NCBI GenBank assembly: GCA_016214955.1
Contig: JACRMN010000022.1
Location: forward strand, 1-64,000
Reading direction: 5' to 3'
DNA from: Deltaproteobacteria bacterium
GTDB taxonomy: Bacteria; Myxococcota; Myxococcia; Myxococcales; Anaeromyxobacteraceae
DNA length: 64,000 bases
The position numbers and the translations under genes were made by a program. The notes under the pieces were generated by a model. That model was not told the origin of the DNA. It saw only the letters and a program-made list of their open reading frames with translations, and searched no databases. Positions 1 through 64,000 of the stretch are shown here, one piece after another (positions within the stretch are counted from its first letter, which is position 1; the number at the start of each line of letters is the position of its first letter).

Positions 1-1143
1 GGCGAGCCGCTCGAGCGTCTTCCGGGCCTCGTCGATGGGGGCGAGGACGGCGTCGAGGGTGGCGTTGACGCCGGCCACCACCTTCTGGAAGTCGCCCTGG
101 TGCTTCCCGGCGTCGGCGCGGGTGGAGAGCTTGCCCTCGACGGCCGCCTTGGAGAGGGCGTGGGCGTCCTGGACCAAGAGGTTCACCGCGTCGATGCAGC
201 GGTTCAGCGCCTCGATGATCTGGTTGAAGTCGCCCGCGTAGCTGTCGGTGATCCGGGGCGGGATGTCCCCCCTGGAGATGCGGGTGACGTAGTCCTGGGT
301 GACCTGGATGGGCTTCTGGAAGGCGTCCATGGTCCGGTTGACGCCGGCCACCACCGGCTGGAACTCGGCGTTGACCGCCGCCAGGTCGCCGCGGGTCCGG
401 AGCTCGCCGGCCTCGACGGCACGGGTGAGCTTCTCGGCCTCGGACACCAGCCCCCGGATGGCGCCGTCGATGGAGCGGGCCAGGAAGAAGCCCATGGCCA
501 TCAGGGTCGCGGCGATGGCCACCAGCGCCACCGCCAGCGAGACGCCCACGGCCTTCTCCACCTGGCCGGCCTCCTCGTCGAGGGCCCGGGCGTCGGCGGC
601 GGTCTGCTCGAGCAGCTTCTTGACGGTGTCGACCACCGGCGCCGAGGACCGGTACATGGCCGAGTAGGTCTCGGCGATGCGCCGGTCCAGCGCCTCGGCC
701 CGCGCCGCCTGGGCGCCCGCCCGCTCGCGCTCCTGCACCGCCTCCTGGAAGGCGCCCACGTCCCGCTTCCAGCGCTCCGCGGCCGGCCCGTAGGCCTTCC
801 AGAGCTCCGCCGTCCTGGCGCCGTGGGGCAGGGCGCCGTAGCTCCGCGCGGACGCCTCCACCCGCTCCACCGCGGCGGCGAAGCGCTTGCGGGCGTCGTC
901 GCGCAGCTCGGCGGCGAGCACCGGGCTGCTCATCACCGCCCCGTTGGCGCGCACCGCCGTCTCCGACTGGCGCAGCGTCTGGAGCGCCTCGGTGCTGGGC
1001 AGCTTGCGCTGCGAGAAGTTGTCGACGATGGCGCCGAGCTGCCCGGCGTTGCGCCAGCTCACCGCGGCCAGGACGGCCACCAGGAACAGCACCGCGCCGA
1101 AGGCGGTCAGGATCCGGCCCCTCATCCTCATCCTTGCGAACAT
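1..1143 (-). CDS. Methyl-accepting chemotaxis protein, N-terminal part (runs off left edge)
   Basis: Transmembrane chemoreceptor. The minus-strand frame stays open from an ATG at 1143 to base 1 (381 codons), so the methyl-accepting signalling domain lies outside the window. The start has a GGGGAG ribosome site about 6 nt upstream. Visible in order: a membrane helix near residues 9-28, a helical periplasmic sensor rich in Ala/Glu/Arg resembling the four-helix-bundle type, a second membrane helix near residue 205, then tandem HAMP-like units with the motifs [12 protein letters not shown] and AVEGKLSTRADAGKHQGDF. The HAMP region is almost identical to that of the receptor at 7449-9632, including about 85 identical bases. 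It diverges from xseA. The ligand is unknown. Receptor identity is secure; sensor type is inferred. Confidence 0.9.
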   Translation of the reverse strand, partial: MFARMRMRGRILTAFGAVLFLVAVLAAVSWRNAGQLGAIVDNFSQRKLPSTEALQTLRQSETAVRANGAVMSSPVLAAELRDDARKRFAAAVERVEASARSYGALPHGARTAELWKAYGPAAERWKRDVGAFQEAVQERERAGAQAARAEALDRRIAETYSAMYRSSAPVVDTVKKLLEQTAADARALDEEAGQVEKAVGVSLAVALVAIAATLMAMGFFLARSIDGAIRGLVSEAEKLTRAVEAGELRTRGDLAAVNAEFQPVVAGVNRTMDAFQKPIQVTQDYVTRISRGDIPPRITDSYAGDFNQIIEALNRCIDAVNLLVQDAHALSKAAVEGKLSTRADAGKHQGDFQKVVAGVNATLDAVLAPIDEARKTLERLA

Positions 1144-1383
1144 GGCGTCTCCCCTGCGTGTCGGCGCCGGCCGCGAGGCCGGTGCGGTGCGTCATGCATC
1201 CTCGGTCCCACACGCAGGAGCGGTGCCCGCGCCGAACTGCGTCAGGCCGCCACCGAGCTCCGTGTCGGCGCCGGGTTGGAGGCGCGCGCTCCCGCGCCGG
1301 AGGTGGGTGCGCGGCGCGGCTGGGCCGGCGCAACCCTCCCCGTGTGGCTTGCCGTGCACCCGGCCCGGCGCCAAGATGCCCGC

Positions 1384-2832
1384 GTGCCTCCTCCCGCCCG
1401 GCCGCCCCGCTCCGGCGACACCCTCGACCTCTTCGCCGCGCCCTCCGCCGAGCGGCGCACCGTCTCGGTCGGCGAGCTGACCCGGCAGCTCCAGGGGGCG
1501 GTCGAGCCCCGCTTCCGCAACCTGTGGGTGGCGGGCGAGGTGGCCAACCTGCGCCGCCAGTCGAGCGGCCACCTCTACCTCTCGCTCAAGGACGACGAGG
1601 CGGTGATCGGGGCGGTGGTCTGGGCCACCCAGGCGCGCCGGCTGCGCTTCGACCTGGCCGACGGCCAGGAGGTGCTGGCCAGGGGCTCGGTGGAGATCTA
1701 CCCGCCCCACGGCAAGTACCAGCTCGTCGTCCAGGAGCTGGAGCCGCGCGGCGCCGGGGCCCGGGCGTTGCTGCTCCAGCAGGTGAAGGAGCGGCTGCAG
1801 AAGGACGGGCTGCTCGATCCGGCCCGCAAGCGGCGGCTGCCCTTCCTGCCGCGCCGCATCGGCGTGGCCACCAGCCCCACCGGCGCGGCGCTGCGCGACT
1901 TCCTGCGGGTGCTCTCGGCGCGCTTCCCCAACCTGCCGGTGCTGGTTGCCCCGTGCCGGGTGCAGGGCGAGGGGGCCGCGGCCACGGTGATCTCGGCGGT
2001 GAGGGCGCTGGTGCGCGCCGGCTGCGACCTGGTGGTGGTGACCCGCGGCGGCGGCTCGCAGGAGGACCTGTGGGAGTTCAACGACGAGCGGCTGGCGCGG
2101 GCCCTGGCCGCGTGCCCGGTACCGGTGGTGAGCGCGGTGGGGCACGAGGTGGACGTGACAGTGGCCGACCTGGTGGCCGACGTCCGGGCCGCCACGCCCA
2201 CCCACGCCGCGCAGCTCGTGGTCCCGGAGAAGGCCGAGCTCGAGGCGCGGGTCGGCGAGCTGCGCGCGCGGCTGCTGCGGGCTGGGACCAACGACCTCGA
2301 GCGGCGCCGGGCGGTGCTCCGGGCCCTCCAGGCCGAGCTGGCCGACCCGGGGACGCTCCTCTCCCGCGAGCGCCACCGGCTCGCCGACCTGGAGCACCGG
2401 GCCGAGGGGGCGCTGCGCGAGCGGGCGCGGCGGAGCCGGGCGCTGCTGCGCGGGCTGGCGGAGCGGATGGCGCGCCAGGAGCCGCGGGCCCGGGTGCGGG
2501 CGCTGGCGCGGCGCCTGGGCGAGGCGCGGCGCCGGCTCGACGCCTGGCGGGCCGGGGCGCTCCCGGGCCGGCGGCTGGCGCTGGCCCGGCTGGCGGCGCG
2601 GCTCGAGCCGGCCAACGTGGCCCGGATGCTGGAGCGCGGCTTCGCGCTGGTGCTGCGGGAGGGCCGGCCGGTGTCGGACAGCGGCCGGGTGGCGGCGGGC
2701 GAGCGGCTGCAGGTGGCGCTCTCCCGGGGCTGGCTCGACGTCACCGTCGACGCCCGGGACCGCGGCGGCGATCCGCTGCCGGGGAGGGCGGGGGAGGGGC
2801 GGAAGCCGCGCGATCCGCGCGGCGGCGGGTGA
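1384..2832 (+). CDS. xseA: Exodeoxyribonuclease VII large subunit
   Basis: Catalytic large subunit of exonuclease VII, which degrades single-stranded DNA to short oligonucleotides and acts in repair and recombination in the cytoplasm. About 482 residues, the usual family length. An N-terminal OB-fold runs through VGELTRQLQ and LWVAGEVANLRRQSSGHLYL. The catalytic core follows with GVATSPTGAALRDFL, VVVTRGGGSQEDLWEFND and PVVSAVGHEVDVTVADLVAD. A long Arg/Ala/Leu coiled-coil and the family C-terminal piece (ERGFALVLREGRPV) complete it. The GTG at 1384 is my start because the OB-fold begins about 25 residues later; GTGs at 1342 and 1354 are alternatives and no Shine-Dalgarno sequence decides. The small subunit follows 85 nt downstream. 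Confidence 0.93.
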   Translation: MPPPARPPRSGDTLDLFAAPSAERRTVSVGELTRQLQGAVEPRFRNLWVAGEVANLRRQSSGHLYLSLKDDEAVIGAVVWATQARRLRFDLADGQEVLARGSVEIYPPHGKYQLVVQELEPRGAGARALLLQQVKERLQKDGLLDPARKRRLPFLPRRIGVATSPTGAALRDFLRVLSARFPNLPVLVAPCRVQGEGAAATVISAVRALVRAGCDLVVVTRGGGSQEDLWEFNDERLARALAACPVPVVSAVGHEVDVTVADLVADVRAATPTHAAQLVVPEKAELEARVGELRARLLRAGTNDLERRRAVLRALQAELADPGTLLSRERHRLADLEHRAEGALRERARRSRALLRGLAERMARQEPRARVRALARRLGEARRRLDAWRAGALPGRRLALARLAARLEPANVARMLERGFALVLREGRPVSDSGRVAAGERLQVALSRGWLDVTVDARDRGGDPLPGRAGEGRKPRDPRGGG

Positions 2833-2917
2833 GGTCCTCCCCGCCGCGGAGCGGGAGCATCGCCCGTTGATCGCCCGGCCCGGTGCTGTTAAGGACCCAT
2901 CGTTCCAGGAGGTGCGC

Positions 2918-3190
2918 GTGAGCCCGAAGAGCGAGCCCAGGGGAGCGCAGCCGGAGGCCCCCGAGGCCTACGAGCAGCTCGTCTCCCGCCTGGAGAAGCT
3001 GGTGGGCGAGCTGGAAGGCGGCGGCCTGCCGCTGGAGCAGTCGCTGGAGCGCTTCGCCGAGGGGATGAAGCTGGCCGGCGAGGCGCAGCGCAAGCTCGAC
3101 GAGGCCGAGCGCCGGATCGAGAAGCTGGTGCGCGCCGCCGACGGCGGCGAGGAGGCGGTCCCGCTCGACGCCCCCGAGGAGACGCGATGA
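2918..3190 (+). CDS. xseB: Exodeoxyribonuclease VII small subunit
   Basis: Small subunit that binds the XseA coiled-coil to form active exonuclease VII. The GTG start at 2918 is preceded by AGGAGG (2906-2911) at 6 nt spacing, far better than the in-frame TTG at 2867. The 90-residue product is helical with the family pattern [34 protein letters not shown] and a heptad-like Leu/Ala helix. The C-terminus is short and acidic. Its TGA overlaps the ATG of the response regulator (ATGA at 3187), so the two are translationally coupled. Together with ispA and dxs this resembles the enterobacterial xseB-ispA-dxs order. Confidence 0.92.
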
Positions 3191-3606
3191 CCGAGCCGGA
3201 GGCTGGGAAGCCCAAGGTCATCATCGTCGACGACGACCGCGACACCCGCGAGATGCTGACGCTGGCGCTCGAGCTGGAGGGGTTCGAGGTCTCGCAGGCG
3301 GCCAACGGCCTGCGCCTCATCTCGGCCATGCACGTGGACCGGCCCGACGTCATCCTCCTCGACGTGATGATGAGCTGGATCGACGGCTTCGAGCTCTGCC
3401 GCGCCATCAAGAAGAACGAGGATTTCGCCGACATCCCGGTGATCTTCGTCTCCGCCCGCAAGAGCACCGAGGACGAGCGGGCCGGCATGGAGGCCGGGGC
3501 GGTGGACTACTTCGCCAAGCCCCTCGACGTCGACCGGCTCATCGCCCGCATCCGCGAGATCCTGGCCACCCCCCGGCCCACCCATCCCACGCCCGCGCCT
3601 GCCTAG
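3187..3606 (+). CDS. Single-domain response regulator (CheY-like receiver)
   Basis: Stand-alone phosphoreceiver domain of 139 residues with no output domain. The acidic pocket is [12 protein letters not shown]. The phosphoacceptor Asp sits in [16 protein letters not shown], where the usual Pro of the MPxMDG turn is replaced (MSWIDG). The switch Ser lies in VIFVSARKS and the conserved Lys in [12 protein letters not shown] short Pro/Thr/His tail ends the protein. It is coupled to xseB by a 4-nt overlap and precedes the isoprenoid genes, an unexpected position for a signalling protein. The partner kinase is unknown and none lies nearby. Function beyond phosphotransfer signalling is not inferable. 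Confidence 0.9.
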
Positions 3607-3628
3607 GCGCGCGCCGCCGCGCCTGTGC

Positions 3629-3634
3629 TAGAAC
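3629..3634 (+). promoter_or_regulatory. Possible -10 element (TAGAAC) just upstream of ispA
   Basis: TAGAAC lies 10 nt before the ispA GTG, in a 38-nt gap that has no Shine-Dalgarno sequence. No recognisable -35 box is present. It matches the spacing of other start-proximal -10-like hexamers in this window, so it may give a nearly leaderless transcript; read-through from xseB is equally possible. Confidence 0.3.
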
Positions 3635-3644
3635 CGGCCCCTCC

Positions 3645-4526
3645 GTGAACGCCCCGTATCCCATCGAGGCCGCGCTTCGCGACCTGGCCGCGCGCGTCGA
3701 GGGCCAGCTCCGGGCCGCCGCCGAGCGGCAGGGCCTGGCCGGGCCGCCGCGCCTGGCCGGTGCCTTCGGCTACGCCCTGCTGGGCGGCGGCAAGCGGCTC
3801 CGGCCGGCGCTGGTGCTGGCCTCGGCCCAGGCGGTGGGCGGCGACGCCTCCGACGGCTCGCTGGCCATGCGCTTCGCGGTGGCGCTGGAGATGGTGCACA
3901 CCTACTCGCTCGTCCACGACGACCTGCCCTGCATGGACGACGACGACCTGCGGCGCGGCCGCCCCACGGTGCACCGGGCCTACGACGAGGCCACCGCCGT
4001 GCTGGTGGGCGACGGGCTGCAGTCGGCCGCCTTCGCCTGGCTGCTGGCCGAGCCCGACGCCCGGGCGGCGGCACTGGCAAGGCTGCTGGCCGACGGGGCA
4101 ACCCGCATGGTGGAGGGGCAGGCGCTCGACATGGCCGCCGAGGGGCGCCGCCTCTCCGAGCCCGAGGTGCACGACCTCATGGCCCGCAAGACCGGGGCGC
4201 TGCTCCAGGCCGCGGTGGTGGGCGGGGCGCTGGCGGGCTGCGGCGAGATCCGCGGCATGGACGAGGTGGGCCGGGAGCTGGGGCTGGCCTTCCAGATCGC
4301 CGACGACCTCCTCGACCTCACCTCCGACGCCGCCACCCTGGGCAAGGCCGCCGGCAAGGACGCCGCCGCCGGCAAGGCCACGCTGCCCTCGCTCGTCGGG
4401 CCGGAGGAGGCCCGGCGCCGCGCCGAGGCGCTCTGCCAGTCGGCCGACGCCCGCCTGGCACCCCTGGGTGCGCGCGCCGACCTGCTGCGCGCCCTGGCCC
4501 GCTACGTCATCACCCGTAGGAGCTGA
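3645..4526 (+). CDS. ispA: Polyprenyl synthetase (farnesyl/geranyl diphosphate synthase)
   Basis: Condenses isopentenyl diphosphate with allylic diphosphates to make C10-C20 prenyl chains for quinones, carotenoids and undecaprenyl carriers. The 293-residue product has the first aspartate-rich motif in LVHDDLPCMDDDDLRRG, the GGGKRLRP substrate-binding Lys/Arg region, and the second aspartate motif in FQIADDLLDLTSD. MARKTGALLQAA is also conserved. The start is GTG at 3645. dxs begins 3 nt after its stop, placing first-step and chain-elongation enzymes in one transcript. Chain length cannot be set from sequence alone, but the size and motifs fit the short-chain IspA group. Confidence 0.9.
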   Translation: MNAPYPIEAALRDLAARVEGQLRAAAERQGLAGPPRLAGAFGYALLGGGKRLRPALVLASAQAVGGDASDGSLAMRFAVALEMVHTYSLVHDDLPCMDDDDLRRGRPTVHRAYDEATAVLVGDGLQSAAFAWLLAEPDARAAALARLLADGATRMVEGQALDMAAEGRRLSEPEVHDLMARKTGALLQAAVVGGALAGCGEIRGMDEVGRELGLAFQIADDLLDLTSDAATLGKAAGKDAAAGKATLPSLVGPEEARRRAEALCQSADARLAPLGARADLLRALARYVITRRS

Positions 4527-4529
4527 TCC

Positions 4530-6446
4530 ATGTCCCGACTGCTCGATCACATCGACTCGCCCGCCGACCTGAAGAAGCTGGACCGCAACCAGCTCCCCCA
4601 GGTGTGCCAGGAGATCCGCGAGGAGATCATCGCCACCTGCGCCCGGAACGGCGGCCACCTCGGCTCCTCCCTGGGGGCGGTGGAGATCAACGTCGCCCTG
4701 CACTGGGTCTTCGACTCGCCCGCCGACAGGCTGGTCTTCGACGTCGGCCACCAGGCCTACGCTCACAAGCTGCTCACCGGCCGCCGCGACCGCTTCCGCA
4801 CCATCCGCACCGAGGGGGGGTTGGCCGGCTTCCCCGAGCGCCACGAGTCGGAGCACGACGCCTTCGGCGTGGGCCACGCCTCCACCGCCGTCTCGGCGGC
4901 GCTGGGCATGATCGAGGCCCGGCAGCTCCAGGGGCAGCCGGGCAAGGTGGTGGCGGTGCTGGGCGACGGCGCCCTGACCGGCGGCGTCGCCTTCGAGGGG
5001 CTCAACCAGGCCGGCTACCTGAAGCGGCAGCTCATCGTGGTGCTCAACGACAACGAGATGTCCATCTCGCCCAACGTCGGCGCCATGAGCGAGTGGCTCT
5101 CCAAGAAGTTCACCTCCCGCACCTACAACCGCTGGCGCCATGCCGCCAAGGACCTGCTGCGCCACGTGCCCCGCGGTGGCGAGGCCATCCTCGCCATCCG
5201 GCACGCCATCAGCGCCACCAAGGCGCTGGTGACCCCGGGCATGCTCTTCGAGGGGCTGGGCTTCCACTACGTGGGGCCGGTCGACGGCCACGACGTGCTG
5301 GGCCTCACCGAGGCGCTGGGCAAGCTGGCCCTCTTCGACGGACCCACGCTGCTCCACGCCATCACCACCAAGGGCAAGGGCTACCGCCCGGCCGAGAGCG
5401 ATCTGGCCACCCGCGGCCACGGGCTCTCCTTCTTCGACGTGAAGACCGGCGAACCGGTGAAGAAGGGCGGCGGCAAGGCCTTCACCGACGTCTTCGCCGA
5501 GGCGATCTGCGAGCAGATGCAGCGCGACCCGCGGGTGGTGGCCATCACCGCCGCCATGCTGGAGGGCACCGGCCTCATCAAGGCCAAGAAGCTCTTCCCC
5601 GAGCGCACCTACGACGTGGGCATCGCCGAGCAGCACGCCGTCACCTTCGCCGCCGGCCTGGCCTGCGAGGGGATCCGGCCGGTGGTGGCCATCTACTCCA
5701 CCTTCCTGCAGCGGGCCTACGACCAGATCATCCACGACGTGGCCCTGCAGCAGCTCCCCGTGACCTTCGCGCTCGACCGCGGCGGCCTGGTGGGCGCCGA
5801 CGGCAAGACGCACCAGGGGGCCTTCGACCTCTCCTACCTGCGCTGCGTCCCGGGGATGGTGGTGATGGCCCCCTCCGACGAGAACGAGATGCGCCACGCG
5901 CTGGCCACGGCCCTGGCCCACCCCGGCCCGGTGGCCTTCCGGTTCCCCCGCGGCTCGGCCATGGGGGTGCAGCTCGATCCCGAGCCCCTGGTGCTGCCGA
6001 TGGGCAAGGGCCGGGTGCTGCGCGACGGCGGGAAGACGCCCGACGTGGCCATCCTGGCGGCCGGGACCTGCGCTCACGCCGCGGTGGCTGCCTCCGAGGC
6101 GCTGGCCCGCGACGGCATCGCCGCCACCGTGATCGACGCCCGCTTCGTGAAGCCGCTCGACGCCGAGCTGGTGTGCGCCGCGGCCTCGGCCGCCCGCCGG
6201 GTGGTGACGGTGGAGGAGTCGGCCCTGGCCGGCGGCTTCGGCTCCGCGGTGCTGGAGTGCCTGGAGGAGGCCGGCCTGCTGCAGAAGGTGCAGGTGCACC
6301 GCCTCGGCATCCCGGACCGCTTCATCACCCACGGCGACGCCCAGAAGCAGCGCGGCGAGCTGGGCTTCGATGCCCGCGGCATCGCCGAGGCGGCCCGCAC
6401 GCTGGTGGGCGTCAGGCCCAACGTGGCCGAGCGCGGCCTGGCCTAG
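4530..6446 (+). CDS. dxs: 1-deoxy-D-xylulose-5-phosphate synthase
   Basis: First enzyme of the MEP isoprenoid pathway: it joins pyruvate and glyceraldehyde-3-phosphate using thiamine diphosphate. The 638-residue length is typical. The thiamine/Mg site is visible as VLGDGALTGGVAFEGLNQ followed by VVLNDNEMSISPNVG. Other family blocks are RNGGHLGSSLGAVE near the N-terminus, FDVGHQAYAHKLLTGR, and DVGIAEQHAVTFAAGLA with the catalytic Glu. The C-terminal transketolase domain ends in a normal position. It lies between ispA and tlyA with tiny gaps, as in many proteobacterial isoprenoid operons. Confidence 0.97.
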   Translation: MSRLLDHIDSPADLKKLDRNQLPQVCQEIREEIIATCARNGGHLGSSLGAVEINVALHWVFDSPADRLVFDVGHQAYAHKLLTGRRDRFRTIRTEGGLAGFPERHESEHDAFGVGHASTAVSAALGMIEARQLQGQPGKVVAVLGDGALTGGVAFEGLNQAGYLKRQLIVVLNDNEMSISPNVGAMSEWLSKKFTSRTYNRWRHAAKDLLRHVPRGGEAILAIRHAISATKALVTPGMLFEGLGFHYVGPVDGHDVLGLTEALGKLALFDGPTLLHAITTKGKGYRPAESDLATRGHGLSFFDVKTGEPVKKGGGKAFTDVFAEAICEQMQRDPRVVAITAAMLEGTGLIKAKKLFPERTYDVGIAEQHAVTFAAGLACEGIRPVVAIYSTFLQRAYDQIIHDVALQQLPVTFALDRGGLVGADGKTHQGAFDLSYLRCVPGMVVMAPSDENEMRHALATALAHPGPVAFRFPRGSAMGVQLDPEPLVLPMGKGRVLRDGGKTPDVAILAAGTCAHAAVAASEALARDGIAATVIDARFVKPLDAELVCAAASAARRVVTVEESALAGGFGSAVLECLEEAGLLQKVQVHRLGIPDRFITHGDAQKQRGELGFDARGIAEAARTLVGVRPNVAERGLA

Positions 6447-6452
6447 CGGGGG

Positions 6453-7196
6453 ATGGCGCCCCGCCGGCAGCGCATCGATCTGCTGCTCGTCGAGCGGGGC
6501 CTGGCCTCGTCGCGCACCCAGGCGCAGGCGCTGGTGCTGGCCGGGGCGGTGGTGGCCGCCGACCAGCGGGTGGACAAGCCGGGGCAGCTCGTCGACCCCG
6601 AGGCGCCGCTCCGGCTCAAGGAGGACGCGGCCCCGCAGCGCTACGTGTCCCGCGGGGCGCTGAAGCTGGAGCGCGCCCTGGAGCTCTTCCCCGTGGACCC
6701 CGCCGGCAAGCGCTGCGCAGATCTGGGCGCCTCCACCGGCGGCTTCACCGACCTCCTGCTGCAGCGCGGGGCGGCGCTGGTGTACGCGGTGGACGTGGGT
6801 TACGGGCAGCTCCACCCGCGCCTGCGCGGCGACCCGCGGGTGGTGGTCCGCGAGCGGGAGAACGCGCGCCACCTCGCCGCCGGCGCCTTCGGCGAGCCGG
6901 TGGACCTGGTGGTGGGCGACCTCTCCTTCATCTCGCTCAGGCTGGTGCTTCCGGCGGTGCGCGCCGTCCTGCGGCCCGGCGGCCAGGCGGTGCTGCTGGT
7001 GAAGCCGCAGTTCGAGGTGGGGAAGGGCGAGGTGGGCAAGGGGGGCGTCGTCCGCGACGACGCCAAGCGGCGTGCCACCCTGGAGGCGGTGGAGGAGGCG
7101 GCCCGGGGGCTGGGGTTCCGGGTCGTGGGCCACGCCGAGTCGCCCATCGAGGGGCCGGCCGGCAACCGGGAGTGGCTGCTGGTGCTGGCCGGGTGA
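6453..7196 (+). CDS. tlyA: TlyA-family rRNA (cytidine-2'-O)-methyltransferase
   Basis: Predicted S4-domain RNA 2'-O-methyltransferase of the TlyA (hemolysin A-like) family, which methylates ribosomal RNA cytidines with S-adenosylmethionine. Residues 4-60 form the S4 RNA-binding domain (IDLLLVERGLASSRTQAQAL). The FtsJ-like Rossmann domain has the SAM-binding motif CADLGASTGGFTDLLLQRG. The catalytic K-D-K-E set is plausible in GALKLERAL, VVGDLSFISL, LLVKPQFEVGKG and GNREWLL. At 247 residues it has normal length. It is the last gene of the xse-isp-dxs run and starts 6 nt after dxs, with a G-rich ribosome site overlapping the dxs stop. Confidence 0.88.
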   Translation: MAPRRQRIDLLLVERGLASSRTQAQALVLAGAVVAADQRVDKPGQLVDPEAPLRLKEDAAPQRYVSRGALKLERALELFPVDPAGKRCADLGASTGGFTDLLLQRGAALVYAVDVGYGQLHPRLRGDPRVVVRERENARHLAAGAFGEPVDLVVGDLSFISLRLVLPAVRAVLRPGGQAVLLVKPQFEVGKGEVGKGGVVRDDAKRRATLEAVEEAARGLGFRVVGHAESPIEGPAGNREWLLVLAG

Positions 7197-7448
7197 GGGT
7201 CGCCGCGGCCCCGCTCCCTGCCGCCCGCGGGGGGGATTCCGGACGGCGGGGTGCCGGCGACCGCGCGTCGACATTCACCCTGCGTCACGACCCTGCGCGG
7301 GCCCGCCCAACCCTGGGCGGCGGCGACCCAGGGTGCCGGCGGCCGTAAACGTCCTGATATGCCGGGTCTTTCCGCCACCGGCCGCGCCGCGGCCGCCGGG
7401 CGCGCCAGATGCAGATCGGGCAGCTGCCTCGCGGTTCCGGAGACCCCC
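7197..7448. promoter_or_regulatory. Non-coding region upstream of the second chemoreceptor, with inverted repeat
   Basis: About 250 bases without a credible gene. ACCCTGGG (7310-7317) and CCCAGGGT (7327-7334) form an 8-bp inverted repeat with a 9-nt spacer, and two further ACCCTGCG half-copies lie just upstream. This could be an operator or an RNA hairpin controlling the receptor. No convincing -35/-10 pair was found. Confidence 0.4.
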
Positions 7449-9632
7449 ATGACCATTCGAGCCCGCGTCCTCTCCACCATCGCCATCCTCGCTGCCGGTC
7501 TCGCGGCCGTGTTCGCCATCGCCATGTGGACCCTGGGCGTGGTGCGCGTGAACGGCCCGCTGTACGCCGGCATCGTCCAGGACAAGGACCTGGTCGCCGA
7601 CGTGCTGCCGCCGCCGGTCTACGCCATCGAGGCCTACCTGCTGACGCTGCAGCTCGCCCGGGCGCCCGAGGGCCAGGACCGCGAGGAGCTCGTGCGCCGC
7701 CTCGACGGAGCCCGCAAGGAGTTCGAGGTGCGCCGCGACCACTGGGGCAGGACCCTCCCCGCCGGCGAGCTCAAGGAGTCCATCGCGCGCTCCTCGCGCC
7801 TCGGCGCGGACTTCCTCGGCGTGGTCCACGACGAGTTCCTCCCCGCGCTGCGGCGCGGCGACGCCGCCGGGCGCGACGCCGCGCTCGCCAGGGCCGGCCC
7901 GCTCTTCGACGCCCACCGCGAGGCGGTGGTGAAGCTGGTCCATGTGGCCGAGGTCCAGAGCCGGGCCGACGAGGCCGAGGCCGCCGCCATCATCCGCAGC
8001 CGCTCCATCGGCCTGGCGGTCCTGGGCCTGCTGGCGCTCGGCGCCGGCATCGTCGCCGGGCTCGCCGCGCTGCGCCGCATCTCCACGGGCCTGGGCGAGC
8101 TGCAGTCCCAGGCCGAGGGGCTCTCTTCGGCCGTGCTCCGCGGCGACCTCTCCCGCCGCGCCAGCGCCGACACCGTGCCCCCCGAGTTCCGCCGGATGAT
8201 CGACGGCGTCAACGGTACGGTGGAGGCCTTCGTGAAGCCGCTGCAGCTCACGGCCGACTACGTGGCCCGCATCTCCAGGGGGGACATCCCGCCCCGGATC
8301 ACCGACCGGTACGAGGGTGAGTTCAACGCCATCAAGAACAACCTCAACCAGTGCATCGACGCGGTGAACCTGCTGGTCCAGGACGCCCAGGCGCTCTCCA
8401 GGGCCGCGGTCGAGGGCAGGCTCTCCACCCGCGCCGACGCCTCGAAGCACCAGGGCGACTTCCAGAAGGTGGTGGCCGGCGTCAACGCCACCCTCGACGC
8501 CGTCCTCGCCCCCATCGACGAGGCCCGGAAGGCGCTCACGCGGCTCTCCGAGCGCGACCTCACCGCCCGCATGCAGGGGAGCTACCAGGGCGACCACGCC
8601 GCCATCAAGGAGGCCCTCAACGCCGCCGCCGGCGCGCTCCACGACGCCCTCGGGCAGGTGGCCGAGGCGGTCGAGCAGGTCTCCTCCGCCGCCGGCCAGA
8701 TCGCCTCCACCAGCCAGGCCGTGGCCTCGGGCGCCTCCGAGCAGGCCAGCAGCCTGGAGGAGACCCACTCCTCGCTGGAGTCGATGTCGGCCCAGACCCG
8801 CCACGCCGCCGACAACGCCCAGCAGGCCAACAACCTGGCCTCGGAGACCAAGCGCTCCGCCGAGGACGGCGCGGCTGCCATGGAGCAGATGACCGGCGCC
8901 ATGGGCAAGATCCGCCACTCCGCCGAGGGCACCAGCGCCATCATCAAGGACATCTCCGAGATCGCCTTCCAGACCAACCTCCTGGCGCTCAACGCCGCCG
9001 TCGAGGCGGCCCGCGCCGGCGAGGCCGGCCGCGGCTTCGCGGTGGTGGCCGAGGAGGTCCGCTCCCTCGCGCTGCGCGCCAAGGACGCCGCGGTCAAGAC
9101 CGAGGAGCTCATCAAGGAGTCGGTGAAGCAGGCCGGCGAGGGCGAGGCGGTGGCCAAGCTCTCCAACGAGAAGCTGGTGGAGATCGTCGGCAGCGCCCAG
9201 AAGGTCTCGGAGATCGTGGCCGAGATGGCGGCGTCGGCGAAGGAGCAGGCCCAGGGCATCGAGCAGGTGAACAAGGCCGTGGGCGAGATGGACAAGGTCA
9301 CCCAGCAGAACGCCGCCTCCAGCGAGGAGTCCTCCTCGGCCGCCGAGGAGCTCAGCAGCCAGTCGGAGGAGCTGGCCGCCATGGTCGGGAGCTTCAAGAT
9401 CTCCCGCGCCGGCGGCCAGAAGAAGGTGGCCCTCGCCGCCAGCCTCCGGGCTCGCCGCCGCTCGCGTCTCCTGCGAATGCGGCAGGTGACGCGCCCCCGG
9501 GCGCGACGGGCGCGCCTCCGGGCTGCGACCCTGGTGCCGTCCGGACCCGGCACCGCGGGCGGGTCAGGTGGGCAGACCCCGCGAGATCGCAAGGCAACTC
9601 GCCGGGTGGCGGGGGCCCGGCGTGTGGCATGA
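7449..9632 (+). CDS. Methyl-accepting chemotaxis protein (poly-HAMP type)
   Basis: Transmembrane chemoreceptor of 727 residues. The ATG at 7449 is followed at once by a membrane helix (about residues 7-30). A helical sensor runs to about 195 and a second membrane helix lies near 185-210. Two or three HAMP-like units follow ([47 protein letters not shown]). The signalling domain carries the highly conserved hairpin tip around [20 protein letters not shown] and [13 protein letters not shown]. After [15 protein letters not shown] comes about 65 Arg/Pro-rich residues unlike receptor C-termini, which may reflect a frameshift. cheW follows 77 nt downstream; no cheA is in the window. Confidence 0.94.
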
Positions 9633-9709
9633 GTCCTGCGAGGGGACAGGGCGACCGCGGGCGGCCGCCGCAGGACCGGCCCGCCGTGCCGACAACGAGA
9701 GGGGAACCC

Positions 9710-10237
9710 ATGTCCCAGGACGTCGCCGCCAGCAGCGCCACCGCCGCCCACGCCGACCAGAACGCGCTCGCCCACCTCGCCGGCAAGTACATGACCTTCA
9801 AGCTCGCCGACGAGAACTACGGCCTCGAGATCCTCAAGGTCCGCGAGATCATCGGCCTCATGGACATCACCCGCGTGCCCCGCACCCAGGAGTTCATCCG
9901 CGGCGTCATCAACCTCCGCGGCAAGGTCATCCCGGTGGTCGACCTCCGCCTCAAGTTCGGCATGCCCCAGGCCGAGGCCACCGACCAGACCGTCATCATC
10001 GTCGTCCAGTGCCAGGTCGCCGACAGGCTCCTCACCATGGGCCTCCTCGTCGACCAGGTCCTCGAGGTCCTCTCCATCGACGCCGCCGACATCGAGGCCA
10101 CCCCCTCCCTCGGCGACTCCTCCGTCGACACCTCCTTCATCCTCGGCGTGGGCAAGACCAACGACCGCGTCGTCTTCCTCCTCGACATCGGCAAGGTCCT
10201 CGCCGCCGACGGCACCGCCTCCTTCGCCCTCGCCTAG
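9710..10237 (+). CDS. cheW: Chemotaxis coupling protein CheW
   Basis: Adaptor that links chemoreceptors to the kinase CheA at the inner membrane. The 175-residue product begins at ATG 9710, with GAGAGGGGAA as ribosome site. The CheW SH3-like fold is clear: YMTFKLADENYGLEILKVREI, then IMDITRVPRTQEFIRGVINLRG-type core (here GLMDITRVPRTQEFIRGV), VIPVVDLRLKFGM and MGLLVDQVLEVLSI. It lies behind a receptor gene, so the pair probably works together and plugs into a CheA encoded elsewhere. It is convergent with hemH. Confidence 0.95.
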   Translation: MSQDVAASSATAAHADQNALAHLAGKYMTFKLADENYGLEILKVREIIGLMDITRVPRTQEFIRGVINLRGKVIPVVDLRLKFGMPQAEATDQTVIIVVQCQVADRLLTMGLLVDQVLEVLSIDAADIEATPSLGDSSVDTSFILGVGKTNDRVVFLLDIGKVLAADGTASFALA

Positions 10238-10245
10238 GGCCGGGG

Positions 10246-10295
10246 CCCGGCGCTCCGCGGCCTGCAGAAGGCGCTGCCGCGGGCCTGGCGCCGGG
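10246..10295. terminator. Candidate bidirectional hairpin between cheW and hemH
   Basis: In the 83-nt gap between convergent cheW and hemH, CCCGGCGC (10246-10253) pairs with GCGCCGGG (10288-10295), and further CCGCGG segments can pair inside. There is no U-tract, so intrinsic termination is uncertain. Confidence 0.35.
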
Positions 10296-10320
10296 TCGCC
10301 ACCGCCCGAGCCTGCCTTCG

Positions 10321-11271
10321 CTAGGCCGGCTGCCCGCGCAGTCCGGCGCGGACGATGTCGGCCAGCGCCGCCACGAAGTCGGGCCGGGTCCCCACCGCCG
10401 CGGCGCGGGCGTAGGCGGTGGCGCCCGCCTTCTCCGCTGCCTCGCGGGAGAGGATGTCGAGGTCGTAGAGCGTCTCCAGGTGCTCGGAGACGAAGGCGAT
10501 GGGCACGGTCACCACCGCCCGGCCGCGGGCGTGGCCCTCCAGGTACTCGACGGTGTCGGGCCCCAGCCACTTCATGGGCCCGACCCGGCTCTGGTAGGTG
10601 ACCTGCCAGGAGGCGAGGCCGAGCCGCTCAGCCACGCCGCGGCAGCTGGCCTCGACGTAGGTGGGGTACGGGTCGCCCTTCTTCACCTGGCTCATGGGCA
10701 GGCCGTGGGCGCTGAAGACCACCAGCGCCCCGGCGCGCGCGCCGGCCGGCAGCCTCTCCAGCGCCTCCTTCACCGTGGCGGCGACGGCGTCGAGGTAGCC
10801 GGGGTGGTCGTGCCAGGTGCACACCTCGGCGAGCGGGCGGCTGGCGGGCCAGACCCGCCGCAGCTCCAGCAGCGAGCTCCTGGTGGTGGCGTTGGCCCAC
10901 TGCGGGTAGAGCGGCAGCGCCAGGGCGCGCTCGGCGCCGGCCGCCAGCGCCTCGCGCACGCCCTCCTCGGTGCTGGGGTGGCCGCAGCGCATGGCCAGGT
11001 GACAGGAGAAGCCCGGGCCCAGCGCCGCCGCCAGGGCCCGCGCCTGCGCCTCGGTGCCCTCCACCAGCGGCGAGCGGCCGCCGATGAGCTGGTACTTCTC
11101 GGCCGACGACGGGGCGCGGCGCCGGGCGATGAAGCGGGCCAGCGGCCGGCGCAGCGGCCCGAGCGGCGCGTCGATGACCAGGGGATCGGAGAAGAGGTCG
11201 AAGAGGTAGGGCTCGACCTCCTGGAGGTTCCGGGGGCCTCCCAGGTTCATCAGGAAGACGGCGGTGTGCAT
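10321..11271 (-). CDS. hemH: Ferrochelatase
   Basis: Inserts Fe2+ into protoporphyrin IX, the last step of classical heme synthesis. 316 residues. Family landmarks are MNLGGPRNLQEVEPYL at the N-terminus, the active-site His in LVVFSAHGLPMS, TYQSRVGPMKWLGP, and the metal-channel Glu/His segment PIAFVSEHLETLYDLD. It starts 13 nt after hemN and is the last gene of hemE-hemN-hemH. Having both HemH and HemN means protoporphyrin is made by an oxygen-independent route, consistent with an anaerobic or facultative lifestyle. A protoporphyrinogen oxidase is not in this window. Confidence 0.96.
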   Translation of the reverse strand: MHTAVFLMNLGGPRNLQEVEPYLFDLFSDPLVIDAPLGPLRRPLARFIARRRAPSSAEKYQLIGGRSPLVEGTEAQARALAAALGPGFSCHLAMRCGHPSTEEGVREALAAGAERALALPLYPQWANATTRSSLLELRRVWPASRPLAEVCTWHDHPGYLDAVAATVKEALERLPAGARAGALVVFSAHGLPMSQVKKGDPYPTYVEASCRGVAERLGLASWQVTYQSRVGPMKWLGPDTVEYLEGHARGRAVVTVPIAFVSEHLETLYDLDILSREAAEKAGATAYARAAAVGTRPDFVAALADIVRAGLRGQPA

Positions 11272-11284
11272 GCGAGTCGGCTGC

Positions 11285-12664
11285 CTAGACCGTCCGCGAG
11301 AAGGTCTGCTGCTTGTCCTTGGCGTGCTTGGGCAGGTAGGCGTCGAACAGCATGGCCACGTTGCGGACCAGGAGCTGCCCGAGCGGCGTGACCCGCAGCA
11401 CGTCGCCGTCGAAGGTGACGAGGCCGTCGTCCTGCAGCTCGCGGAGCTGGATCAGCGAGGGGCTGAGCGCCTGGCGGGCGGCGGCGCCGAACTTCTGCTC
11501 GATCTCCCCGAGGTCGAGGCGGAAGAGGCACATCACCCGGTTGATGGCGAAGCGGCGCAGGATGTCGTCGGCGGTCATGGCGGTGCCGCGCTCCACCGGG
11601 AGCCGGCCGGCGGCCACGTGGTCGCCCCAGTCCTTGAGCTTGTGGGCGTTCTGGGCGTAGGCGCCGCCGATGTCGGAGATGGAGCTCATCCCGAAGGCGA
11701 CGGTGTCGTCGGCGGGCCGCACCGTGTAGCCCTGGAAGTTGCGGTACAGGTACCCGCCGTCCTGGGCCCGGGCCAGCTCGTCCGACTCCAGCGCGAAGTG
11801 GTCGAGGCCGATCTGCCGGTAGCCGGCCTTGCCGAAGGCCTCGGCCGCCATGAGGAAGAGCTGCACCCGCAGGGCGGTGTCGGGCAGCTTGTCCACCGGC
11901 AGGAGCCGCTGGTGGGGCTTGGCCCAGGGCACGTGGGCGTAGCCGAAGACCGCCATGCGGTCGGGCCGGATGGCGATGATGCGGTCCAGCGTGTGGGCCC
12001 AGCTCTCCGGCGTCTGGAAGGGCAGTCCGTAAATGAGGTCGAGGTTGACGCCGTGGAAGCCGCGGGCCCGGGCGTGCTCCACCAGCTCCCGGGTCTCCTT
12101 CTCACCCTGGATGCGTCCCACCGTCTCCTGCACCCGGGGCTCGAAGTCCTGCACGCCCATGGAGATGCGGTTGAAGCCCAGGTCGGCCAGCACGTCGATC
12201 TGCGACTTGCGGGTGATGGCCGGGTCGATCTCGATGGCCTTCTCGGCGTCGGGCGCGAAGCCGAAGTGCCGGGCCACGGCGGCGTGGCAGCGGGCCAGCT
12301 GCTTCTCGTCGAGGAAGGTGGGCGTGCCGCCGCCCCAGTGGAGCTGGGAGATGGCGCGTCGCCTCGGCAGCCGCTCCGCCACCATGGCGATCTCCTTCTC
12401 CAGGAGGTCGAGGTAGGCGTCGGCCCGGGTGGTGTCGTGGGTGGCGATGACGTTGCAGCCGCAGAAGCGGCACATCTCCCGGCAGAAGGGCAGGTGCACG
12501 TAGGCCGAGAGCGGGCCCGGATCGGCGTCGGCCCGCGCCAGGTGGGAATGGTACTGCTCGGGGCCGAAGGCCTCCGACCACTCGGGCGCGGTGGGGTAGC
12601 TGGTGTAGCGCGGCCCCGGCCGATCGTACTTCTGGATGAGCTGGGGCGAGGGGATCTGGATCAC
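11285..12664 (-). CDS. hemN: Oxygen-independent coproporphyrinogen III oxidase (radical SAM)
   Basis: Radical-SAM enzyme that oxidatively decarboxylates coproporphyrinogen III to protoporphyrinogen IX without oxygen. At 459 residues it has true HemN length, longer than the HemW-like group. The N-terminal YDRPGPRYTSYPTAPEW is characteristic, and the iron-sulfur motif is HLPFCREMCRFCGCN, with the extra Cys typical of HemN. HWGGGTPTFL, NRISMGVQDFEP and NLDLIYGLPFQT follow. It starts 9 nt after hemE and is followed by hemH. Confidence 0.96.
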   Translation of the reverse strand: MIQIPSPQLIQKYDRPGPRYTSYPTAPEWSEAFGPEQYHSHLARADADPGPLSAYVHLPFCREMCRFCGCNVIATHDTTRADAYLDLLEKEIAMVAERLPRRRAISQLHWGGGTPTFLDEKQLARCHAAVARHFGFAPDAEKAIEIDPAITRKSQIDVLADLGFNRISMGVQDFEPRVQETVGRIQGEKETRELVEHARARGFHGVNLDLIYGLPFQTPESWAHTLDRIIAIRPDRMAVFGYAHVPWAKPHQRLLPVDKLPDTALRVQLFLMAAEAFGKAGYRQIGLDHFALESDELARAQDGGYLYRNFQGYTVRPADDTVAFGMSSISDIGGAYAQNAHKLKDWGDHVAAGRLPVERGTAMTADDILRRFAINRVMCLFRLDLGEIEQKFGAAARQALSPSLIQLRELQDDGLVTFDGDVLRVTPLGQLLVRNVAMLFDAYLPKHAKDKQQTFSRTV

Positions 12665-12673
12665 GCTTCTCTC

Positions 12674-13717
12674 CTACGGCCGGAAGGCGTGGACCGCCTC
12701 GACGGTGGCCCGCACGTTCTCGGAGGGCGTGGGCGGCTGGATGCCGTGGCCCAGGTTGAAGATGTAACCGGGCTGGTGACCGGCCGCCTCCAGGATGGCG
12801 CGCACCCGGGCGAGGAGCGGCTCGCGGGGGCCGAGCAGCATGGTGGAGTCGAGGTTGCCCTGCAGGGCCAGCCCCGGGACCTGGGCCCGGGCCTCGGCGA
12901 TGGGGATGCGCCAGTCGACCGAGATCACGTCGTAGCCCAGGCGGGCCATGCCGGCGAGGTGGGTGCTGGTGCCGGTGGAGAAGAGGATGCGGGGCACGCC
13001 CTTCCCGGCCACCGCCTCGGCGATGCGGGCCAGGTGCGGGAAGACGAACTCCTCCAGGTCCTCGCGCGACAGCTCGCCGAGCCAGCTCTCGAAGATCTGC
13101 ACCGCCTGGGCGCCGGCCTCGATCTGCGCCTGGAGCTGGACGATGGCGGCGTCGGTGAGCTTGCGGAAGAGCGCGTGGGCGCCCATGGGGTCGGCGTAGA
13201 GCATGGTCTTGAGCCGGGTGAAGCCCTGGCTCCCGCCCTCGACCGCGTAGCTGGCCACGGTGAAGGGCCCGCCCACGAAGCCGATGAGCGGCACGCGCCC
13301 GGCCAGCACCCGCTGGATGGCGCGGATGCCGTCGAGCACGTAGGGCAGGTCGCGCGCCGGCTCGGGGATGCGGAGCGCCTCGATGTCGCTGCGGGTCCGC
13401 ACCGGGTTGGCGATCTTGGGCCCGCCGTCGCCCTTGCCCTTCTCCCCCTTCTCGAAGGTGAGGTCGAGCCCCATCGCCGGGAGGTGGATGAGGATGTCGG
13501 AGAAGAGGATGGCGGCGTCGAACCCGAACTCGTCGATGGGCGAGGCCGTGACCTGCGCGATGAGCTCCGGGGAGCGGCACAGCTCCAGGAAGCCGACCTT
13601 CTCGCGCACCGCGCGGTAGCTGGGCTGGTACCGCCCGGCCTGCCGCATCATCCACACCGGGATCCGCTCGACCGGCTGGCGCCGGCAGGCCTTCAGGAAC
13701 AGGTGATCGTGGGACAT
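12674..13717 (-). CDS. hemE: Uroporphyrinogen III decarboxylase
   Basis: Decarboxylates uroporphyrinogen III to coproporphyrinogen III. The chosen start gives 347 residues, and the product opens with MSHDHLFLKACRRQP and the substrate-binding IPVWMMRQAGRY. GFVGGPFTVASY and the C-terminal GYIFNLGHGIQP are conserved. An ATG 12 nt upstream (13729) is possible, but it overlaps a TAAGAT -10-like hexamer, which favours 13717. First gene of the hemENH run; divergent from the collagen-like gene. Confidence 0.95.
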   Translation of the reverse strand: MSHDHLFLKACRRQPVERIPVWMMRQAGRYQPSYRAVREKVGFLELCRSPELIAQVTASPIDEFGFDAAILFSDILIHLPAMGLDLTFEKGEKGKGDGGPKIANPVRTRSDIEALRIPEPARDLPYVLDGIRAIQRVLAGRVPLIGFVGGPFTVASYAVEGGSQGFTRLKTMLYADPMGAHALFRKLTDAAIVQLQAQIEAGAQAVQIFESWLGELSREDLEEFVFPHLARIAEAVAGKGVPRILFSTGTSTHLAGMARLGYDVISVDWRIPIAEARAQVPGLALQGNLDSTMLLGPREPLLARVRAILEAAGHQPGYIFNLGHGIQPPTPSENVRATVEAVHAFRP

Positions 13718-13727
13718 AGGGGGGCGC

Positions 13728-13733
13728 ATCTTA
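13728..13733 (-). promoter_or_regulatory. Possible -10 element of hemE (TAAGAT)
   Basis: On the minus strand TAAGAT lies 10 nt before the hemE ATG at 13717. No Shine-Dalgarno sequence separates them and no good -35 is visible. The position suits a nearly leaderless hem operon mRNA. Confidence 0.35.
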
Positions 13734-13832
13734 GCCGCCCTGGGCCCCAAGCGGGAAGGCGCCCGGGGCGAGGAGAGGACATACCGTTGCGGGGTGGCCC
13801 GGCCCCCGCCGGCGGGCTCTGGAGCCTTCCCC

Positions 13833-14459
13833 GTGAACTTCTCCTTGTCACATGTTCTGGCGACGGTCGGTGCGGTCGGCGCCATGTCGGCCGGCTACGC
13901 CGTCTTCGCCCCGGCCGCAGCCCCGGGCCCCGAGGGCCCGCCCGGCATGGCCGGTCCCGCCGGTCCCGCCGGTCCGCAGGGCCCCGCCGGAGCGCCGGGC
14001 CCCGCCGGCCCGATGGGCCCGCCCGGCCCCGCCGGCGCGGCCGGTGCCTCGGCCGCCTTCAAGGACACCACCACCACCGAGTACGTGGTCCCCCGCGCCG
14101 AGGCGGGAGCGGTCACCGGCCTCCTGGCCCTGCGCTTCCGGGCACCGGCGGCTGGGTTCGCCTACGTGACCGCCAACGGCTACTGCAACACGCCGCCGGA
14201 GTCCTCGGGGGCGCACTACGCGGTCTACGTGGCCGGAGCGCCCGACGACCCGCACGACGACGCCATCCACGGCAGCTCCTTCGTGCGCATGCCCACTGGC
14301 GCGCCGCTGGCCCAGGTCCCCTTCACGGCGAGTCGCGTCTTCCCGGTGCGATCCGGGCTCAACGTCGTCTACCTGAACTTCCAGAACTTCGCGGGCACCG
14401 CCGGCCACTCCTGCCAGGCGACGCTGGTGGCGTTCTTCTCCACCCAGAAGCTGCAGTAG
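13833..14459 (+). CDS. Membrane-anchored collagen-like protein with C-terminal head
   Basis: A 208-residue protein with a hydrophobic N-terminus (residues 3-27, signal anchor or uncleaved signal), then about 14 uninterrupted Gly-X-Y triplets at residues 32-73, rich in GPA, GPP and GPM, then a roughly 130-residue globular head. The head has two Cys (GYCNTP and HSCQAT) and a beta-rich look. I chose GTG 13833 because GGAG lies 8 nt upstream; an in-frame GTG at 13794 would give a longer tail with no signal character. Bacterial collagen-like proteins form trimers outside the membrane; surface display is inferred. The head family was not recognised. Confidence 0.75.
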
Positions 14460-14486
14460 GCGCGACGACGGGCTTCCCGGCGCGCC

Positions 14487-14777
14487 CTACAGGAGCCGCA
14501 GCGCCGCCTCGGCGCCGGCGCCCGACACGCGCACCGTCTTGCGGCGGCCGGTCTCGCCGCGCAGCAGCGCCACGTCGGCCTTCCGGACGCCGAGGGCGCC
14601 GGCCAGGAACTCGACGAGCGCCTGGTTGGCCTCGCCGTCCACCGGCGGGGCCGCCAGCGCGATCTTGAGCCGGCCGTCGTGGACGCCCAGCACCCTGGTG
14701 CGCGAGGCGCGGGGCTGCACCAGCACCTCGAGGGAGATGCCGCCGGGCTCGACCCGCAGCCAGGGGGGGAGCGTCAC
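14487..14777 (-). CDS. DUF167 (YggU-family) protein
   Basis: A 96-residue protein of the DUF167/YggU family, a small conserved bacterial fold of unknown function. Family features are [38 protein letters not shown] and [19 protein letters not shown] at 14777 overlaps the lpxI stop (GTGA), so it is coupled to lpxI and is the last gene of the envelope operon. lpxB often sits here in other genomes but is absent. It is convergent with the collagen-like gene, 27 nt away. Confidence 0.88.
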
Positions 14778-15577
14778 TTGATCCCGAGCAGCGCGATGCG
14801 CGCCTTGTCGGCCCGCTTCACCATCTCCGGCAGGTCCATCACCAGCGTGGCACCGGCCTCGACGGCCAGGACGCGGCAGCGCGCCTCGATCATGGCCTGG
14901 AGGGTGTCGGGGCCGACGGCCGGCAGGTCGAAGCGGCGATCCTGCTGCGGCTTGACCGCCTTGACGACCACCGCCCCCTCCCTGGCCAGCTCGCCCCCGC
15001 GGCGGATGCAGGCATCGGTGCCCTCGAGGGCCTCGACGGCCACGCCGCAGCGATCCTTCACCACCACCGTCTGGCCCAGGTCGAGCCGCCCGATGGCCCG
15101 CGCCAGCTCGAGGCCGTAGCGGGCGTCGGCCCGCTCCTCCTCGGTGGGCTGCTCCTTGCCCAGCACGCCCTCGGGCGCGAGCCGATCCTGCAGGTAGGGG
15201 GTGGCGTCGAGCACCGGCAGCCCCTCGCCCTCCAGGAACCGGGCGAAGGTGCGCAGGAGGTTGTCGTCGGAGCGGATGGCCACCTGGGCCAGCAGCCGGG
15301 CGCCGAGGGCGTCGAGCATGGCGTCGCGGAAGAAGCGCACCTTGCTGACCCCGCCCAGGAAGACGACCCCCTCGGAGCCGCCCGCCTGCAGCGCCTCCAG
15401 CACCTTCCCGAACTGGCCCAGCTTCACCCAGGTGCACTGGTCCACCAGCCGCTCCAGCTCCTTGTCGGTCTGGTTGACGTGAGCCACCGCCACCACCCTG
15501 TGGCCGGCGCGGCGGGCGCTCTCCGCCAGCAGCAGCGGGAAGCGGCCGCTTCCGGCGATGAGGCCGATGGTGGCCAT
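14774..15577 (-). CDS. lpxI: UDP-2,3-diacylglucosamine pyrophosphatase LpxI
   Basis: Hydrolyses UDP-2,3-diacylglucosamine to lipid X and UMP in lipid A synthesis, replacing LpxH in many non-enteric Gram-negatives. 267 residues with the LpxI (DUF1009) pattern: [20 protein letters not shown] at the N-terminus, [29 protein letters not shown] and [19 protein letters not shown], plus [20 protein letters not shown] near the C-terminus. It starts 3 nt after lpxA, consistent with a shared lpx transcript. Confidence 0.93.
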
Positions 15578-15580
15578 GGG

Positions 15581-16354
15581 CTACCGGGTGATACCCCGCT
15601 TCGAGCGCTCCACGAAGGCGATGAAGTGGGCGATCTCGGGGTGGCTGCCCATCTCGGCCTTGAGCTGGGCCAGCGCCTCGGCGGCCGGCAGCCCGGAGCG
15701 GAAGAACACCTTGTAGGCCTGCTTCACCCGGCCGATCTGCTCCTCGCCCATGCCGGAGCGCTGGAGGCCGACGAGGTTGAGGCCCGCCAGCTCGGCGCGG
15801 GCGCCGGCCACGGTGCAGTAGGGAGCCACGTCCATGGCGACCCCTGTGAGGCCGGACACGAAGGAGAGCCGCCCGAGCTGGACGAACTGGTGGGCCGCCG
15901 CCAGGCCGCTGACGTGGACGTGGTCCTCGAGGACGATGTGGCCGGCCAGGGCCACGCCGTTGGCGATGATGGCGCCGTCGCCGATGATGCAGTCGTGGCC
16001 CACGTGGCTGTAGGCCATGAAGAGGCCGCCGTTGCCGATGCGGGTCACCCCGCCGCCGCCCTCGGTGCCCAGGTTGACGGTGCTGAACTCGCGGAAGGTG
16101 TTGCCGTCGCCGATCTCCAGGCGGCTGTCCTCGCCTCGGTACTTCAGATCCTGGGGGATCTCGCCGATGACGGCGTGGGGGAAGACGCGGTTGCGCCGGC
16201 CCAGGGTGGTGTTGCCGGTGATGACGGCGTGGGGCCCGACGCTGCTGCCCTCGCCCAGCCGGACCCGGGGGCCGATGACGGCGTAGGGGCCGACGGTGCA
16301 GCTCGGGTCGATGACCGCTCCGGCCTCGACGAGGGCGGTGGGATGGATGGCCAT
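15581..16354 (-). CDS. lpxA: UDP-N-acetylglucosamine acyltransferase
   Basis: Transfers a 3-hydroxyacyl chain to UDP-GlcNAc, the first step of lipid A synthesis. The 257-residue product is a left-handed parallel beta-helix of hexapeptide repeats, seen from [20 protein letters not shown] through [14 protein letters not shown]. The catalytic His lies in AAHQFVQLG. The C-terminal helical domain ([20 protein letters not shown]) is typical. It lies 4 nt downstream of fabZ and 3 nt upstream of lpxI. Confidence 0.97.
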
Positions 16355-16358
16355 GGCC

Positions 16359-16820
16359 CTACCCCTTGTCGGCCAGCATGGCCATGAAGTCGGCCTCGGC
16401 CACCAGCTGGCCCTCGACCCAGGCCTCGCCGCGCATCTTGAAGATGGGGCCCTTGGCCTTGGTCACCTCGCAGCGCAGCTCCAGCATCGAGCCGGGGGTC
16501 ACCGGCTTGCGGAAGCGCGCGCTGTCGATGCCCATGAAGTAGGTCACCTTGCCGGCCCGCTCCTCCGGCGACATGGCGTGGCACACCAGGATGGCGCCGG
16601 TCTGGGCCAGGGCCTCGACCACCAGCACCCCTGGCATCACCGGGTGGCCGGGGAAGTGGCCCAGGAACCAGGGCTCGTTGTAGGTGACCGCCTTGACGGC
16701 GCGGATGCGCTGCAGCCGCTCGATCTCCATCACCCGGTCCACCAGCAGGAAGGGGAAGCGGTGGGGGATGAGGGCCTCGATGGCGGGGGTGTCGAGGAGG
16801 GGGGGCGTGGTCTCGCTCAT
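16359..16820 (-). CDS. fabZ: 3-hydroxyacyl-ACP dehydratase FabZ
   Basis: Hot-dog-fold dehydratase of fatty acid elongation, supplying acyl chains for phospholipids and competing with LpxA/LpxD for hydroxyacyl-ACP. 153 residues. The start ATG at 16820 overlaps the lpxD stop (ATGA). The active-site His is in [20 protein letters not shown], which also holds the conserved Glu. [13 protein letters not shown] is the family N-terminal block. Its location between lpxD and lpxA is a conserved Gram-negative arrangement. Confidence 0.97.
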
Positions 16821-17872
16821 GGCTCTCCCTTCAGCTTGGCAAGCTCCTTCTCCAGCTGGCGCACCCGCTTGAGGAGCTCGGGGAGCTTCCCGAGGGCGGC
16901 CTCGATCTTCAGCCACTCGGCGTGCGGACGGCCCGGGGTGCCTCCCATGATCGCGCCGGCCTCGACGTCGTGCATCACGCCGCACTGGGCGCCGAACTTG
17001 GCGCCGTCGCCGATGTGGAGGTGGCCCACCAGACCCGCCTGCCCGCCCAGCACCACGCCCATGCCGAGCTTGGTGGAGCCGGCGATGCCGACCTGTCCGC
17101 AGACGATGGAGAGCGGGCCCACCTCGACGTTGTGGCCGAGCTGGACCAGGTTGTCCACCTTGGTGCCCCGGCCAACCCGGGTGACGCCCAGCGTCGCCCT
17201 GTCGATGCAGGTGTTGGCCCCGATCTCGACGTCGTCCTCGACCACCACCACGCCGGCTTGGGGCACCTTGTAGTGGCGCGGCCCGGCCCCCTCGCCCTGC
17301 GGGTCGAAGGCGAAGCCGAAGCCGTCGGCCCCGAGGACGCAGCCGGGCTGGAGGATCACCCGGTCGCCGACGGTGCAGCCCTCGCGCACCACGACGTTGG
17401 GGTAGACGATGCAGTCGGCGCCCACGCGAACGCCCTCGCCCAGCACCACGCCGGGGAAGAGGATGGTGCGGGGGCCGACGCTGGCCCCGGCGCCCACGCT
17501 GGCGAGCGCCATCACCTCGGCGCTGCCGTCGACCCGGGCCGAGGCGTGGACCGATGCGCGGGAGTCGATGCCGGCCACCGGCGTCCGGGCCGGATGGAAC
17601 AGCGTCGAGGCCTTGGCGAAGGCCAGGTAGGGATTGGCCACGCGGAGCAGGCTGCGCCCCGGGGCCGGCGCCTCGTCCGGCTCCACCACCACCGCGCTGG
17701 CCCGGCACCGCTCGAAGGCGGCCCGGTACTTCTTGTTGGCGAAGAAGGAGAGCGTGCCGGGCCCGGCCTCCTCCAGCGGCGCCACCCCGCCGATGGGCAC
17801 GGACCCGTCCCCCGCCACCTCGCCGCCGACGCGGGCGGCGATCTCCGCCAGCGTGAAGGACGGGCCGGCCAT
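16817..17872 (-). CDS. lpxD: UDP-3-O-(3-hydroxyacyl)glucosamine N-acyltransferase
   Basis: Third lipid A enzyme: adds the N-linked hydroxyacyl chain. 351 residues. The N-terminal uridine-binding domain (FTLAEIAARVGGEVAGDG; LSFFANKKYRAAF) precedes a long hexapeptide-repeat beta-helix with the catalytic His in NLVQLGHNVEVG. A short C-terminal coiled coil ends in KELAKLKG. It starts 2 nt after the ompH stop. Translationally coupled to fabZ. Confidence 0.96.
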   Translation of the reverse strand: MAGPSFTLAEIAARVGGEVAGDGSVPIGGVAPLEEAGPGTLSFFANKKYRAAFERCRASAVVVEPDEAPAPGRSLLRVANPYLAFAKASTLFHPARTPVAGIDSRASVHASARVDGSAEVMALASVGAGASVGPRTILFPGVVLGEGVRVGADCIVYPNVVVREGCTVGDRVILQPGCVLGADGFGFAFDPQGEGAGPRHYKVPQAGVVVVEDDVEIGANTCIDRATLGVTRVGRGTKVDNLVQLGHNVEVGPLSIVCGQVGIAGSTKLGMGVVLGGQAGLVGHLHIGDGAKFGAQCGVMHDVEAGAIMGGTPGRPHAEWLKIEAALGKLPELLKRVRQLEKELAKLKGEP

Positions 17873-17874
17873 GG

Positions 17875-18465
17875 CTACTTGGCGCCGTCCGCCTTCTTGG
17901 GCTCGGCCTTCTTCTTGGCGCTGGGGGCGGCCGCCTTCTTGTCGCCGGCCGGGGCGTCGCCGGGCCGGTGGCGGGCGTTGTACTTGCGGACCAGCTCGTT
18001 GGTCAGGTCGAGCGAGGCCGGGGCCACGACGATGCCGGCGTCGTTCTTCTCGAACACGATGCCCACGCCCTCGGCGTCGGCGATCTCGCGGGTGATGGCC
18101 ACCATCTTGTCGAAGATGGCGCGGGTGGCGAGGCGCTCGCGCTCGGCCAGCTCCTTCTGGAAGCCGAGCAGCTTGCCCTGGGCCTCGGCCATGCGCTTCT
18201 GGATCTCGATGGCCCTGTCGCGGCGCGCCTCCTCGGAGAGCACCGCCGCCTGCTTCTCGAACTCGGCCTGCATCCGGTCGAGGTCGGTCTTGTCCTTGTC
18301 GAGCTGCTTCTGCTTCTCCTCGAAGTCCTTCTTGAGGGTGCCCTGGGCCACCTTGCCCTCGTCGACCTCGTTGAGGGCGCGCTGGAAGTCGACGTAGCCG
18401 ATCTTGGTCTCGGCGGCCGCGGGAGCGGCGAGCAGCAGGGTGGCGAGGGCGAGGGCGGTGCGCAT
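17875..18465 (-). CDS. OmpH/Skp-family periplasmic chaperone
   Basis: Periplasmic holdase that carries unfolded outer-membrane proteins to the Bam complex. 196 residues with a clear signal peptide (about residues 1-18, ending AAPAAAE). The Skp pattern IGYVDFQRALNEV is followed by a long charged coiled-coil from about 35 to 125 and a membrane-proximal VGIVFEKNDAGIVVA segment. The Lys/Ala/Pro-rich tail (KKAAAPSAKKKAEPKK) is longer than in E. coli Skp. It sits between bamA and lpxD, the same order as in many proteobacteria. Confidence 0.93.
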   Translation of the reverse strand: MRTALALATLLLAAPAAAETKIGYVDFQRALNEVDEGKVAQGTLKKDFEEKQKQLDKDKTDLDRMQAEFEKQAAVLSEEARRDRAIEIQKRMAEAQGKLLGFQKELAERERLATRAIFDKMVAITREIADAEGVGIVFEKNDAGIVVAPASLDLTNELVRKYNARHRPGDAPAGDKKAAAPSAKKKAEPKKADGAK

Positions 18466-18485
18466 GCGGGTCTCCGGTGGGGCGA

Positions 18486-20855
18486 TCAGAAGAAGTTGCC
18501 GATGGTGAACTGGAAGTCGGTGGCCTGGTCGATGTAGGCGCCGGTGGCGTCGCGGCGCCGGTTGAGCGGGAAGCCCCACTCGAAGCGGAGCGGGCCCATG
18601 GGGCTGAACCAGCGCAGGCCGAAGCCCCAGGACTTGTAGAGGGACCAGGACACGGCCGGGTCGCGCCAGGCGCCGGGGGCGAAGGCGTTGCCGGCGTCGA
18701 AGAAGAGCACGCCGCGGATGCCCACCTTGTCGGCCAGCGGCACCTCGAGCTCCAGGTTGGCGATGAGCTGCTTGGAGCCGCCCACCGGCGTGGGGCAGGT
18801 CTGCGACACCGGCGCGGCGATGCAGGCCGGCGGCAGCTCGGGCGAGAGCGAGTAGATGCGGTAGCCGCGCACCGAGTTGACGCCGCCGACGTAATAGAGC
18901 TCGGAGATGGGCACCAGGTGCTGGCGGTCCCAGGCGCCGATGAAGCCGGCGTTGAGGCGCCCGCGGGCGATGAAGCCCAGCCACAGCGGCCGGTAGTAGC
19001 GCAGGTCGAGGGCGTAGCGGGTGAAGAGGTTGACCTCGTTGCCGAAGAGGCCGCTGGGCGCCAGCAGCGGCGGGGCAGCCTCGGCCGAGATCGAGGCGTA
19101 GATGCCGGCGGTGGGGAAGAGCCGGTTGTCGCGGCGATCCACCTGGAGCGAGAGGCGCAGGGCGCTGGTGGTGCCGGAGCGGAAGCGGTCGGCCAGCGGA
19201 GCCTGGGTGCCCACCGCCGTCACCCGCACGTACTCGTTGGTGTAGGTGGCGAAGAGCCGGACGTCCTCGAGCTTGGCGGCGAAGGGCCAGCGGTGCTGGA
19301 GGCCGGAGAGCTCGTAGCCCCAGGTCACGGAGCCGCCCACCGCCCGCCTGTTGAAGGTGGTGTAGAGCCCCTCCTGCGCGTAGACGTCGAAGGCGAAGGT
19401 CCAGTTGGTGTCGAGGAAGTAGGGGTCGACCCACTGGATCTGGCCCAGCTGCCGCAGGCTCGACCACTGGAGCTGCAGCGACAGGGTGGTGCCCCAGCCG
19501 AAGAAGTTGTTCTGGGCGATCTGGCCGGTGAGGATGAAGTTCTCGTAGGAGGAGAAGCCGGCGCCCACCTGGAAGGTGCCGGTGGACTTCTCCTTCACCT
19601 CCACCCGCGCCACCATCTTGTCGTCGCTGCTGCCCTTCGAGGTGGTCAGCTCCACCTTGTCGAAGAAGCCCAGCGCCGTGACCCGGGCCTTGGAGGCGTT
19701 GATGCCCGACTGGCTGTAGTACTCCCCCTCGTAGATCCGCAGCTCGCGGCGGATCACCTTCTCGCGGGTCTTGCTGTTGCCCACCACCTCGATGCGCTCG
19801 AATCGCACCTTCTGGCCGGGCTGGACCTCGTAGGTCAGGTCGAGGATGCGGTTCTTGGGGTCGAGGTTGGTGATGGGGTTGACGTTGGCGTAGGCGTAGC
19901 CGTCGTCCTTGTAGAGGTCGGCCACGGCCGTCAGGTCCCGTCCCACCTTGGAGCGGGAGAAGATCTCGCCGGTCCGCGACTGGGTCAGCTCCTGGAGCCG
20001 CTCCTGCGGGTAGAGCAGCTCGCCCGAGTACTCGACCTTGCCCAGGGTGTAGCGCTCCCCCTCCTCCACCCGGATGGTGGCGTAGATGAAGCGCTTGTCC
20101 GGCGAGAGCGAGACCGAGGGCTTGTGCACCTTGACACTGACGTAGCCGCGGTCCTGGTAGACGAACTGGACCGCCTGCAGGTCGCGCTGGAAGGCCTCTT
20201 CCTTGTAGGTGCCGCCCGAGGTGATCAGCGCGAGCCAGCCGCCCTCGCGCGTCTGCATGTAGGGCTCGATGTCCTCGCGGGGCACGTGCTTGTTGCCCAC
20301 GAACTGGATGCGCCGGACCTGGACCTTGGCATGCTCGGCGATGACGTAGACCACCGCCACCTGGTTGTCGGGCCGCTCGTCGAACCGGGTGGAGACCTCG
20401 GCCAGGAAGTAGCCCTTCTCGACGTACTTCTCCTGGATCTTCTTCTGCACCCGGCGCGCCGCCGCCGGGTCGAGGATGGAGAACGGCTTCACCTCCGCCA
20501 GGATCTCCTTGAAGTCCTCGGTCGAGAGCTCGTCGTTGCCCTCCAGCTTGCTCTCGGCCACAGCCGGCTTCTCGGTGACCCGGAAGACCACCGCCGGGCT
20601 CGAGGGGGCGCCGCGCAGCACCACCGCCACGTCGGCGAAGTAGCCGAGCTTCATCACCGCGCGCACGTCGGCGTCCAGCTTCCTGCGGTCGAGCGGCTGG
20701 CCGGCCTTGGCGCCGACGGCGGCCAGGATTGCGTCGGACTCGACGCGGCGGTTGCCGTCGACGGTCACGGAGGCGATGACGGGTTGCTCCGCGGCCCGCG
20801 CCGGCGCGAAGAGGAGGAGGCCGAGCACGAGTGCCGGAGCCAGGGGGGTTCTCAC
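18486..20855 (-). CDS. bamA: Outer-membrane protein assembly factor BamA
   Basis: Essential Omp85 insertase of outer-membrane beta-barrels. 789 residues: signal peptide (TPLAPALVLGLLLFAPARAA), five POTRA domains starting at IASVTVDGNRRVESDAI and continuing through VVGNSKTREKVIRREL, then a 16-strand barrel. SVRGYRIYSL matches the conserved (V/I)RG(F/Y) loop-6 motif. The barrel ends in Phe (FTIGNFF) as expected for Bam recognition. GTG 20855 is the only start that leaves a proper signal peptide. A promoter-like TTGCTG-N18-TACATT ends 10 nt upstream, with no Shine-Dalgarno sequence between. Confidence 0.96.
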   Translation of the reverse strand: MRTPLAPALVLGLLLFAPARAAEQPVIASVTVDGNRRVESDAILAAVGAKAGQPLDRRKLDADVRAVMKLGYFADVAVVLRGAPSSPAVVFRVTEKPAVAESKLEGNDELSTEDFKEILAEVKPFSILDPAAARRVQKKIQEKYVEKGYFLAEVSTRFDERPDNQVAVVYVIAEHAKVQVRRIQFVGNKHVPREDIEPYMQTREGGWLALITSGGTYKEEAFQRDLQAVQFVYQDRGYVSVKVHKPSVSLSPDKRFIYATIRVEEGERYTLGKVEYSGELLYPQERLQELTQSRTGEIFSRSKVGRDLTAVADLYKDDGYAYANVNPITNLDPKNRILDLTYEVQPGQKVRFERIEVVGNSKTREKVIRRELRIYEGEYYSQSGINASKARVTALGFFDKVELTTSKGSSDDKMVARVEVKEKSTGTFQVGAGFSSYENFILTGQIAQNNFFGWGTTLSLQLQWSSLRQLGQIQWVDPYFLDTNWTFAFDVYAQEGLYTTFNRRAVGGSVTWGYELSGLQHRWPFAAKLEDVRLFATYTNEYVRVTAVGTQAPLADRFRSGTTSALRLSLQVDRRDNRLFPTAGIYASISAEAAPPLLAPSGLFGNEVNLFTRYALDLRYYRPLWLGFIARGRLNAGFIGAWDRQHLVPISELYYVGGVNSVRGYRIYSLSPELPPACIAAPVSQTCPTPVGGSKQLIANLELEVPLADKVGIRGVLFFDAGNAFAPGAWRDPAVSWSLYKSWGFGLRWFSPMGPLRFEWGFPLNRRRDATGAYIDQATDFQFTIGNFF

Positions 20856-20865
20856 AAGGCCGCGG

Positions 20866-20895
20866 AATGTATTGCAGAAGGCCGGATCGCAGCAA
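20866..20895 (-). promoter_or_regulatory. Candidate sigma-70-type promoter of bamA
   Basis: Minus strand: TTGCTG (20895-20890), 18-nt spacer, TACATT (20871-20866), then 10 nt to the bamA GTG. The AT-rich patch stands out in the 98-nt lolD-bamA gap and would start transcription 2-4 nt before the start codon. Confidence 0.45.
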
Positions 20896-20953
20896 GGAGT
20901 ACCTGGGCGCCGCCGGCGGTTTGGCGGGGCCGCGGTGCCCGCCCGGGGCCGGG

Positions 20954-21648
<695 letters not shown>

Positions 21649-21649
<1 letters not shown>

Positions 21650-23694
21650 CACTCGCCCCGCAGCCCTTCCACCGGCTCGAGCCGGGCCGCCTTGGTGGCG
21701 GGGTAGAGGGTGGCCAGGTAGCTGATGGCCAGCGACAGCAGCGCCACCAGCAGGAACTCCACGCCCGAGAGGCGCACCGGCAGGTTGCTGATGTAGTAGA
21801 CCTCCGGGTCGAGCGGGATCCCCACCTTGTCGATGAAGAGGCAGGTGCCGAAGCCGAGCAGCAGGCCGAAGGCGGTGCCGATGGCCCCGATCCCCAGCCC
21901 CTCGGCCACGAAGATCTTCATGATGCTGGGGGTCCCGGCCCCCATGGAGCGGAGCACCGCGATCTCGCGCCGCTTGTCGAGCACCTGCATCACCAGCGTG
22001 GCCACGATGGTGAAGCTGGCCACCAGCACGATGAAGCCCAGGATCACCGCCATCACCACCTTCTCCATGTTGAGGGCGGCGAAGAGGTTGCGGTTCAGCT
22101 CTCCCCAGTCCTTGACGCGGTAGGGGTAGCCCTCGAGGTGGGCCAGCACCCGGCGCACCACCGGCCGGGCCGAGTCGAGGTCCTTGACCCGCAGCTCCAG
22201 GCCGGTGACCGAGTCGCCGGTGGCCAGGAACCTCTGGGCGTCGGCGAGCCCCAGGTAGGCGAACTTGGAGTCGTACTCGTACATGCCGCAGTAGAAGATG
22301 GCGGCCACGCGGAAGGCGCGGCTCCGGGGCTGCGGCCCGGCCGGCCCCAGGTCGCCGAGGGGCGAGATGACGTTGACCACGTCGCCCACGAAGACCCGCA
22401 GCGAGCGGGCCAGCTCCTGGCCGATGACCAGGCCGGGGAGCACCTCGGCGCGGGCCGGCGGCGCCTCGGCCCCGCCGGTGCCGCGGGGCAGCGGGATGCG
22501 CTCGGGGTGGTCGAGCCAGGCCAGGTCGCCCTGGCGGACGTTGCGAGCCAGGTCGAGGACCGTGCCCACCGTGGCCGGGTCGACGCCCTCGAGGATGGCG
22601 CCGGCGAGCTGCCGGTCGGCGGAGAGCATCACCTCGCTGTAGACGAAGGGCGTGGCCCCGGCGATGCCGGGCACCGAGAGCACGCGGTCGCGCACCTCTC
22701 GCCACTCGGTGAAGTCGTTGTCGCCGTACTTGAGCACCACGCCGTGGGAGCGGGCGCCGAGGATCTTGGACTTGAGGTCGGCCTCGAAGCCGCTCATCAC
22801 CGAGAGCACCACCGTCAGCGCCCAGACGCCGATGGCCACGCCGCCGATGGAGATGAGGGTCATGAGCAGCGTGGCCGGCATGCGCGGCCGCCAGAAGGGC
22901 AGGCGCGCCGCCTGGGCCCGCCGCTCCTGAAGGGCGCGGACGAAGGAGATCCCCATGGCCAGCAGCAGGCCGGGCAGGAGGCCGGTGACCACCACCAGGA
23001 AGAGGCCGAGGAGGGTGCGCGGCGCGAGCTGCAGGTGGGCCCGGGCCACGAACAGCTCGTAGGAGAGCGAGGCGTCGAAGCGGCCGCCGCCGTACAGCAG
23101 GAAGCCCAGGCTCGAGCCCACGAAGGCGGCGGTGGTGATGGCCCCGGCCACGAGCAGGAGCCCCAGCACCAGCACCAGCTTGCCCTGCTGCTCCCAGGCG
23201 CCGATGGGGAGCGTCCCGGAGCGCAGCCCGGGGGCGAGCAGCACCCCCCCGACCAGGAGTGCCGCGACGAGCAGCGCGCCGGCGGCGCTGATCTCGAAGA
23301 ACGCCACCCGGCGGCCGACGGCGCCGGCCAGCGCGCCCAGCGCGGCGGCGGTCAGCGCGCCGGCGACGAGGGAGAGGCGGAAGGCCAGGTCCGGCCCGGC
23401 GCCGGCCCTGTCGAGCAGCGCCGAGACCAGGGCCAGGGCCGCGGGCGCGCCCAGCATCGCCAGGACGGCCAGCCCGAAGGCCGGCAGGTGGAAGGCGGGC
23501 GGGGCCGGGGTGGAGGCCGGGGTCGGGGTCGGGGTCGCGGCCGAGGTCGGGGTCGCGGTCGGGGTCGAGGTCGCGGTCGAGGTCGGGGTCGGGGTCGGGT
23601 TGGGGGGCGCGGTCGAGGTCGAGCCGGGCGAGCCCGGGCCCGAGGCGCTCGCCTCCCCTTCCCTCCCTTCGCTGTCGGCCTCGGCTCCGCGCAT
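21649..23694 (-). CDS. lolE: LolC/LolE-family permease with large N-terminal membrane extension
   Basis: Membrane subunit of the Lol lipoprotein-release transporter, 681 residues against about 400 usual. The standard part starts near the helix LMTLISIGGVAIGVWALTVV, holds the periplasmic MacB-like domain, and ends with the FtsX-type helices including FTIVATLVMQVLDKRREIAV. Ahead of it lie a Thr/Pro repeat tract (about residues 25-60) encoded by GNGGTC hexamers and roughly five extra membrane helices. YELFVARAHLQ, normally next to the first Lol helix, is separated by an inserted segment. Only one permease gene is present, so it probably homodimerises. Start ATG 23694 is favoured over 23757, which overlaps lysS. 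Confidence 0.85.
23519..23596. repeat. Hexanucleotide tandem repeat inside lolC/E
   Basis: Thirteen consecutive hexamers of the form GNGGTC (GGGGTC, GCGGTC, GAGGTC; one unit is GCGGCC). On the minus strand they encode alternating Thr with Pro, Ser or Ala in the N-terminal part of the Lol permease. Unit-number changes would keep the frame. The same unit in the opposite orientation occurs near 52357. Confidence 0.85.
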
Positions 23695-23728
23695 GTGCTC
23701 TCGGGCGGGAACGCCCCGAGTCCTCAGT

Positions 23729-25312
23729 TTACTCCGGCTTCCCGCCCGGGCCCTCATCGCCCGGCTGCGCCGCGGCGCGCGGCTTGAGGAGCGGGAAGAG
23801 GATGACGTCGCGGATCGAGGCCGAGTCGGTGAGCAGCATCGCCACCCGGTCGATGCCGATGCCTTCGCCGGCGGTGGGCGGCATGCCGATCTCCAGCGCC
23901 CGGACGTAGTCCTCGTCGTAGGGCATGGCCTCCTCGTCGCCGGCCGCCCTGGCCTTCACCTGGGCCTCGAAGCGGGCCCGCTGGTCGGCCGGGTCGTTGA
24001 GCTCGGAGAAGGCGTTGGCCACCTCCATGCCGGCCACGAAGAGCTCGAAGCGATCGACCAGGCGCGGGTCGGCGTCGCGGCGCCGCGAGAGCGGGCTGGT
24101 CTCGATGGGGAAGTCCACCACGAAGGCGGGGCGGTCCTTCGGCAACTGCTTCTCCCCGAAGATCTCGAAGGCCGCGGCCAGGATCTCGCCCGGCGACCGC
24201 TGGGCGACCTGCTCCAGCTTCCAGGCGTCCTCGGAGGCGTTCTCGCGCGCCGCCGCCCGGGCCAGCGCCTCGGCCAGCCCCTTGCCGGCGAGCGCCTCCT
24301 CGACCGGCAGCCCCAGCGCCTTCGCCCCCTCGGCGAGCAGCGAGACCCGCGGGTACGGCGGGGTGAGGTCGATCTCCTGCCCCTGGAACTTCACCACCGC
24401 CGAGCCGGTCACCTCCACCGCCAGCCGGTGCAGCAGCTGCTCGGTGAGGGCCATCAGGTCCTCGTGGGTGGCGTAGGCCTGGTAGAACTCGATGGAGGTG
24501 AACTCGGGGTTGTGGCGGCGGTCGATCCCCTCGTTGCGCCAGATGCGGCCGATCTCGTAGACCCGCTCCAGCCCGCCCACCACCAGCCGCTTGAGGTGCA
24601 GCTCGGTGGCGATGCGCAGCTTGAGGTCGAGGCCGAGCGCGTTGTGGTGGGTCTCGAAGGGGCGCGCCGCGGCGCCCCCGGCCTCCTCGGGCCTGTGGAG
24701 CGTGGGGGTCTCGACCTCGAGGTAGCCGCGCTCGTCGAGGAAGCGGCGGATGGTGGTGACGATGCGGGCCCGCCGCACGAAGGTCTCGCGCACCCCCGGG
24801 GTGACGGCCAGATCCACGTAGCGCTGGCGGTAGCGGGCCTCGACGTCGGCGAGGCCGTGCCACTTCTCCGGCAGCGGGTGGACCGACTTGGTGAGGATGG
24901 TGAAGGTGGCGGCCTCCACGGTGAGCTCGCCGGTCTTGGTGCGCGTGGCCGGCCCCTCGGCCGCGACGATGTCGCCCACGTCGAGCAGCTTGTAGATCTC
25001 GAAGCCCCGGTCGCCGACCTTGTCCTTCTTGACCCAGACCTGGATGTCGCCGGAGCGGTCGCGCACCTTCAGGAAGGCGGCCTTGCCGAAGCTGCGGACT
25101 GCCAGGACCCGGCCGGCCACCGACCAGCTCCCAGGGTCCCGGGCGATCTCCTCCGCGGGCTGCTGCCCGTAGCGGGAGAGCAGGTCGGCCGCCAGGTGGC
25201 GGGGGGTGTGGCCGTTGCCCCAGGGGTTCACGCCCAGGGCGCGCAGCGCCTCGGCCTTGCGCTGCCGCTGCGCCACGATCTCCCGCTCGCTCGTCCCCAG
25301 CTCCTCGGCCAT
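23729..25312 (-). CDS. lysS: Lysyl-tRNA synthetase, class II
   Basis: Charges tRNA-Lys. 527 residues, slightly longer than E. coli LysS. The N-terminal OB-fold anticodon-binding domain spans about residues 65-175 (VAGRVLAVRSFGKAAFLKVRD). Class II motif 2 is RIWRNEGIDRRHNPEFTSIE and motif 3 is GIGIDRVAMLLTDSASIRDV. Start ATG 25312 has AAAGGA upstream and a strong promoter. It is the first gene of the envelope cluster, with lolC/E 34 nt downstream. Confidence 0.97.
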   Translation of the reverse strand: MAEELGTSEREIVAQRQRKAEALRALGVNPWGNGHTPRHLAADLLSRYGQQPAEEIARDPGSWSVAGRVLAVRSFGKAAFLKVRDRSGDIQVWVKKDKVGDRGFEIYKLLDVGDIVAAEGPATRTKTGELTVEAATFTILTKSVHPLPEKWHGLADVEARYRQRYVDLAVTPGVRETFVRRARIVTTIRRFLDERGYLEVETPTLHRPEEAGGAAARPFETHHNALGLDLKLRIATELHLKRLVVGGLERVYEIGRIWRNEGIDRRHNPEFTSIEFYQAYATHEDLMALTEQLLHRLAVEVTGSAVVKFQGQEIDLTPPYPRVSLLAEGAKALGLPVEEALAGKGLAEALARAAARENASEDAWKLEQVAQRSPGEILAAAFEIFGEKQLPKDRPAFVVDFPIETSPLSRRRDADPRLVDRFELFVAGMEVANAFSELNDPADQRARFEAQVKARAAGDEEAMPYDEDYVRALEIGMPPTAGEGIGIDRVAMLLTDSASIRDVILFPLLKPRAAAQPGDEGPGGKPE

Positions 25313-25346
25313 TCTCGGGTCCTTTCCGCCTGCAAAACCGGGGCGG

Positions 25347-25375
25347 AGGCTAGTCGGAGGGGCGGGAGAGGTCAA
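25347..25375 (-). promoter_or_regulatory. Sigma-70-type promoter of lysS and the envelope cluster
   Basis: Minus strand: TTGACC (25375-25370), exactly 17 nt, then TAGCCT (25352-25347). The predicted start is about 27 nt before lysS, leaving room for the AAAGGA ribosome site. One of the three best -35/-10 pairs in the window. Confidence 0.65.
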
Positions 25376-25444
25376 CGCGGCGACTGCCCCGCTGGAGGCT
25401 CGTGGGCCGTGGCCCGGGCCGCGGCGCGCGCCCCACCCCTGCGC

Positions 25445-25450
25445 TAGATT
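25445..25450 (+). promoter_or_regulatory. Possible -10 element (TAGATT) of the ABC exporter gene
   Basis: TAGATT lies 7 nt before the GTG at 25458, separated only by a run of C, with no Shine-Dalgarno sequence. It is identical to the -10 of the Fic gene promoter. No -35 is evident. Transcription would start at or next to the start codon. Confidence 0.4.
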
Positions 25451-25457
25451 CCCCCCC

Positions 25458-27230
25458 GTGCCGTCCTCCTCCCCACGCGGTCCCACCCTGCGCCGCATCG
25501 TCTCGCTGGCGCGCCCGGAGCTCCGCAGCCTGCTGGCCGGCACCCTCTTCCTGGCCCTGGGCAGCGCCGCCTCGCTGCTCGTGCCCCAGGCCATCCGCAT
25601 CATCGTGGACGGCGCGCTGGGCACCGGGACCGACACCCTCTTCGGCCCGGCCGGCCCGGCGGCGGTGGACCGGGCGGCGATGGCCCTGGCGCTGCTGGCG
25701 GCGGTGCTGGGCGCCTCGATGGCGCTGCGGGCGCGGCTCTTCGGCGTGGCCGGCGAGCGGGTGGTGACGCGGCTGCGGCGCGACCTGTACCGCAGCATGC
25801 TCGACCAGGAGGTGGCCTTCTTCGACGAGCGGCGCACGGGCGAGCTCACCAGCCGGCTGGCCTCCGACACCGCGGTGCTGCAGAGCGCGGTGTCGGCCAA
25901 CGTCTCCATGGGGCTGCGCCACCTGGTGACGGCGGTGGGCGCGGTGGGCTTCCTCTTCTTCACCTCGGCGCGGCTGGCGCTGGTGATGCTGGCGGTGGTG
26001 CCGGCGGTGGCAGTGGGCGCGGTGATCTACGGGCGCCGGGTGCGCAAGCTGGCCCGCGAGGTCCAGGACGCGCTGGCGGCCGCCGGCGAGGTGGCCGAGG
26101 AGAGCCTCTCGGGCATCCGCACCGTGCGCTCCTTCGACGCCGAGGAGCGGGAGACCGAGCGCTACGGTCAGGCGGTGTGGAAGGCCTTCGAGGCGGCGCG
26201 GCGGCGCATCCGCGCCGGCTCGACCTTCATGGGCTCGGCCGCCGGAGCCGGCTACGGGGCGGTGGCGCTGGTGCTCTGGTACGGGGGGCGGCTGGTGTCG
26301 CGCGGCGACCTCACCGCCGGCGGCCTCACCAGCTTCCTGGTCTACACGCTGGTGCTGGCGATGAGCCTGGGGGCCCTGGCCGACCTCTGGGCCGACTTCA
26401 TGAAGGCGCTGGGCGCGGCCGAGCGCATCTTCGAGATCCAGGACCGGCGCCCGCGCATCGTCGCCTCCGGAGGCCTGGTGCCCGGCGGCGTCGAGGGTCG
26501 CATCGCCTGGGAGGGCGTGCGCTTCTCCTACCCCACCCGGCGCGACGTGCCGGTGCTGCAGGGCATCGACCTCTCGGTGGAGCCGGGTGAGGTGGTGGCG
26601 CTGGTGGGCCCCTCCGGCGCAGGCAAGTCCACCCTGGCCCAGCTCCTGGCCCGCTTCTACGACCCGGACGCCGGCACCATCCGCCTCGACGGCCGCGACC
26701 TGCGGGAGCTGGACCCGCGCTGGCTGCGCCGGCAGATCGGCGTGGTCTCGCAGGAGCCCATCCTCTTCTCCGGCTCGGTGGCCGAGAACGTCCGCTACGG
26801 CATGCCCGGAGCCGGCGACGCCGAGGTGGAGGCCGCCGCCCGCGCCGCCAACGCCCACGACTTCGTGGCCCGCTTCCCCGAGGGGTACGCCACCCGGGTG
26901 GGCGAGCGCGGGGTGCAGCTCTCGGGCGGCCAGAAGCAGCGGGTGGCGATCGCCCGCGCCGTGCTCAAGAACCCGCGGGTGCTGGTGCTCGACGAGGCCA
27001 CCAGCGCGCTCGACGCCGAGAGCGAGCACCTGGTGCAGGACGCGCTGGAGCGGCTCATGCGGGGGCGCACCACGCTCATCATCGCCCACCGGCTCTCGAC
27101 CGTGGTGGGGGCCGACCGGGTGGTGGTGCTCGACGGCGGCCAGATCGTCCAGCTCGGCAGCCATGCCGACCTGATGTCGGTGGAGGGTCCCTACCGGCGC
27201 CTGGTGGAGCGGCAGTTCGTGGCGGCTTGA
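25458..27230 (+). CDS. ABC exporter, MsbA/BmrA-type half-transporter
   Basis: Fused permease-ATPase of the ABCB class, 590 residues, working as a homodimer to export lipids or drugs across the inner membrane. Six membrane helices lie in residues 15-290; [17 protein letters not shown] is the typical first coupling helix. The ATPase has Walker [16 protein letters not shown]-loop [10 protein letters not shown], signature [16 protein letters not shown], Walker [13 protein letters not shown] and H-loop [12 protein letters not shown] 25458 is the start that keeps a short cytoplasmic N-terminus. Divergent from the lipid A/Lol cluster, so a lipid A flippase (MsbA) role is attractive but unproven. Confidence 0.9.
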
Positions 27231-27268
27231 CGCGCCGCGGGGGCATGCGCTTCGCGCCGGGGATGCGG

Positions 27269-27274
27269 TAGATT
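27269..27274 (+). promoter_or_regulatory. Possible -10 element (TAGATT) upstream of lipoprotein gene
   Basis: TAGATT 25 nt before the ATG at 27300, leaving a normal short leader with an AGGGGGAA ribosome site. No matching -35 at 16-18 nt was seen. Confidence 0.4.
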
Positions 27275-27299
27275 CGCCCGCACCCAGGGGGAACCATCC

Positions 27300-28634
27300 A
27301 TGACCCGCTCGCTCTCCGCCGCCGTCGCCCTCGCCGCCCTGGCGGCCGCCTGCAGCCCGGAACACTGGTCGCCGCCGCCGGTCCCGCCGCCCCCGCCCAT
27401 CGAGCGGATCGCGACCCAGCCGGCCGGCTACACCAGCCCCATGGCCGTTGCCCAGGTGGGCGGCCAGGCCAAGCTCTACGTGCCGACCGGCACCTACCAC
27501 TTCGCCGGCCCCATCGCCGTGCTCGACCTCTCGGTCCCGGGCCGCGGCACCCGCGGGGCCGGGGCCCGGGTGGCAACCATCGACGTGGGCGGCGGCGAGT
27601 ACGCCACCCTCGTGGGCGGAGACGCCCGGGTGCTGGTGGCCGCCTCGGCGCGCTTCCCCACCGCCTGGATCATCGACCCGGCCACCGACCGGGTCACCAG
27701 GACCATCCCCCTCGGCGACCTGGGCTTCTCGACGTACGGCGCCCGCGACGCCCACGTCACCGGCGTGATCGTGGACTCCGGCCGCAACCGGGCCTGGCTG
27801 GCGGTGTGGAACGGCTTCCTGGCCATCGACCTCACGCGCGGCGAGCGGGTCCCGGCCGAGGACGTGGCGGGCGCGCCCTCCGAGTCGCCCGCCTACGACC
27901 CGGTGCGCGGCCTCATCTACGCCCCGTTCTACGGCTGCGCCGGCGCCCACGGCCCGGCCGGCGCCACGCCGCCGCCCTGCGCCGAGTTCACCACCGCGGG
28001 CGGCGCGGTCATGGACGCCGGCATGTACGTGGTCCGGGTCTCCGACAGGGCCCGGTTCACGCTGCGCCGCCCCGGCGCCTCGGAGGCCGCCCCGCTGGGC
28101 CTGGAGCCCGACGCCATCTCCATCGACGTCGCCGCCGGCCTGGCCCTGGTGGCCGAGGAGGCGGGCGGGTCCGAGCTGGTGCTCGACCTGGCGAGCGCCA
28201 CCTTCGACGCCACCGCGGGCACCGTCGAGCTGACCGCCGCCACCGCCTACGCCGAGATCCCGGGCGTTGCCTACGCCTGCACCGCCACGCTGCCCGCCAC
28301 CGGCGACATCCTGCTGGCGGCCGAGTTCGCGCCCGAGGTGGCCCTGGCCACCAGCGCCCGCCTCCTGGCGGGCCAGGGGCCGATCATCGCCGAGATGCCG
28401 CTCCTGCCCCTCCCCGGCGCCGTTGCCTGGTCCACCGCCGGCGACCCGCACGGCGCGGCCATCGTCCAGGTGGGCGGCAAGCGGTACGGCCTGCTGCTGC
28501 GCGACCTTCACGACTGGGTGGCCCGCATCGACCTCGACGCGGTGGACGCCCTCTCGCCCGTGAGCCCCTCGTCGCTCACCGCCGCCGAGATGGCGCAGGT
28601 CGTCGACTTCCTCGACACGAGCGCCGCGCCCTGA
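27300..28634 (+). CDS. Lipoprotein of unknown function, beta-propeller-like
   Basis: A 444-residue exported lipoprotein. The signal peptide ends in a lipobox (LAALAAACS; Cys at about residue 18). A Pro-rich stretch (PPPVPPPPPIE) leads to repeated blocks such as VATIDVGGGEYATLVGGDARVLV, AWIIDPATDRVTRTIPLGD and ISIDVAAGLALVAEE, which look like blades of a beta-propeller of the YVTN/surface-antigen sort. I do not recognise a specific family. It is convergent with the GH57 gene 13 nt away. Outer-membrane or periplasmic location is inferred from the lipobox. Confidence 0.75.
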   Translation: MTRSLSAAVALAALAAACSPEHWSPPPVPPPPPIERIATQPAGYTSPMAVAQVGGQAKLYVPTGTYHFAGPIAVLDLSVPGRGTRGAGARVATIDVGGGEYATLVGGDARVLVAASARFPTAWIIDPATDRVTRTIPLGDLGFSTYGARDAHVTGVIVDSGRNRAWLAVWNGFLAIDLTRGERVPAEDVAGAPSESPAYDPVRGLIYAPFYGCAGAHGPAGATPPPCAEFTTAGGAVMDAGMYVVRVSDRARFTLRRPGASEAAPLGLEPDAISIDVAAGLALVAEEAGGSELVLDLASATFDATAGTVELTAATAYAEIPGVAYACTATLPATGDILLAAEFAPEVALATSARLLAGQGPIIAEMPLLPLPGAVAWSTAGDPHGAAIVQVGGKRYGLLLRDLHDWVARIDLDAVDALSPVSPSSLTAAEMAQVVDFLDTSAAP

Positions 28635-28647
28635 GGCGGCCGGCCGG

Positions 28648-30249
28648 TCAGTCGGCCGGCCGGTAGACGGCGTAGTCGATCTCCGGGAAGAGGTTGTCCT
28701 TCTCCTCGACGTGGGCCAGCCAGCCGGCGTCGATCCGGCCGGCGCGCACCTGGTCGTGGAGCCGGGTGAAGCGCAGCAGGTGCTCCTTGGTGCGGCGCAC
28801 CGCGTACTCCACCATGGTGCCGGTCTTCATGATGAAGGCCCAGTCGGACGACTGCGCCAGCAGGAGCTCGCGGGCGGCCTGGTCGAGGGCCCTCCGCTCC
28901 AGCGGCGTGGGCTGCCGCACGTCGCGGGCCAGTGCGATCATCCGCTCGGCCGCCTTGTGCAGGTGGCGGTAGATCCAGTCGTTGGTGCCGTCGAGCCAGA
29001 CGCCTGCATAGCCGCCCGCGCCCCAGGAGCAGAGCGGCGGCGTCGACACCTGCTGCTCGGGGTTCTCGCGCAGGTAGTCGCCGGGGGTGGCGAGGCGGAA
29101 GATCCGCTGGTCGAAGGCCACCTTGCGGATGAGGAAGTCGATGAACAGCGGCCCCTCGTACCACCAGTGACCGTAGAGCTCGGCGTCGTAGGGCGAGACC
29201 ACCACCGGCCGCACGCCGCCCATGCGCGAGGCCAGGTGCTCGACCTGCCGCTCGCGGTTGAACACGAAGTTGCCGGCGTGCTGCGCCGCTCGCTCCCGGG
29301 CCCGCATCGGGTCGTAGGGCTGCTTGTGGGCGGTCTTGCCGGTGATGCGGAAGTACTTGATGCCCACGTTCTTCCGCTGGCCGTCGGACTGGACGTGGTC
29401 CCGCACGTGCTCCAGGTCCAGGTCCCAGCCGATGTCCCGGTAGAACTCCCGGTAGTCGGGGTCGCCGGGGTAGCCGTGCTCGGCGCTCCAGACCTGCATC
29501 GACGACTCGGGGTCGCGGCCGAAGGCGGCCGGGCCGGAGGGCGTGTAGAGCGGGGCGTAGACGCCGTAGCGCGGCCGGGGGGTGGCATCGGTGATGCCGT
29601 GGGTGTCGACGAAGAAGTAGCGCAGGTTCTGCTCGGCCAGGAAGCGGTCGGCGCCCGGGAAGTAGCCGCACTCCGGCAGCCAGATGCCCACCGGGTCCCG
29701 GCCGAAGTGGCGCCGGTGATGGGCCACCGCCACCGCCACCTGCGCCCGCGCCGCCTCGGGGAAGGCCTGCATCAGCGGCAGGAAGCCGTGGGTGGCGCCG
29801 CAGGTGGCGAGCTCCAGCCGCCCCGCCGCCTCCAGCCTGCCGAAGGCGGCCACCAGGTCGCGGCGGTAGCGGTCGTTGAAGAGCCGGCGCAGGTCGCCGA
29901 ACTCCTGCAGGTAGTGCTGCGCCAGCGGCTGGAAGGTGGGGTCGCCGCGGGTGCGGTGGACCTCGCGCTCGGCGAGCTCGCAGAGCCGGTCGAGGCGGCG
30001 GGCGTAGCGCTGCATGAGCAGGTCGTCCCGCAGCATCGCCACGAGCGGCGGCGACATGGTCATCGAGATGCGGAAGGGGATGCCCTCGTCGGTGGCCCGG
30101 TCGAAGACCTGGAGCAGAGGCAGGTAGGTCTCGGTGATGGCCTCGTAGAGCCAGTCCTCCTCCAGGAACTCCTCGTGCTCCGGGTGGCGCACGAAGGGCA
30201 GGTGGGCGTGGAGGTGCAGCGAGAGGTAGCCCAGCACGTCGCCGTTCAT
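28648..30249 (-). CDS. GH57 family 1,4-alpha-glucan branching enzyme (DUF1957-type)
   Basis: Glycoside hydrolase family 57 protein of 533 residues, most likely a glycogen branching enzyme. The first conserved region is LSLHLHAHLPFVRHPE. The likely nucleophile is Glu193 in GIWLPECGYFPG and the acid/base is Asp355 in VSPYDAELYGHWWYEG; both positions match those of characterised archaeal GH57 branching enzymes. The C-terminal helical part ends normally. Its ATG overlaps the stop of the DUF4912 gene (ATGA), so the two are coupled. No other glycogen gene lies in the window. Confidence 0.88.
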   Translation of the reverse strand: MNGDVLGYLSLHLHAHLPFVRHPEHEEFLEEDWLYEAITETYLPLLQVFDRATDEGIPFRISMTMSPPLVAMLRDDLLMQRYARRLDRLCELAEREVHRTRGDPTFQPLAQHYLQEFGDLRRLFNDRYRRDLVAAFGRLEAAGRLELATCGATHGFLPLMQAFPEAARAQVAVAVAHHRRHFGRDPVGIWLPECGYFPGADRFLAEQNLRYFFVDTHGITDATPRPRYGVYAPLYTPSGPAAFGRDPESSMQVWSAEHGYPGDPDYREFYRDIGWDLDLEHVRDHVQSDGQRKNVGIKYFRITGKTAHKQPYDPMRARERAAQHAGNFVFNRERQVEHLASRMGGVRPVVVSPYDAELYGHWWYEGPLFIDFLIRKVAFDQRIFRLATPGDYLRENPEQQVSTPPLCSWGAGGYAGVWLDGTNDWIYRHLHKAAERMIALARDVRQPTPLERRALDQAARELLLAQSSDWAFIMKTGTMVEYAVRRTKEHLLRFTRLHDQVRAGRIDAGWLAHVEEKDNLFPEIDYAVYRPAD

Positions 30250-31307
30250 GGCGTCCGACCCCCGCCCCACGGCGACGAGGGGGAGGCGCCCGGCGGCCCC
30301 AAAGGCGAGGTGGCGCGGCCGCCCGCGGGGCCCGGACCCACCCCGTCGCCCCAGGAGGAGAGGCGCTGGAGCTGGGCCCGGAGCTTGTCGGAGAACGGCC
30401 GGCCGGGGCCCGCGGCCAGCAGGCCCGACAGCGGCTCGCCCCAGGGGATGCGGGCGAAGCGATCGTCCACCCGCGGCGAGGGGCCGGCGGGCGGCAGGTC
30501 GACCGCATTGCTGGGGGCGGGCAAGAGCCGGTCGCGCCGGGCGTCGACGAGGTGGATCTCGGCGCGGTAGGTGCGGCCCGGCTCCAGGTCGTGCACGTAC
30601 CAGGAGCGGGCCTCGATGGCGAAGGACACCACCCGCACCCGCTCCCAGCCTCCGCCGGGCAGCGAGCCGAACACCCAGAGCTCGGCCCGGCCGTTGTCGA
30701 GCCCCTCCCAGGCCCGCTGCGCCGTCCCGGCGGCGTGGTCCCAGTAGAGGAAGAGGGTGCGCGGGTCGCGCGGCAGCGCCACCAGCGCGTCGTCGCCGTA
30801 GCTCCAGGGAAGCTCGCCGAGCGCCTCGTCGTAGAGGAGCCGCGGCGGGGGCCGCTCGCGGGGCGCGCCGCGGGCCGCCTCCACCGCCGCCTCGGTGAGC
30901 GGGTGCGGGGCGTCGCGGACGGCCTCCTCGCCCCGGATCCGGGCGACGAAGTAGCCGTCGGGGTCCGGCTCGTCCGACGGCGGGCGTGCGGCCAGGCCGC
31001 GGGCGCGCGGCAGCGGCGGGCGAGCGCGGGCGGCGGCCTTCCTGCGGCCCGTGGGCGCCGGCGGGGAGCCGGCGGCTGGCCGGGCCTTCGGCTTCCGGCC
31101 CCTCTGAGCCGCCGGTGCGGGCGGAGATGACGGCTCGCGGCCGGCGGGCGCGGCGGCGGCCGGCCTGGCGCCCTTGCGGGCGGCGGCCTTGCGAACCGGG
31201 GGCGGGGCGCGGCCGGCGGCCAGCCCTCGCGCGCCGTTCTTCGCCCGGGGCGGCCGGGGCGGCGCCTTGCCCGCGCCTCCGCCCTTGCCCCGCCTCTTCT
31301 CGGCCAT
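30246..31307 (-). CDS. DUF4912 protein with Lys/Arg/Pro-rich N-terminus
   Basis: A 353-residue protein in two parts. Residues 1-110 are very basic and low in complexity, with Lys/Arg, Ala and Pro runs (KAAARKGARPAAAAPAG), reminiscent of histone-H1-like tails. Residues about 150-300 match the DUF4912 pattern, including LPWSYGDDALVALPRDP, TLFLYWDH and WYVHDLEPGRTYRAEIHLVD, thought to be a carbohydrate-associated beta-sandwich. The tail is Gly/Pro/Ser-rich. Coupled to the GH57 enzyme; DUF4912 genes commonly neighbour GH57 branching enzymes, suggesting a role in glycogen handling. The function is unknown. Confidence 0.8.
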   Translation of the reverse strand: MAEKRRGKGGGAGKAPPRPPRAKNGARGLAAGRAPPPVRKAAARKGARPAAAAPAGREPSSPPAPAAQRGRKPKARPAAGSPPAPTGRRKAAARARPPLPRARGLAARPPSDEPDPDGYFVARIRGEEAVRDAPHPLTEAAVEAARGAPRERPPPRLLYDEALGELPWSYGDDALVALPRDPRTLFLYWDHAAGTAQRAWEGLDNGRAELWVFGSLPGGGWERVRVVSFAIEARSWYVHDLEPGRTYRAEIHLVDARRDRLLPAPSNAVDLPPAGPSPRVDDRFARIPWGEPLSGLLAAGPGRPFSDKLRAQLQRLSSWGDGVGPGPAGGRATSPLGPPGASPSSPWGGGRTP

Positions 31308-31420
31308 GGCCCCTTGAACCAGCCCAGGTCCCGGCGCGTCAAGGGGATTCCCCCGGATGGCGGGGCGCCCGGAGCGCCGGCGCCTGCGCGCCCCGGCGCA
31401 CGACCCCTCCGCCTTTCTGC

Positions 31421-31426
31421 TAGGCT
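31421..31426 (+). promoter_or_regulatory. Possible -10 element (TAGGCT) of the kinase gene
   Basis: TAGGCT fits the TAGNNT form seen at the better promoters here and lies 27 nt before the TTG start. A second hexamer, TACGTT (31449-31454), sits 11 nt before the GTG at 31466. No -35 is clear for either. Confidence 0.35.
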
Positions 31427-31453
31427 CGGGGCGAGCATCCCGGGGGTGTACGT

Positions 31454-33394
31454 TTGGACGACGAAGTGGCCGGGGGATCCTGTCCCCACTGCGGCTCGCG
31501 GCACGAGCCAGGCCAGACCTGCCCGTCCTCGGAGGCCACTCGCCCGGCGCCCGAGGCCGCGCCCGACTCGCTCATCGGCAGCATGGTGGGCAGCTTCCGG
31601 GTGACACGGCTGCTGGGGCGCGGGGGCATGGGCGCCGTCTACCTGGGTGAGCACCCGGTCATCGGGAGCAAGGTGGCCATCAAGTTCCTGCACGAGTCGC
31701 TGGCCACCAACCCGGAGCTGGTGGGCCGCTTCTACGACGAGGCCCGGGCGGTGAACCTCATCGGCCACGAGAACATCGTGGCCATCTACGACCTCGCCCT
31801 GCTCCCGCCCAGCCGCTACTTCATCGTCATGGAGTACCTGGAGGGCGAGACCCTGGCGACGCTGACGCGCCGCGAGCGGATCCCGCAGAGGATGGCCCTG
31901 GAGGTGCTGGGCCAGCTCACCGAGGCGCTCTTCGCCGCCCACGAGCGCGGCGTGATCCACCGCGACCTCAAGCCCGAGAACGTCTTCCTGGTGAAGCGGC
32001 GCGACAGGGAGCACTTCGTCAAGCTCATGGACTTCGGCATCGCCAAGCTCGGCGACCGCAGCCGCGGGGCCCACACCGCCGCCGGCATGATCGTGGGCAC
32101 GCCCGAGTACATGGCCCCCGAGCAGTGCGACAACCGCCCGGTGGACGCGCGCACCGACGTCTACGCGCTCGGGATCATGGCCTACGAGGTGGTCACCGGG
32201 CAGCTGCCCTTTACCGGCAAGGGCGTGGCCCAGGTGCTGCTCGCCCAGCTGCGCCAGCCGCCGCGGCCGCCGCGGGAGCTGGCCCCCAGCCTCCACCCGG
32301 CCTTCGAGAAGGTGATCCTGAAGGCCCTGCAGAAGCGGCCCGAGGAGCGCCACCAGGACATGCGGGTCCTGGGCGCGGCGCTGCGCGAGGCCGAAGCCGA
32401 CCTGGGCCGGATGGCAGCGGCCCCGACCCCGCCCACCCGCGCCGCGGCCGCGCCGGCGGCCCGCGTCTCCCCTCCCCCGGCCAGGGCGGTGCCTCCGCCC
32501 CCGGCGCCGGCGGCCCTGCCGCCGCGGGTGGAAATCGAGGTGCGCTGGGCCTCGGCCTCGCACCGGCTGCAGGTGGCCGAGGTCTCGAAGGGCGGCGTCT
32601 TCCTCTGCGCCGACGCGGGGCTGCCGCAGCTCTTCACGCGCGTCACCATGCTGCTCCCCGGCCCGGGGAAGCGCAGCATCCCCCTCTCCGGCGACGTGGT
32701 GCGCCAGGTCTCGCCTGCCCAGGCCGCCGGCTGGAAGATGCCGCCCGGCTTCGCGGTGCAGGTGACCCCGTCGCCGGAGGAGCGGGTGGTGCTCGAGGAG
32801 CTGGCGGCGCGGCTCAGGGCCCCCACCGCCACGCCCGCCCACCAGACCATCGACGGCGCCGGCGCGCTCCAGCTCCTGGAGAGCCTGGAGCGGCGCGCCG
32901 CCCTGGGCCACTACGAGCTGCTCGACGCCCGGCTCGACGCGGGGCTCCCCGAGGTGCGGGAGCGGGCCCGGGGCCTGCGCCGCCAGGTGGAGGACCTGCG
33001 GGCCAAGCTGCCGCCCGAGGCCCAGGTGCGGCGGGTGGAGGCGCTCCTCGATCGCATCGAGCAGGCGGCCCAGGTGCTGGGCACCGCCAGCGAGCGGCTC
33101 ATGCACGACGCCCGGCGCGGCAACTTCCGCGGCGTGGGCCACTGCATCACCGCCGGGGTGGCGCTGGCGGTGGTGGAGAGCCGGCGGCGGGCGCTGCTCG
33201 CCGAGACCCCGGAGCGGCGCGAGCAGGCCCAGCGACACCTGGCCCGCTACCAGGTGGCCCACAAGCTCGACAACCAGGACACCGCGCTCCTGGAGCTGGA
33301 GCAGGCGCTGCAGCAGGACCCGCTCAACCTCGAGCTCCACGAGCTGCACGTGGAGCTGGAGATGAAGCTGCGGATCAAGCGCGGTACGGCCTGA
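31454..33394 (+). CDS. Serine/threonine protein kinase with zinc-ribbon and PilZ domain
   Basis: Cytosolic eukaryotic-like kinase of about 646 residues. A short Cys/His motif (CPHCGSRHEPGQTC) opens the protein. The kinase domain (about 46-310) is complete: GRGGMGAVYLGEH, VAIKFLHE, catalytic VIHRDLKPENVFL, DFGIAKLG and GTPEYMAPEQ. A Pro/Ala linker leads to a PilZ domain (about 355-455; EVRWASASHRLQVAEVSKGG), a cyclic-di-GMP-binding fold, although the RxxxR motif is not obvious. The C-terminal 170 residues are helical and include GHYELLDARLD, faintly J-domain-like, without HPD. Start is TTG 31454 or GTG 31466. No membrane helix. Confidence 0.9.
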   Translation: MDDEVAGGSCPHCGSRHEPGQTCPSSEATRPAPEAAPDSLIGSMVGSFRVTRLLGRGGMGAVYLGEHPVIGSKVAIKFLHESLATNPELVGRFYDEARAVNLIGHENIVAIYDLALLPPSRYFIVMEYLEGETLATLTRRERIPQRMALEVLGQLTEALFAAHERGVIHRDLKPENVFLVKRRDREHFVKLMDFGIAKLGDRSRGAHTAAGMIVGTPEYMAPEQCDNRPVDARTDVYALGIMAYEVVTGQLPFTGKGVAQVLLAQLRQPPRPPRELAPSLHPAFEKVILKALQKRPEERHQDMRVLGAALREAEADLGRMAAAPTPPTRAAAAPAARVSPPPARAVPPPPAPAALPPRVEIEVRWASASHRLQVAEVSKGGVFLCADAGLPQLFTRVTMLLPGPGKRSIPLSGDVVRQVSPAQAAGWKMPPGFAVQVTPSPEERVVLEELAARLRAPTATPAHQTIDGAGALQLLESLERRAALGHYELLDARLDAGLPEVRERARGLRRQVEDLRAKLPPEAQVRRVEALLDRIEQAAQVLGTASERLMHDARRGNFRGVGHCITAGVALAVVESRRRALLAETPERREQAQRHLARYQVAHKLDNQDTALLELEQALQQDPLNLELHELHVELEMKLRIKRGTA

Positions 33395-33415
33395 TCGCGG
33401 GTCGCCACCCCTCGT

Positions 33416-33616
33416 CTAGTTGCAGTAGGCGCACCGCAGGTTGCCGTTGTCGGGGTGGGCGATGCAGGTCTGGGTGTGGCCGGCCGCGCAGGACAGCGTG
33501 CAGTCCCCGCTCCCCGAGCAGTTGGTGCAGGTGATGCCGGGGCACCTGTCCTTCTCGGAGCCGCCGCAGGCCGCCAGGCACAGGGTCAGGGTCAGGACCG
33601 CTGCGAGTCGAAGCAT
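33416..33616 (-). CDS. Small Cys-rich lipoprotein
   Basis: A 66-residue predicted lipoprotein. The signal peptide MLRLAAVLTLTLCLAAC carries a lipobox with the acylated Cys at residue 17. The mature part has eight Cys in about 45 residues (CPGITCTNCSGSGDCTLSC, CIAHP, CAYC), suggesting disulfides or metal binding. No family recognised. It is convergent with the kinase gene and shares a divergent 191-nt region with the Omp85-like gene. Confidence 0.65.
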   Translation of the reverse strand: MLRLAAVLTLTLCLAACGGSEKDRCPGITCTNCSGSGDCTLSCAAGHTQTCIAHPDNGNLRCAYCN

Positions 33617-33793
33617 GGCGCCCCCTCACTCCGGCACGCACGGGCCGGAGCCACATGCTAGGGGGCCGCTCACCGCGCGTCCCTACGGCGGTGCGCCGCG
33701 GGACCGGGAGTCCGGGCTCCCCCGGGTTCGCTGTCGCTCGCCCCGGCGTCCCCTTCTGCCTTGAATTCCCGGGCCCCTGGGCCGTCCCTTCCG

Positions 33794-33799
33794 TACAAT
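33794..33799 (+). promoter_or_regulatory. Possible -10 element (TACAAT) of the Omp85-like gene
   Basis: TACAAT is 8 nt before the ATG at 33808, with no Shine-Dalgarno sequence in between. Five of six bases match the canonical -10. TTGAAT at 33761 is 27 nt away, too far to be its -35. Confidence 0.45.
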
Positions 33800-33807
33800 C
33801 CCGGGCC

Positions 33808-35154
33808 ATGCTCGCCCTCGCCGCCGCCCTCCTGCTCGCCCAGGCCGACGCGCCCCCCGCCGAGGCGGCGTCGCGGCGCTACACCATCGAGCGCATCGAG
33901 CTCTCGGGGCTGTCGCGGACCCGCGAGGCGGCGGTGCGGCGGCTCCTGGCGGTGAGCGAGGGGCACGTCCTCGACGAGGAGGCGGTGCAGGTCTCTCGCT
34001 GGAAGCTCCTGCAGGTGGGCTGGTACTCGCGAGTCGAGACCCGGCTCACCCGCGGCAGCGAGCGCGGGCTGGTGGTGCTGGTCTTCTCGCTCACCGAGCG
34101 CAACACCCTCATCGTCTCCGACCTGGTGCTGGGCAGCACCCCGCCCCAGCCGGTCTACGGCGGCCTCGGCCTCTCCCAGCAGAACTTCCTGGGGCGCGGG
34201 CTCGGCCTCTCGGGCGCCTTCGTCTACGGCGGCTCGCCCGCCGATCGCCCCCTCGACCCGCCGCGCTTCGCGCTCAAGGGCGCCTTCTTCGCGCCCGACA
34301 TCGACCTGGCGCCCGGGATCGACAGGCTGGTGGCCGGGGCCACGCTGCTGTGGCTCCGCGGCGAGGAGCTGACCTGCGCCGACCCCTCCTGCCGCGACTT
34401 CCGCGGCCACTACGGCGACGCGCCGCGGCTGCGCTACGAGCGGCTGGGGGGCGAGGCGGTGGTGGGGATCCGGCCCGGCCCCTTCGAGCGGCTCTTCGCC
34501 GGTGTGCGGGTGGAGCGGGTGCAGGGACGGCTCGTCGACGACGGCACGGCGGCAGGCCCGCGCCCGGCGCTGCTGCTCGGGGACCGGCTGCTCACCGCCC
34601 TGACCGGCACCTACGACCGCGACACCCGCGACGACTTCTTCTTCACCCGCTCCGGCACCCGCTTCTCGGCCCAGGTGACCTTCGCCTCGCCGGCCTTCGG
34701 CGGCGACTACGAGTACTCCCGCTGGCTGCTGCAGGCCGAGACCGCCTTCGCGCTTCCCCGCGGCCACGCGCTGCGGCTCGCCGGCACCGCCGGCGCCACC
34801 CAGGGCGCGGCCCCGTTCTTCGACCGCTTCTACGCCGCCGACTGGGCCTACTTCTCGCTGGGGCCGGCGCTGGGCCGCGCGCTGGAGCTCAACTTCTCCG
34901 CCGACTCCCGCTACGACGCCATCCTGGCGATGCTGGGGGCCGAGTACGGCGTGCCGCTCTGGTCGGGCGGCGGCTTCTTCCACCGCGGCGTGCTGGCGCT
35001 GGGGGCCCGGGGGCTCTACAGCGGCGCCTACGCCCGCGCCCCGCGCACCCGGCTCTCGCGCACTCCCTGGAGCGCCGACGTGGCCCTGCGCCTCGACACG
35101 CCGGTGGGCAGCTTCAACCTCTCGCTGGGCTACGCCCTGGACGTGTTCCAGTGA
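33808..35154 (+). CDS. Omp85/BamA-like outer-membrane protein with one POTRA domain
   Basis: A 448-residue exported protein: signal peptide (LALAAALLLAQADA), a single POTRA-like domain (YTIERIELSGLSRTREAAVR ... LLQVGWYSRVETRL), then a beta-barrel of the surface-antigen class. GGLGLSQQNFLGRGLGLSG is a typical barrel opening and TYDRDTRDDFFFTRSGTR a typical barrel signature. The C-terminus is LDVFQ rather than terminal Phe. It is shorter than BamA and distinct from the bamA at 18486. Coupled by GTGA to the DUF4390 gene. Substrate unknown; may insert or secrete a specific protein. Confidence 0.85.
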   Translation: MLALAAALLLAQADAPPAEAASRRYTIERIELSGLSRTREAAVRRLLAVSEGHVLDEEAVQVSRWKLLQVGWYSRVETRLTRGSERGLVVLVFSLTERNTLIVSDLVLGSTPPQPVYGGLGLSQQNFLGRGLGLSGAFVYGGSPADRPLDPPRFALKGAFFAPDIDLAPGIDRLVAGATLLWLRGEELTCADPSCRDFRGHYGDAPRLRYERLGGEAVVGIRPGPFERLFAGVRVERVQGRLVDDGTAAGPRPALLLGDRLLTALTGTYDRDTRDDFFFTRSGTRFSAQVTFASPAFGGDYEYSRWLLQAETAFALPRGHALRLAGTAGATQGAAPFFDRFYAADWAYFSLGPALGRALELNFSADSRYDAILAMLGAEYGVPLWSGGGFFHRGVLALGARGLYSGAYARAPRTRLSRTPWSADVALRLDTPVGSFNLSLGYALDVFQ

Positions 35155-35792
35155 GGCGCGCCGCTCGCCTGCTGCCGCTGCTGCTGCTGGCCGGCGCCGC
35201 GCTGGCCAGCGACGGCGCCGCCGTGCCGGTGGAGCTGGGGTCGCGGGGCGGCCGGCTCTGGGCACGCCTCGACCTGCGCACCGCCTTCCCCGAGGAGCTG
35301 CGCCGCACCTTCGCCAACGGGCTCACCAACGTGGTGTCGCTGCACGTGGCGCTCCTCCCCGAGGGCGGCGACGAGCCCGCGGCCCTCTTCGGGCGGGTGG
35401 TCGAGGTCCGCTACGACGTCTGGGAGGAGCGCTGGGTGGTGCAGGTGCGCGACCCCCAGAGCCCGCGCGGGCGCCGGCTGGTGGTTCGCGGCTGGGAGGA
35501 GCTGCGGGGCCTGCTCGCCGACGCCCGCGACCTGGACCTCGGGCCGGTGGCGGCCCTGGGCGCCGGCAGGTGGCAGCTCCGGGCCCGCGTCGAGCTCAAC
35601 CCGGTCTCCCGCGAGCTGCTGGAGAGGACCCGCGAGTACATCGCCAACCCGCCGAGCGGCGTGCGCGGCGCCACCCCCTCGCGCAGCGTGCTCGGCGCCA
35701 TGGCCAGCTACCTCCTGCACGGCACCGAGGCCAGCGAGGCCCGGCTCTTCCACACCCGCGCCTTCAGCGGCCGGGAGGTGCCGGCCCCGTGA
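35151..35792 (+). CDS. DUF4390-type exported protein
   Basis: A 213-residue protein with a signal peptide (AARLLPLLLLAGAALA). The rest resembles the DUF4390 pattern: LWARLDLRTAFPEELRRTFANGLTNVVSLHVALLPE near the start (quoted in part as RTAFPEELRRTFANG), then VEVRYDVWEERWVVQV and a C-terminal helical segment. In other bacteria DUF4390 genes precede an NtrY-like histidine kinase, exactly as here. GTG 35151 overlaps the previous stop, and its own stop overlaps the kinase GTG. It may be a periplasmic accessory of the kinase; this is inference. Confidence 0.75.
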   Translation: MRRAARLLPLLLLAGAALASDGAAVPVELGSRGGRLWARLDLRTAFPEELRRTFANGLTNVVSLHVALLPEGGDEPAALFGRVVEVRYDVWEERWVVQVRDPQSPRGRRLVVRGWEELRGLLADARDLDLGPVAALGAGRWQLRARVELNPVSRELLERTREYIANPPSGVRGATPSRSVLGAMASYLLHGTEASEARLFHTRAFSGREVPAP

Positions 35793-37324
35793 GCGCCCCC
35801 GCCCCGCCTTCCCGCCGCTGGCTGCGGGGAGCGCGCCCGTCGCGCTTCGAGCTCTCCATCGCCCTGGCGCTGGTGCTGGCGGCGGTGCTGCCGCTCGGGG
35901 CCTCGCTGTGGCTGGCCTCTCGCCTGGCCGCCGAGAACCTGGCGCTGGGGCTGGACCCGCGGGTGGTGGACCGGCTCGAGGCAACGCCGGCGCTCTACGG
36001 CGACCTCTTCCAGGCCCGCAAGCAGCTCTACGCCCAGCAGGCCCGGGCCCTGGCGCAGGGCCTGCCCCGCAGCCCCGCCGCCGTCGGCCCCTACCTGCAG
36101 GCGGCGCTGGAGCGGACGCCGCGGCTGCGGCGGGCGGCGGTCCTGACCGAGGCCGGCGAGGTGGCGGCCGAGGCCGAGAACACGGCGCCCAACCCCGAGG
36201 GCGAGTGGCGCGAGGCGCCGGCGCGGGTGGCGCTCCCCGGAGGTGGGACGCTGGAGTGCGTCTTCGCCATCGAGGCCCACTTCTTCGCCGAGCTCGACGA
36301 GTCGCGGGAGCTGGCCGAGGCGATGGCCGGGGTGGAGGCCTTGCGGGCCGAGATCCAGCGCAGCTACGTCCGGGCCTTCGCGCTGCTGCTCTTCGCCTGG
36401 GCGCTGGTCGCCGGCCTGCTGGGCTGGTGGCTGGCGCGGCGCACCACCCGGCGGGTGACGGCGCTGGTGCGGGCCACCGGCGAGCTGGCGCGGGGCAACC
36501 TGGCGGTGCGGGTCGACCCGGGGCGCTCGGCGGACGAGGTGGCGGAGCTGGCGCGCGCCTTCAACACCATGGTGGCCGAGGTGCGGGAGAGCCGCGACCG
36601 CATCGTCTACCTGGAGAAGATCTCGGGATGGCAGGACGTGGCCCGGCGGCTGGCGCACGAGATCAAGAACCCGCTCACCCCCATCCAGCTCGCCTTCCAG
36701 CAGCTCGAGGCGCGCCACCGGCTGCTGGCCGCGCCCGACCCGGCCTTCGCGCGGCTCCTGGCCGAGGCCGGCGAGATCGTCCGCGAGGAGATCGGGACGC
36801 TGGAGCGGCTGGTGGGGGAGTTCTCGGCCTTCGCCAAGCTGCCCGAGGTGCGGCCCGAGCCCGCCGACCTCGGCGACTTCGCCGAGGAGTACGCGCGCGC
36901 CAGCCCGGCGGAGGGGCTGGCAGCGGGGCTGGAGGTGGTGCGCGCCGCCGGGCCCTGTCCGGTGGCGCTCGACAGGGCGCTGATGCGGACGGTGCTCGCC
37001 AACCTGGTGCGCAACGCCGCCGAGGCTTCGCGCCCGGAGCCGGCGCGGATCCACCTGGGCGTGTCGCGAACCACGGCCCGCGCGGTGCTGACGGTGGGCG
37101 ACGAGGGGCCGGGGATCCCGCCGGAGGTCCGCGAGCGGATCTTCGACCCCTACTTCACCACCAAGTCGGAAGGCACGGGCCTGGGCCTGGCCATCGCCAA
37201 GAAGATCGTGCTCCAGCACGGCGGCGAGATCGAGGTGGGCGGGCGGCCGGGCGGCGGGGCGCAGTTCACGCTCAGCTTCCCGCTCTCCTCGCCGTCCGCG
37301 GCCGGCCCGGCGCGCCCCTCCTAG
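35789..37324 (+). CDS. NtrY-like membrane histidine kinase
   Basis: Sensor kinase of 511 residues. Two membrane helices (about 22-45 and 190-212) bracket a periplasmic sensor of about 150 residues. HAMP follows (TALVRATGELARGNLAVRV), then the H-box VARRLAHEIKNPLTPIQLA, the N-box LANLVRNAAEA, DEGPGIPPEVRERIFDPY and GTGLGLAIAKKIV. No PAS domain was seen between HAMP and H-box. The immediate neighbourhood has no response regulator; the NtrC-family regulator at 53716 is a possible partner. Its TAG stop shares the CTAG at 37321-37324 with the convergent lipoprotein gene. Confidence 0.93.
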   Translation: MSAPAPPSRRWLRGARPSRFELSIALALVLAAVLPLGASLWLASRLAAENLALGLDPRVVDRLEATPALYGDLFQARKQLYAQQARALAQGLPRSPAAVGPYLQAALERTPRLRRAAVLTEAGEVAAEAENTAPNPEGEWREAPARVALPGGGTLECVFAIEAHFFAELDESRELAEAMAGVEALRAEIQRSYVRAFALLLFAWALVAGLLGWWLARRTTRRVTALVRATGELARGNLAVRVDPGRSADEVAELARAFNTMVAEVRESRDRIVYLEKISGWQDVARRLAHEIKNPLTPIQLAFQQLEARHRLLAAPDPAFARLLAEAGEIVREEIGTLERLVGEFSAFAKLPEVRPEPADLGDFAEEYARASPAEGLAAGLEVVRAAGPCPVALDRALMRTVLANLVRNAAEASRPEPARIHLGVSRTTARAVLTVGDEGPGIPPEVRERIFDPYFTTKSEGTGLGLAIAKKIVLQHGGEIEVGGRPGGGAQFTLSFPLSSPSAAGPARPS

Positions 37325-38388
37325 GGACGCAGGGCCACCTCCCGGGTCACCCAGGCCGTCCCGCCCCGCAGGTCGCGAACCACCACCGCCACCAGCGCCC
37401 GCCCACCGCCGGCCACGTCGCCGGCGGCCAGGCGCCACTCGTCGGGCTCCGGCTCGCGGGTGTGGAGCACGTCGATCTCCCCGGCTGTGGAGAACCAGGA
37501 GTAGACCCACTCCTCGGGCGCCCGCCCCACCGGCGCACCCGAGGCGTCGAGGGTGGTCTCCAGGTCGTGGAGGGCGCCGGCGTCGGGTGGGAGCAGCGGG
37601 CGCAGCGCCCAGCGCCCGGCCCCGAGCGGGCTCGGCGGCGCCTCGCCCAGGGCAGCACCGCTGGCGGCGATGCCGGCGACGGCCGGGTTGCGGTTGGGCG
37701 CGTCGGGCGCCTCGGGGCCGCGGACGTGCACGCGCTTCTCGGCCAGCACGTGCTCGCGCTCCCCCCAGAGGCGCGCCAGGCCGGCGCCGAGCCGGGCCGC
37801 GGGACAGCCGCCCGGCGCCGCGCCGGCGAGCTCGTCGGGCGCGGCGTCGACGGCGAAGGCCAGGACTGGCGCGAAGGTCCCCAGGGCCCGCTCCGGCGAG
37901 CCCCGCGGGAGCCCGCCGAACCCGTAGCCGGGCGGCAGCGCCAGGGCGGGTGGCGGGAAGTCCACCACCGTGCCGTCCAACGTCGCCCGGGCCGGGCCGC
38001 AGGCTCCGGCGGAGCAGACCTCGGCGCCTGCGAACACCACCGGGGCCACCGCCGCGCCCGGGCAGGCGGCGCGCGTGGCCTCCACGGCCAGCGCCGCGGG
38101 GTCGCGCAGGGTGGCGAGGGTGGTGCAGGGCGTGGGCGAGGAGTCAGGCCCGGGGAGGCAGGCGACGTAGAGCACCGTGGCCGGCCGGGCGGAGAGGTCG
38201 CCGCGCAGGACCAGGGCGGTGAGGGCGGCGCGATCGGGCGCTGCCGCCGTGGCGGAGGGCGGCTCGATCTCCGGCGGGTCGGCGCGCACCGCCAGCAGGC
38301 GCAGCTTCTCCACGCGGGAGGCGGGATCGAAGTCGGGGGAGCAGGCGGCGAGCGCCAGGACGGCGAGGGCGAGCGGGATGCGGAACAT
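37321..38388 (-). CDS. Lipoprotein of unknown function linked to TonB receptor
   Basis: A 355-residue predicted lipoprotein: signal FRIPLALAVLALAACS with lipobox Cys at about residue 16. The mature part has several Cys pairs (YVACLPGP, TPCTTL, RAACPGA, AEVCSAGACG) and Ig- or fibronectin-like strands near the end (EWVYSWFSTAGEIDVLHT). No family recognised. It lies 37 nt after the TonB-dependent receptor as the last gene of exbB-exbD-tonB-receptor, suggesting a surface or periplasmic helper for uptake. Its stop overlaps the convergent kinase stop. Confidence 0.75.
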   Translation of the reverse strand: MFRIPLALAVLALAACSPDFDPASRVEKLRLLAVRADPPEIEPPSATAAAPDRAALTALVLRGDLSARPATVLYVACLPGPDSSPTPCTTLATLRDPAALAVEATRAACPGAAVAPVVFAGAEVCSAGACGPARATLDGTVVDFPPPALALPPGYGFGGLPRGSPERALGTFAPVLAFAVDAAPDELAGAAPGGCPAARLGAGLARLWGEREHVLAEKRVHVRGPEAPDAPNRNPAVAGIAASGAALGEAPPSPLGAGRWALRPLLPPDAGALHDLETTLDASGAPVGRAPEEWVYSWFSTAGEIDVLHTREPEPDEWRLAAGDVAGGGRALVAVVVRDLRGGTAWVTREVALRP

Positions 38389-38425
38389 GGGCGACTCCTG
38401 GAGTGGCGGGACGCGCGGGCCGGGT

Positions 38426-40960
38426 TCAGTACTCGGCGCGGATCCCGAAGGCGGGAAAGAGCGGCAGCCCCGAGGCCCAGCCCTGGCGCGAGTAGTCGTA
38501 ACTGTAGGCGGCCAGCTCGGGGTTCTTCCGGTTGGTGGCGTTCTGCACCTCGAGGTAGGCGGAGAGGATCCAGGTCTTCCAGGTCCAGCGCTTGTCGACC
38601 CGCAGGTCGAGCTGGAAGAAGGGCGGCGTGCGGGCCCCCGCCGCCAGCTCCGGCACCGGCTGGTAGCTGCCGCCGTCGGCGTCGAGGAGGGCGCCCAGGA
38701 CCCGCCGGTAGGGGTTGCCGCTGGTGTACCGGAGCCGGAACCCGGCCGAGAGCCCCTGCCACACCTCGGGCAGCTCCACCGTGCCCAGGGCGGTGAGGTT
38801 GTGGGGCTGGTCGAAGGCGTCGCCGGTGGGCACGAGCGTGCCGCCCACCACCTGCTGGTGGCGGACGCTGCGGGAGTAGGAGTAGGAGAGCCAGCCACCG
38901 AAGCGGCCGCCCGGGGCCCAGCGCAGCAGCAGCTCGGCACCGGTGACCTGGCCGGTGCCCAGGTTGGCGTAGCGCTCCGGCCCCTCCACCGGCAGCGCCA
39001 GGTCGAAGAGCTGCTTGCGGTAGAGCTGCAGGTCGAGCGAGACCGGGCCGGCGACGCGCTGCTCGAGCCCGAGCATGAAGTGGCGCGCCCCCTCGGGCCC
39101 GAGCCGCGGGTTGCCCCACTGCTCGGTGCGGTAGGCCGCGGCCTGCACCGGCTGGTGGTACAGGCCGGCGCCCCCCTTGAGCGTGGTCCCCTCGCGCGGC
39201 GACCACCGGACGCCGAGCCGGGGGTCGAGCCACCGGGCGGCGCCCAGGATGGTGTAGCGGTCGCCCCGCAGCCCGGCGACGACCTGGAGCGAGGCGGCCG
39301 GGCTCCACCGGGCCTCGGCCCAGGCGCCGGCCTCCGTGCCGCGGAGCCGGAGCTCGGCGCGGACGCGGGGCGCGTCGGGCGACGGCAGCTGGTTGGGCGG
39401 GGGGATGAGGGGGAACTCGACGCGCAGGTGGGCGCGGGGCAGGAAGCGGGCGTCGACGCCCACCGCCAGGCCCAGCGACGCGGAGAGGTCGTGCGAGGTC
39501 TCGGCGCGCAGGTTGGTGATGTGGAGCTGGTCCCGCTCCGAGCCCACCGAGCCCATCTGGCGGGAAACGTCGAAGTAGGCCTGCGCCACGGCCAGGCGGG
39601 CCCGGGTCGCGTCCGAGAAGCGGTGCTCCCAGCTGGCGGCCCCCTGCACGAAGGCGTTGCCGAGCCGCAGCGCACCCTGGCGCAGGTTGCCGCCCAGCTC
39701 CATGCCGGTGAGCTCCATGCGGTCGTCCGAGCCCGTGACCGAGAGGCGCAGGGCGTCGTCGGGGCCGGGGCGCCAGGCCAGGCGCGCCTGGTAGTCGTAG
39801 TAGCGGGGCGCCACCGCCACGCCGAAGTCCTTGCTGCTCCGGGCCGCCTCGCGGACGACGGCGTCGGCGTAGGAGCGGCGCAGCCCCACCGAGAGCGTGG
39901 CGCCCTCGCCCACCGGCCCCTCGGCGAAGGCCATGGCGTGGAAGAGGTTGGCGTCGGCCACCAGGTGGAGCTTCCGCTGCGGATCGCGGGTGCGCAGCTC
40001 GACCATGCCGCCGGTGGCCCTGCCGTGCCGCACGCCGAAGTTCCCGGCCTCGAAGTCCACCGCCTCCACCGCCTCGGCGGGCACGATGCTGGTGAGGCCG
40101 CCGAAGTGGAAGATGGTGGGCACCTCGACGCCGTCCACGTAGACGCGGGTGTCGCCGGGGTTGCCTCCGCGCACCACCAGCAGGCCCAGCCCCCCGGGCG
40201 CCCGGGCCACGCCGGGCAGGTTCTGCACCACCTTGACGGTGTCGCCGGAGACGCCGGCCACGCGCGAGAGCTCGCCCGAGGTGACCGTGACGGTGGTGAC
40301 CTCCTTGCGCTCCCGCTCCCCGACGACCACCGCCTGGTAGGGGTCGTCGAGAGCCCGGAGCAGGTAGTAGCGGGCCTCGACCGCCTTGCCGGCCTCCAGG
40401 AGCTCCTCGGTGACGAAGCGCTCGTGGCCCGGGTCGGAGAGGGAGACGGCACAGGGGCCAGGCGGGAGGTCGAGGAGGGCGAAGCGCCCGTCGCCGCCGG
40501 AGATGCCGGTCTTCCCGCAGGCGGCGACGAGCGCGCCCGGGATCGGCTCGCGGGTGCCGCGCTCCAGCACCTGCCCGCGGAGGATGGCCCGGGGCGCGGG
40601 GGGAGGCGCCGCGGGCGCCTCGAAGCGGAAGCGGTACTCGATGACGACCGCGGATGGGCTGCCGTCGACCTCGGCCGGCGAGAACCGCAGGCGGCGGCCG
40701 GCCTCCAGGGCCGCCTCGTCGAAGCCGTCGCCGGCGGGCTGCAGCACCCGCGCGGCCGCCACCCGGCCCTCGGCGCTGAGCTCCAGCTCCAGCACCACCT
40801 CGGCGGAGCGGCCGGCGGCCCGGGCGGCGGGCGGATAAACGGGGGCGGCGGGCTCGACGACCGCGGGGGCGCGGGTGAGCGCTCCCGGGGACTGGGCGAC
40901 GGCGAGGCCGGGCCCGGCGGCGGCGAGCGCGAGGAGGAGCAACGGCGTGGGGGGACGCAT
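38426..40960 (-). CDS. TonB-dependent outer-membrane receptor with N-terminal TonB-C-like domain
   Basis: Outer-membrane active transporter of 844 residues. After a signal peptide (about 1-24), residues about 35-110 look like a TonB C-terminal domain (VYPPAARAAGRSAEVVLELE; FDEAALEAGRRLRFSPAE). A carboxypeptidase-regulatory-like beta-sandwich follows (ILRGQVLERGTREPIPGALV), then the plug (VVQNLPGVARAPGGLGLLVV; RVYVDGVEVPTIFHFGG) and a 22-strand barrel ending GIRAEY. The ligand is unknown. It lies 5 nt after tonB in the exbB-exbD-tonB operon. The added TonB-like domain is unusual for receptors. Confidence 0.92.
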   Translation of the reverse strand: MRPPTPLLLLALAAAGPGLAVAQSPGALTRAPAVVEPAAPVYPPAARAAGRSAEVVLELELSAEGRVAAARVLQPAGDGFDEAALEAGRRLRFSPAEVDGSPSAVVIEYRFRFEAPAAPPPAPRAILRGQVLERGTREPIPGALVAACGKTGISGGDGRFALLDLPPGPCAVSLSDPGHERFVTEELLEAGKAVEARYYLLRALDDPYQAVVVGERERKEVTTVTVTSGELSRVAGVSGDTVKVVQNLPGVARAPGGLGLLVVRGGNPGDTRVYVDGVEVPTIFHFGGLTSIVPAEAVEAVDFEAGNFGVRHGRATGGMVELRTRDPQRKLHLVADANLFHAMAFAEGPVGEGATLSVGLRRSYADAVVREAARSSKDFGVAVAPRYYDYQARLAWRPGPDDALRLSVTGSDDRMELTGMELGGNLRQGALRLGNAFVQGAASWEHRFSDATRARLAVAQAYFDVSRQMGSVGSERDQLHITNLRAETSHDLSASLGLAVGVDARFLPRAHLRVEFPLIPPPNQLPSPDAPRVRAELRLRGTEAGAWAEARWSPAASLQVVAGLRGDRYTILGAARWLDPRLGVRWSPREGTTLKGGAGLYHQPVQAAAYRTEQWGNPRLGPEGARHFMLGLEQRVAGPVSLDLQLYRKQLFDLALPVEGPERYANLGTGQVTGAELLLRWAPGGRFGGWLSYSYSRSVRHQQVVGGTLVPTGDAFDQPHNLTALGTVELPEVWQGLSAGFRLRYTSGNPYRRVLGALLDADGGSYQPVPELAAGARTPPFFQLDLRVDKRWTWKTWILSAYLEVQNATNRKNPELAAYSYDYSRQGWASGLPLFPAFGIRAEY

Positions 40961-40965
40961 GCGGT

Positions 40966-41685
40966 TCACTCCAGGAAGAAGGTGTAGGTGAAGCGGATCT
41001 CGGTCTCGATCGGCCGGCCGCCGGCGGTGGCAGGGGCGAAGCGGAAGAGGCGCGCCCCCTCGGCCGCGGCGGCCGCCAGCGCCGGGGCGGGCGCCGAGAG
41101 GACGCGCACCCCGGCGACGGCGCCGGCGGCGTCGATGCGCAGGAGCAGGACCACCTGCCCCTCCGCGCCCGCGCGCCGGGCCTCGGGGGGGTACGGAATG
41201 CGGGGGAGCACCAGCGGGCGCGCCGGGGTGGGGGCCAGGCCAGCGACGGGCGCCGCCGGGAGCGCCTGCACCGACGCCGGGTCGGCGGCAGTGGCCCCGG
41301 CGCGCCCCAGCGCGGTGTTGCCGGCGCCCATGGCGAAGCCGCCCGCCCCCACCGTGGCGCCCAGGGAGATGCCGACGCGCGGAGGCGGCGGCGCGGCCGA
41401 GGGCGGGGGAGCCGGCGCCGGGGCCGGGGCCGGCGGGGGCGCGGCGCGGGCCAGGGCGGGCCGCTCGCGGCGGGGCGGAGGCGCGGGGCGCGCCGGAAGG
41501 GCGGCGGGCGGAGCCGGACGCGGCGGCGGCGCCCGGCGGACCACCTCGAGCTCCACGTGCCGCGGCGGCCGGGCCGCCGGGGCGCTGAGCCCCAGGCCCC
41601 ATGCCGCGCCGTGCAGCCCGGCCGAGAGGGCCACGGCGGCGAGGAGCGGCCCACCGCGGTGCCGGCGCATGAGGAGCGGTCCCAT
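40966..41685 (-). CDS. tonB: Energy transducer TonB
   Basis: Periplasm-spanning protein that passes proton-motive-force energy from ExbB/ExbD to the outer-membrane receptor. 239 residues: an N-terminal anchor helix (LLAAVALSAGLHGAAWGLGL), a long Pro/Ala-rich spacer, then the C-terminal domain (RIPYPPEARRAGAEGQVVLL ... FRFAPATAGGRPIETEIRFT). Start 41685 is 3 nt after the exbD stop; ATG 41670 is an alternative. The same TonB-C fold appears in the adjacent receptor. Confidence 0.93.
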   Translation of the reverse strand: MGPLLMRRHRGGPLLAAVALSAGLHGAAWGLGLSAPAARPPRHVELEVVRRAPPPRPAPPAALPARPAPPPRRERPALARAAPPPAPAPAPAPPPSAAPPPPRVGISLGATVGAGGFAMGAGNTALGRAGATAADPASVQALPAAPVAGLAPTPARPLVLPRIPYPPEARRAGAEGQVVLLLRIDAAGAVAGVRVLSAPAPALAAAAAEGARLFRFAPATAGGRPIETEIRFTYTFFLE

Positions 41686-41688
41686 GCC

Positions 41689-42114
41689 CTACCCGCCCTG
41701 CCCCGCGCCCTCGGGCAGCACCACGTCGATGGCGAAGCGCACCATCCCCTCGCCCTTCACGAGGTCGATGACCTCCACGACGCGGCCGTGGGAGGTGGCG
41801 CGGTCGGCGCTGATGAGGGCCCGCGCCTCGGGGCTCCGCGCCACCGCCTGGCGCACCGCACGGCGCGCCTCCTCGGGGGAGGCCGGCGCGCCATCCACGA
41901 AGAGCAGGCCGCCGGCATCGACCGCGAAGGCCACCGTGGGCGGGAGCGCCTCGCCGCCGGCTGCGGCGCGCGGCAGGTCCACGGCAATCTCCCGGCGCGC
42001 CACGTAGGTGGCGGTGACCATGAAGATGATGAGCAGCACCAGCATGATGTCGACGAGGGGCGTGACGTTGATGGCGGCGATGGGCTCGTCGCCCTCTTCC
42101 AGGTGGATGGCCAT
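41689..42114 (-). CDS. exbD: Biopolymer transport protein ExbD
   Basis: Component of the ExbB-ExbD proton channel. 141 residues. The single membrane helix carries the essential Asp in INVTPLVDIMLVLLIIFMV. The periplasmic domain contains the ALISADRATSHGRVVEVIDL block typical of ExbD/TolR. It lies 10 nt after exbB and 3 nt before tonB. Confidence 0.95.
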   Translation of the reverse strand: MAIHLEEGDEPIAAINVTPLVDIMLVLLIIFMVTATYVARREIAVDLPRAAAGGEALPPTVAFAVDAGGLLFVDGAPASPEEARRAVRQAVARSPEARALISADRATSHGRVVEVIDLVKGEGMVRFAIDVVLPEGAGQGG

Positions 42115-42124
42115 GGCGGGCTCC

Positions 42125-42820
42125 CTAGCTGCCGGCGGCGGCGTCGAGGATCCCGGGCCCGCCGGCGGAGGCCCGGGCGCGGGCCAGGGCCAGCGCCCGC
42201 ACGTCGTCTCGCGCCAGGTGAGAGGCCAGGGCGTGGGCCAGGGCCTCGCTGGTGGAGACCAGGGTGCGGAGGCGGCGGCTGAAGGCGTTGAAGGCCGCCA
42301 CCGCCGGGATGGCCACGAAGATGCCCACGGCGGTGGCCACCAGGGCCTCGGAGAGGCCGGCCATCACCGCCGTGGCGCCCGCGTTCTGCGCCGAGCCCAC
42401 CCCGAGGTCGGCGAAGGCCTTGATGATGCCGACCACCGTCCCGAACAGGCCGAGGAAGGGGGCGTTGGAGCCGAGCGTGGCCAGGAAGCCCATGCCGCGC
42501 TCGTAGGCCGGCCGCTCGCGCCGCACCGCGCAGGCGACCCGCTCGGCCACGCTGGCCGGGCCGCCCTCGGCGGCGTCGAGCGCCGCCTCCACCACCCTGG
42601 CCTCCAGGCCGCGCTGGCCGCGGAGCCGCTCCCGGGCGGCGAAGGCGTCGCCGGCCGCCAGGAGCGGCAGGAGCTCGTCGCCACGGCTGCGGCCGTGGCG
42701 CAGGAAGAAGATCCAGCGCTCCAGGATCACCGCCACCGAGGCCACGGAGAGGAGCATCAGCGCGTAGAGCACCCACTCGGCGCCGGCGCGGGTCAGGGCA
42801 TCGAACAGCTGTCGGGTCAT
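42125..42820 (-). CDS. exbB: Biopolymer transport protein ExbB (MotA/TolQ family)
   Basis: Proton-channel scaffold of the TonB system. 231 residues, three membrane helices: about 12-32 (WVLYALMLLSVASVAVILER), then two near 115-190 with the conserved APFLGLFGTVVGIIKAF and ALVATAVGIFVAIPAVAAFN. The start ATG 42820 follows a GAGAGG ribosome site; an in-frame upstream ATG at 42916 would overlap the hairpins. First gene of the uptake operon. Confidence 0.95.
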   Translation of the reverse strand: MTRQLFDALTRAGAEWVLYALMLLSVASVAVILERWIFFLRHGRSRGDELLPLLAAGDAFAARERLRGQRGLEARVVEAALDAAEGGPASVAERVACAVRRERPAYERGMGFLATLGSNAPFLGLFGTVVGIIKAFADLGVGSAQNAGATAVMAGLSEALVATAVGIFVAIPAVAAFNAFSRRLRTLVSTSEALAHALASHLARDDVRALALARARASAGGPGILDAAAGS

Positions 42821-42858
42821 GGCTTCGCCTCTCGCGCCCTCGGCGCGGTTCGGGTTGT

Positions 42859-42905
42859 CCCGGGCGCACCTCGCCCGGGGCCGGCCCCCGTGCGTCGGGG
42901 GCCGG
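42859..42905. terminator. Two tandem perfect hairpins between caspase gene and exbB
   Basis: CCCGGGCG (42859-42866) pairs with CGCCCGGG (42872-42879) around a 5-nt loop. One base later, CCGGCCCCCG (42881-42890) pairs with CGGGGGCCGG (42896-42905) around TGCGT. Both have perfect arms. They lie 45 nt after the caspase-like gene stop and 39 nt before exbB on the same strand. A transcription terminator for the sigma/caspase operon or a structured exbB leader is likely; there is no U-tract. Confidence 0.6.
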
Positions 42906-42949
42906 TCGATGTTCACGGGTGGCCGGTGGTCAGGCCGTGGCCGCGGGGA

Positions 42950-45097
42950 TCAGCTCCCCTGCAGCTGCCACTGCAGCCCGACTGCGAAGCCGGGGAAGTG
43001 GCGCCGGGTGGTGTTTCCGTTGCGGGTGACGGTCTGCGGGAGGAGCGCCAGGTCGGCGTCCTGGCCGTCCTGGCCCACCACCATGTTCCATGTCGGGGCC
43101 AGCTGCAGGCCGAGCCCGCGCCCGAGCCCGATGATGGCCTGGGGGCGGAGCTGGAGGTGCCAGATCCGGCGGTCGCGCGCGCCGTCGGTGAGCGTCTGGC
43201 CGCTCAGGAGGTCGACGTCCAGGGCCCACCTCTCGAACGGGACGTGGACGCCGAGGCCCGTGGTCGCGAACCAGCGATCGGTGCGGGACGAGGGGCGGCT
43301 GCCCACCGCCAGGACGGCGTAGGTCCAGGTGCCGCCCAGCTTGGCGCCGAGCTGGAGGGGAGTGACGTCGCTGGCCCAGGCCCCCACCGTGCGGTAGCCG
43401 TCCTTCACCCAGTTGAAGAGGCCTATGGGCGCCTCGGCGTGGTCGGCCACGTTCACCAGCCCCACCGGCATCCAGGCGCTGCCGGCGACGTTGGCGAGGC
43501 CGAGCTGCATCCCGGCCGCGCCCGACGACCAGTTGGCGAGGCCGGCCTGCACGCCGGTGACGGAGCCGGCCACGTTGACGAGCCCGCCCTGCCCGCCCAG
43601 CGTGGGCCCGGCGACGTTGACCAGGCCGGCCTGCACGCCGCGCAAGCTGGCCGCCTGGCTGTAGAGGTTGAGCTGGGCGCCGAGCGCCTCGCCGCGGACG
43701 ATGCCCACCAGGCCCTCCTGCACCCCGACGAAGGAGCCGCCCACGTGGCCGTAGAGGCCGGCCTGGTAGCCGGTGGCGTCGCCGCCGGCCCAGCTGGCGA
43801 GGCCGTATTGCACGCCCCGGACCTCGCCCTCGACGACGTTGACGAGGCCGAGCTGCACGCCGGCCATGCGCTGCGTCTCCCAGTTGACCCCCGCCCCCAG
43901 CTCCAGCCCTCGCAGCTCGGCGATGCGGCCGTAGAAGAGGTTGATGGAGAGGCCGGCCGACACCGGCGTCCCGTCGCCGGCCAGGCTCACGGGGTGCCAG
44001 ACCGAGAACTGCACCGGCACGTGGCGCAGCCCCTCGCCGCCGCGGCGGGCCACCGGCTCGCCGGGCGGGGCGGCCCCGAAGTCCCCGCGGGAGAGCACCA
44101 GGCGCTTCCCCTCGGCCAGGACCGCCTGCGCCTCCAGCATCCCCGCGCCGGTGTCGAGCCGGACCGCGTAGCGTCCCGGCTCCAGCCCCAGCTCCAGCGG
44201 CTTGCCCGCCGGGTGGCGCAGCTCCACCACCAGCCGCCCGTCCACGTCGCGAACGTAGAGGCGCCCCGCCAGGTCCTCCGCCAGCACCAGCCCGGCGGTC
44301 TGGGCGCGCAGGTCGGTCATCACCAGGTCGCCGGTTCCCGCCAGGTGGATGTCGTAGGCCGGGTGCTGCGGGCCGGCCGCCGATTGCTCGGTCTTGGCCA
44401 GGGTCTCCTGGAAGGCGAACTGGTAGGCCTCGGTGAGCGTCACCTTGCCGTCGCCGGAGGCGTCGGCGGCACCGCGCAGGCCGGTGAGGAGCGCAAAGGT
44501 GAAGTAGCTGCTCCGGATCCGATCCGACTCCTGCGCCACCTCGTCGGCGGAACTGGAGGTGAGGAAGGCGTACCCCTTCACGGCGCTGGAGGCGTCGACC
44601 AGGAACGGGGCCACCCGCTTCCCGCCCTTCTGGCGCACCAGCGAGCCGGCGTGGCAGGAGTCGATGATGGCCACCCGTACGTCGGCCGGGAGCGCGTCGA
44701 CAGCGTCCCGCAGCTCCCCGTAGGTGAGCTTCTCGCGCCCGAGCAGCAGGCCGGACTCGTCGGCGTGGCCCGAGTAGTAGAAGACGAACTCGGTGCGGGA
44801 GCCGGCGGCGCGGGCCCGGGCGGCGCGCTCCCGGATCCGGGCCAGCCCCTCGGCGAGGTGCGCGCGGGTGGGGCCGGTGAGCAGCGCGGCGTCCTCGCCG
44901 GCCACGCCGCCCATGCGCCCGAGGACGGCGGCCAGCCCCTCGGCGTCGCTGACGGCGTAGCGGAGGGCGACGCGGCCGGCGCCGCCGTCGTTCGAGCCCA
45001 CGAAGAGGCCGAAGCGGCGGATGGGGGCACCGGGTGCGGCGCTGGCTGCCGGGGAGGCGGCCAGGGCGGCGAGGAGCAGGGCGGCTGCAGGCGTCAT
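42950..45097 (-). CDS. Exported caspase-like protein with surface-repeat C-terminus
   Basis: A 715-residue protein with a signal peptide (MTPAAALLLAALAASPAASA). Residues about 28-260 form a caspase-like (peptidase C14) domain with the dyad His111 (FYYSGHADESG) and Cys148 (VAIIDSCHAGS). Inside it is a textbook EF-hand loop, residues 212-223 (D-S-D-K-T-E at positions 1,3,5,7,9,12). A beta-rich middle follows. Residues about 400-650 are Gly/Asn/Leu repeats such as GVQLGLVNV, GVQAGLANWSSG and MQLGLANVAGS, resembling the LA_2272-type surface repeat. The ATG overlaps the anti-sigma stop (ATGA). Processing target and role unknown. Confidence 0.85.
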   Translation of the reverse strand: MTPAAALLLAALAASPAASAAPGAPIRRFGLFVGSNDGGAGRVALRYAVSDAEGLAAVLGRMGGVAGEDAALLTGPTRAHLAEGLARIRERAARARAAGSRTEFVFYYSGHADESGLLLGREKLTYGELRDAVDALPADVRVAIIDSCHAGSLVRQKGGKRVAPFLVDASSAVKGYAFLTSSSADEVAQESDRIRSSYFTFALLTGLRGAADASGDGKVTLTEAYQFAFQETLAKTEQSAAGPQHPAYDIHLAGTGDLVMTDLRAQTAGLVLAEDLAGRLYVRDVDGRLVVELRHPAGKPLELGLEPGRYAVRLDTGAGMLEAQAVLAEGKRLVLSRGDFGAAPPGEPVARRGGEGLRHVPVQFSVWHPVSLAGDGTPVSAGLSINLFYGRIAELRGLELGAGVNWETQRMAGVQLGLVNVVEGEVRGVQYGLASWAGGDATGYQAGLYGHVGGSFVGVQEGLVGIVRGEALGAQLNLYSQAASLRGVQAGLVNVAGPTLGGQGGLVNVAGSVTGVQAGLANWSSGAAGMQLGLANVAGSAWMPVGLVNVADHAEAPIGLFNWVKDGYRTVGAWASDVTPLQLGAKLGGTWTYAVLAVGSRPSSRTDRWFATTGLGVHVPFERWALDVDLLSGQTLTDGARDRRIWHLQLRPQAIIGLGRGLGLQLAPTWNMVVGQDGQDADLALLPQTVTRNGNTTRRHFPGFAVGLQWQLQGS

Positions 45098-45840
45098 GGG
45101 GCGACCTTCCGGAGGTGGATGCTGGACTGGTGCCAGCCGGCGGGCAGGCGCAGCGGCTGGCCGGGGACGGCGGCGCGGGCCGCCTCCATCACCCTGGCGA
45201 CGTCGACCGGCCGGGACGCGGCCACGAGGACGAAGCGTTCGAAGCCCGGCTCGGCGTCGAGCTGGAACGCGTGCGGGAGCGCCACCGGGCCGCCGGGCTC
45301 GAGCCGCGCCGGCTGGCCGGGCTCCTCGGGCCAGTGGAGCGTGACCGAGGCACGGGCATCGACCGAGACGATGACGCCGTGGACCCGGCCGGCGGCGAGG
45401 TAGGCGAGCTGGACCGCCTCGCCCGGCCCCACGGCGGCGCCGTCGACCAGCCGCTCGGGCCGCCCCTGGCGCACCGTCATCGCCAGCAGCTGGGGCACGG
45501 CCCCCTTGATCCGCTCCTCGTCGCCCCCGGGGCGGACCCAGAGCGCCAGGGCCACGGCGCCGGCCAGCGCCGGCGCGGCCAGGAGCAGGAGCCGGCCGCG
45601 GGGGCGGGCCGGGGCCGGAGCCGCGGCGGCGGCTCGCCGGCGGATCTCGGCGGCCACGGCGGCGGGGGGGTGGCTGGCCAGGATCTCGCGGTTCGACGCG
45701 CGCAGGGCGTCGAGCCGCGCGGCCAGCCCGGCGTCCGAGGCGAGCCGGGCCTCGAGGTCGGCCCGCTCCGGGCCGTCGAGCTCGCCCAGGTCGAGGAGCT
45801 CCAGGGTCCGGTCGGAGACCGGCGCAGACCGGGACGTCAT
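45094..45840 (-). CDS. Membrane anti-sigma-like protein with DUF4384-like periplasmic domain
   Basis: A 248-residue single-pass membrane protein between the sigma factor and the caspase-like gene. Residues 1-65 are a helical cytoplasmic domain (LELLDLGELDGPERADLEAR) as in anti-sigma factors, but without the HxxxCxxC zinc motif. The membrane helix is at about 83-102. The outer part (VQLAYLAAGRVHGVIVSVDA; VTLHWPEEPGQPARL) resembles DUF4384, often found with caspase-like proteins and Ser/Thr kinases. Both ends overlap neighbours by 4 nt. Sigma inhibition is inferred from context. Confidence 0.75.
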   Translation of the reverse strand: MTSRSAPVSDRTLELLDLGELDGPERADLEARLASDAGLAARLDALRASNREILASHPPAAVAAEIRRRAAAAAPAPARPRGRLLLLAAPALAGAVALALWVRPGGDEERIKGAVPQLLAMTVRQGRPERLVDGAAVGPGEAVQLAYLAAGRVHGVIVSVDARASVTLHWPEEPGQPARLEPGGPVALPHAFQLDAEPGFERFVLVAASRPVDVARVMEAARAAVPGQPLRLPAGWHQSSIHLRKVAP

Positions 45841-46325
45841 GGCGACACCCCCTCCAGCGCGGCCACGCGGGAGCGCAGCGTCCGCAGCCGCTTGCGGACG
45901 CCGGACACCGAGAGCCCGACCTCGCGGCCGATCTCCTCCATGGTCATCCCGTCGAGCAGGTGCATGACGGCGATCTCCCGCGTGCTGGCGGTCTCCCGCC
46001 CGAAGATGCGGCCGAGGAGCTGCCGCGCCGCCACCACGCCGTCGGCCCCCTCCTCCAGCCGGGCGATCTCCAGCACCGCCTCGTCGGTCGGGTCCTCGGG
46101 GCGGCGGCGCGCGCTGCGCAGCAGGTTGAGGCAGACGTTGGTGGCGATGCGGAGGAGGAGTGGGCCCATCCGGCCCGGCTCGACCTCGTCCTCGCGGCGC
46201 ATGAGCTGGATGAACACGTCGTGCATGGCGTCCAGGGCTCGACCCTCGTCGCGGAGGAGTTTCCGGCAGCGGCGCAGGACCATCGGCCCGTGGCTCGCGT
46301 AGGCTTCCTCGACGTCGGTGACCAC
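45837..46325 (-). CDS. ECF-type RNA polymerase sigma factor
   Basis: A 162-residue sigma-70-family factor with region 2 (AYASHGPMVLRRCRKLLRDE; HDVFIQLM) and region 4 helix-turn-helix (MTMEEIGREVGLSVSGVRKR). There are no regions 1 or 3. I chose GTG 46325, with GGGAGG 4 nt upstream; a GTG at 46349 is possible. Coupled to the anti-sigma gene by ATGA. The target promoter is unknown; autoregulation of this operon is the usual pattern for ECF pairs but no repeated motif was found upstream. Confidence 0.88.
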   Translation of the reverse strand: MVTDVEEAYASHGPMVLRRCRKLLRDEGRALDAMHDVFIQLMRREDEVEPGRMGPLLLRIATNVCLNLLRSARRRPEDPTDEAVLEIARLEEGADGVVAARQLLGRIFGRETASTREIAVMHLLDGMTMEEIGREVGLSVSGVRKRLRTLRSRVAALEGVSP

Positions 46326-46491
46326 TCGCCCTCCCGATCCCTGATTCACCGCTGTACGCGGCCAGCGTCACCAGGAATGGGACACGCCCCATCCGGTGCG
46401 GCACCCCCGGCGCGGAGCACGCGCTCCTCCCTTCGGGTGAGCCCTCGCCTCGGCCGCGCGCCGGCGGCCGGGCCTCCGGGTGCGGTCCGCC

Positions 46492-48570
<2,079 letters not shown>

Positions 48571-49155
48571 TCAGAACTGGTAGGTGACGCCACCGCTCAG
48601 CAGCGGCGACAGGCCGATGCCCAGCTCGCCGTAGGCCCGCAGGTTCCGGCCCCCCACCGCCAGCCCCACGGGCGTGAGGCTCACGCCGAAGGCGGTCGCG
48701 CTGATCGCCGCCCCGCCCCGCTCGCGATCGCGCACGTGGATGAGGCCACCGGCGAGGCCGGAGTAGACGGACAGGTGCTCCCTGTCCACGTAGCGCCACA
48801 GGAGCTGGGCCTGGAGGGTGTGCACCGCGATGTCGGCCCGCCCCACGGGGGTGACCCCGGTCTCCGTCCAGGTCGAGGTGCTGAGCCCGTAGATGAGGCC
48901 GACGGAGCCGAACGCGGAATCCCGCTCCACCCGGGCCACCATCCCGAAGCCGTGGTTCCAGCGCCCCCCGGTGCGGAAGAGCGCGCTGCCGACGTGGGGC
49001 AGGATCATCGCGGAGACCTCCGCGATGGACGGCGTTGCCCCGCCAAGGGTGAGGTGGTGGCGGGTCGGCGCGGATTCGACGGCCTGCCCCTCCTCCGCGC
49101 GGGCGGGAGAGAGGGCCGACGCGAGGGCGATCCCGAGGAGGAACCTGGCGGGCAT
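48571..49155 (-). CDS. Small outer-membrane beta-barrel-like protein, unknown
   Basis: A 194-residue exported protein with a signal peptide (ARFLLGIALASALSPARA). The mature part alternates hydrophobic and polar residues in strands (FGMVARVERDSAFGSVGLIYG; LQAQLLWRYVDREHLSVYSG) and ends in Phe (LSGGVTYQF), as for outer-membrane barrels of about eight strands. No specific family recognised. Start ATG 49155 is chosen for the signal peptide; ATG 49191 adds a non-hydrophobic head. Divergent from the SUI1 gene. Confidence 0.7.
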   Translation of the reverse strand: MPARFLLGIALASALSPARAEEGQAVESAPTRHHLTLGGATPSIAEVSAMILPHVGSALFRTGGRWNHGFGMVARVERDSAFGSVGLIYGLSTSTWTETGVTPVGRADIAVHTLQAQLLWRYVDREHLSVYSGLAGGLIHVRDRERGGAAISATAFGVSLTPVGLAVGGRNLRAYGELGIGLSPLLSGGVTYQF

Positions 49156-49256
49156 GGAGGGAGCGTGCCACACCGATAGTGCGGCTCGCAAGCGGGAGAC
49201 TGGGCAGGCACGGGCCCGGGCTCACCGGGGCGTCCCGTCCGTGGTATGCGAGGGAC

Positions 49257-49634
49257 ATGGCCCGCCGGGATTCCAGCGGCGGGGACGCTTCCGGCGCCCC
49301 GTTCCACAACCCCTTCGGCGACCTCTCCCGCCGGCTCGGCATCGAGCCCGCGCCGACGCCCGCCCCCGCCCCACGCGCCGCCGCGGAGGCGCGTGTCCCG
49401 GCCCGGGCGGTGGTGCGCATCGAGCGCAAGGGGCGCGGCGGCAAGACCGCGACGGTGGTGGAGAAGCTCGGGCTCCCGCCGGCCGAGCTGGAGGGGTGGC
49501 TCCTCGACCTGAAGCGCACCCTGGGCTGCGGCGGGGCCGTCGAGGGCGACGCGCTCCTCCTCCAGGGCGACCTCCGCGACCGGGCCGCGGCGCGGCTGGA
49601 GGCGCGCGGCGTGAGGAAGGTGACGAAGGGCTGA
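49257..49634 (+). CDS. SUI1/eIF1-like translation factor (YciH family)
   Basis: A 125-residue protein. Its C-terminal 80 residues form the SUI1 fold: VRIERKGRGGKTATVVEKLG and LLDLKRTLGCGGAVEGDALL, with the Gly-rich turn and final RLEARGVRKV. The N-terminal 45 residues are Ala/Pro-rich linker (PAPTPAPAPRAAAEA). Bacterial YciH homologues of eIF1 influence start-site fidelity. ATG 49257 has AGGGAC upstream. Convergent with the DUF5694 gene. Confidence 0.9.
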   Translation: MARRDSSGGDASGAPFHNPFGDLSRRLGIEPAPTPAPAPRAAAEARVPARAVVRIERKGRGGKTATVVEKLGLPPAELEGWLLDLKRTLGCGGAVEGDALLLQGDLRDRAAARLEARGVRKVTKG

Positions 49635-49651
49635 GCCCGGCGCCGCGCCCG

Positions 49652-50458
49652 CTACCGGGCCGGCCGCCTCGCCGCGTACTCCTCCAGCCGCTCCAGCACC
49701 ACGTCGCCGCCGTCGGTGGCGAGCTGCTGGAGCCAGTGCAGGTGGCCCGAGCCGTAGATCACCAGGATCCGGTCCTGCGGGGAGGTGGCCAGGGCGCGGA
49801 GGTTGGCGTAGATGCGGGCGTTGCGCCGGTACCAGGCCGCCGCCAGGTCGGGGCCCGGGTAGGCCCCGCCGCCGGCGAACCGCGCCAGCGCCACCTGGCG
49901 CTCCCGGTCGCGCCGGACGAGCTCTTCCGAGTTGACGACCCGCAGCGCGTCGAGCAGCGTCCCCTTCTGCAGCGCCCCCTCCACCCGCCGCAGCTCGACG
50001 GGGATGGAGGCCAGGATGGCCTCGAGCTCCGCCTCGCGGCCGGCGCGCTTCGCGAAGTCGGCCACCGGCTCGAACGGGAACTCACCCTCGACGTCGACGG
50101 GGTGGACCGCCGGGTGGCCGAGCTCCCGGGCCAGCCGGTAGCCGAGCTGCTCGACCTCGTTGCGCCCGAGCGGGCGCCGCCCCGCCCGCACGGCGGCGTA
50201 CTCCTCGGCCACCCGCGCGCTCCCCAGCGGCGCCTCCACGGCGATCCGGGTGGGCCGGAAGGCCTTCAGGACCTCGACCACCTCCGCCATCTCCTGCTGG
50301 CGCCGGGGCGCGAGCACGTCGTCGACGGCGAGGTTGAACATGTCCCGGCCCGGGTTGGCGAAGTGGAAGACCCCGAGCACCAGGAGGTGGGGGCGGGGCG
50401 GGGGCGCGGCGGCGGGCTCGGCCGCGAGGGCCACGGCGAGCAGGGTGGTGGTGAGCAT
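49652..50458 (-). CDS. DUF5694-type exported protein
   Basis: A 268-residue protein with a short signal-like N-terminus (LTTTLLAVALAAEPAAA). The body matches the DUF5694 pattern: HLLVLGVFHFANPGRDMFNL, PTRIAVEAPLGSARVAEEY, and near the end DRILVIYGSGHLHWLQQL. These His/Glu-containing motifs recall the TraB/ChaN-like fold, so a metal-dependent hydrolase is possible, but no activity is established to my knowledge. Divergent from the SDR gene with a 166-nt gap. Confidence 0.72.
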   Translation of the reverse strand: MLTTTLLAVALAAEPAAAPPPRPHLLVLGVFHFANPGRDMFNLAVDDVLAPRRQQEMAEVVEVLKAFRPTRIAVEAPLGSARVAEEYAAVRAGRRPLGRNEVEQLGYRLARELGHPAVHPVDVEGEFPFEPVADFAKRAGREAELEAILASIPVELRRVEGALQKGTLLDALRVVNSEELVRRDRERQVALARFAGGGAYPGPDLAAAWYRRNARIYANLRALATSPQDRILVIYGSGHLHWLQQLATDGGDVVLERLEEYAARRPAR

Positions 50459-50610
50459 GGGGTGGAGCTACGGCCACCGTCCGCCGCCATTTCGGCCCCG
50501 GTGGGACCCCGGGTGGCAACGCGCCGGGGGCCAGCGCCTGGGAAGGGAGCACCTTCCGGGTGTGGCTCCGGCGGAGCTCCGGCGGGGCTGGTCCCCGGGC
50601 CGCGGGCGGC

Positions 50611-50616
50611 TACAAT
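50611..50616 (+). promoter_or_regulatory. Possible -10 element (TACAAT) of the SDR gene
   Basis: TACAAT sits 8 nt before the ATG at 50625 with no Shine-Dalgarno sequence. Same hexamer and same distance as upstream of the Omp85-like gene at 33808. No -35 seen. Confidence 0.45.
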
Positions 50617-50624
50617 CGCCCGCC

Positions 50625-51395
50625 ATGCCCGCCCTCGACCTTGCCTCCGCAACCGTCCTCGTCACCGGTGCCACCGCCGGCTTCGGCCTCGCCACCGCAG
50701 AACGCTTCGCCCGGGCTGGCGCCCGCGTGGTCGCCGCCGGCCGCCGCCAGGAGCGGCTCCGCGCCCTTGCCATGCGGCTCGGCCCCCGGGTCCACCCGCT
50801 GGGCCTCGACGTCCGCAGCCGCGGCGCCATCGAGGCGGCGCTCGCCTCGCTGCCCCGCGACTTCGCGGCGGTGGACGTGCTCGTCAACAACGCCGGCCTG
50901 GCGCTGGGCCTCGAGGCCGCGCCCCGCTGCTCGCTCGACGAGTGGGACCAGATGATCGACACCAACTGCCGCGGCCTGGCGACGCTGACCCGCCTCCTGC
51001 TCCCTGGCATGGTGGAGCGCGGGCGCGGCCACGTGGTCAACCTGGGCTCGGTGGCCGGCAGCTACCCCTACCCCGGCGGCAACGTCTACGGCGCCACGAA
51101 GGCCTTCGTGCACCAGTTCTCCCTCGGCCTCCGGGCCGACGTCGTCGGCTCCGGCGTGCGGGTCACCAGCGTCGAGCCGGGCATGGCGGAGACCGAGTTC
51201 GCCCTGGTCCGCTTCCAGGGCGACGCCGAGAAGGCCCGGGCCGTCTACCAGGGTGTCACCCCGCTCACCGGCGAGGACGTCGCCGACGCCATCTTCTGGG
51301 CCGTCACCCGGCCACCGCACGTCAACGTCAACTACCTCGAGCTGATGCCGGAGCAGCAGGCCTTCGGACCGTTCGCCGTGAAGCGGCGCGGCTGA
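50625..51395 (+). CDS. Short-chain dehydrogenase, YdfG-like (3-hydroxy acid dehydrogenase)
   Basis: NAD(P)-dependent oxidoreductase of 256 residues. The nucleotide-binding motif is VTGATAGFGLATAERFARAG; an Arg/Lys-rich strand end (AAGRRQERLRAL) suggests NADP preference. NNAGLALGLEAA, LGSVAGSYPYPGGNVYGATK with the catalytic Ser/Tyr/Lys, and SVEPGMAETEF follow. These closely resemble the YdfG group acting on L-allo-threonine, serine and 3-hydroxy acids. It stands alone on the plus strand. Confidence 0.9.
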   Translation: MPALDLASATVLVTGATAGFGLATAERFARAGARVVAAGRRQERLRALAMRLGPRVHPLGLDVRSRGAIEAALASLPRDFAAVDVLVNNAGLALGLEAAPRCSLDEWDQMIDTNCRGLATLTRLLLPGMVERGRGHVVNLGSVAGSYPYPGGNVYGATKAFVHQFSLGLRADVVGSGVRVTSVEPGMAETEFALVRFQGDAEKARAVYQGVTPLTGEDVADAIFWAVTRPPHVNVNYLELMPEQQAFGPFAVKRRG

Positions 51396-51471
51396 CGGCG
51401 AGGGCCCCGGCCGGGCCTCCGGCTTCGCCGCCGTCCCGCCCCGCCCGAAGGAGCCGGGCGCGGCCCGGCGC

Positions 51472-51486
51472 GTCACCCAGGGTGAC
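51472..51486. promoter_or_regulatory. Perfect palindrome, possible operator
   Basis: GTCACCCAGGGTGAC: 7-bp perfect arms around one base, 72 nt before the metal-dependent hydrolase start. The inner ten bases ACCCAGGGTG also occur upstream of the chemoreceptor at 7449 (7326-7335). It may be a repressor site. Confidence 0.4.
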
Positions 51487-51558
51487 TACCCCCCGCCAGG
51501 GTCCGGTGCGCACACCACCGGCCGCTTACATGAGCCTCCCACGCCGGAGGACTCCCTC

Positions 51559-52350
51559 ATGAAGCGCCTCGCCATCCTCGCCCTCGCCGCCGCGCTCCCG
51601 CTGGCCGCCCACGCCGCAGGGAAGACCGAGCTCACCTGGTACGGCCACGCCGCGTTCGTGCTCAAGACGCCGGGCGGCACCGTCCTGGCCATCGACCCGT
51701 GGCTCTCCAACCCGACCTCGCCCGACAAGGAGGCGGCCGGGAAGCTGGAGAAGGTGGACTTCATCATCGTCACCCACGCCCACGCCGACCACGTCGGCGA
51801 CGCGGTGGCCATCGCCAAGCGCACCGGTGCCAAGCTGGTGGGCGGTTTCGACCTCGCCAACGCGCTCATCCAGGAGGGCTACCCCAAGGAGCAGGCCACG
51901 GCGATGACCAGCGGCAACATCGGCGGCACCATCGCCCTCAACGACGAGGTCTCGGTGACCATCGTTCCGGCCTCCCACTCCAGCGGCATCCGCAAGGACG
52001 GGGCGCCGGTGAGCTACGGCGGCAACCCCACCGGCGCGCTCATCCACGTGAAGGGCGGGCCGACCGTCTACCACACCGGCGACACCGACGTGACCAGCGA
52101 CATGAAGCTCGTCGGCGACCGCTGGAGGATCGACTACATGCTGGCCTGCATCGGCGGCCACTTCACCATGGACCCGCAGGGCGCAGCCACCGCCGCCCAG
52201 CTCACCCGGGCGAAGACCGTCATCCCCATGCACTACGGCACCTTCCCGCTCCTCAAGGGCACGCCCGACGCGCTGGAGAAGGCCATCAAGACCGCCAGGG
52301 TCAACGCCAAGGTGGCGGCCATGAAGATCGGGGAGACGCGGACGCTGTAG
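51559..52350 (+). CDS. Exported metal-dependent hydrolase, UPF0173 / MBL-fold
   Basis: Metallo-beta-lactamase-fold hydrolase of 263 residues with a signal peptide (LAILALAAALPLAAHA). Metal-binding motifs are THAHADHVGD, His in VPASHSSG, Asp in YHTGDTDV and His in IPMHYGTFP, all as in the UPF0173/UlaG-like group. Most UPF0173 members are cytosolic, so the signal peptide is noteworthy. GGAGG lies about 10 nt before ATG 51559. Substrate unknown. Confidence 0.88.
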   Translation: MKRLAILALAAALPLAAHAAGKTELTWYGHAAFVLKTPGGTVLAIDPWLSNPTSPDKEAAGKLEKVDFIIVTHAHADHVGDAVAIAKRTGAKLVGGFDLANALIQEGYPKEQATAMTSGNIGGTIALNDEVSVTIVPASHSSGIRKDGAPVSYGGNPTGALIHVKGGPTVYHTGDTDVTSDMKLVGDRWRIDYMLACIGGHFTMDPQGAATAAQLTRAKTVIPMHYGTFPLLKGTPDALEKAIKTARVNAKVAAMKIGETRTL

Positions 52351-52356
52351 GCTGCG

Positions 52357-52422
52357 GATCCGGACCGCGACCGCGACCGACGCCGACAAGACCCGGACCC
52401 CAACCGCGACCGGAACCCGGAG
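52357..52422. repeat. Degenerate GACCGC-type hexamer repeat in intergenic DNA
   Basis: Imperfect units of GACCGC/GACCCC, the reverse complement of the GNGGTC repeat inside lolC/E. They fill most of the 83-nt gap between the MBL-fold gene and the nitroreductase gene. Confidence 0.6.
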
Positions 52423-52433
52423 CCCCAGACGCC

Positions 52434-52994
52434 ATGCCTCGCATCCCCGCACACCCGGTCGACCCCCTCTTCCCGCGCCGCTGGTCGCCCCGCTCCATGG
52501 ACGGGACGCCGCTGGCGCGAGAGGAGCTGCTCCCGCTGCTCGAGGCGGCCCGCTGGGCTCCCTCGGGCGGCAACGGCCAGCCGTGGCGCTTCTTCTACGC
52601 GCTCCGGGGAACGCCGGGCTTCGCGGCGCTGCTCGCGGCCCTGGTCCCCGGCAACCAGGAGTGGGCCCACGCGGCCGGCGCGCTGGTGGTGCTGGGGGCC
52701 AAGGTGGTGCGCGACGACGGGAAGCCGGCCGGCACGGCCCCCTTCGACGCCGGGGCCGCCTGGATGGCCTTCGCGCTCCAGGGCACCATCTCGGGCCTGG
52801 CGGTCCACGCCATGGGCGGGTTCGACAAGGAGAAGGCCCAGGCCGCGGCCGCGCTGCCAGCCGGCGTGGAGCCGCAGGCGGTGATCGCCGTCGGCCACCG
52901 GGCACCGCCCGAGGCGCTGCCCGAGAAGCACCGGGCGCGCGAGGCGCCCAACGAGCGAATGCCGGTGGAGCAGTTCGCGGTGGAGCTGGGGTAG
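52434..52994 (+). CDS. Nitroreductase-family protein
   Basis: FMN-dependent oxidoreductase of 186 residues. RRWSPRSMDGTPLAREELLP is the usual opening, and LLEAARWAPSGGNGQPWRFF holds the phosphate-binding Ser and Asn/Gln. The C-terminal block MAFALQGTISGLAVHAMGGF is the dimer/flavin segment. PQAVIAVGHRA is the typical last strand. Physiological substrate unknown. Likely its own short transcript, or read-through from the MBL-fold gene across the hexamer repeat. Convergent with the HAD gene. Confidence 0.88.
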   Translation: MPRIPAHPVDPLFPRRWSPRSMDGTPLAREELLPLLEAARWAPSGGNGQPWRFFYALRGTPGFAALLAALVPGNQEWAHAAGALVVLGAKVVRDDGKPAGTAPFDAGAAWMAFALQGTISGLAVHAMGGFDKEKAQAAAALPAGVEPQAVIAVGHRAPPEALPEKHRAREAPNERMPVEQFAVELG

Positions 52995-53009
52995 CGCCGA
53001 GCCGCCCTC

Positions 53010-53693
53010 TCACCCGATCCCCAGCACGCCCGGCACCTCGGCGAGCGACCGCACCGTCCAGGCGGGCCCGCCGGGGAGCCGCTCGGGCCGCTGCCCGGTG
53101 CGGTTGCACCAGGCCACCTGCATCCCGAAGGCGGCCGCGCCCCAGGCGTCCCAGCCGTTGGCGGAGACGAAGAGGAGCTGCCCGGGCTCGGCCCCGAAGC
53201 GCTCGGTGGCCAGCCGGTAGACCGAGGGGTGCGGCTTGTAGGTGCCGGCGGCCTCCACCGAGAGCACCGCGTCGAGGAGGGAGCGGAGCCCGCCGCTCTC
53301 CACCGCCGCCTCCAGCATCCGCGGCTCCCCGTTGGAGAGGATGGCGGTGGAGAGTCCGGCGGCCCGCAGGAGCTCCAGGCAGTGCCGGGCGTCCGGGTAG
53401 GCGGCCACCTGCAGGTAGGCCCCCATGAGCCGCGGGCGCAGGGCGGCGTCGGCGATGCCGAAGCTCTCCAGGGTGAAGTCGAGCGCCTCGCTCGTCACCT
53501 TCCAGAAGTCGGCGTGGCGGCCCATCAGGCTGCGGAGCCAGGTGTACTGGAGCTGCTTCTGGCGCCACAGCTCGGCGAACTCGCGCCAGCGATCACCCAG
53601 GACGTCCCGGCTTCGCTCGGAGGCGCTGGCCCAGTCGAACAGGGTCCCGTAGGCGTCGAACACCACTGCTCGCACCTCGCCCGGAGCGTTCAT
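53010..53693 (-). CDS. Haloacid dehalogenase, type II (L-2-haloacid dehalogenase-like)
   Basis: HAD-superfamily hydrolase of 227 residues. The nucleophile Asp is in [15 protein letters not shown], the Thr/Ser site in [11 protein letters not shown], the Lys in [12 protein letters not shown], and the acidic motif is [16 protein letters not shown]. This set is the type II 2-haloacid dehalogenase pattern (SNG; SANGWDA), giving hydroxy acids from L-2-haloacids. Its ATG (53693) is only 22 bp from the ATG of the divergent NtrC-family gene. Hydrolytic dehalogenase, not a respiratory reductive dehalogenase. Confidence 0.9.
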
Positions 53694-53699
53694 GGCGCA

Positions 53700-53705
53700 T
53701 ATGAT
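53700..53705 (+). promoter_or_regulatory. Possible -10 element (TATGAT) of the NtrC-family gene
   Basis: TATGAT ends 10 nt before the ATG at 53716 and lies between two divergent starts only 22 bp apart. It makes upstream in-frame ATGs at 53692 and 53701 unlikely. No -35 box recognised. Confidence 0.4.
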
Positions 53706-53715
53706 TCCCCCTCTC

Positions 53716-55130
<1,415 letters not shown>

Positions 55131-55134
<4 letters not shown>

Positions 55135-58100
55135 TCGCCCACCACGCCATCCCCTCGCTCCCGCCGGAAGAGCCGCGGGCGCCCGACGCCCCCGAGCGGC
55201 TCGCGCGGCTCCGCCGCCGGGTCCCGGAGCGCTTCGAGGCGCTCCGGGCCCTGTGCCGGCTCACCCCCGACCCCGACCTGGCGCTGGCTGGCGTGGAGCG
55301 CTACCTCGACGCCGCCGGCGGGCTCCCGGCCGAGACCGACCTCCTCGAGGCCCTGACCCTGCTCTGCGGCGCCTCGCGCCACGTGGCCCAGGTGCTGGCC
55401 CGCACCCCGCGGCTCCTGCGCCGCGCCGCCCGCGGGCCCGACCTCCTGCGCCAGCGCACCGAGCCCGAGATGCGGCGGCTGCTGGCGCGGGCCGCCGCCC
55501 GGCTGGCCCCCTCCGACCTGGCTGGCTTCCACCGGCTGCTGCGCCGGGTGCGCGACCGCGAGGTGGTGCGCATCGCCCTGCGCGACCTGCGCCGCGCCCG
55601 CATGGCCGAGGTCACCGGCGAGCTCTCGGCCCTGGCCATGGCCACCGTGGACGCCGCCATCCGCTTCTGCGACCGGCGGCTCCGGGCCCGGCACGGCGCC
55701 CCCGCCGGCCTCGAGGCTCGCGAGCCCGGCGCCGGCTTCTGCGCCCTGGCCATGGGCAAGCTGGGCGCCTGCGAGGTCAACTTCTCCTCCGACGTGGACC
55801 TGGTCTACGTCTACGGCAGCGACGGCGAGACCACCGGCCCGAGCCCCATCACCCACTTCGCCTACTACGCCAAGCTGGCCGAGGCGGTCACCGAGGCCAT
55901 CGGCAAGGTCACCGAGGACGGGCAGGTCTTCCGCGTGGACCTGAACCTGCGCCCCGACGGCCGCAGCGGCCCCATCGTCAACAGCGTCCGCGCCGCCGAG
56001 CTCTACTACCAGTCGTTCGGGCGGAGCTGGGAGCGCAACGCCCTGGTGAAGGCCCGGCCCGGCGCCGGCGACCTGGCGGTGGGCGAGGAGCTCCTGCGCC
56101 TCCTCGAGCCCTTCATCTGGCGCAAGTCGCTCGACACCGAGGTGCTCACCGAGATCCAGGCCATGAAGGCCCGCATCGACGCCCGCGCCGGCGCCGAGGG
56201 GCGCGACGACCTGAAGCTGGGGCGCGGCGGCATCCGCGAGGCCGAGTTCTTCGTCTCGGCGCTGCAGCTCCTCCACGGCGGCCGGCTGCCGGAGCTGCGG
56301 GAGCGCAGCGTGCTCTCGGCCCTCGACCGGCTGCTCTACGCCGGCGTGGTGCCGGCCCGCGACCGCGACGCCCTGGCCGACGCCTACCTCTTCCTGCGCC
56401 GGGCCGAGCACCGGGTGCAGATGGTGGACGCGCGCCAGACCCACCGTATGCCGCCGCCCGGCCAGCGGCGCGCCCTGGCCCGGGCCCTGGGGCTCCCGGA
56501 CGAGGAGCGCTTCGAGGCCACCCTCACCGGCCACCGCGACCGGGTCTCGGCGCTCTTCGGCGGGCTCCTGGGCACCGGCACCGGCGAGTGGGCCCTCGAC
56601 CCCGAGCTGTCGCTGCTGGCCGACGCCCATGTGGAGGACGACGCCCGCCGGGCCGAGATCGCGCAGCGGCGCGGCTTCGGCGACGCCGATCGGGTGCTGG
56701 CCACCATCGACGCCCTGGCCCGCCGCCGCACTCCCTTCGCCCCCACCGGCGACCCGGGCCGGGCGGTGGCGCTGCTGGCCGAGGTGCTGGCCACGCCCGA
56801 CCCCGACCAGGCCCTCACCCACCTGGGCGAGTTCGCCTCGGCGCTGCGCGCCCCCGAGCCCTACTTCCGCATGCTGGGCGAGAACCGGCGCGTGGCCCGG
56901 CTGCTGCTCTCGCTCTTCGGCACCTCCGACTTCCTCAGCAAGCGCTTCATCCGCCACCCGGAGCTGCTCGACGCCCTGCTGCGCGACGACCAGGAGGTGC
57001 GCGAGAAGGACCGGCGTGCCTTCGACGCCGAGATCGCCGAGCGGCTCGCGCTCCTGCCGCAGGACCAGGGGCCCGACGAGCTCCTGGAGCGCAGCCTGGC
57101 CGAGCTGCGCCGCATCAAGGACGAGGAGGTGCTGCGCATCGCGGTGCACGACATCGCCGGCTCGCTCCCGCTGGCCAGCGTGGCCGAGCAGCTCTCGGCG
57201 CTGGCCGAGGCGCTCATCGACAGGGCGCTGGAGCTCGCCGAGGAGGAGGCCCGCCGCAAGGGCACCCTGCCCCCCTCGCGCCTCTGCGTCGTGGCCATGG
57301 GCAAGCTGGGCGGGCGCGAGCTCGGGTACCACTCCGACCTCGACCTCGTCTTCCTCTACCGCAGCGAGCCGGTGCCGGGCACGCCGGTGGCCGGCGCCAG
57401 CACCGCCGGCAACCCGCTCTACGCCCGGCTGGCCCAGCGCTTCCTCTCCTTCCTGCAGGTGCCGCTGCGCGAGGGCTACCTCTACAAGTGCGACACCCGC
57501 CTGCGCCCCTCGGGCAACCAGGGGGCGCTCGTCTCCTCGGCCGAGGGCTTCGCCCGCTACCACGTGGGCGACGCCGCCTCGCCCCAGGTGCGCAGCCAGC
57601 TCTGGGAGCGCCAGTCGCTGCTCCGGGCCCGCTGCGTGGCCGGAGACGCCGCCCTCTTCGAGGAGGTGCGGGAGCGGGTGCTGCGCCTGGCCGTCTGGAG
57701 CCCGGCGCCCGATCCGGCGGCCATGGGCGCCGAGATCCGGCGCATGCGCGAGCGCATGGAGGTGGAGATCGGCAAGGAGGCGCAGAAGGGCAAGAACCCC
57801 AAGACCGGGCGCGGCGGCCTGGTCGACGTGGAGTTCGCCGCCCAGTACCTGCAGCTCCGACACGGCCACGCCCACGAGTCCCTGCGCACCACCCACACCC
57901 CCACGGCGCTGGTGAGGGCCCGGGAGGCCGGGCTGCTGCGCGAGCCGCAGTTCCAGGCGCTCGGGAAGGGGTACGACTTCCTGCGCCGGCTGGAGCTGCG
58001 GCTGCGCATCGTCCACGACTACTCGGTGGACTACCTGCCGCCGCCGGGCCGGCAGCTGGCGCAGCTCGCCCGCAGGCTCGGCTACTTCGGCGAGGATCCG

Positions 58101-58178
58101 GCGGCGCGCCTGATGGCCGACTACGGCCGGGTCACCGAGCAGGTGCGGGCGGCGTTCGAGGAGGTCGTGGCCGGCTGA
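55131..58178 (+). CDS. glnE: Glutamine synthetase adenylyltransferase/adenylyl-removing enzyme
   Basis: Bifunctional enzyme that adenylylates or deadenylylates glutamine synthetase in response to nitrogen status. 1015 residues, close to the family length. Two nucleotidyltransferase domains each show the GxxDLxxxY pattern: [20 protein letters not shown] and [20 protein letters not shown]. Each is followed by a GlnD-type helical domain ([30 protein letters not shown]). ATG 55131 overlaps the stop of the NtrC-family gene, so the regulator and GlnE are co-translated. Confidence 0.96.
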
Positions 58179-58209
58179 GGGGCGCGGGGTGGGCCGGCGC
58201 TGGAGCGCG

Positions 58210-60381
58210 CTAGAGCTGGATCTGCGCGCCCATCTCGACCACCCGGTTGGGCGGCAGTCCGAAGAAGGCGCTGGCCGTCTGGGCGTTGCGGGCCATGACG
58301 ATGAAGAGCCGCTTGCGCCAGGTGGACATCTGGGAATCGCCGCTGGCGAGCAGCGTCTCCCGCCCCAGGTAGTAGGTGGTCTCCATGCCCGAGAGCTCGA
58401 GGCGCGGCCCGGGGATGGCGCCCCTGGGCAGCGCGGAGAGGAGCGCGGGCACGTTGGGCGTCTCCATGAACCCGTAGCGCCCGATCACCTGGTGGAAGCC
58501 GGCGGAGAGGTTCTTCACCGTGAGCCTCTCGGCGTCGGGCACCACCGGCACCTCCTCGGTGAGCACCGAGACCAGCAGCACCCGCTCGTGCAGCACCTTG
58601 TTGTGCTTGAGGTGGTGCAGCAGCACCGGCGGCACGCCGCCGGGGTTGGAGGTCATGAAGACCGCGGTGCCCTTGATGCGATGAGGGGGCCGCCTCTCCA
58701 CGTCCGGCAGGAAGAGGTCGAGAGGCAGGCCGGCCTCGCGGAGCTGCTCGGCCAGCGCGTCGCGCCCGCGCCGCCAGGTGCTCATCAGCAGGAAGACACC
58801 GCCGGCGGCGGCGATGGGGAACCAGCCGCCCTCCTCGATCTTCACCACGTTGGCGAGGAAGAAGGAGACGTCGGTGACCAGGAAGAAGAGGGTCAGCGGC
58901 CACGCCAGCCAGCGCGGCCAGCGCCACCGATCCCGCACCACCCGGTGGAAGAGCGCGGTGGTGATGGTCATGGTGCCGGTGACGGCGATGCCGTAGGCGG
59001 CCGCCAGCGCGTCCGAGCTCTTGAAGCCCATCACCAGGGCGATGCAGGCCACGCCCACCGCCCAGTTCACCTCGGGGATGTAGATCTGCCCGTACTCGGT
59101 GGAGGAGGTGTGACGGATGGTGACGCGGGGCGAGTAGCCGAGCTGCACCGCCTGGTTGGTGAGCGAGAAGGCACCGGAGATGAGGGCCTGCGAGGCCACG
59201 ATGGCCGCCAGGGTGGCGATGGCGATCATCGGGTACAGCGCCCAGCCCGGCACCAGCAGGTAGAAGGGGCTGGCCGCGGCCGAGGGGTCGTGCAGGAGCA
59301 GCGCCCCCTGGCCGAAGTAGTTGAGGAGCAGGGCCGGCATGGCCACGCCCACCCAGGCCAGCCGGATGGGCCGCCGACCGAAGTGGCCCATGTCGGCATA
59401 GAGCGCTTCGCCGCCGGTGACCACCAGCACCACCGCGCCCAGCACGAAGAACCCGTGCCAGCCGTGGCGCGAGAAGAAGGCGACCGCGTGGCCCGGCCAG
59501 AGCGCGCGGAAGACGCCGGGGTCGCGGAGGATGCCGTGGATCCCGGCCACCGCGATGGCGGCGAACCACAGCAGCATGATGGGCCCGAACACCATGCCCA
59601 CCGTGGCCGTGCCCCGCTTCTGCAGGACGAAGAGGCCGACGAGGATGAGCACCGTGACGGGCACCACCAGCGGCCCCATGCTGGGGGCGGCCACCCGGAG
59701 GCCTTCGACCGCGCCCAGCACGCTGATGGCGGGGGTGATGACGCCGTCGCCGTACAGCAGCGCCGCGCCGAAGAGCCCGGCCACCAGCAGCGCCTTGCGG
59801 GCCGGCCGCGAGGCCTTGCGCCGGCCCACGAGCGCCAGCAGCGCGAGGATGCCGCCCTCGCCCCGGTTGTCGGCCTCCATGACGAACGAGAGGTACTTCA
59901 CCGTCACCACGAAGGTGAGCGCCCAGAACACCAGCGACAGTACGCCGAGGACGTTGTCCGGCGTCGGCGGAACGCCGTGGGCGCCGTTGAAGCACTCCTT
60001 GAGCGCGTACAGCGGGCTGGTGCCGATGTCGCCGTAGACCACCCCGAGCGCGCCCAGGGAGAGCGCCAGGAGCGCCTTGCCGGTGGGGGGAGCGTGGCCG
60101 TGAACGCGTCGGCCGGAGGACCGCTGGGCCGGGAAGGACCCGGTGCCCGACCCCGCTGGCGCGGGGGTGCCCTGCGAGCCCCCGTCCCCGGCAAGGGAGG
60201 GAAGGGAGGTGCCGGACACGGCGCTCCCTGCCGTGCCGGGCGCCGCGGGCGCAGCGGGCGCGGAGGCTGAGGCAGTGCCGGACACCGAGGGGGTATCCAG
60301 CGGATCGCCGGACGCCTGACCGGCCAAGCCGCCTGGGGTGCCGGAAGGGTTCGCTGGTGGGCCTGGTGGGGGGTGGGACAT
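58210..60381 (-). CDS. kup: Kup-family potassium transporter
   Basis: Low-affinity K+/H+ symporter of the inner membrane. 723 residues. About 95 Ser/Gly/Pro/Ala-rich residues precede the usual start, then LSLGALGVVYGDIGTSPLYA begins helix 1. Twelve membrane helices follow, with ADNRGEGGILALLAL, LLYGDGVITPAISVLGAVEG and GGEALYADMGHFG as family blocks. The C-terminal cytosolic domain ends KRLFIVMARNAQTASAFFGL. ATG 60381 fits the promoter found just upstream. Convergent with glnE, divergent from the patatin gene. Confidence 0.95.
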   Translation of the reverse strand: MSHPPPGPPANPSGTPGGLAGQASGDPLDTPSVSGTASASAPAAPAAPGTAGSAVSGTSLPSLAGDGGSQGTPAPAGSGTGSFPAQRSSGRRVHGHAPPTGKALLALSLGALGVVYGDIGTSPLYALKECFNGAHGVPPTPDNVLGVLSLVFWALTFVVTVKYLSFVMEADNRGEGGILALLALVGRRKASRPARKALLVAGLFGAALLYGDGVITPAISVLGAVEGLRVAAPSMGPLVVPVTVLILVGLFVLQKRGTATVGMVFGPIMLLWFAAIAVAGIHGILRDPGVFRALWPGHAVAFFSRHGWHGFFVLGAVVLVVTGGEALYADMGHFGRRPIRLAWVGVAMPALLLNYFGQGALLLHDPSAAASPFYLLVPGWALYPMIAIATLAAIVASQALISGAFSLTNQAVQLGYSPRVTIRHTSSTEYGQIYIPEVNWAVGVACIALVMGFKSSDALAAAYGIAVTGTMTITTALFHRVVRDRWRWPRWLAWPLTLFFLVTDVSFFLANVVKIEEGGWFPIAAAGGVFLLMSTWRRGRDALAEQLREAGLPLDLFLPDVERRPPHRIKGTAVFMTSNPGGVPPVLLHHLKHNKVLHERVLLVSVLTEEVPVVPDAERLTVKNLSAGFHQVIGRYGFMETPNVPALLSALPRGAIPGPRLELSGMETTYYLGRETLLASGDSQMSTWRKRLFIVMARNAQTASAFFGLPPNRVVEMGAQIQL

Positions 60382-60397
60382 CGGGTCGGGAGGGCGG

Positions 60398-60426
60398 AGA
60401 CTAGGCGGATCCCATCGATCTCTCAA
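60398..60426 (-). promoter_or_regulatory. Sigma-70-type promoter of kup
   Basis: Minus strand: TTGAGA (60426-60421), exactly 17 nt, TAGTCT (60403-60398), then 16 nt to the kup ATG. The predicted leader is about 9 nt. Five of six -35 bases match consensus. Confidence 0.65.
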
Positions 60427-60503
60427 GGGCGCCAACGGGGAATCCCCCGGAAGTCGCTCCGGAAAAGCCGGCGGCGCCGCCGGCCGAAGGAAGCTATGAT
60501 GGC

Positions 60504-61961
60504 GTGACGCGCCGCGTTTTTCTCGGCGACTCCCCCATTGTGGCCACCCCACTCCTCGAGGACGTGAGAGCCGAGGACCGCCCCTTCGAGGAGGCGGAGC
60601 GGGCCCTGGTCCGCGCGGTGGTCGGCTCCTCCCGCTGGTTGCCCGAGCCCGACGAGCACCAGCTTCGCTACGCCTTGAACCTGGCGCGGCTCGGCCTGGT
60701 CCACGCGCCCGACGGCAACGACGTGGACCTGCGCGAGTCGCTGGCGGGCTGGCGCAGCGAGCTGCGGGCGCTGGTGGAGCCGGCCATGCTCGGCTCCGGG
60801 GGCGTGGACCGGCCGGCGGTGGTGCGGCTCGCCGGGCAGCTCGCCCACCGCACCCGGGCCGCCCGCGCCCTGGCGCTCCAGGCGGCCCAGGGACGGCTGC
60901 CGCCCGAGGAGCTCGACCGGGAGGTGTGCGAGAAGGCGCTGGTGCTGGTGTGCGGCGGCGGCGGCGGCGTCTCCTACGTGTTCCTGGGCGGCTTCGCGCT
61001 CCTCGAGCAGTACGGCCTGGTGCCGCGCCTCCTGGCCGGCGCCTCCATGGGCTCGATCCTGCTGCTCTTCCGGGCGCGGCAGCTGCGCTTCGACACCGAG
61101 GAGATCTCCCAGGTGCTCTCGGGCCTCTCCATCCGCTCCCTCTTCCGCTTCCTCGACGTGGAGTCGCGCTACGCACTGCCCGGCGCCGTCCGGCTCTACC
61201 TTCGGGCCGGGATCGGCGATTTCCTCACCGGCAGCCACGGCAGGCCGCTCACCCTCGGCGAGCTGGCCATCCCGCTCCTGGTGGCGGTGACCGGCATCCG
61301 CGCCGGCGCCCTGCCCCATGACCCCAGCTACTACGAGCACCTGCTCGACCTGCACGGCCGCGCCCCCCGACCCAGCGCCGTGCGCCGCCTGGCCCAGGAT
61401 CTGGTGGGCTCGCTCTCGGAGCTGGTGGCCCAGCGGGAGCGCTTCATCCGCATCTACCTGGGCGCCGACGAGGAGACCCAGGCCTTCGACGCCGTGGACG
61501 CCGTCGGCTTCTCGGCCGCGCTGCCCGGCGTCATCCACTACGACGTGGTGCGGGACGACGAGCGGATGCACGCGGTGCTGGGCGCCCTCTTCCGGCGCCA
61601 CGACCTCTTCCGCCTCATGGACGGGGGGATCGCCGACAACCTCCCGGCGCGGGCCGCCTACGAGGCGGTGCAGGGCGGCCGCATCGGCACCCGCAACGCC
61701 TTCGTGCTGGCCTTCGATGGCTTCGGCCCCAAGCTCACCCAGCCGCTCTGGTACAGCGTCGAGCAGCTCGTGGCCCAGAACGTGGCCCGCAACCGGCCCT
61801 TCATCCACCACCAGCGGACCTTCCAGAAGACCCTCTCGCCGGTGGAGGTGGTGCCCCGCATGGCGCGGCTCCAGCGGGCCATGCAGTGGGGCAAGGAGGA
61901 GCTCCTCCCGGACATGCCCTTCCTGGCGCGCATGCTCCGGCCGTTCCCTCCCCTGCGCTGA
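60504..61961 (+). CDS. Patatin-like phospholipase
   Basis: Predicted lipid acyl hydrolase of 485 residues. The oxyanion loop is GGGGGVSYVFLGGFALLEQYG, the catalytic Ser lies in GASMGS and the Asp in LMDGGIADNLPARAAYEA (DGG). About 145 residues precede the domain (EHQLRYALNLARLGLVHA); their function is unclear. Conserved DAVDAVGFSAALPGVIHY fits a patatin core. No signal peptide, so it is probably cytosolic. Start GTG 60504 is uncertain because TATGAT ends only 3 nt upstream; GTG 60540 is possible. No partner gene suggests a defence role. Confidence 0.85.
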   Translation: MTRRVFLGDSPIVATPLLEDVRAEDRPFEEAERALVRAVVGSSRWLPEPDEHQLRYALNLARLGLVHAPDGNDVDLRESLAGWRSELRALVEPAMLGSGGVDRPAVVRLAGQLAHRTRAARALALQAAQGRLPPEELDREVCEKALVLVCGGGGGVSYVFLGGFALLEQYGLVPRLLAGASMGSILLLFRARQLRFDTEEISQVLSGLSIRSLFRFLDVESRYALPGAVRLYLRAGIGDFLTGSHGRPLTLGELAIPLLVAVTGIRAGALPHDPSYYEHLLDLHGRAPRPSAVRRLAQDLVGSLSELVAQRERFIRIYLGADEETQAFDAVDAVGFSAALPGVIHYDVVRDDERMHAVLGALFRRHDLFRLMDGGIADNLPARAAYEAVQGGRIGTRNAFVLAFDGFGPKLTQPLWYSVEQLVAQNVARNRPFIHHQRTFQKTLSPVEVVPRMARLQRAMQWGKEELLPDMPFLARMLRPFPPLR

Positions 61962-62064
61962 GGGATTCACCGATGCGGGAATCGGCCGCCGTCCGGACTG
62001 TTGTCACGGAGCGGACAGGAGGGCGCCCGTCGGGGCGCCGGCGAGCCGCCAGCCGCGAAAAACC

Positions 62065-62093
62065 TTGACCTTTCGCGCCTGTTTCTTTAGATT
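62065..62093 (+). promoter_or_regulatory. Sigma-70-type promoter of the Fic-like gene
   Basis: TTGACC (62065-62070), exactly 17 nt, TAGATT (62088-62093). The predicted start is about 62100, with a 77-nt leader. This is the most AT-rich patch in the window and the best promoter match. Confidence 0.7.
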
Positions 62094-62101
62094 CCGCCAT
62101 C

Positions 62102-62126
62102 CCCGCCACGGCGGGTTATTTTGTTT
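62102..62126 (+). terminator. Hairpin plus T-tract in the Fic-gene leader
   Basis: CCCGCC (62102-62107) can pair with GGCGGG (62110-62115), with one base pair opened for the loop, and is followed by TTATTTTGTTT (62116-62126). This is the only intrinsic-terminator-like element with a T-run I found. It begins almost at the predicted Fic transcript start, so it may stop read-through from the patatin gene or form a 5' RNA hairpin. Confidence 0.5.
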
Positions 62127-62176
62127 GTAAATACGCGGCCTTACGCTTGTGGCGAAGGCACGAGAAGAGGGCAGCG

Positions 62177-62944
62177 ATGCGCAGCCGTTACGTCGACGTG
62201 GATGACGCCTCCGAGGATTTCCGCGAGCTCCTCGCGGACGAACCCGAGATCGCCAAGGATTTCCTGGTCCGGTACGAGCTCTCCTGGCTCTACCACGACT
62301 GCGCCCTCGAGGGCGTCGTCCTCTCGAACCAGGAGCTGGCCATGGCACTCGCCCGCCAGCCCGTGGCCGAGGCCACCTCGGTCAACCTCTTCCGCGAGGT
62401 CCAGAACCACAAGGCGGCCATCGACCTCGTCCGCGCCGAGGCGGCCGGCAAGAAGCTCCGCATCAACCTGACGCTGGTGAAGAAGATCTACGAGACGCTG
62501 GGCGCCGGCATCGAGAGCAAGGCGGTTGCCGAGTACCGCAAGGAGATCCCGCTCCACCGCGCCTACTTCCACGAGATCGCCCAGCCGGCCAAGATCGCCT
62601 TCCAGCTCGGAAAGGTGCTCGACGCCTGCGATTCCTCCGACTTCCGCGCCCTGCACCCGGTCCAGCAGGCGGCGCGCATCGGCCACGGCTTCATGCAGGT
62701 CTACCCCTTCACCGAGAACTCCGGGAAGGTGGCCCGCATGCTGTCCAACCTGGTGCTGCTGCACAGCGGCTACCTGCCGTGCGTCATCCACGCCACCGAC
62801 CGGCAGCGCTACTACGAATCGCTGCGCGGCGCCGAGACGGTCCTGCGGGAGCTGATGCTCGACTCGCTGGGCAACGCCCTCGCCAACGGCGAGAAGTACG
62901 TCCGCGAGGCCATGGCCCACCGGGCCAAGAAGGCCGCCCGCTAG
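62177..62944 (+). CDS. Fic-fold protein with degenerate active site
   Basis: A 255-residue protein built like Fic AMP-transferases. The core motif HPFxxGNGRxxR is replaced by YPFTENSGKVAR (residues 176-187), so the catalytic His is Tyr176 and the GNGR anchor is NSGK. Upstream, WLYHDCALEGVVLSN (Glu45) resembles the inhibitory helix of class II Fic proteins. Nothing suggests a pseudogene: the frame is intact, GAGG precedes the ATG, and it has the best promoter in the window. AMPylation is doubtful; another transfer reaction or a binding role is possible. No toxin-antitoxin partner is adjacent. Confidence 0.75.
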   Translation: MRSRYVDVDDASEDFRELLADEPEIAKDFLVRYELSWLYHDCALEGVVLSNQELAMALARQPVAEATSVNLFREVQNHKAAIDLVRAEAAGKKLRINLTLVKKIYETLGAGIESKAVAEYRKEIPLHRAYFHEIAQPAKIAFQLGKVLDACDSSDFRALHPVQQAARIGHGFMQVYPFTENSGKVARMLSNLVLLHSGYLPCVIHATDRQRYYESLRGAETVLRELMLDSLGNALANGEKYVREAMAHRAKKAAR

Positions 62945-63037
62945 CCGATACCCCTTCGGGGTGATATCGCCCGCCCTCCCGGGGGAAGACGGGCCCGCCA
63001 TGGCAGCCGGCGGGCCCGTGGTGTATCAACCCCCCCG
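62945..63037. terminator. Fic-nfo gap with strong inverted repeat
   Basis: ACGGGCCCGCC (62989-62999) and GGCGGGCCCGT (63009-63019) form an 11-bp perfect stem with a 9-nt loop. A smaller ACCCC-TTC-GGGGT hairpin lies at 62950-62962, just after the Fic stop. No U-tract follows either. TATCAA (63024-63029) is 8 nt before the nfo start and could be a weak -10. Confidence 0.5.
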
Positions 63038-63862
63038 ATGATCCTGGGAGCGCACGAAGGCGTCGCCGGCGGGCTCTCGACCGCCTTCGCCCGGGCCGAG
63101 GAGGACGGGGCCGACGCGCTCCAGATCTTCACCAAGAGCGCCCGCGGCTGGGCCGCCAGGCCCCTCGAGGCCGAGGAGGTGGAGCGCTTCCGCAAGGAGG
63201 CCAGGCGGACCCGCAAGCCGGTGGCAGCCCACTCCTCCTACCTCATCAACGCCGCCTCCGGCGACGCGACCATCCGCAGGAAGAGCTGGGCGGCCCTCGC
63301 GGAGGAGCTGGGGCGCTGCCGCGACCTGGGCATCCCGCATCTCATCTTCCACCCCGGCGCCAACCCCGACGTCCCGGCCGGGGTGAAGCTGGCTGCCGAG
63401 GGCATGGCCCGGGCGCTCACCGAGGTCGGGGGGCCGGTGAAGCTCCTCGTCGAGACCACCGCCGGCCAGGGCAGCTCGCTCGGCTGGCGCTTCGAGCAGG
63501 TGGCCGGCATCCGGGCCGCCGTCCCGGGGGCCCTGCGCCGCCGGGTGGGCGTGTGCGTGGACACCTGCCACCTCTTCGCCGCCGGCTACGACCTGCGCAC
63601 CGCCGAGGGGTATGCGTCCACCTTCCGCGAGCTCGACCGGACGGTGGGGCTCGAGCACGTGAAGGCCTTCCACCTCAACGACTGCAGGAAGCCGCTCGGC
63701 TGCCGGGTGGACCGGCACGAGCACATCGGCGAGGGCGAGATGGGGCTCGAGCCCTTCCGCTTCCTGGTGAACGACCAGCGCTTCGCCGATCACCCCGCCT
63801 TCCTGGAGACCGAGCTGCGCTTCAAGGAGAACCTCCAGGTGCTCCGCTCGCTCCGCCGATGA
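63038..63862 (+). CDS. nfo: Endonuclease IV (AP endonuclease)
   Basis: Metal-dependent apurinic/apyrimidinic endonuclease of base-excision repair. 274 residues, TIM-barrel. The opening GAHEGVAGGLSTAFARAEED, HSSYLINAASGD, HLIFHPGAN, LLVETTAGQGSSLG, VGVCVDTCHLFAAGYD, HLNDCRKPLGCRVDRHEHIG and LETEL contain the His/Asp/Glu ligands of the three-zinc site. All are in place. Its TGA overlaps the ATG of the next gene (ATGA). Confidence 0.96.
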   Translation: MILGAHEGVAGGLSTAFARAEEDGADALQIFTKSARGWAARPLEAEEVERFRKEARRTRKPVAAHSSYLINAASGDATIRRKSWAALAEELGRCRDLGIPHLIFHPGANPDVPAGVKLAAEGMARALTEVGGPVKLLVETTAGQGSSLGWRFEQVAGIRAAVPGALRRRVGVCVDTCHLFAAGYDLRTAEGYASTFRELDRTVGLEHVKAFHLNDCRKPLGCRVDRHEHIGEGEMGLEPFRFLVNDQRFADHPAFLETELRFKENLQVLRSLRR

Positions 63863-64000
63863 CCGCCTCCCCGCCCCCCCCTGCCGCGCGCCGGCCCCGC
63901 GCTCCGCGCCGCGACGCCCGCCGCGCCGCCGCCGACCCCTCGGCCGACAGGCTGACCCGCATCCTGCGCTACGCCCGCGGCCACCGCCGCGCGCTGGTGC
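63859..64000 (+). CDS. Start of a probable ABC exporter (runs off right edge)
   Basis: Only 47 codons are visible from the ATG overlapping the nfo stop. A Pro/Arg/Ala-rich head (PPPPAARRPRAPRRDARRAA) leads into LTRILRYARGHRRALV, which resembles the segment just before the first membrane helix of MsbA-type ABC exporters. The evidence is thin; other membrane proteins could begin this way. Translationally coupled to nfo. Confidence 0.45.
   Translation, partial: MTASPPPPAARRPRAPRRDARRAAADPSADRLTRILRYARGHRRALV

Follow-up and report, generated by a model that had tools for sequence, protein, structure and literature searches.

A putative trans-envelope signalling module of ECF sigma factor, anti-sigma factor and barrel-linked caspase in Anaeromyxobacteraceae

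Introduction

What might a caspase-like protease do in an operon with a sigma factor and a membrane protein? To our knowledge, caspase relatives are common in bacteria, and few of them have a known physiological substrate. We address the question for three genes, here called SIG, ANTI and CASP, in a window of 64,000 nucleotides (GenBank assembly GCA_016214955.1, contig JACRMN010000022.1, positions 1 to 64,000) from a member of the Anaeromyxobacteraceae. A preliminary description of this DNA proposed an envelope-sensing circuit in which the sigma factor and a calcium-gated surface protease are made together, the protease perhaps acting on the anti-sigma protein. The family of loci analysed here offers a specific candidate substrate, namely a named lysine in the co-encoded anti-sigma factor, and the caspase carries a matching mark. 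We favor, with some reservation, a self-regulated trans-envelope signalling module in which CASP cuts ANTI and SIG is thereby freed.

Results

The three genes lie on the minus strand (Table 1). Each shares 4 nt with the next: the end of SIG at 45837 falls within ANTI, whose first base is 45840, and the end of ANTI at 45094 falls within CASP, whose first base is 45097. This agrees with the arrangement first described. Because a promoter-like site occupies positions 46347-46372, SIG probably starts near 46325, as the coordinates of the earlier description imply. The trio was found again in records of Myxococcota, Spirochaetes, Fibrobacter, Fermentibacteria, Gemmatimonadetes and FCPU426, and the overlaps are mostly preserved. 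It also occurs as paralogs, with multiple conserved copies per genome. Conservation thus extends across phyla, and the objection foreseen earlier, that gene order might be kept in close strains only, is refuted. Besides the window, TonB-system genes adjoin a REP-type caspase in 18 of 120 searched loci.

Table 1. Features of the locus, with positions in the window
Feature	Position	Strand	Remarks
Promoter-like site GGTGACGCTGGCCGCGTACAGCGGTG	46347..46372	-	about 47 nt upstream of SIG
SIG	45837..46349	-	ECF-type sigma factor, about 162-170 aa; Sigma70_r2 and TIGR02937 above cut-off
ANTI	45094..45840	-	putative anti-sigma factor: cytosolic domain, membrane segment, Ig-like outer domain
ANTI K112-G113	45502..45507	-	predicted caspase cleavage site, about 10 residues outside membrane segment
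CASP	42950..45097	-	signal peptide, caspase domain, beta domain, predicted outer-membrane beta-barrel
CASP His111	44765..44767	-	catalytic
CASP Cys148	44654..44656	-	catalytic
CASP K157-G158 (Cys+9)	44624..44629	-	predicted self-cleavage site, in low-confidence loop
CASP EF-hand-like loop, residues 212-223	44429..44464	-	conservation and model
CASP predicted outer-membrane beta-barrel	42965..44026	-	LA_2272-type repeats; NCBIfam and model
ExbB	42125..42820	-	immediately 3' of CASP
ExbD	41689..42114	-	
TonB	40966..41685	-	
TonB-dependent receptor	38426..40960	-	N-terminal TonB_C domain
Putative lipoprotein	37321..38388	-	by eye, like the gene between receptor and CASP in Myxococcus loci

SIG scores 42.5 bits with Sigma70_r2 (Pfam cut-off 24) and 59.5 with TIGR02937 (cut-off 42.9), and its Sigma70_r4_2 match of 24.9 bits falls slightly below the Pfam cut-off of 25.7. 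Like other ECF sigma factors it has regions 2 and 4 only, within about 160-190 aa. The motif GGTGACA-N14-CGGTGT stands upstream of SIG, of related operons, where its spacing is fixed at 15 nt, and of ExbB genes. An exact search of 41 genomes returned 16 sites, against 0 for reversed controls. With up to one mismatch the search was unspecific (209 sites in the own genome vs 115 for the reversed control), so that later counts are from exact sites only. For the LTQVKG subfamily, promoter analysis gave no clear motif. The position of the motif ahead of SIG and of related operons indicates autoregulation, and its position ahead of the caspase operons makes CASP a target of SIG. The latter would also be expected if CASP were merely the output of SIG, that is, an outer-membrane effector that remodels the envelope or kills the cell and whose gene lies next to that of its regulator. 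ANTI would then be inactivated by another protease or by a ligand, the K-G of CASP would serve self-cleavage and that of ANTI would be structural. The occurrence of CASP without SIG and ANTI in several Myxococcaceae loci points the same way, and CASP may therefore have other duties.

ANTI shows the layout of class I, zinc-type anti-sigma factors, in which a cytosolic helical domain is followed by one membrane helix. A four-helix domain (residues 10-73, modelled with high pLDDT) precedes a membrane segment at about 82-102, within which helix 90-101 is modelled at low confidence, and an Ig-like outer domain (113-248). The HxxxCxxC zinc motif is missing from the window protein and its orthologs and kept in paralogs, whose zf-HC2 domain (30.0 bits, cut-off 22.2) aligns with the zinc-less domain; the window protein is therefore classed as a zinc-less relative. 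By its sequence, ANTI is a probable anti-sigma factor in which a zinc-finger signature, intact in paralogs, has been lost. The outer domain had been called DUF4384-like, a fair label for a sub-threshold match (16.9 bits vs the Pfam cut-off of 27; 25.1 and 16.6 in two paralogs). Structure comparison of the ANTI model gave generic Ig-like matches only (Z about 8.5), and the absence of an anti-sigma structure among the matches of that search proves nothing.

Q144, S159, D161, H169 and E201 are strongly conserved in the ortholog alignment of the ANTI outer domain. Such conservation would suit a second alternative, in which CASP controls ANTI by binding and not by cutting. The barrel-anchored CASP would touch the Ig-like domain and either shield it or signal occupancy, comparable to RseB on RseA or the receptor on FecR, and its catalysis would serve another substrate. 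The TonB-system genes near REP-type caspases likewise recall FecI/FecR/FecA signalling.

CASP comprises a signal peptide, a caspase domain (about 25-266), a beta domain (268-343) and a predicted beta-barrel (about 358-711). The Peptidase_C14 profile matches at 33.3 bits (Pfam cut-off 21.4), and the model of residues 26-266 superimposes on the plant metacaspase 6w8r with Z 19.7 and an rmsd of 3.0 over 208 residues; phmmer with CASP against PDB sequences gave no match. The His111/Cys148 dyad, previously noted as intact, is indeed unchanged in 40 of 40 relatives and in all 61 aligned orthologs. S109 and D146, invariant in the ortholog alignment, correspond to Ser156 and Asp211, the S1-type residues of the basic-specific metacaspase TbMCA2. 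Profile, fold, dyad and acidic S1 residues for a basic P1 thus place CASP in family C14, and proteolytic activity with Arg/Lys specificity would be expected, with a basic residue predicted at P1. The EF-hand-type loop reported earlier is real, in that D212 (40/40), D216 (37/40) and E223 (39/40) are conserved in relatives, the motif D-x-[DNS]-x-D-G is present and the model forms a helix-loop-helix, and a Pfam search of CASP gave no EF-hand match. However, the proposal of a calcium-gated protease finds no support, since the Asp at the fifth position is missing in some members and the loop occurs also in caspases outside the main family.

The Gly/Asn/Leu region of CASP does resemble LA_2272-type repeats (NF047436, 35.1 bits vs the NCBIfam cut-off of 25), but these "surface repeats" are predicted to be the strands of an outer-membrane beta-barrel and no surface repeat tail. 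Foldseek matches to the barrel include porins, OmpA, NspA and a designed barrel; their probabilities are near 1, yet their E values exceed 0.01. Several CASP paralogs end in F or Y. Repeat lengths vary among orthologs, and length differences modulo 14 or 28 are uninformative on an even-stranded barrel. Because the C-terminus is predicted as an outer-membrane barrel, the N-terminal caspase domain is most likely periplasmic and opposite the outer domain of ANTI, and the exported surface protease of the preliminary description is not upheld. The placement of the domains is uncertain, as the model has a pTM of 0.55.

Matched Lys-Gly (K-G) marks in the two partners offer a clue to the mechanism. 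K112-G113 are the sole invariant columns in an alignment of 22 ANTI paralogs and are invariant in 40 orthologs as well. Where ANTI stands next to a caspase, [K/R]-G is found just outside the membrane in 170 of 170 proteins (168 K, 2 R). In CASP, [K/R]-G lies exactly nine residues past the catalytic Cys in all 156 distinct members (154 K, 2 R), and it is missing from three unlinked caspases in these genomes. Three distant pairs have changed Lys to Arg in both ANTI and CASP, and Arg at P3 co-occurs in the partners (28 clusters: 17 R/R, 7 non/non, 4 R/non, 0 non/R; Fisher p 2.8e-4). Among orphan ANTI proteins, the Lys has mutated or disappeared in three lineages that lack a spare caspase in their genomes (Q/R; deletion/A; T), whereas three with an unpaired or additional caspase retain it. 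This pattern speaks for site-1 cleavage of the anti-sigma factor by the caspase. It should be read with some caution, since the orphan lineages are few, their exact tree placement is weakly supported (0.32-0.38 at two nodes), and the caspase-less orphan L228 is still basic (Arg) at the Lys position. Moreover, the most divergent caspase family (L038, L072, L254 and L257) has no K-G at Cys+9, yet is paired with sigma and anti-sigma-like genes, and the K-G of ANTI could be structural and its likeness to that of CASP fortuitous.

These marks weigh against both alternatives. If CASP were only an output, there would be little reason for K-G to be the sole invariant feature of ANTI and to be altered in orphan lineages that lack a spare caspase, or for the basic residue and P3 type of ANTI to track the caspase loop; we therefore regard that explanation as unlikely, though not negligible. 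Control by binding alone appears less probable still, as it needs neither a strictly kept dyad nor matched K-G. The earlier suggestion of an envelope-sensing circuit produced together with its protease is supported, and that of an action of the protease on the anti-sigma protein gains independent sequence evidence from the matched marks and the loss of Lys in orphans.

Discussion

According to our favored hypothesis, ANTI would hold SIG at the inner membrane. CASP would be an exported protein whose barrel fixes it in the outer membrane and whose caspase domain lies in the periplasm, and it would be activated by some envelope- or barrel-related signal. Active CASP would cleave two R-x-K↓G sites: its own, after K157 in the loop that follows the catalytic Cys, and that of ANTI, after K112 close to the membrane on its outer side. 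Cleavage of ANTI would be the site-1 cut, upon which intramembrane and cytosolic proteases of general function would liberate SIG, and free SIG would transcribe its own operon from GGTGACA-N14-CGGTGT. Further targets may be envelope genes, namely ExbB/ExbD/TonB/receptor clusters, DUF2807 lipoproteins and barrel proteins. Conservation and order of the genes, the intact catalytic residues, the K-G marks with their loss where a caspase is missing and the promoter motif are read from the sequences, whereas the folds and the barrel are predicted; the two cleavages, their order, the signal and the release of SIG are what we infer.

More tentatively, outer-membrane-tethered caspases could be the dedicated site-1 proteases of widespread, multi-copy and insulated sigma/anti-sigma circuits, with a separate cleavage mark and promoter element for every circuit. 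Such circuits would respond to whether the barrel is folded or occupied, and the caspase would thereby relay the state of the outer membrane across the periplasm to RNA polymerase. If our reading is true, signal transduction in the envelope, and not cell death, is the role of these caspase-fold proteases, and myxobacteria operate several of these circuits side by side. A cutter that opens a lock would give bacterial caspases a concrete job.

Caspases and ECF sigma factors have been coupled in published proposals for conflict systems (PMC8195603), and SIG might accordingly switch on a caspase killer in a regulated-suicide or conflict module, as in EACC-type caspase proposals. We consider this very improbable. 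The companions of the trio are a TonB system and envelope lipoproteins and no defence-type partners, several conserved copies occur in each genome, and CASP reaches only 61 bits with the EACC1-associated caspase profile (NCBIfam NF047832, cut-off 140). PADLOC gave a negligible match, and a role in defence was rejected because the profiles did not support it.

The preliminary description knew of no account of such loci. The window trio nevertheless belongs to the kind of sigma-70/metacaspase operon reported in 2012 as conserved in M. xanthus, Anaeromyxobacter, Haliangium, Sorangium, Ralstonia and Fibrobacter (Asplund-Samuelsson et al. 2012, PMC3501461). Where that paper treats the operons, it names no anti-sigma partner, no barrel in the outer membrane, no promoter motif, no link to TonB genes and no cleavage site; the anti-sigma, barrel, promoter and cleavage-site parts appear to be new. 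ECF54 sigma factors have a CHAT-protease context and are proposed to act without an anti-sigma factor (PMC8999054), and the EACC2-caspase/ECF neighbourhoods carry other domains, TPR and TRADD-N (PMC8195603). Common to these systems and the trio are a caspase-fold protease beside an ECF sigma factor and a proposed proteolytic control; the trio differs from ECF54 by its anti-sigma factor and from EACC2 systems by their TPR and TRADD-N domains.

In the sigma-E system (RseA/DegS/RseP), a membrane anti-sigma factor with a periplasmic domain is cut first by a membrane-anchored trypsin-like protease. ANTI resembles RseA as a membrane anti-sigma factor with a periplasmic domain, whose initial cleavage beyond the membrane would release an ECF sigma factor, whereas the protease proposed for this step belongs to the caspase family, would be held at the outer membrane and shares an operon with its putative substrate. 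With FecI/FecR/FecA the trio shares an ECF sigma factor, a one-helix anti-sigma factor and TonB-dependent receptor genes that can adjoin, although no FecR match was seen for the trio, its conserved outer-membrane partner is the caspase-barrel and the TonB linkage is found in some loci only. Like metacaspases and orthocaspases (C14B), CASP has the His-Cys dyad, the fold, an Asp at Cys-2 and an expected basic P1; it has an EF-hand-like loop, whereas TbMCA2 binds calcium via four aspartates, and it is set apart by its beta-domain spacer and predicted C-terminal outer-membrane barrel.

The trio and its conservation

Reading and translating the window genes bore out the preliminary description of three genes joined by 4-nt overlaps, at the junction of the ECF sigma factor (SIG) with the predicted one-helix membrane anti-sigma factor (ANTI) and at that of ANTI with the caspase-like protein (CASP). 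A family scan returned an ECF sigma factor for SIG, a C14 caspase with LA_2272-type repeats for CASP and, for ANTI, the outer domain already described as DUF4384-like, but with a score under the cut-off. The His111/Cys148 dyad, reported as intact, is invariant among the aligned CASP relatives. In a defence-system scan the trio resembled nothing of note.

Features of the window
Feature	Position	Strand	Basis
SIG	45837-46349, start likely near 46325	minus	read and translated
ANTI	45094-45840	minus	read and translated
CASP	42950-45097	minus	read and translated
Promoter-like GGTGAC-N15-CGGTG	46347-46372		motif match
TonB-dependent receptor	38426-40960	minus	
Queuine tRNA-ribosyltransferase with C-terminal Methyltransf_30 (MnmC-like) domain, one reading frame	46492-48522	minus	

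The trio is a real, widely conserved module. CASP homologs are present in 32 of 41 related genomes, and the genome itself holds four besides the window CASP, all at paralogous loci that keep the SIG-ANTI-CASP order, as do most of the 40 loci fetched. Conservation across Myxococcota, proposed earlier as a check, was found, and searching a single genome for each species (309 relatives) extended it: the top 80 belong to Myxococcota and to records filed under Fermentibacteria, Spirochaetes/Treponema, Fibrobacter, Gemmatimonadetes and FCPU426 (taxonomy of MAGs as deposited). Among 67 loci with enough upstream sequence, ANTI is present in 57 and SIG and ANTI together in 45. Neighbouring genes most often overlap by 4 nt (29 and 38 cases), followed by 1 nt; these counts are approximate, since a script picked the gene starts. 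At some loci CASP stands alone, without partner genes.

Downstream of CASP in the window come genes for ExbB, ExbD, TonB, a TonB-dependent receptor and a putative lipoprotein. Among 120 further loci, some of them in the same genomes, 18 have such genes beside the REP-type caspase, placed divergently in Anaeromyxobacter, upstream in Myxococcus and downstream elsewhere. The N-terminus of the window receptor, whose gene directly follows the separate TonB gene, itself bears a TonB C-terminal domain.

Promoter motifs

At many loci SIG is preceded, mostly at 35-76 nt, by the motif GGTGAC-N15-CGGTGT with its constant spacing of 15; where SIG is absent, the motif lies upstream of ANTI. The exact 13-base pattern gave 16 sites in 41 genomes versus 0 for the reversed pattern. 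Further exact sites lie in front of ExbB genes, genes of DUF2807 lipoproteins and that of one barrel-repeat protein, and in Nannocystis one is divergent to a copper-monooxygenase-like lipoprotein gene. Two further paralog subfamilies have conserved elements of their own, TTGCG-N17-GTGTT in 14/16 and CACAC-N13-GGGGT in 10/13 (shuffled best 2), as would be expected of parallel circuits.

Location of the caspase and identity of ANTI

The predicted caspase domain (residues ~25-266) resembles metacaspase 4 and animal caspases in structure (Z about 19), and with high confidence the model shows residues 358-711 as long strands linked by short turns. Outside the caspases, the structural matches comprise porins, OmpA, NspA and a designed transmembrane barrel, with weak E-values; CASP paralogs with unrelated C-terminal sequences also have a small-barrel appearance, several ending in Phe or Tyr. 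The repeats are LA_2272-type, as first described, but instead of surface repeats their strands look like an outer-membrane barrel, and because of this the N-terminal caspase domain is most likely periplasmic (model pTM only 0.55). Although conserved, the EF-like loop is without its fifth-position Asp in some members, and caspases outside the main family have such a loop too; calcium gating is therefore hypothetical. LA_2272-type barrel proteins that stand alone, with no caspase, occur beside or under the same promoter motif (loci L040, L042 and L043, in each upstream of SIG, and L155 and L239).

ANTI paralogs carry an HxxxCxxC zinc motif in the cytosolic domain (zf-HC2 above cut-off); the window ANTI and its orthologs have other residues at these positions, yet the domain still aligns with the paralogs. 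The model places four helices, a membrane segment and an Ig-like outer domain in that order. From paralog motif, alignment and helical model we infer an anti-sigma role for ANTI. Its first ~100 positions alone are matched by many further proteins of these genomes, which suggests that they form the general anti-sigma domain. Membrane-anchored kin of the outer domain at L231, L252 and L253 have neither an adjoining sigma gene, a recognisable anti-sigma domain nor the K-G motif.

A predicted cleavage site

The suggestion that the protease perhaps acts on the anti-sigma protein gains support from a K/R-G motif matched in both partners. K112-G113, ~10 residues outside the membrane segment of ANTI, are the only invariant columns in an alignment of 22 paralogs and are invariant in 40 orthologs too; [K/R]-G occurs in 170/170 ANTI proteins beside a caspase (168 Lys, 2 Arg). 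In CASP, R-x-K157-G158 lies in a low-confidence loop behind Cys148 of the model, and all 156 distinct CASP domains have a basic residue plus Gly exactly at Cys+9, although the script permitted a range; the motif is missing from three caspases in these genomes that have no partner genes. Three distant pairs (L230, L232, L242) have Arg for Lys in both partners, and Arg at P3 in one partner goes with Arg at P3 in the other (p 2.8e-4, 60%-identity clusters), an association that shared ancestry can inflate. The most divergent caspase family (L038, L072, L254, L257, L258), with A-[AT]-C-H-S-G and without Asp at Cys-2, likewise has sigma and anti-sigma-like partner genes but lacks K-G at Cys+9; the cleavage claim is limited to the main family, and the divergent one may follow a different logic.

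Orphan sigma/anti-sigma pairs without an adjoining caspase provide a natural test, and split into two sets. The Lys is kept (L221, L222, L054, L312) in genomes that have a further or unpaired caspase (G026, G038, G024 and G134 (fragmented assembly)). Where the search turned up no spare caspase (G004, G009, G016, G019; G012, G015; G017) the site is deleted or replaced by Ala, Gln, Arg or Thr, the Arg of L228 being a changed case that keeps a basic residue. The tree gives three changed and three retained lineages, two placements being weakly supported; L241, which ends at a contig edge, was left out of the count.

Relation to known systems

Metacaspases take Arg/Lys at P1, the proposed S1 residues of TbMCA2 include Ser156 and Asp211 (PMC4357240), and a bacterial orthocaspase self-processes (PMC5756287). 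The preliminary description knew of no account of such an arrangement. This holds for the anti-sigma factor as caspase substrate, for which no proposal was found in the literature searched (mostly without subscription papers), but not for the operons: Asplund-Samuelsson et al. noted sigma-70 in the four M. xanthus metacaspase operons in 2012, and operons of the same structure in Anaeromyxobacter, Haliangium, Sorangium, Ralstonia and Fibrobacter (PMC3501461), and ECF sigma factors near other caspase-fold proteases have been discussed (PMC8999054, PMC8195603). The sigma/metacaspase pairing is thus already known; what appears new is the predicted anti-sigma role of ANTI and outer-membrane anchoring of CASP, the promoter and the proposed cleavage motif matched in both. 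In conclusion, we propose that the trio is a new variant of regulated proteolysis, one that yields a directly testable prediction.
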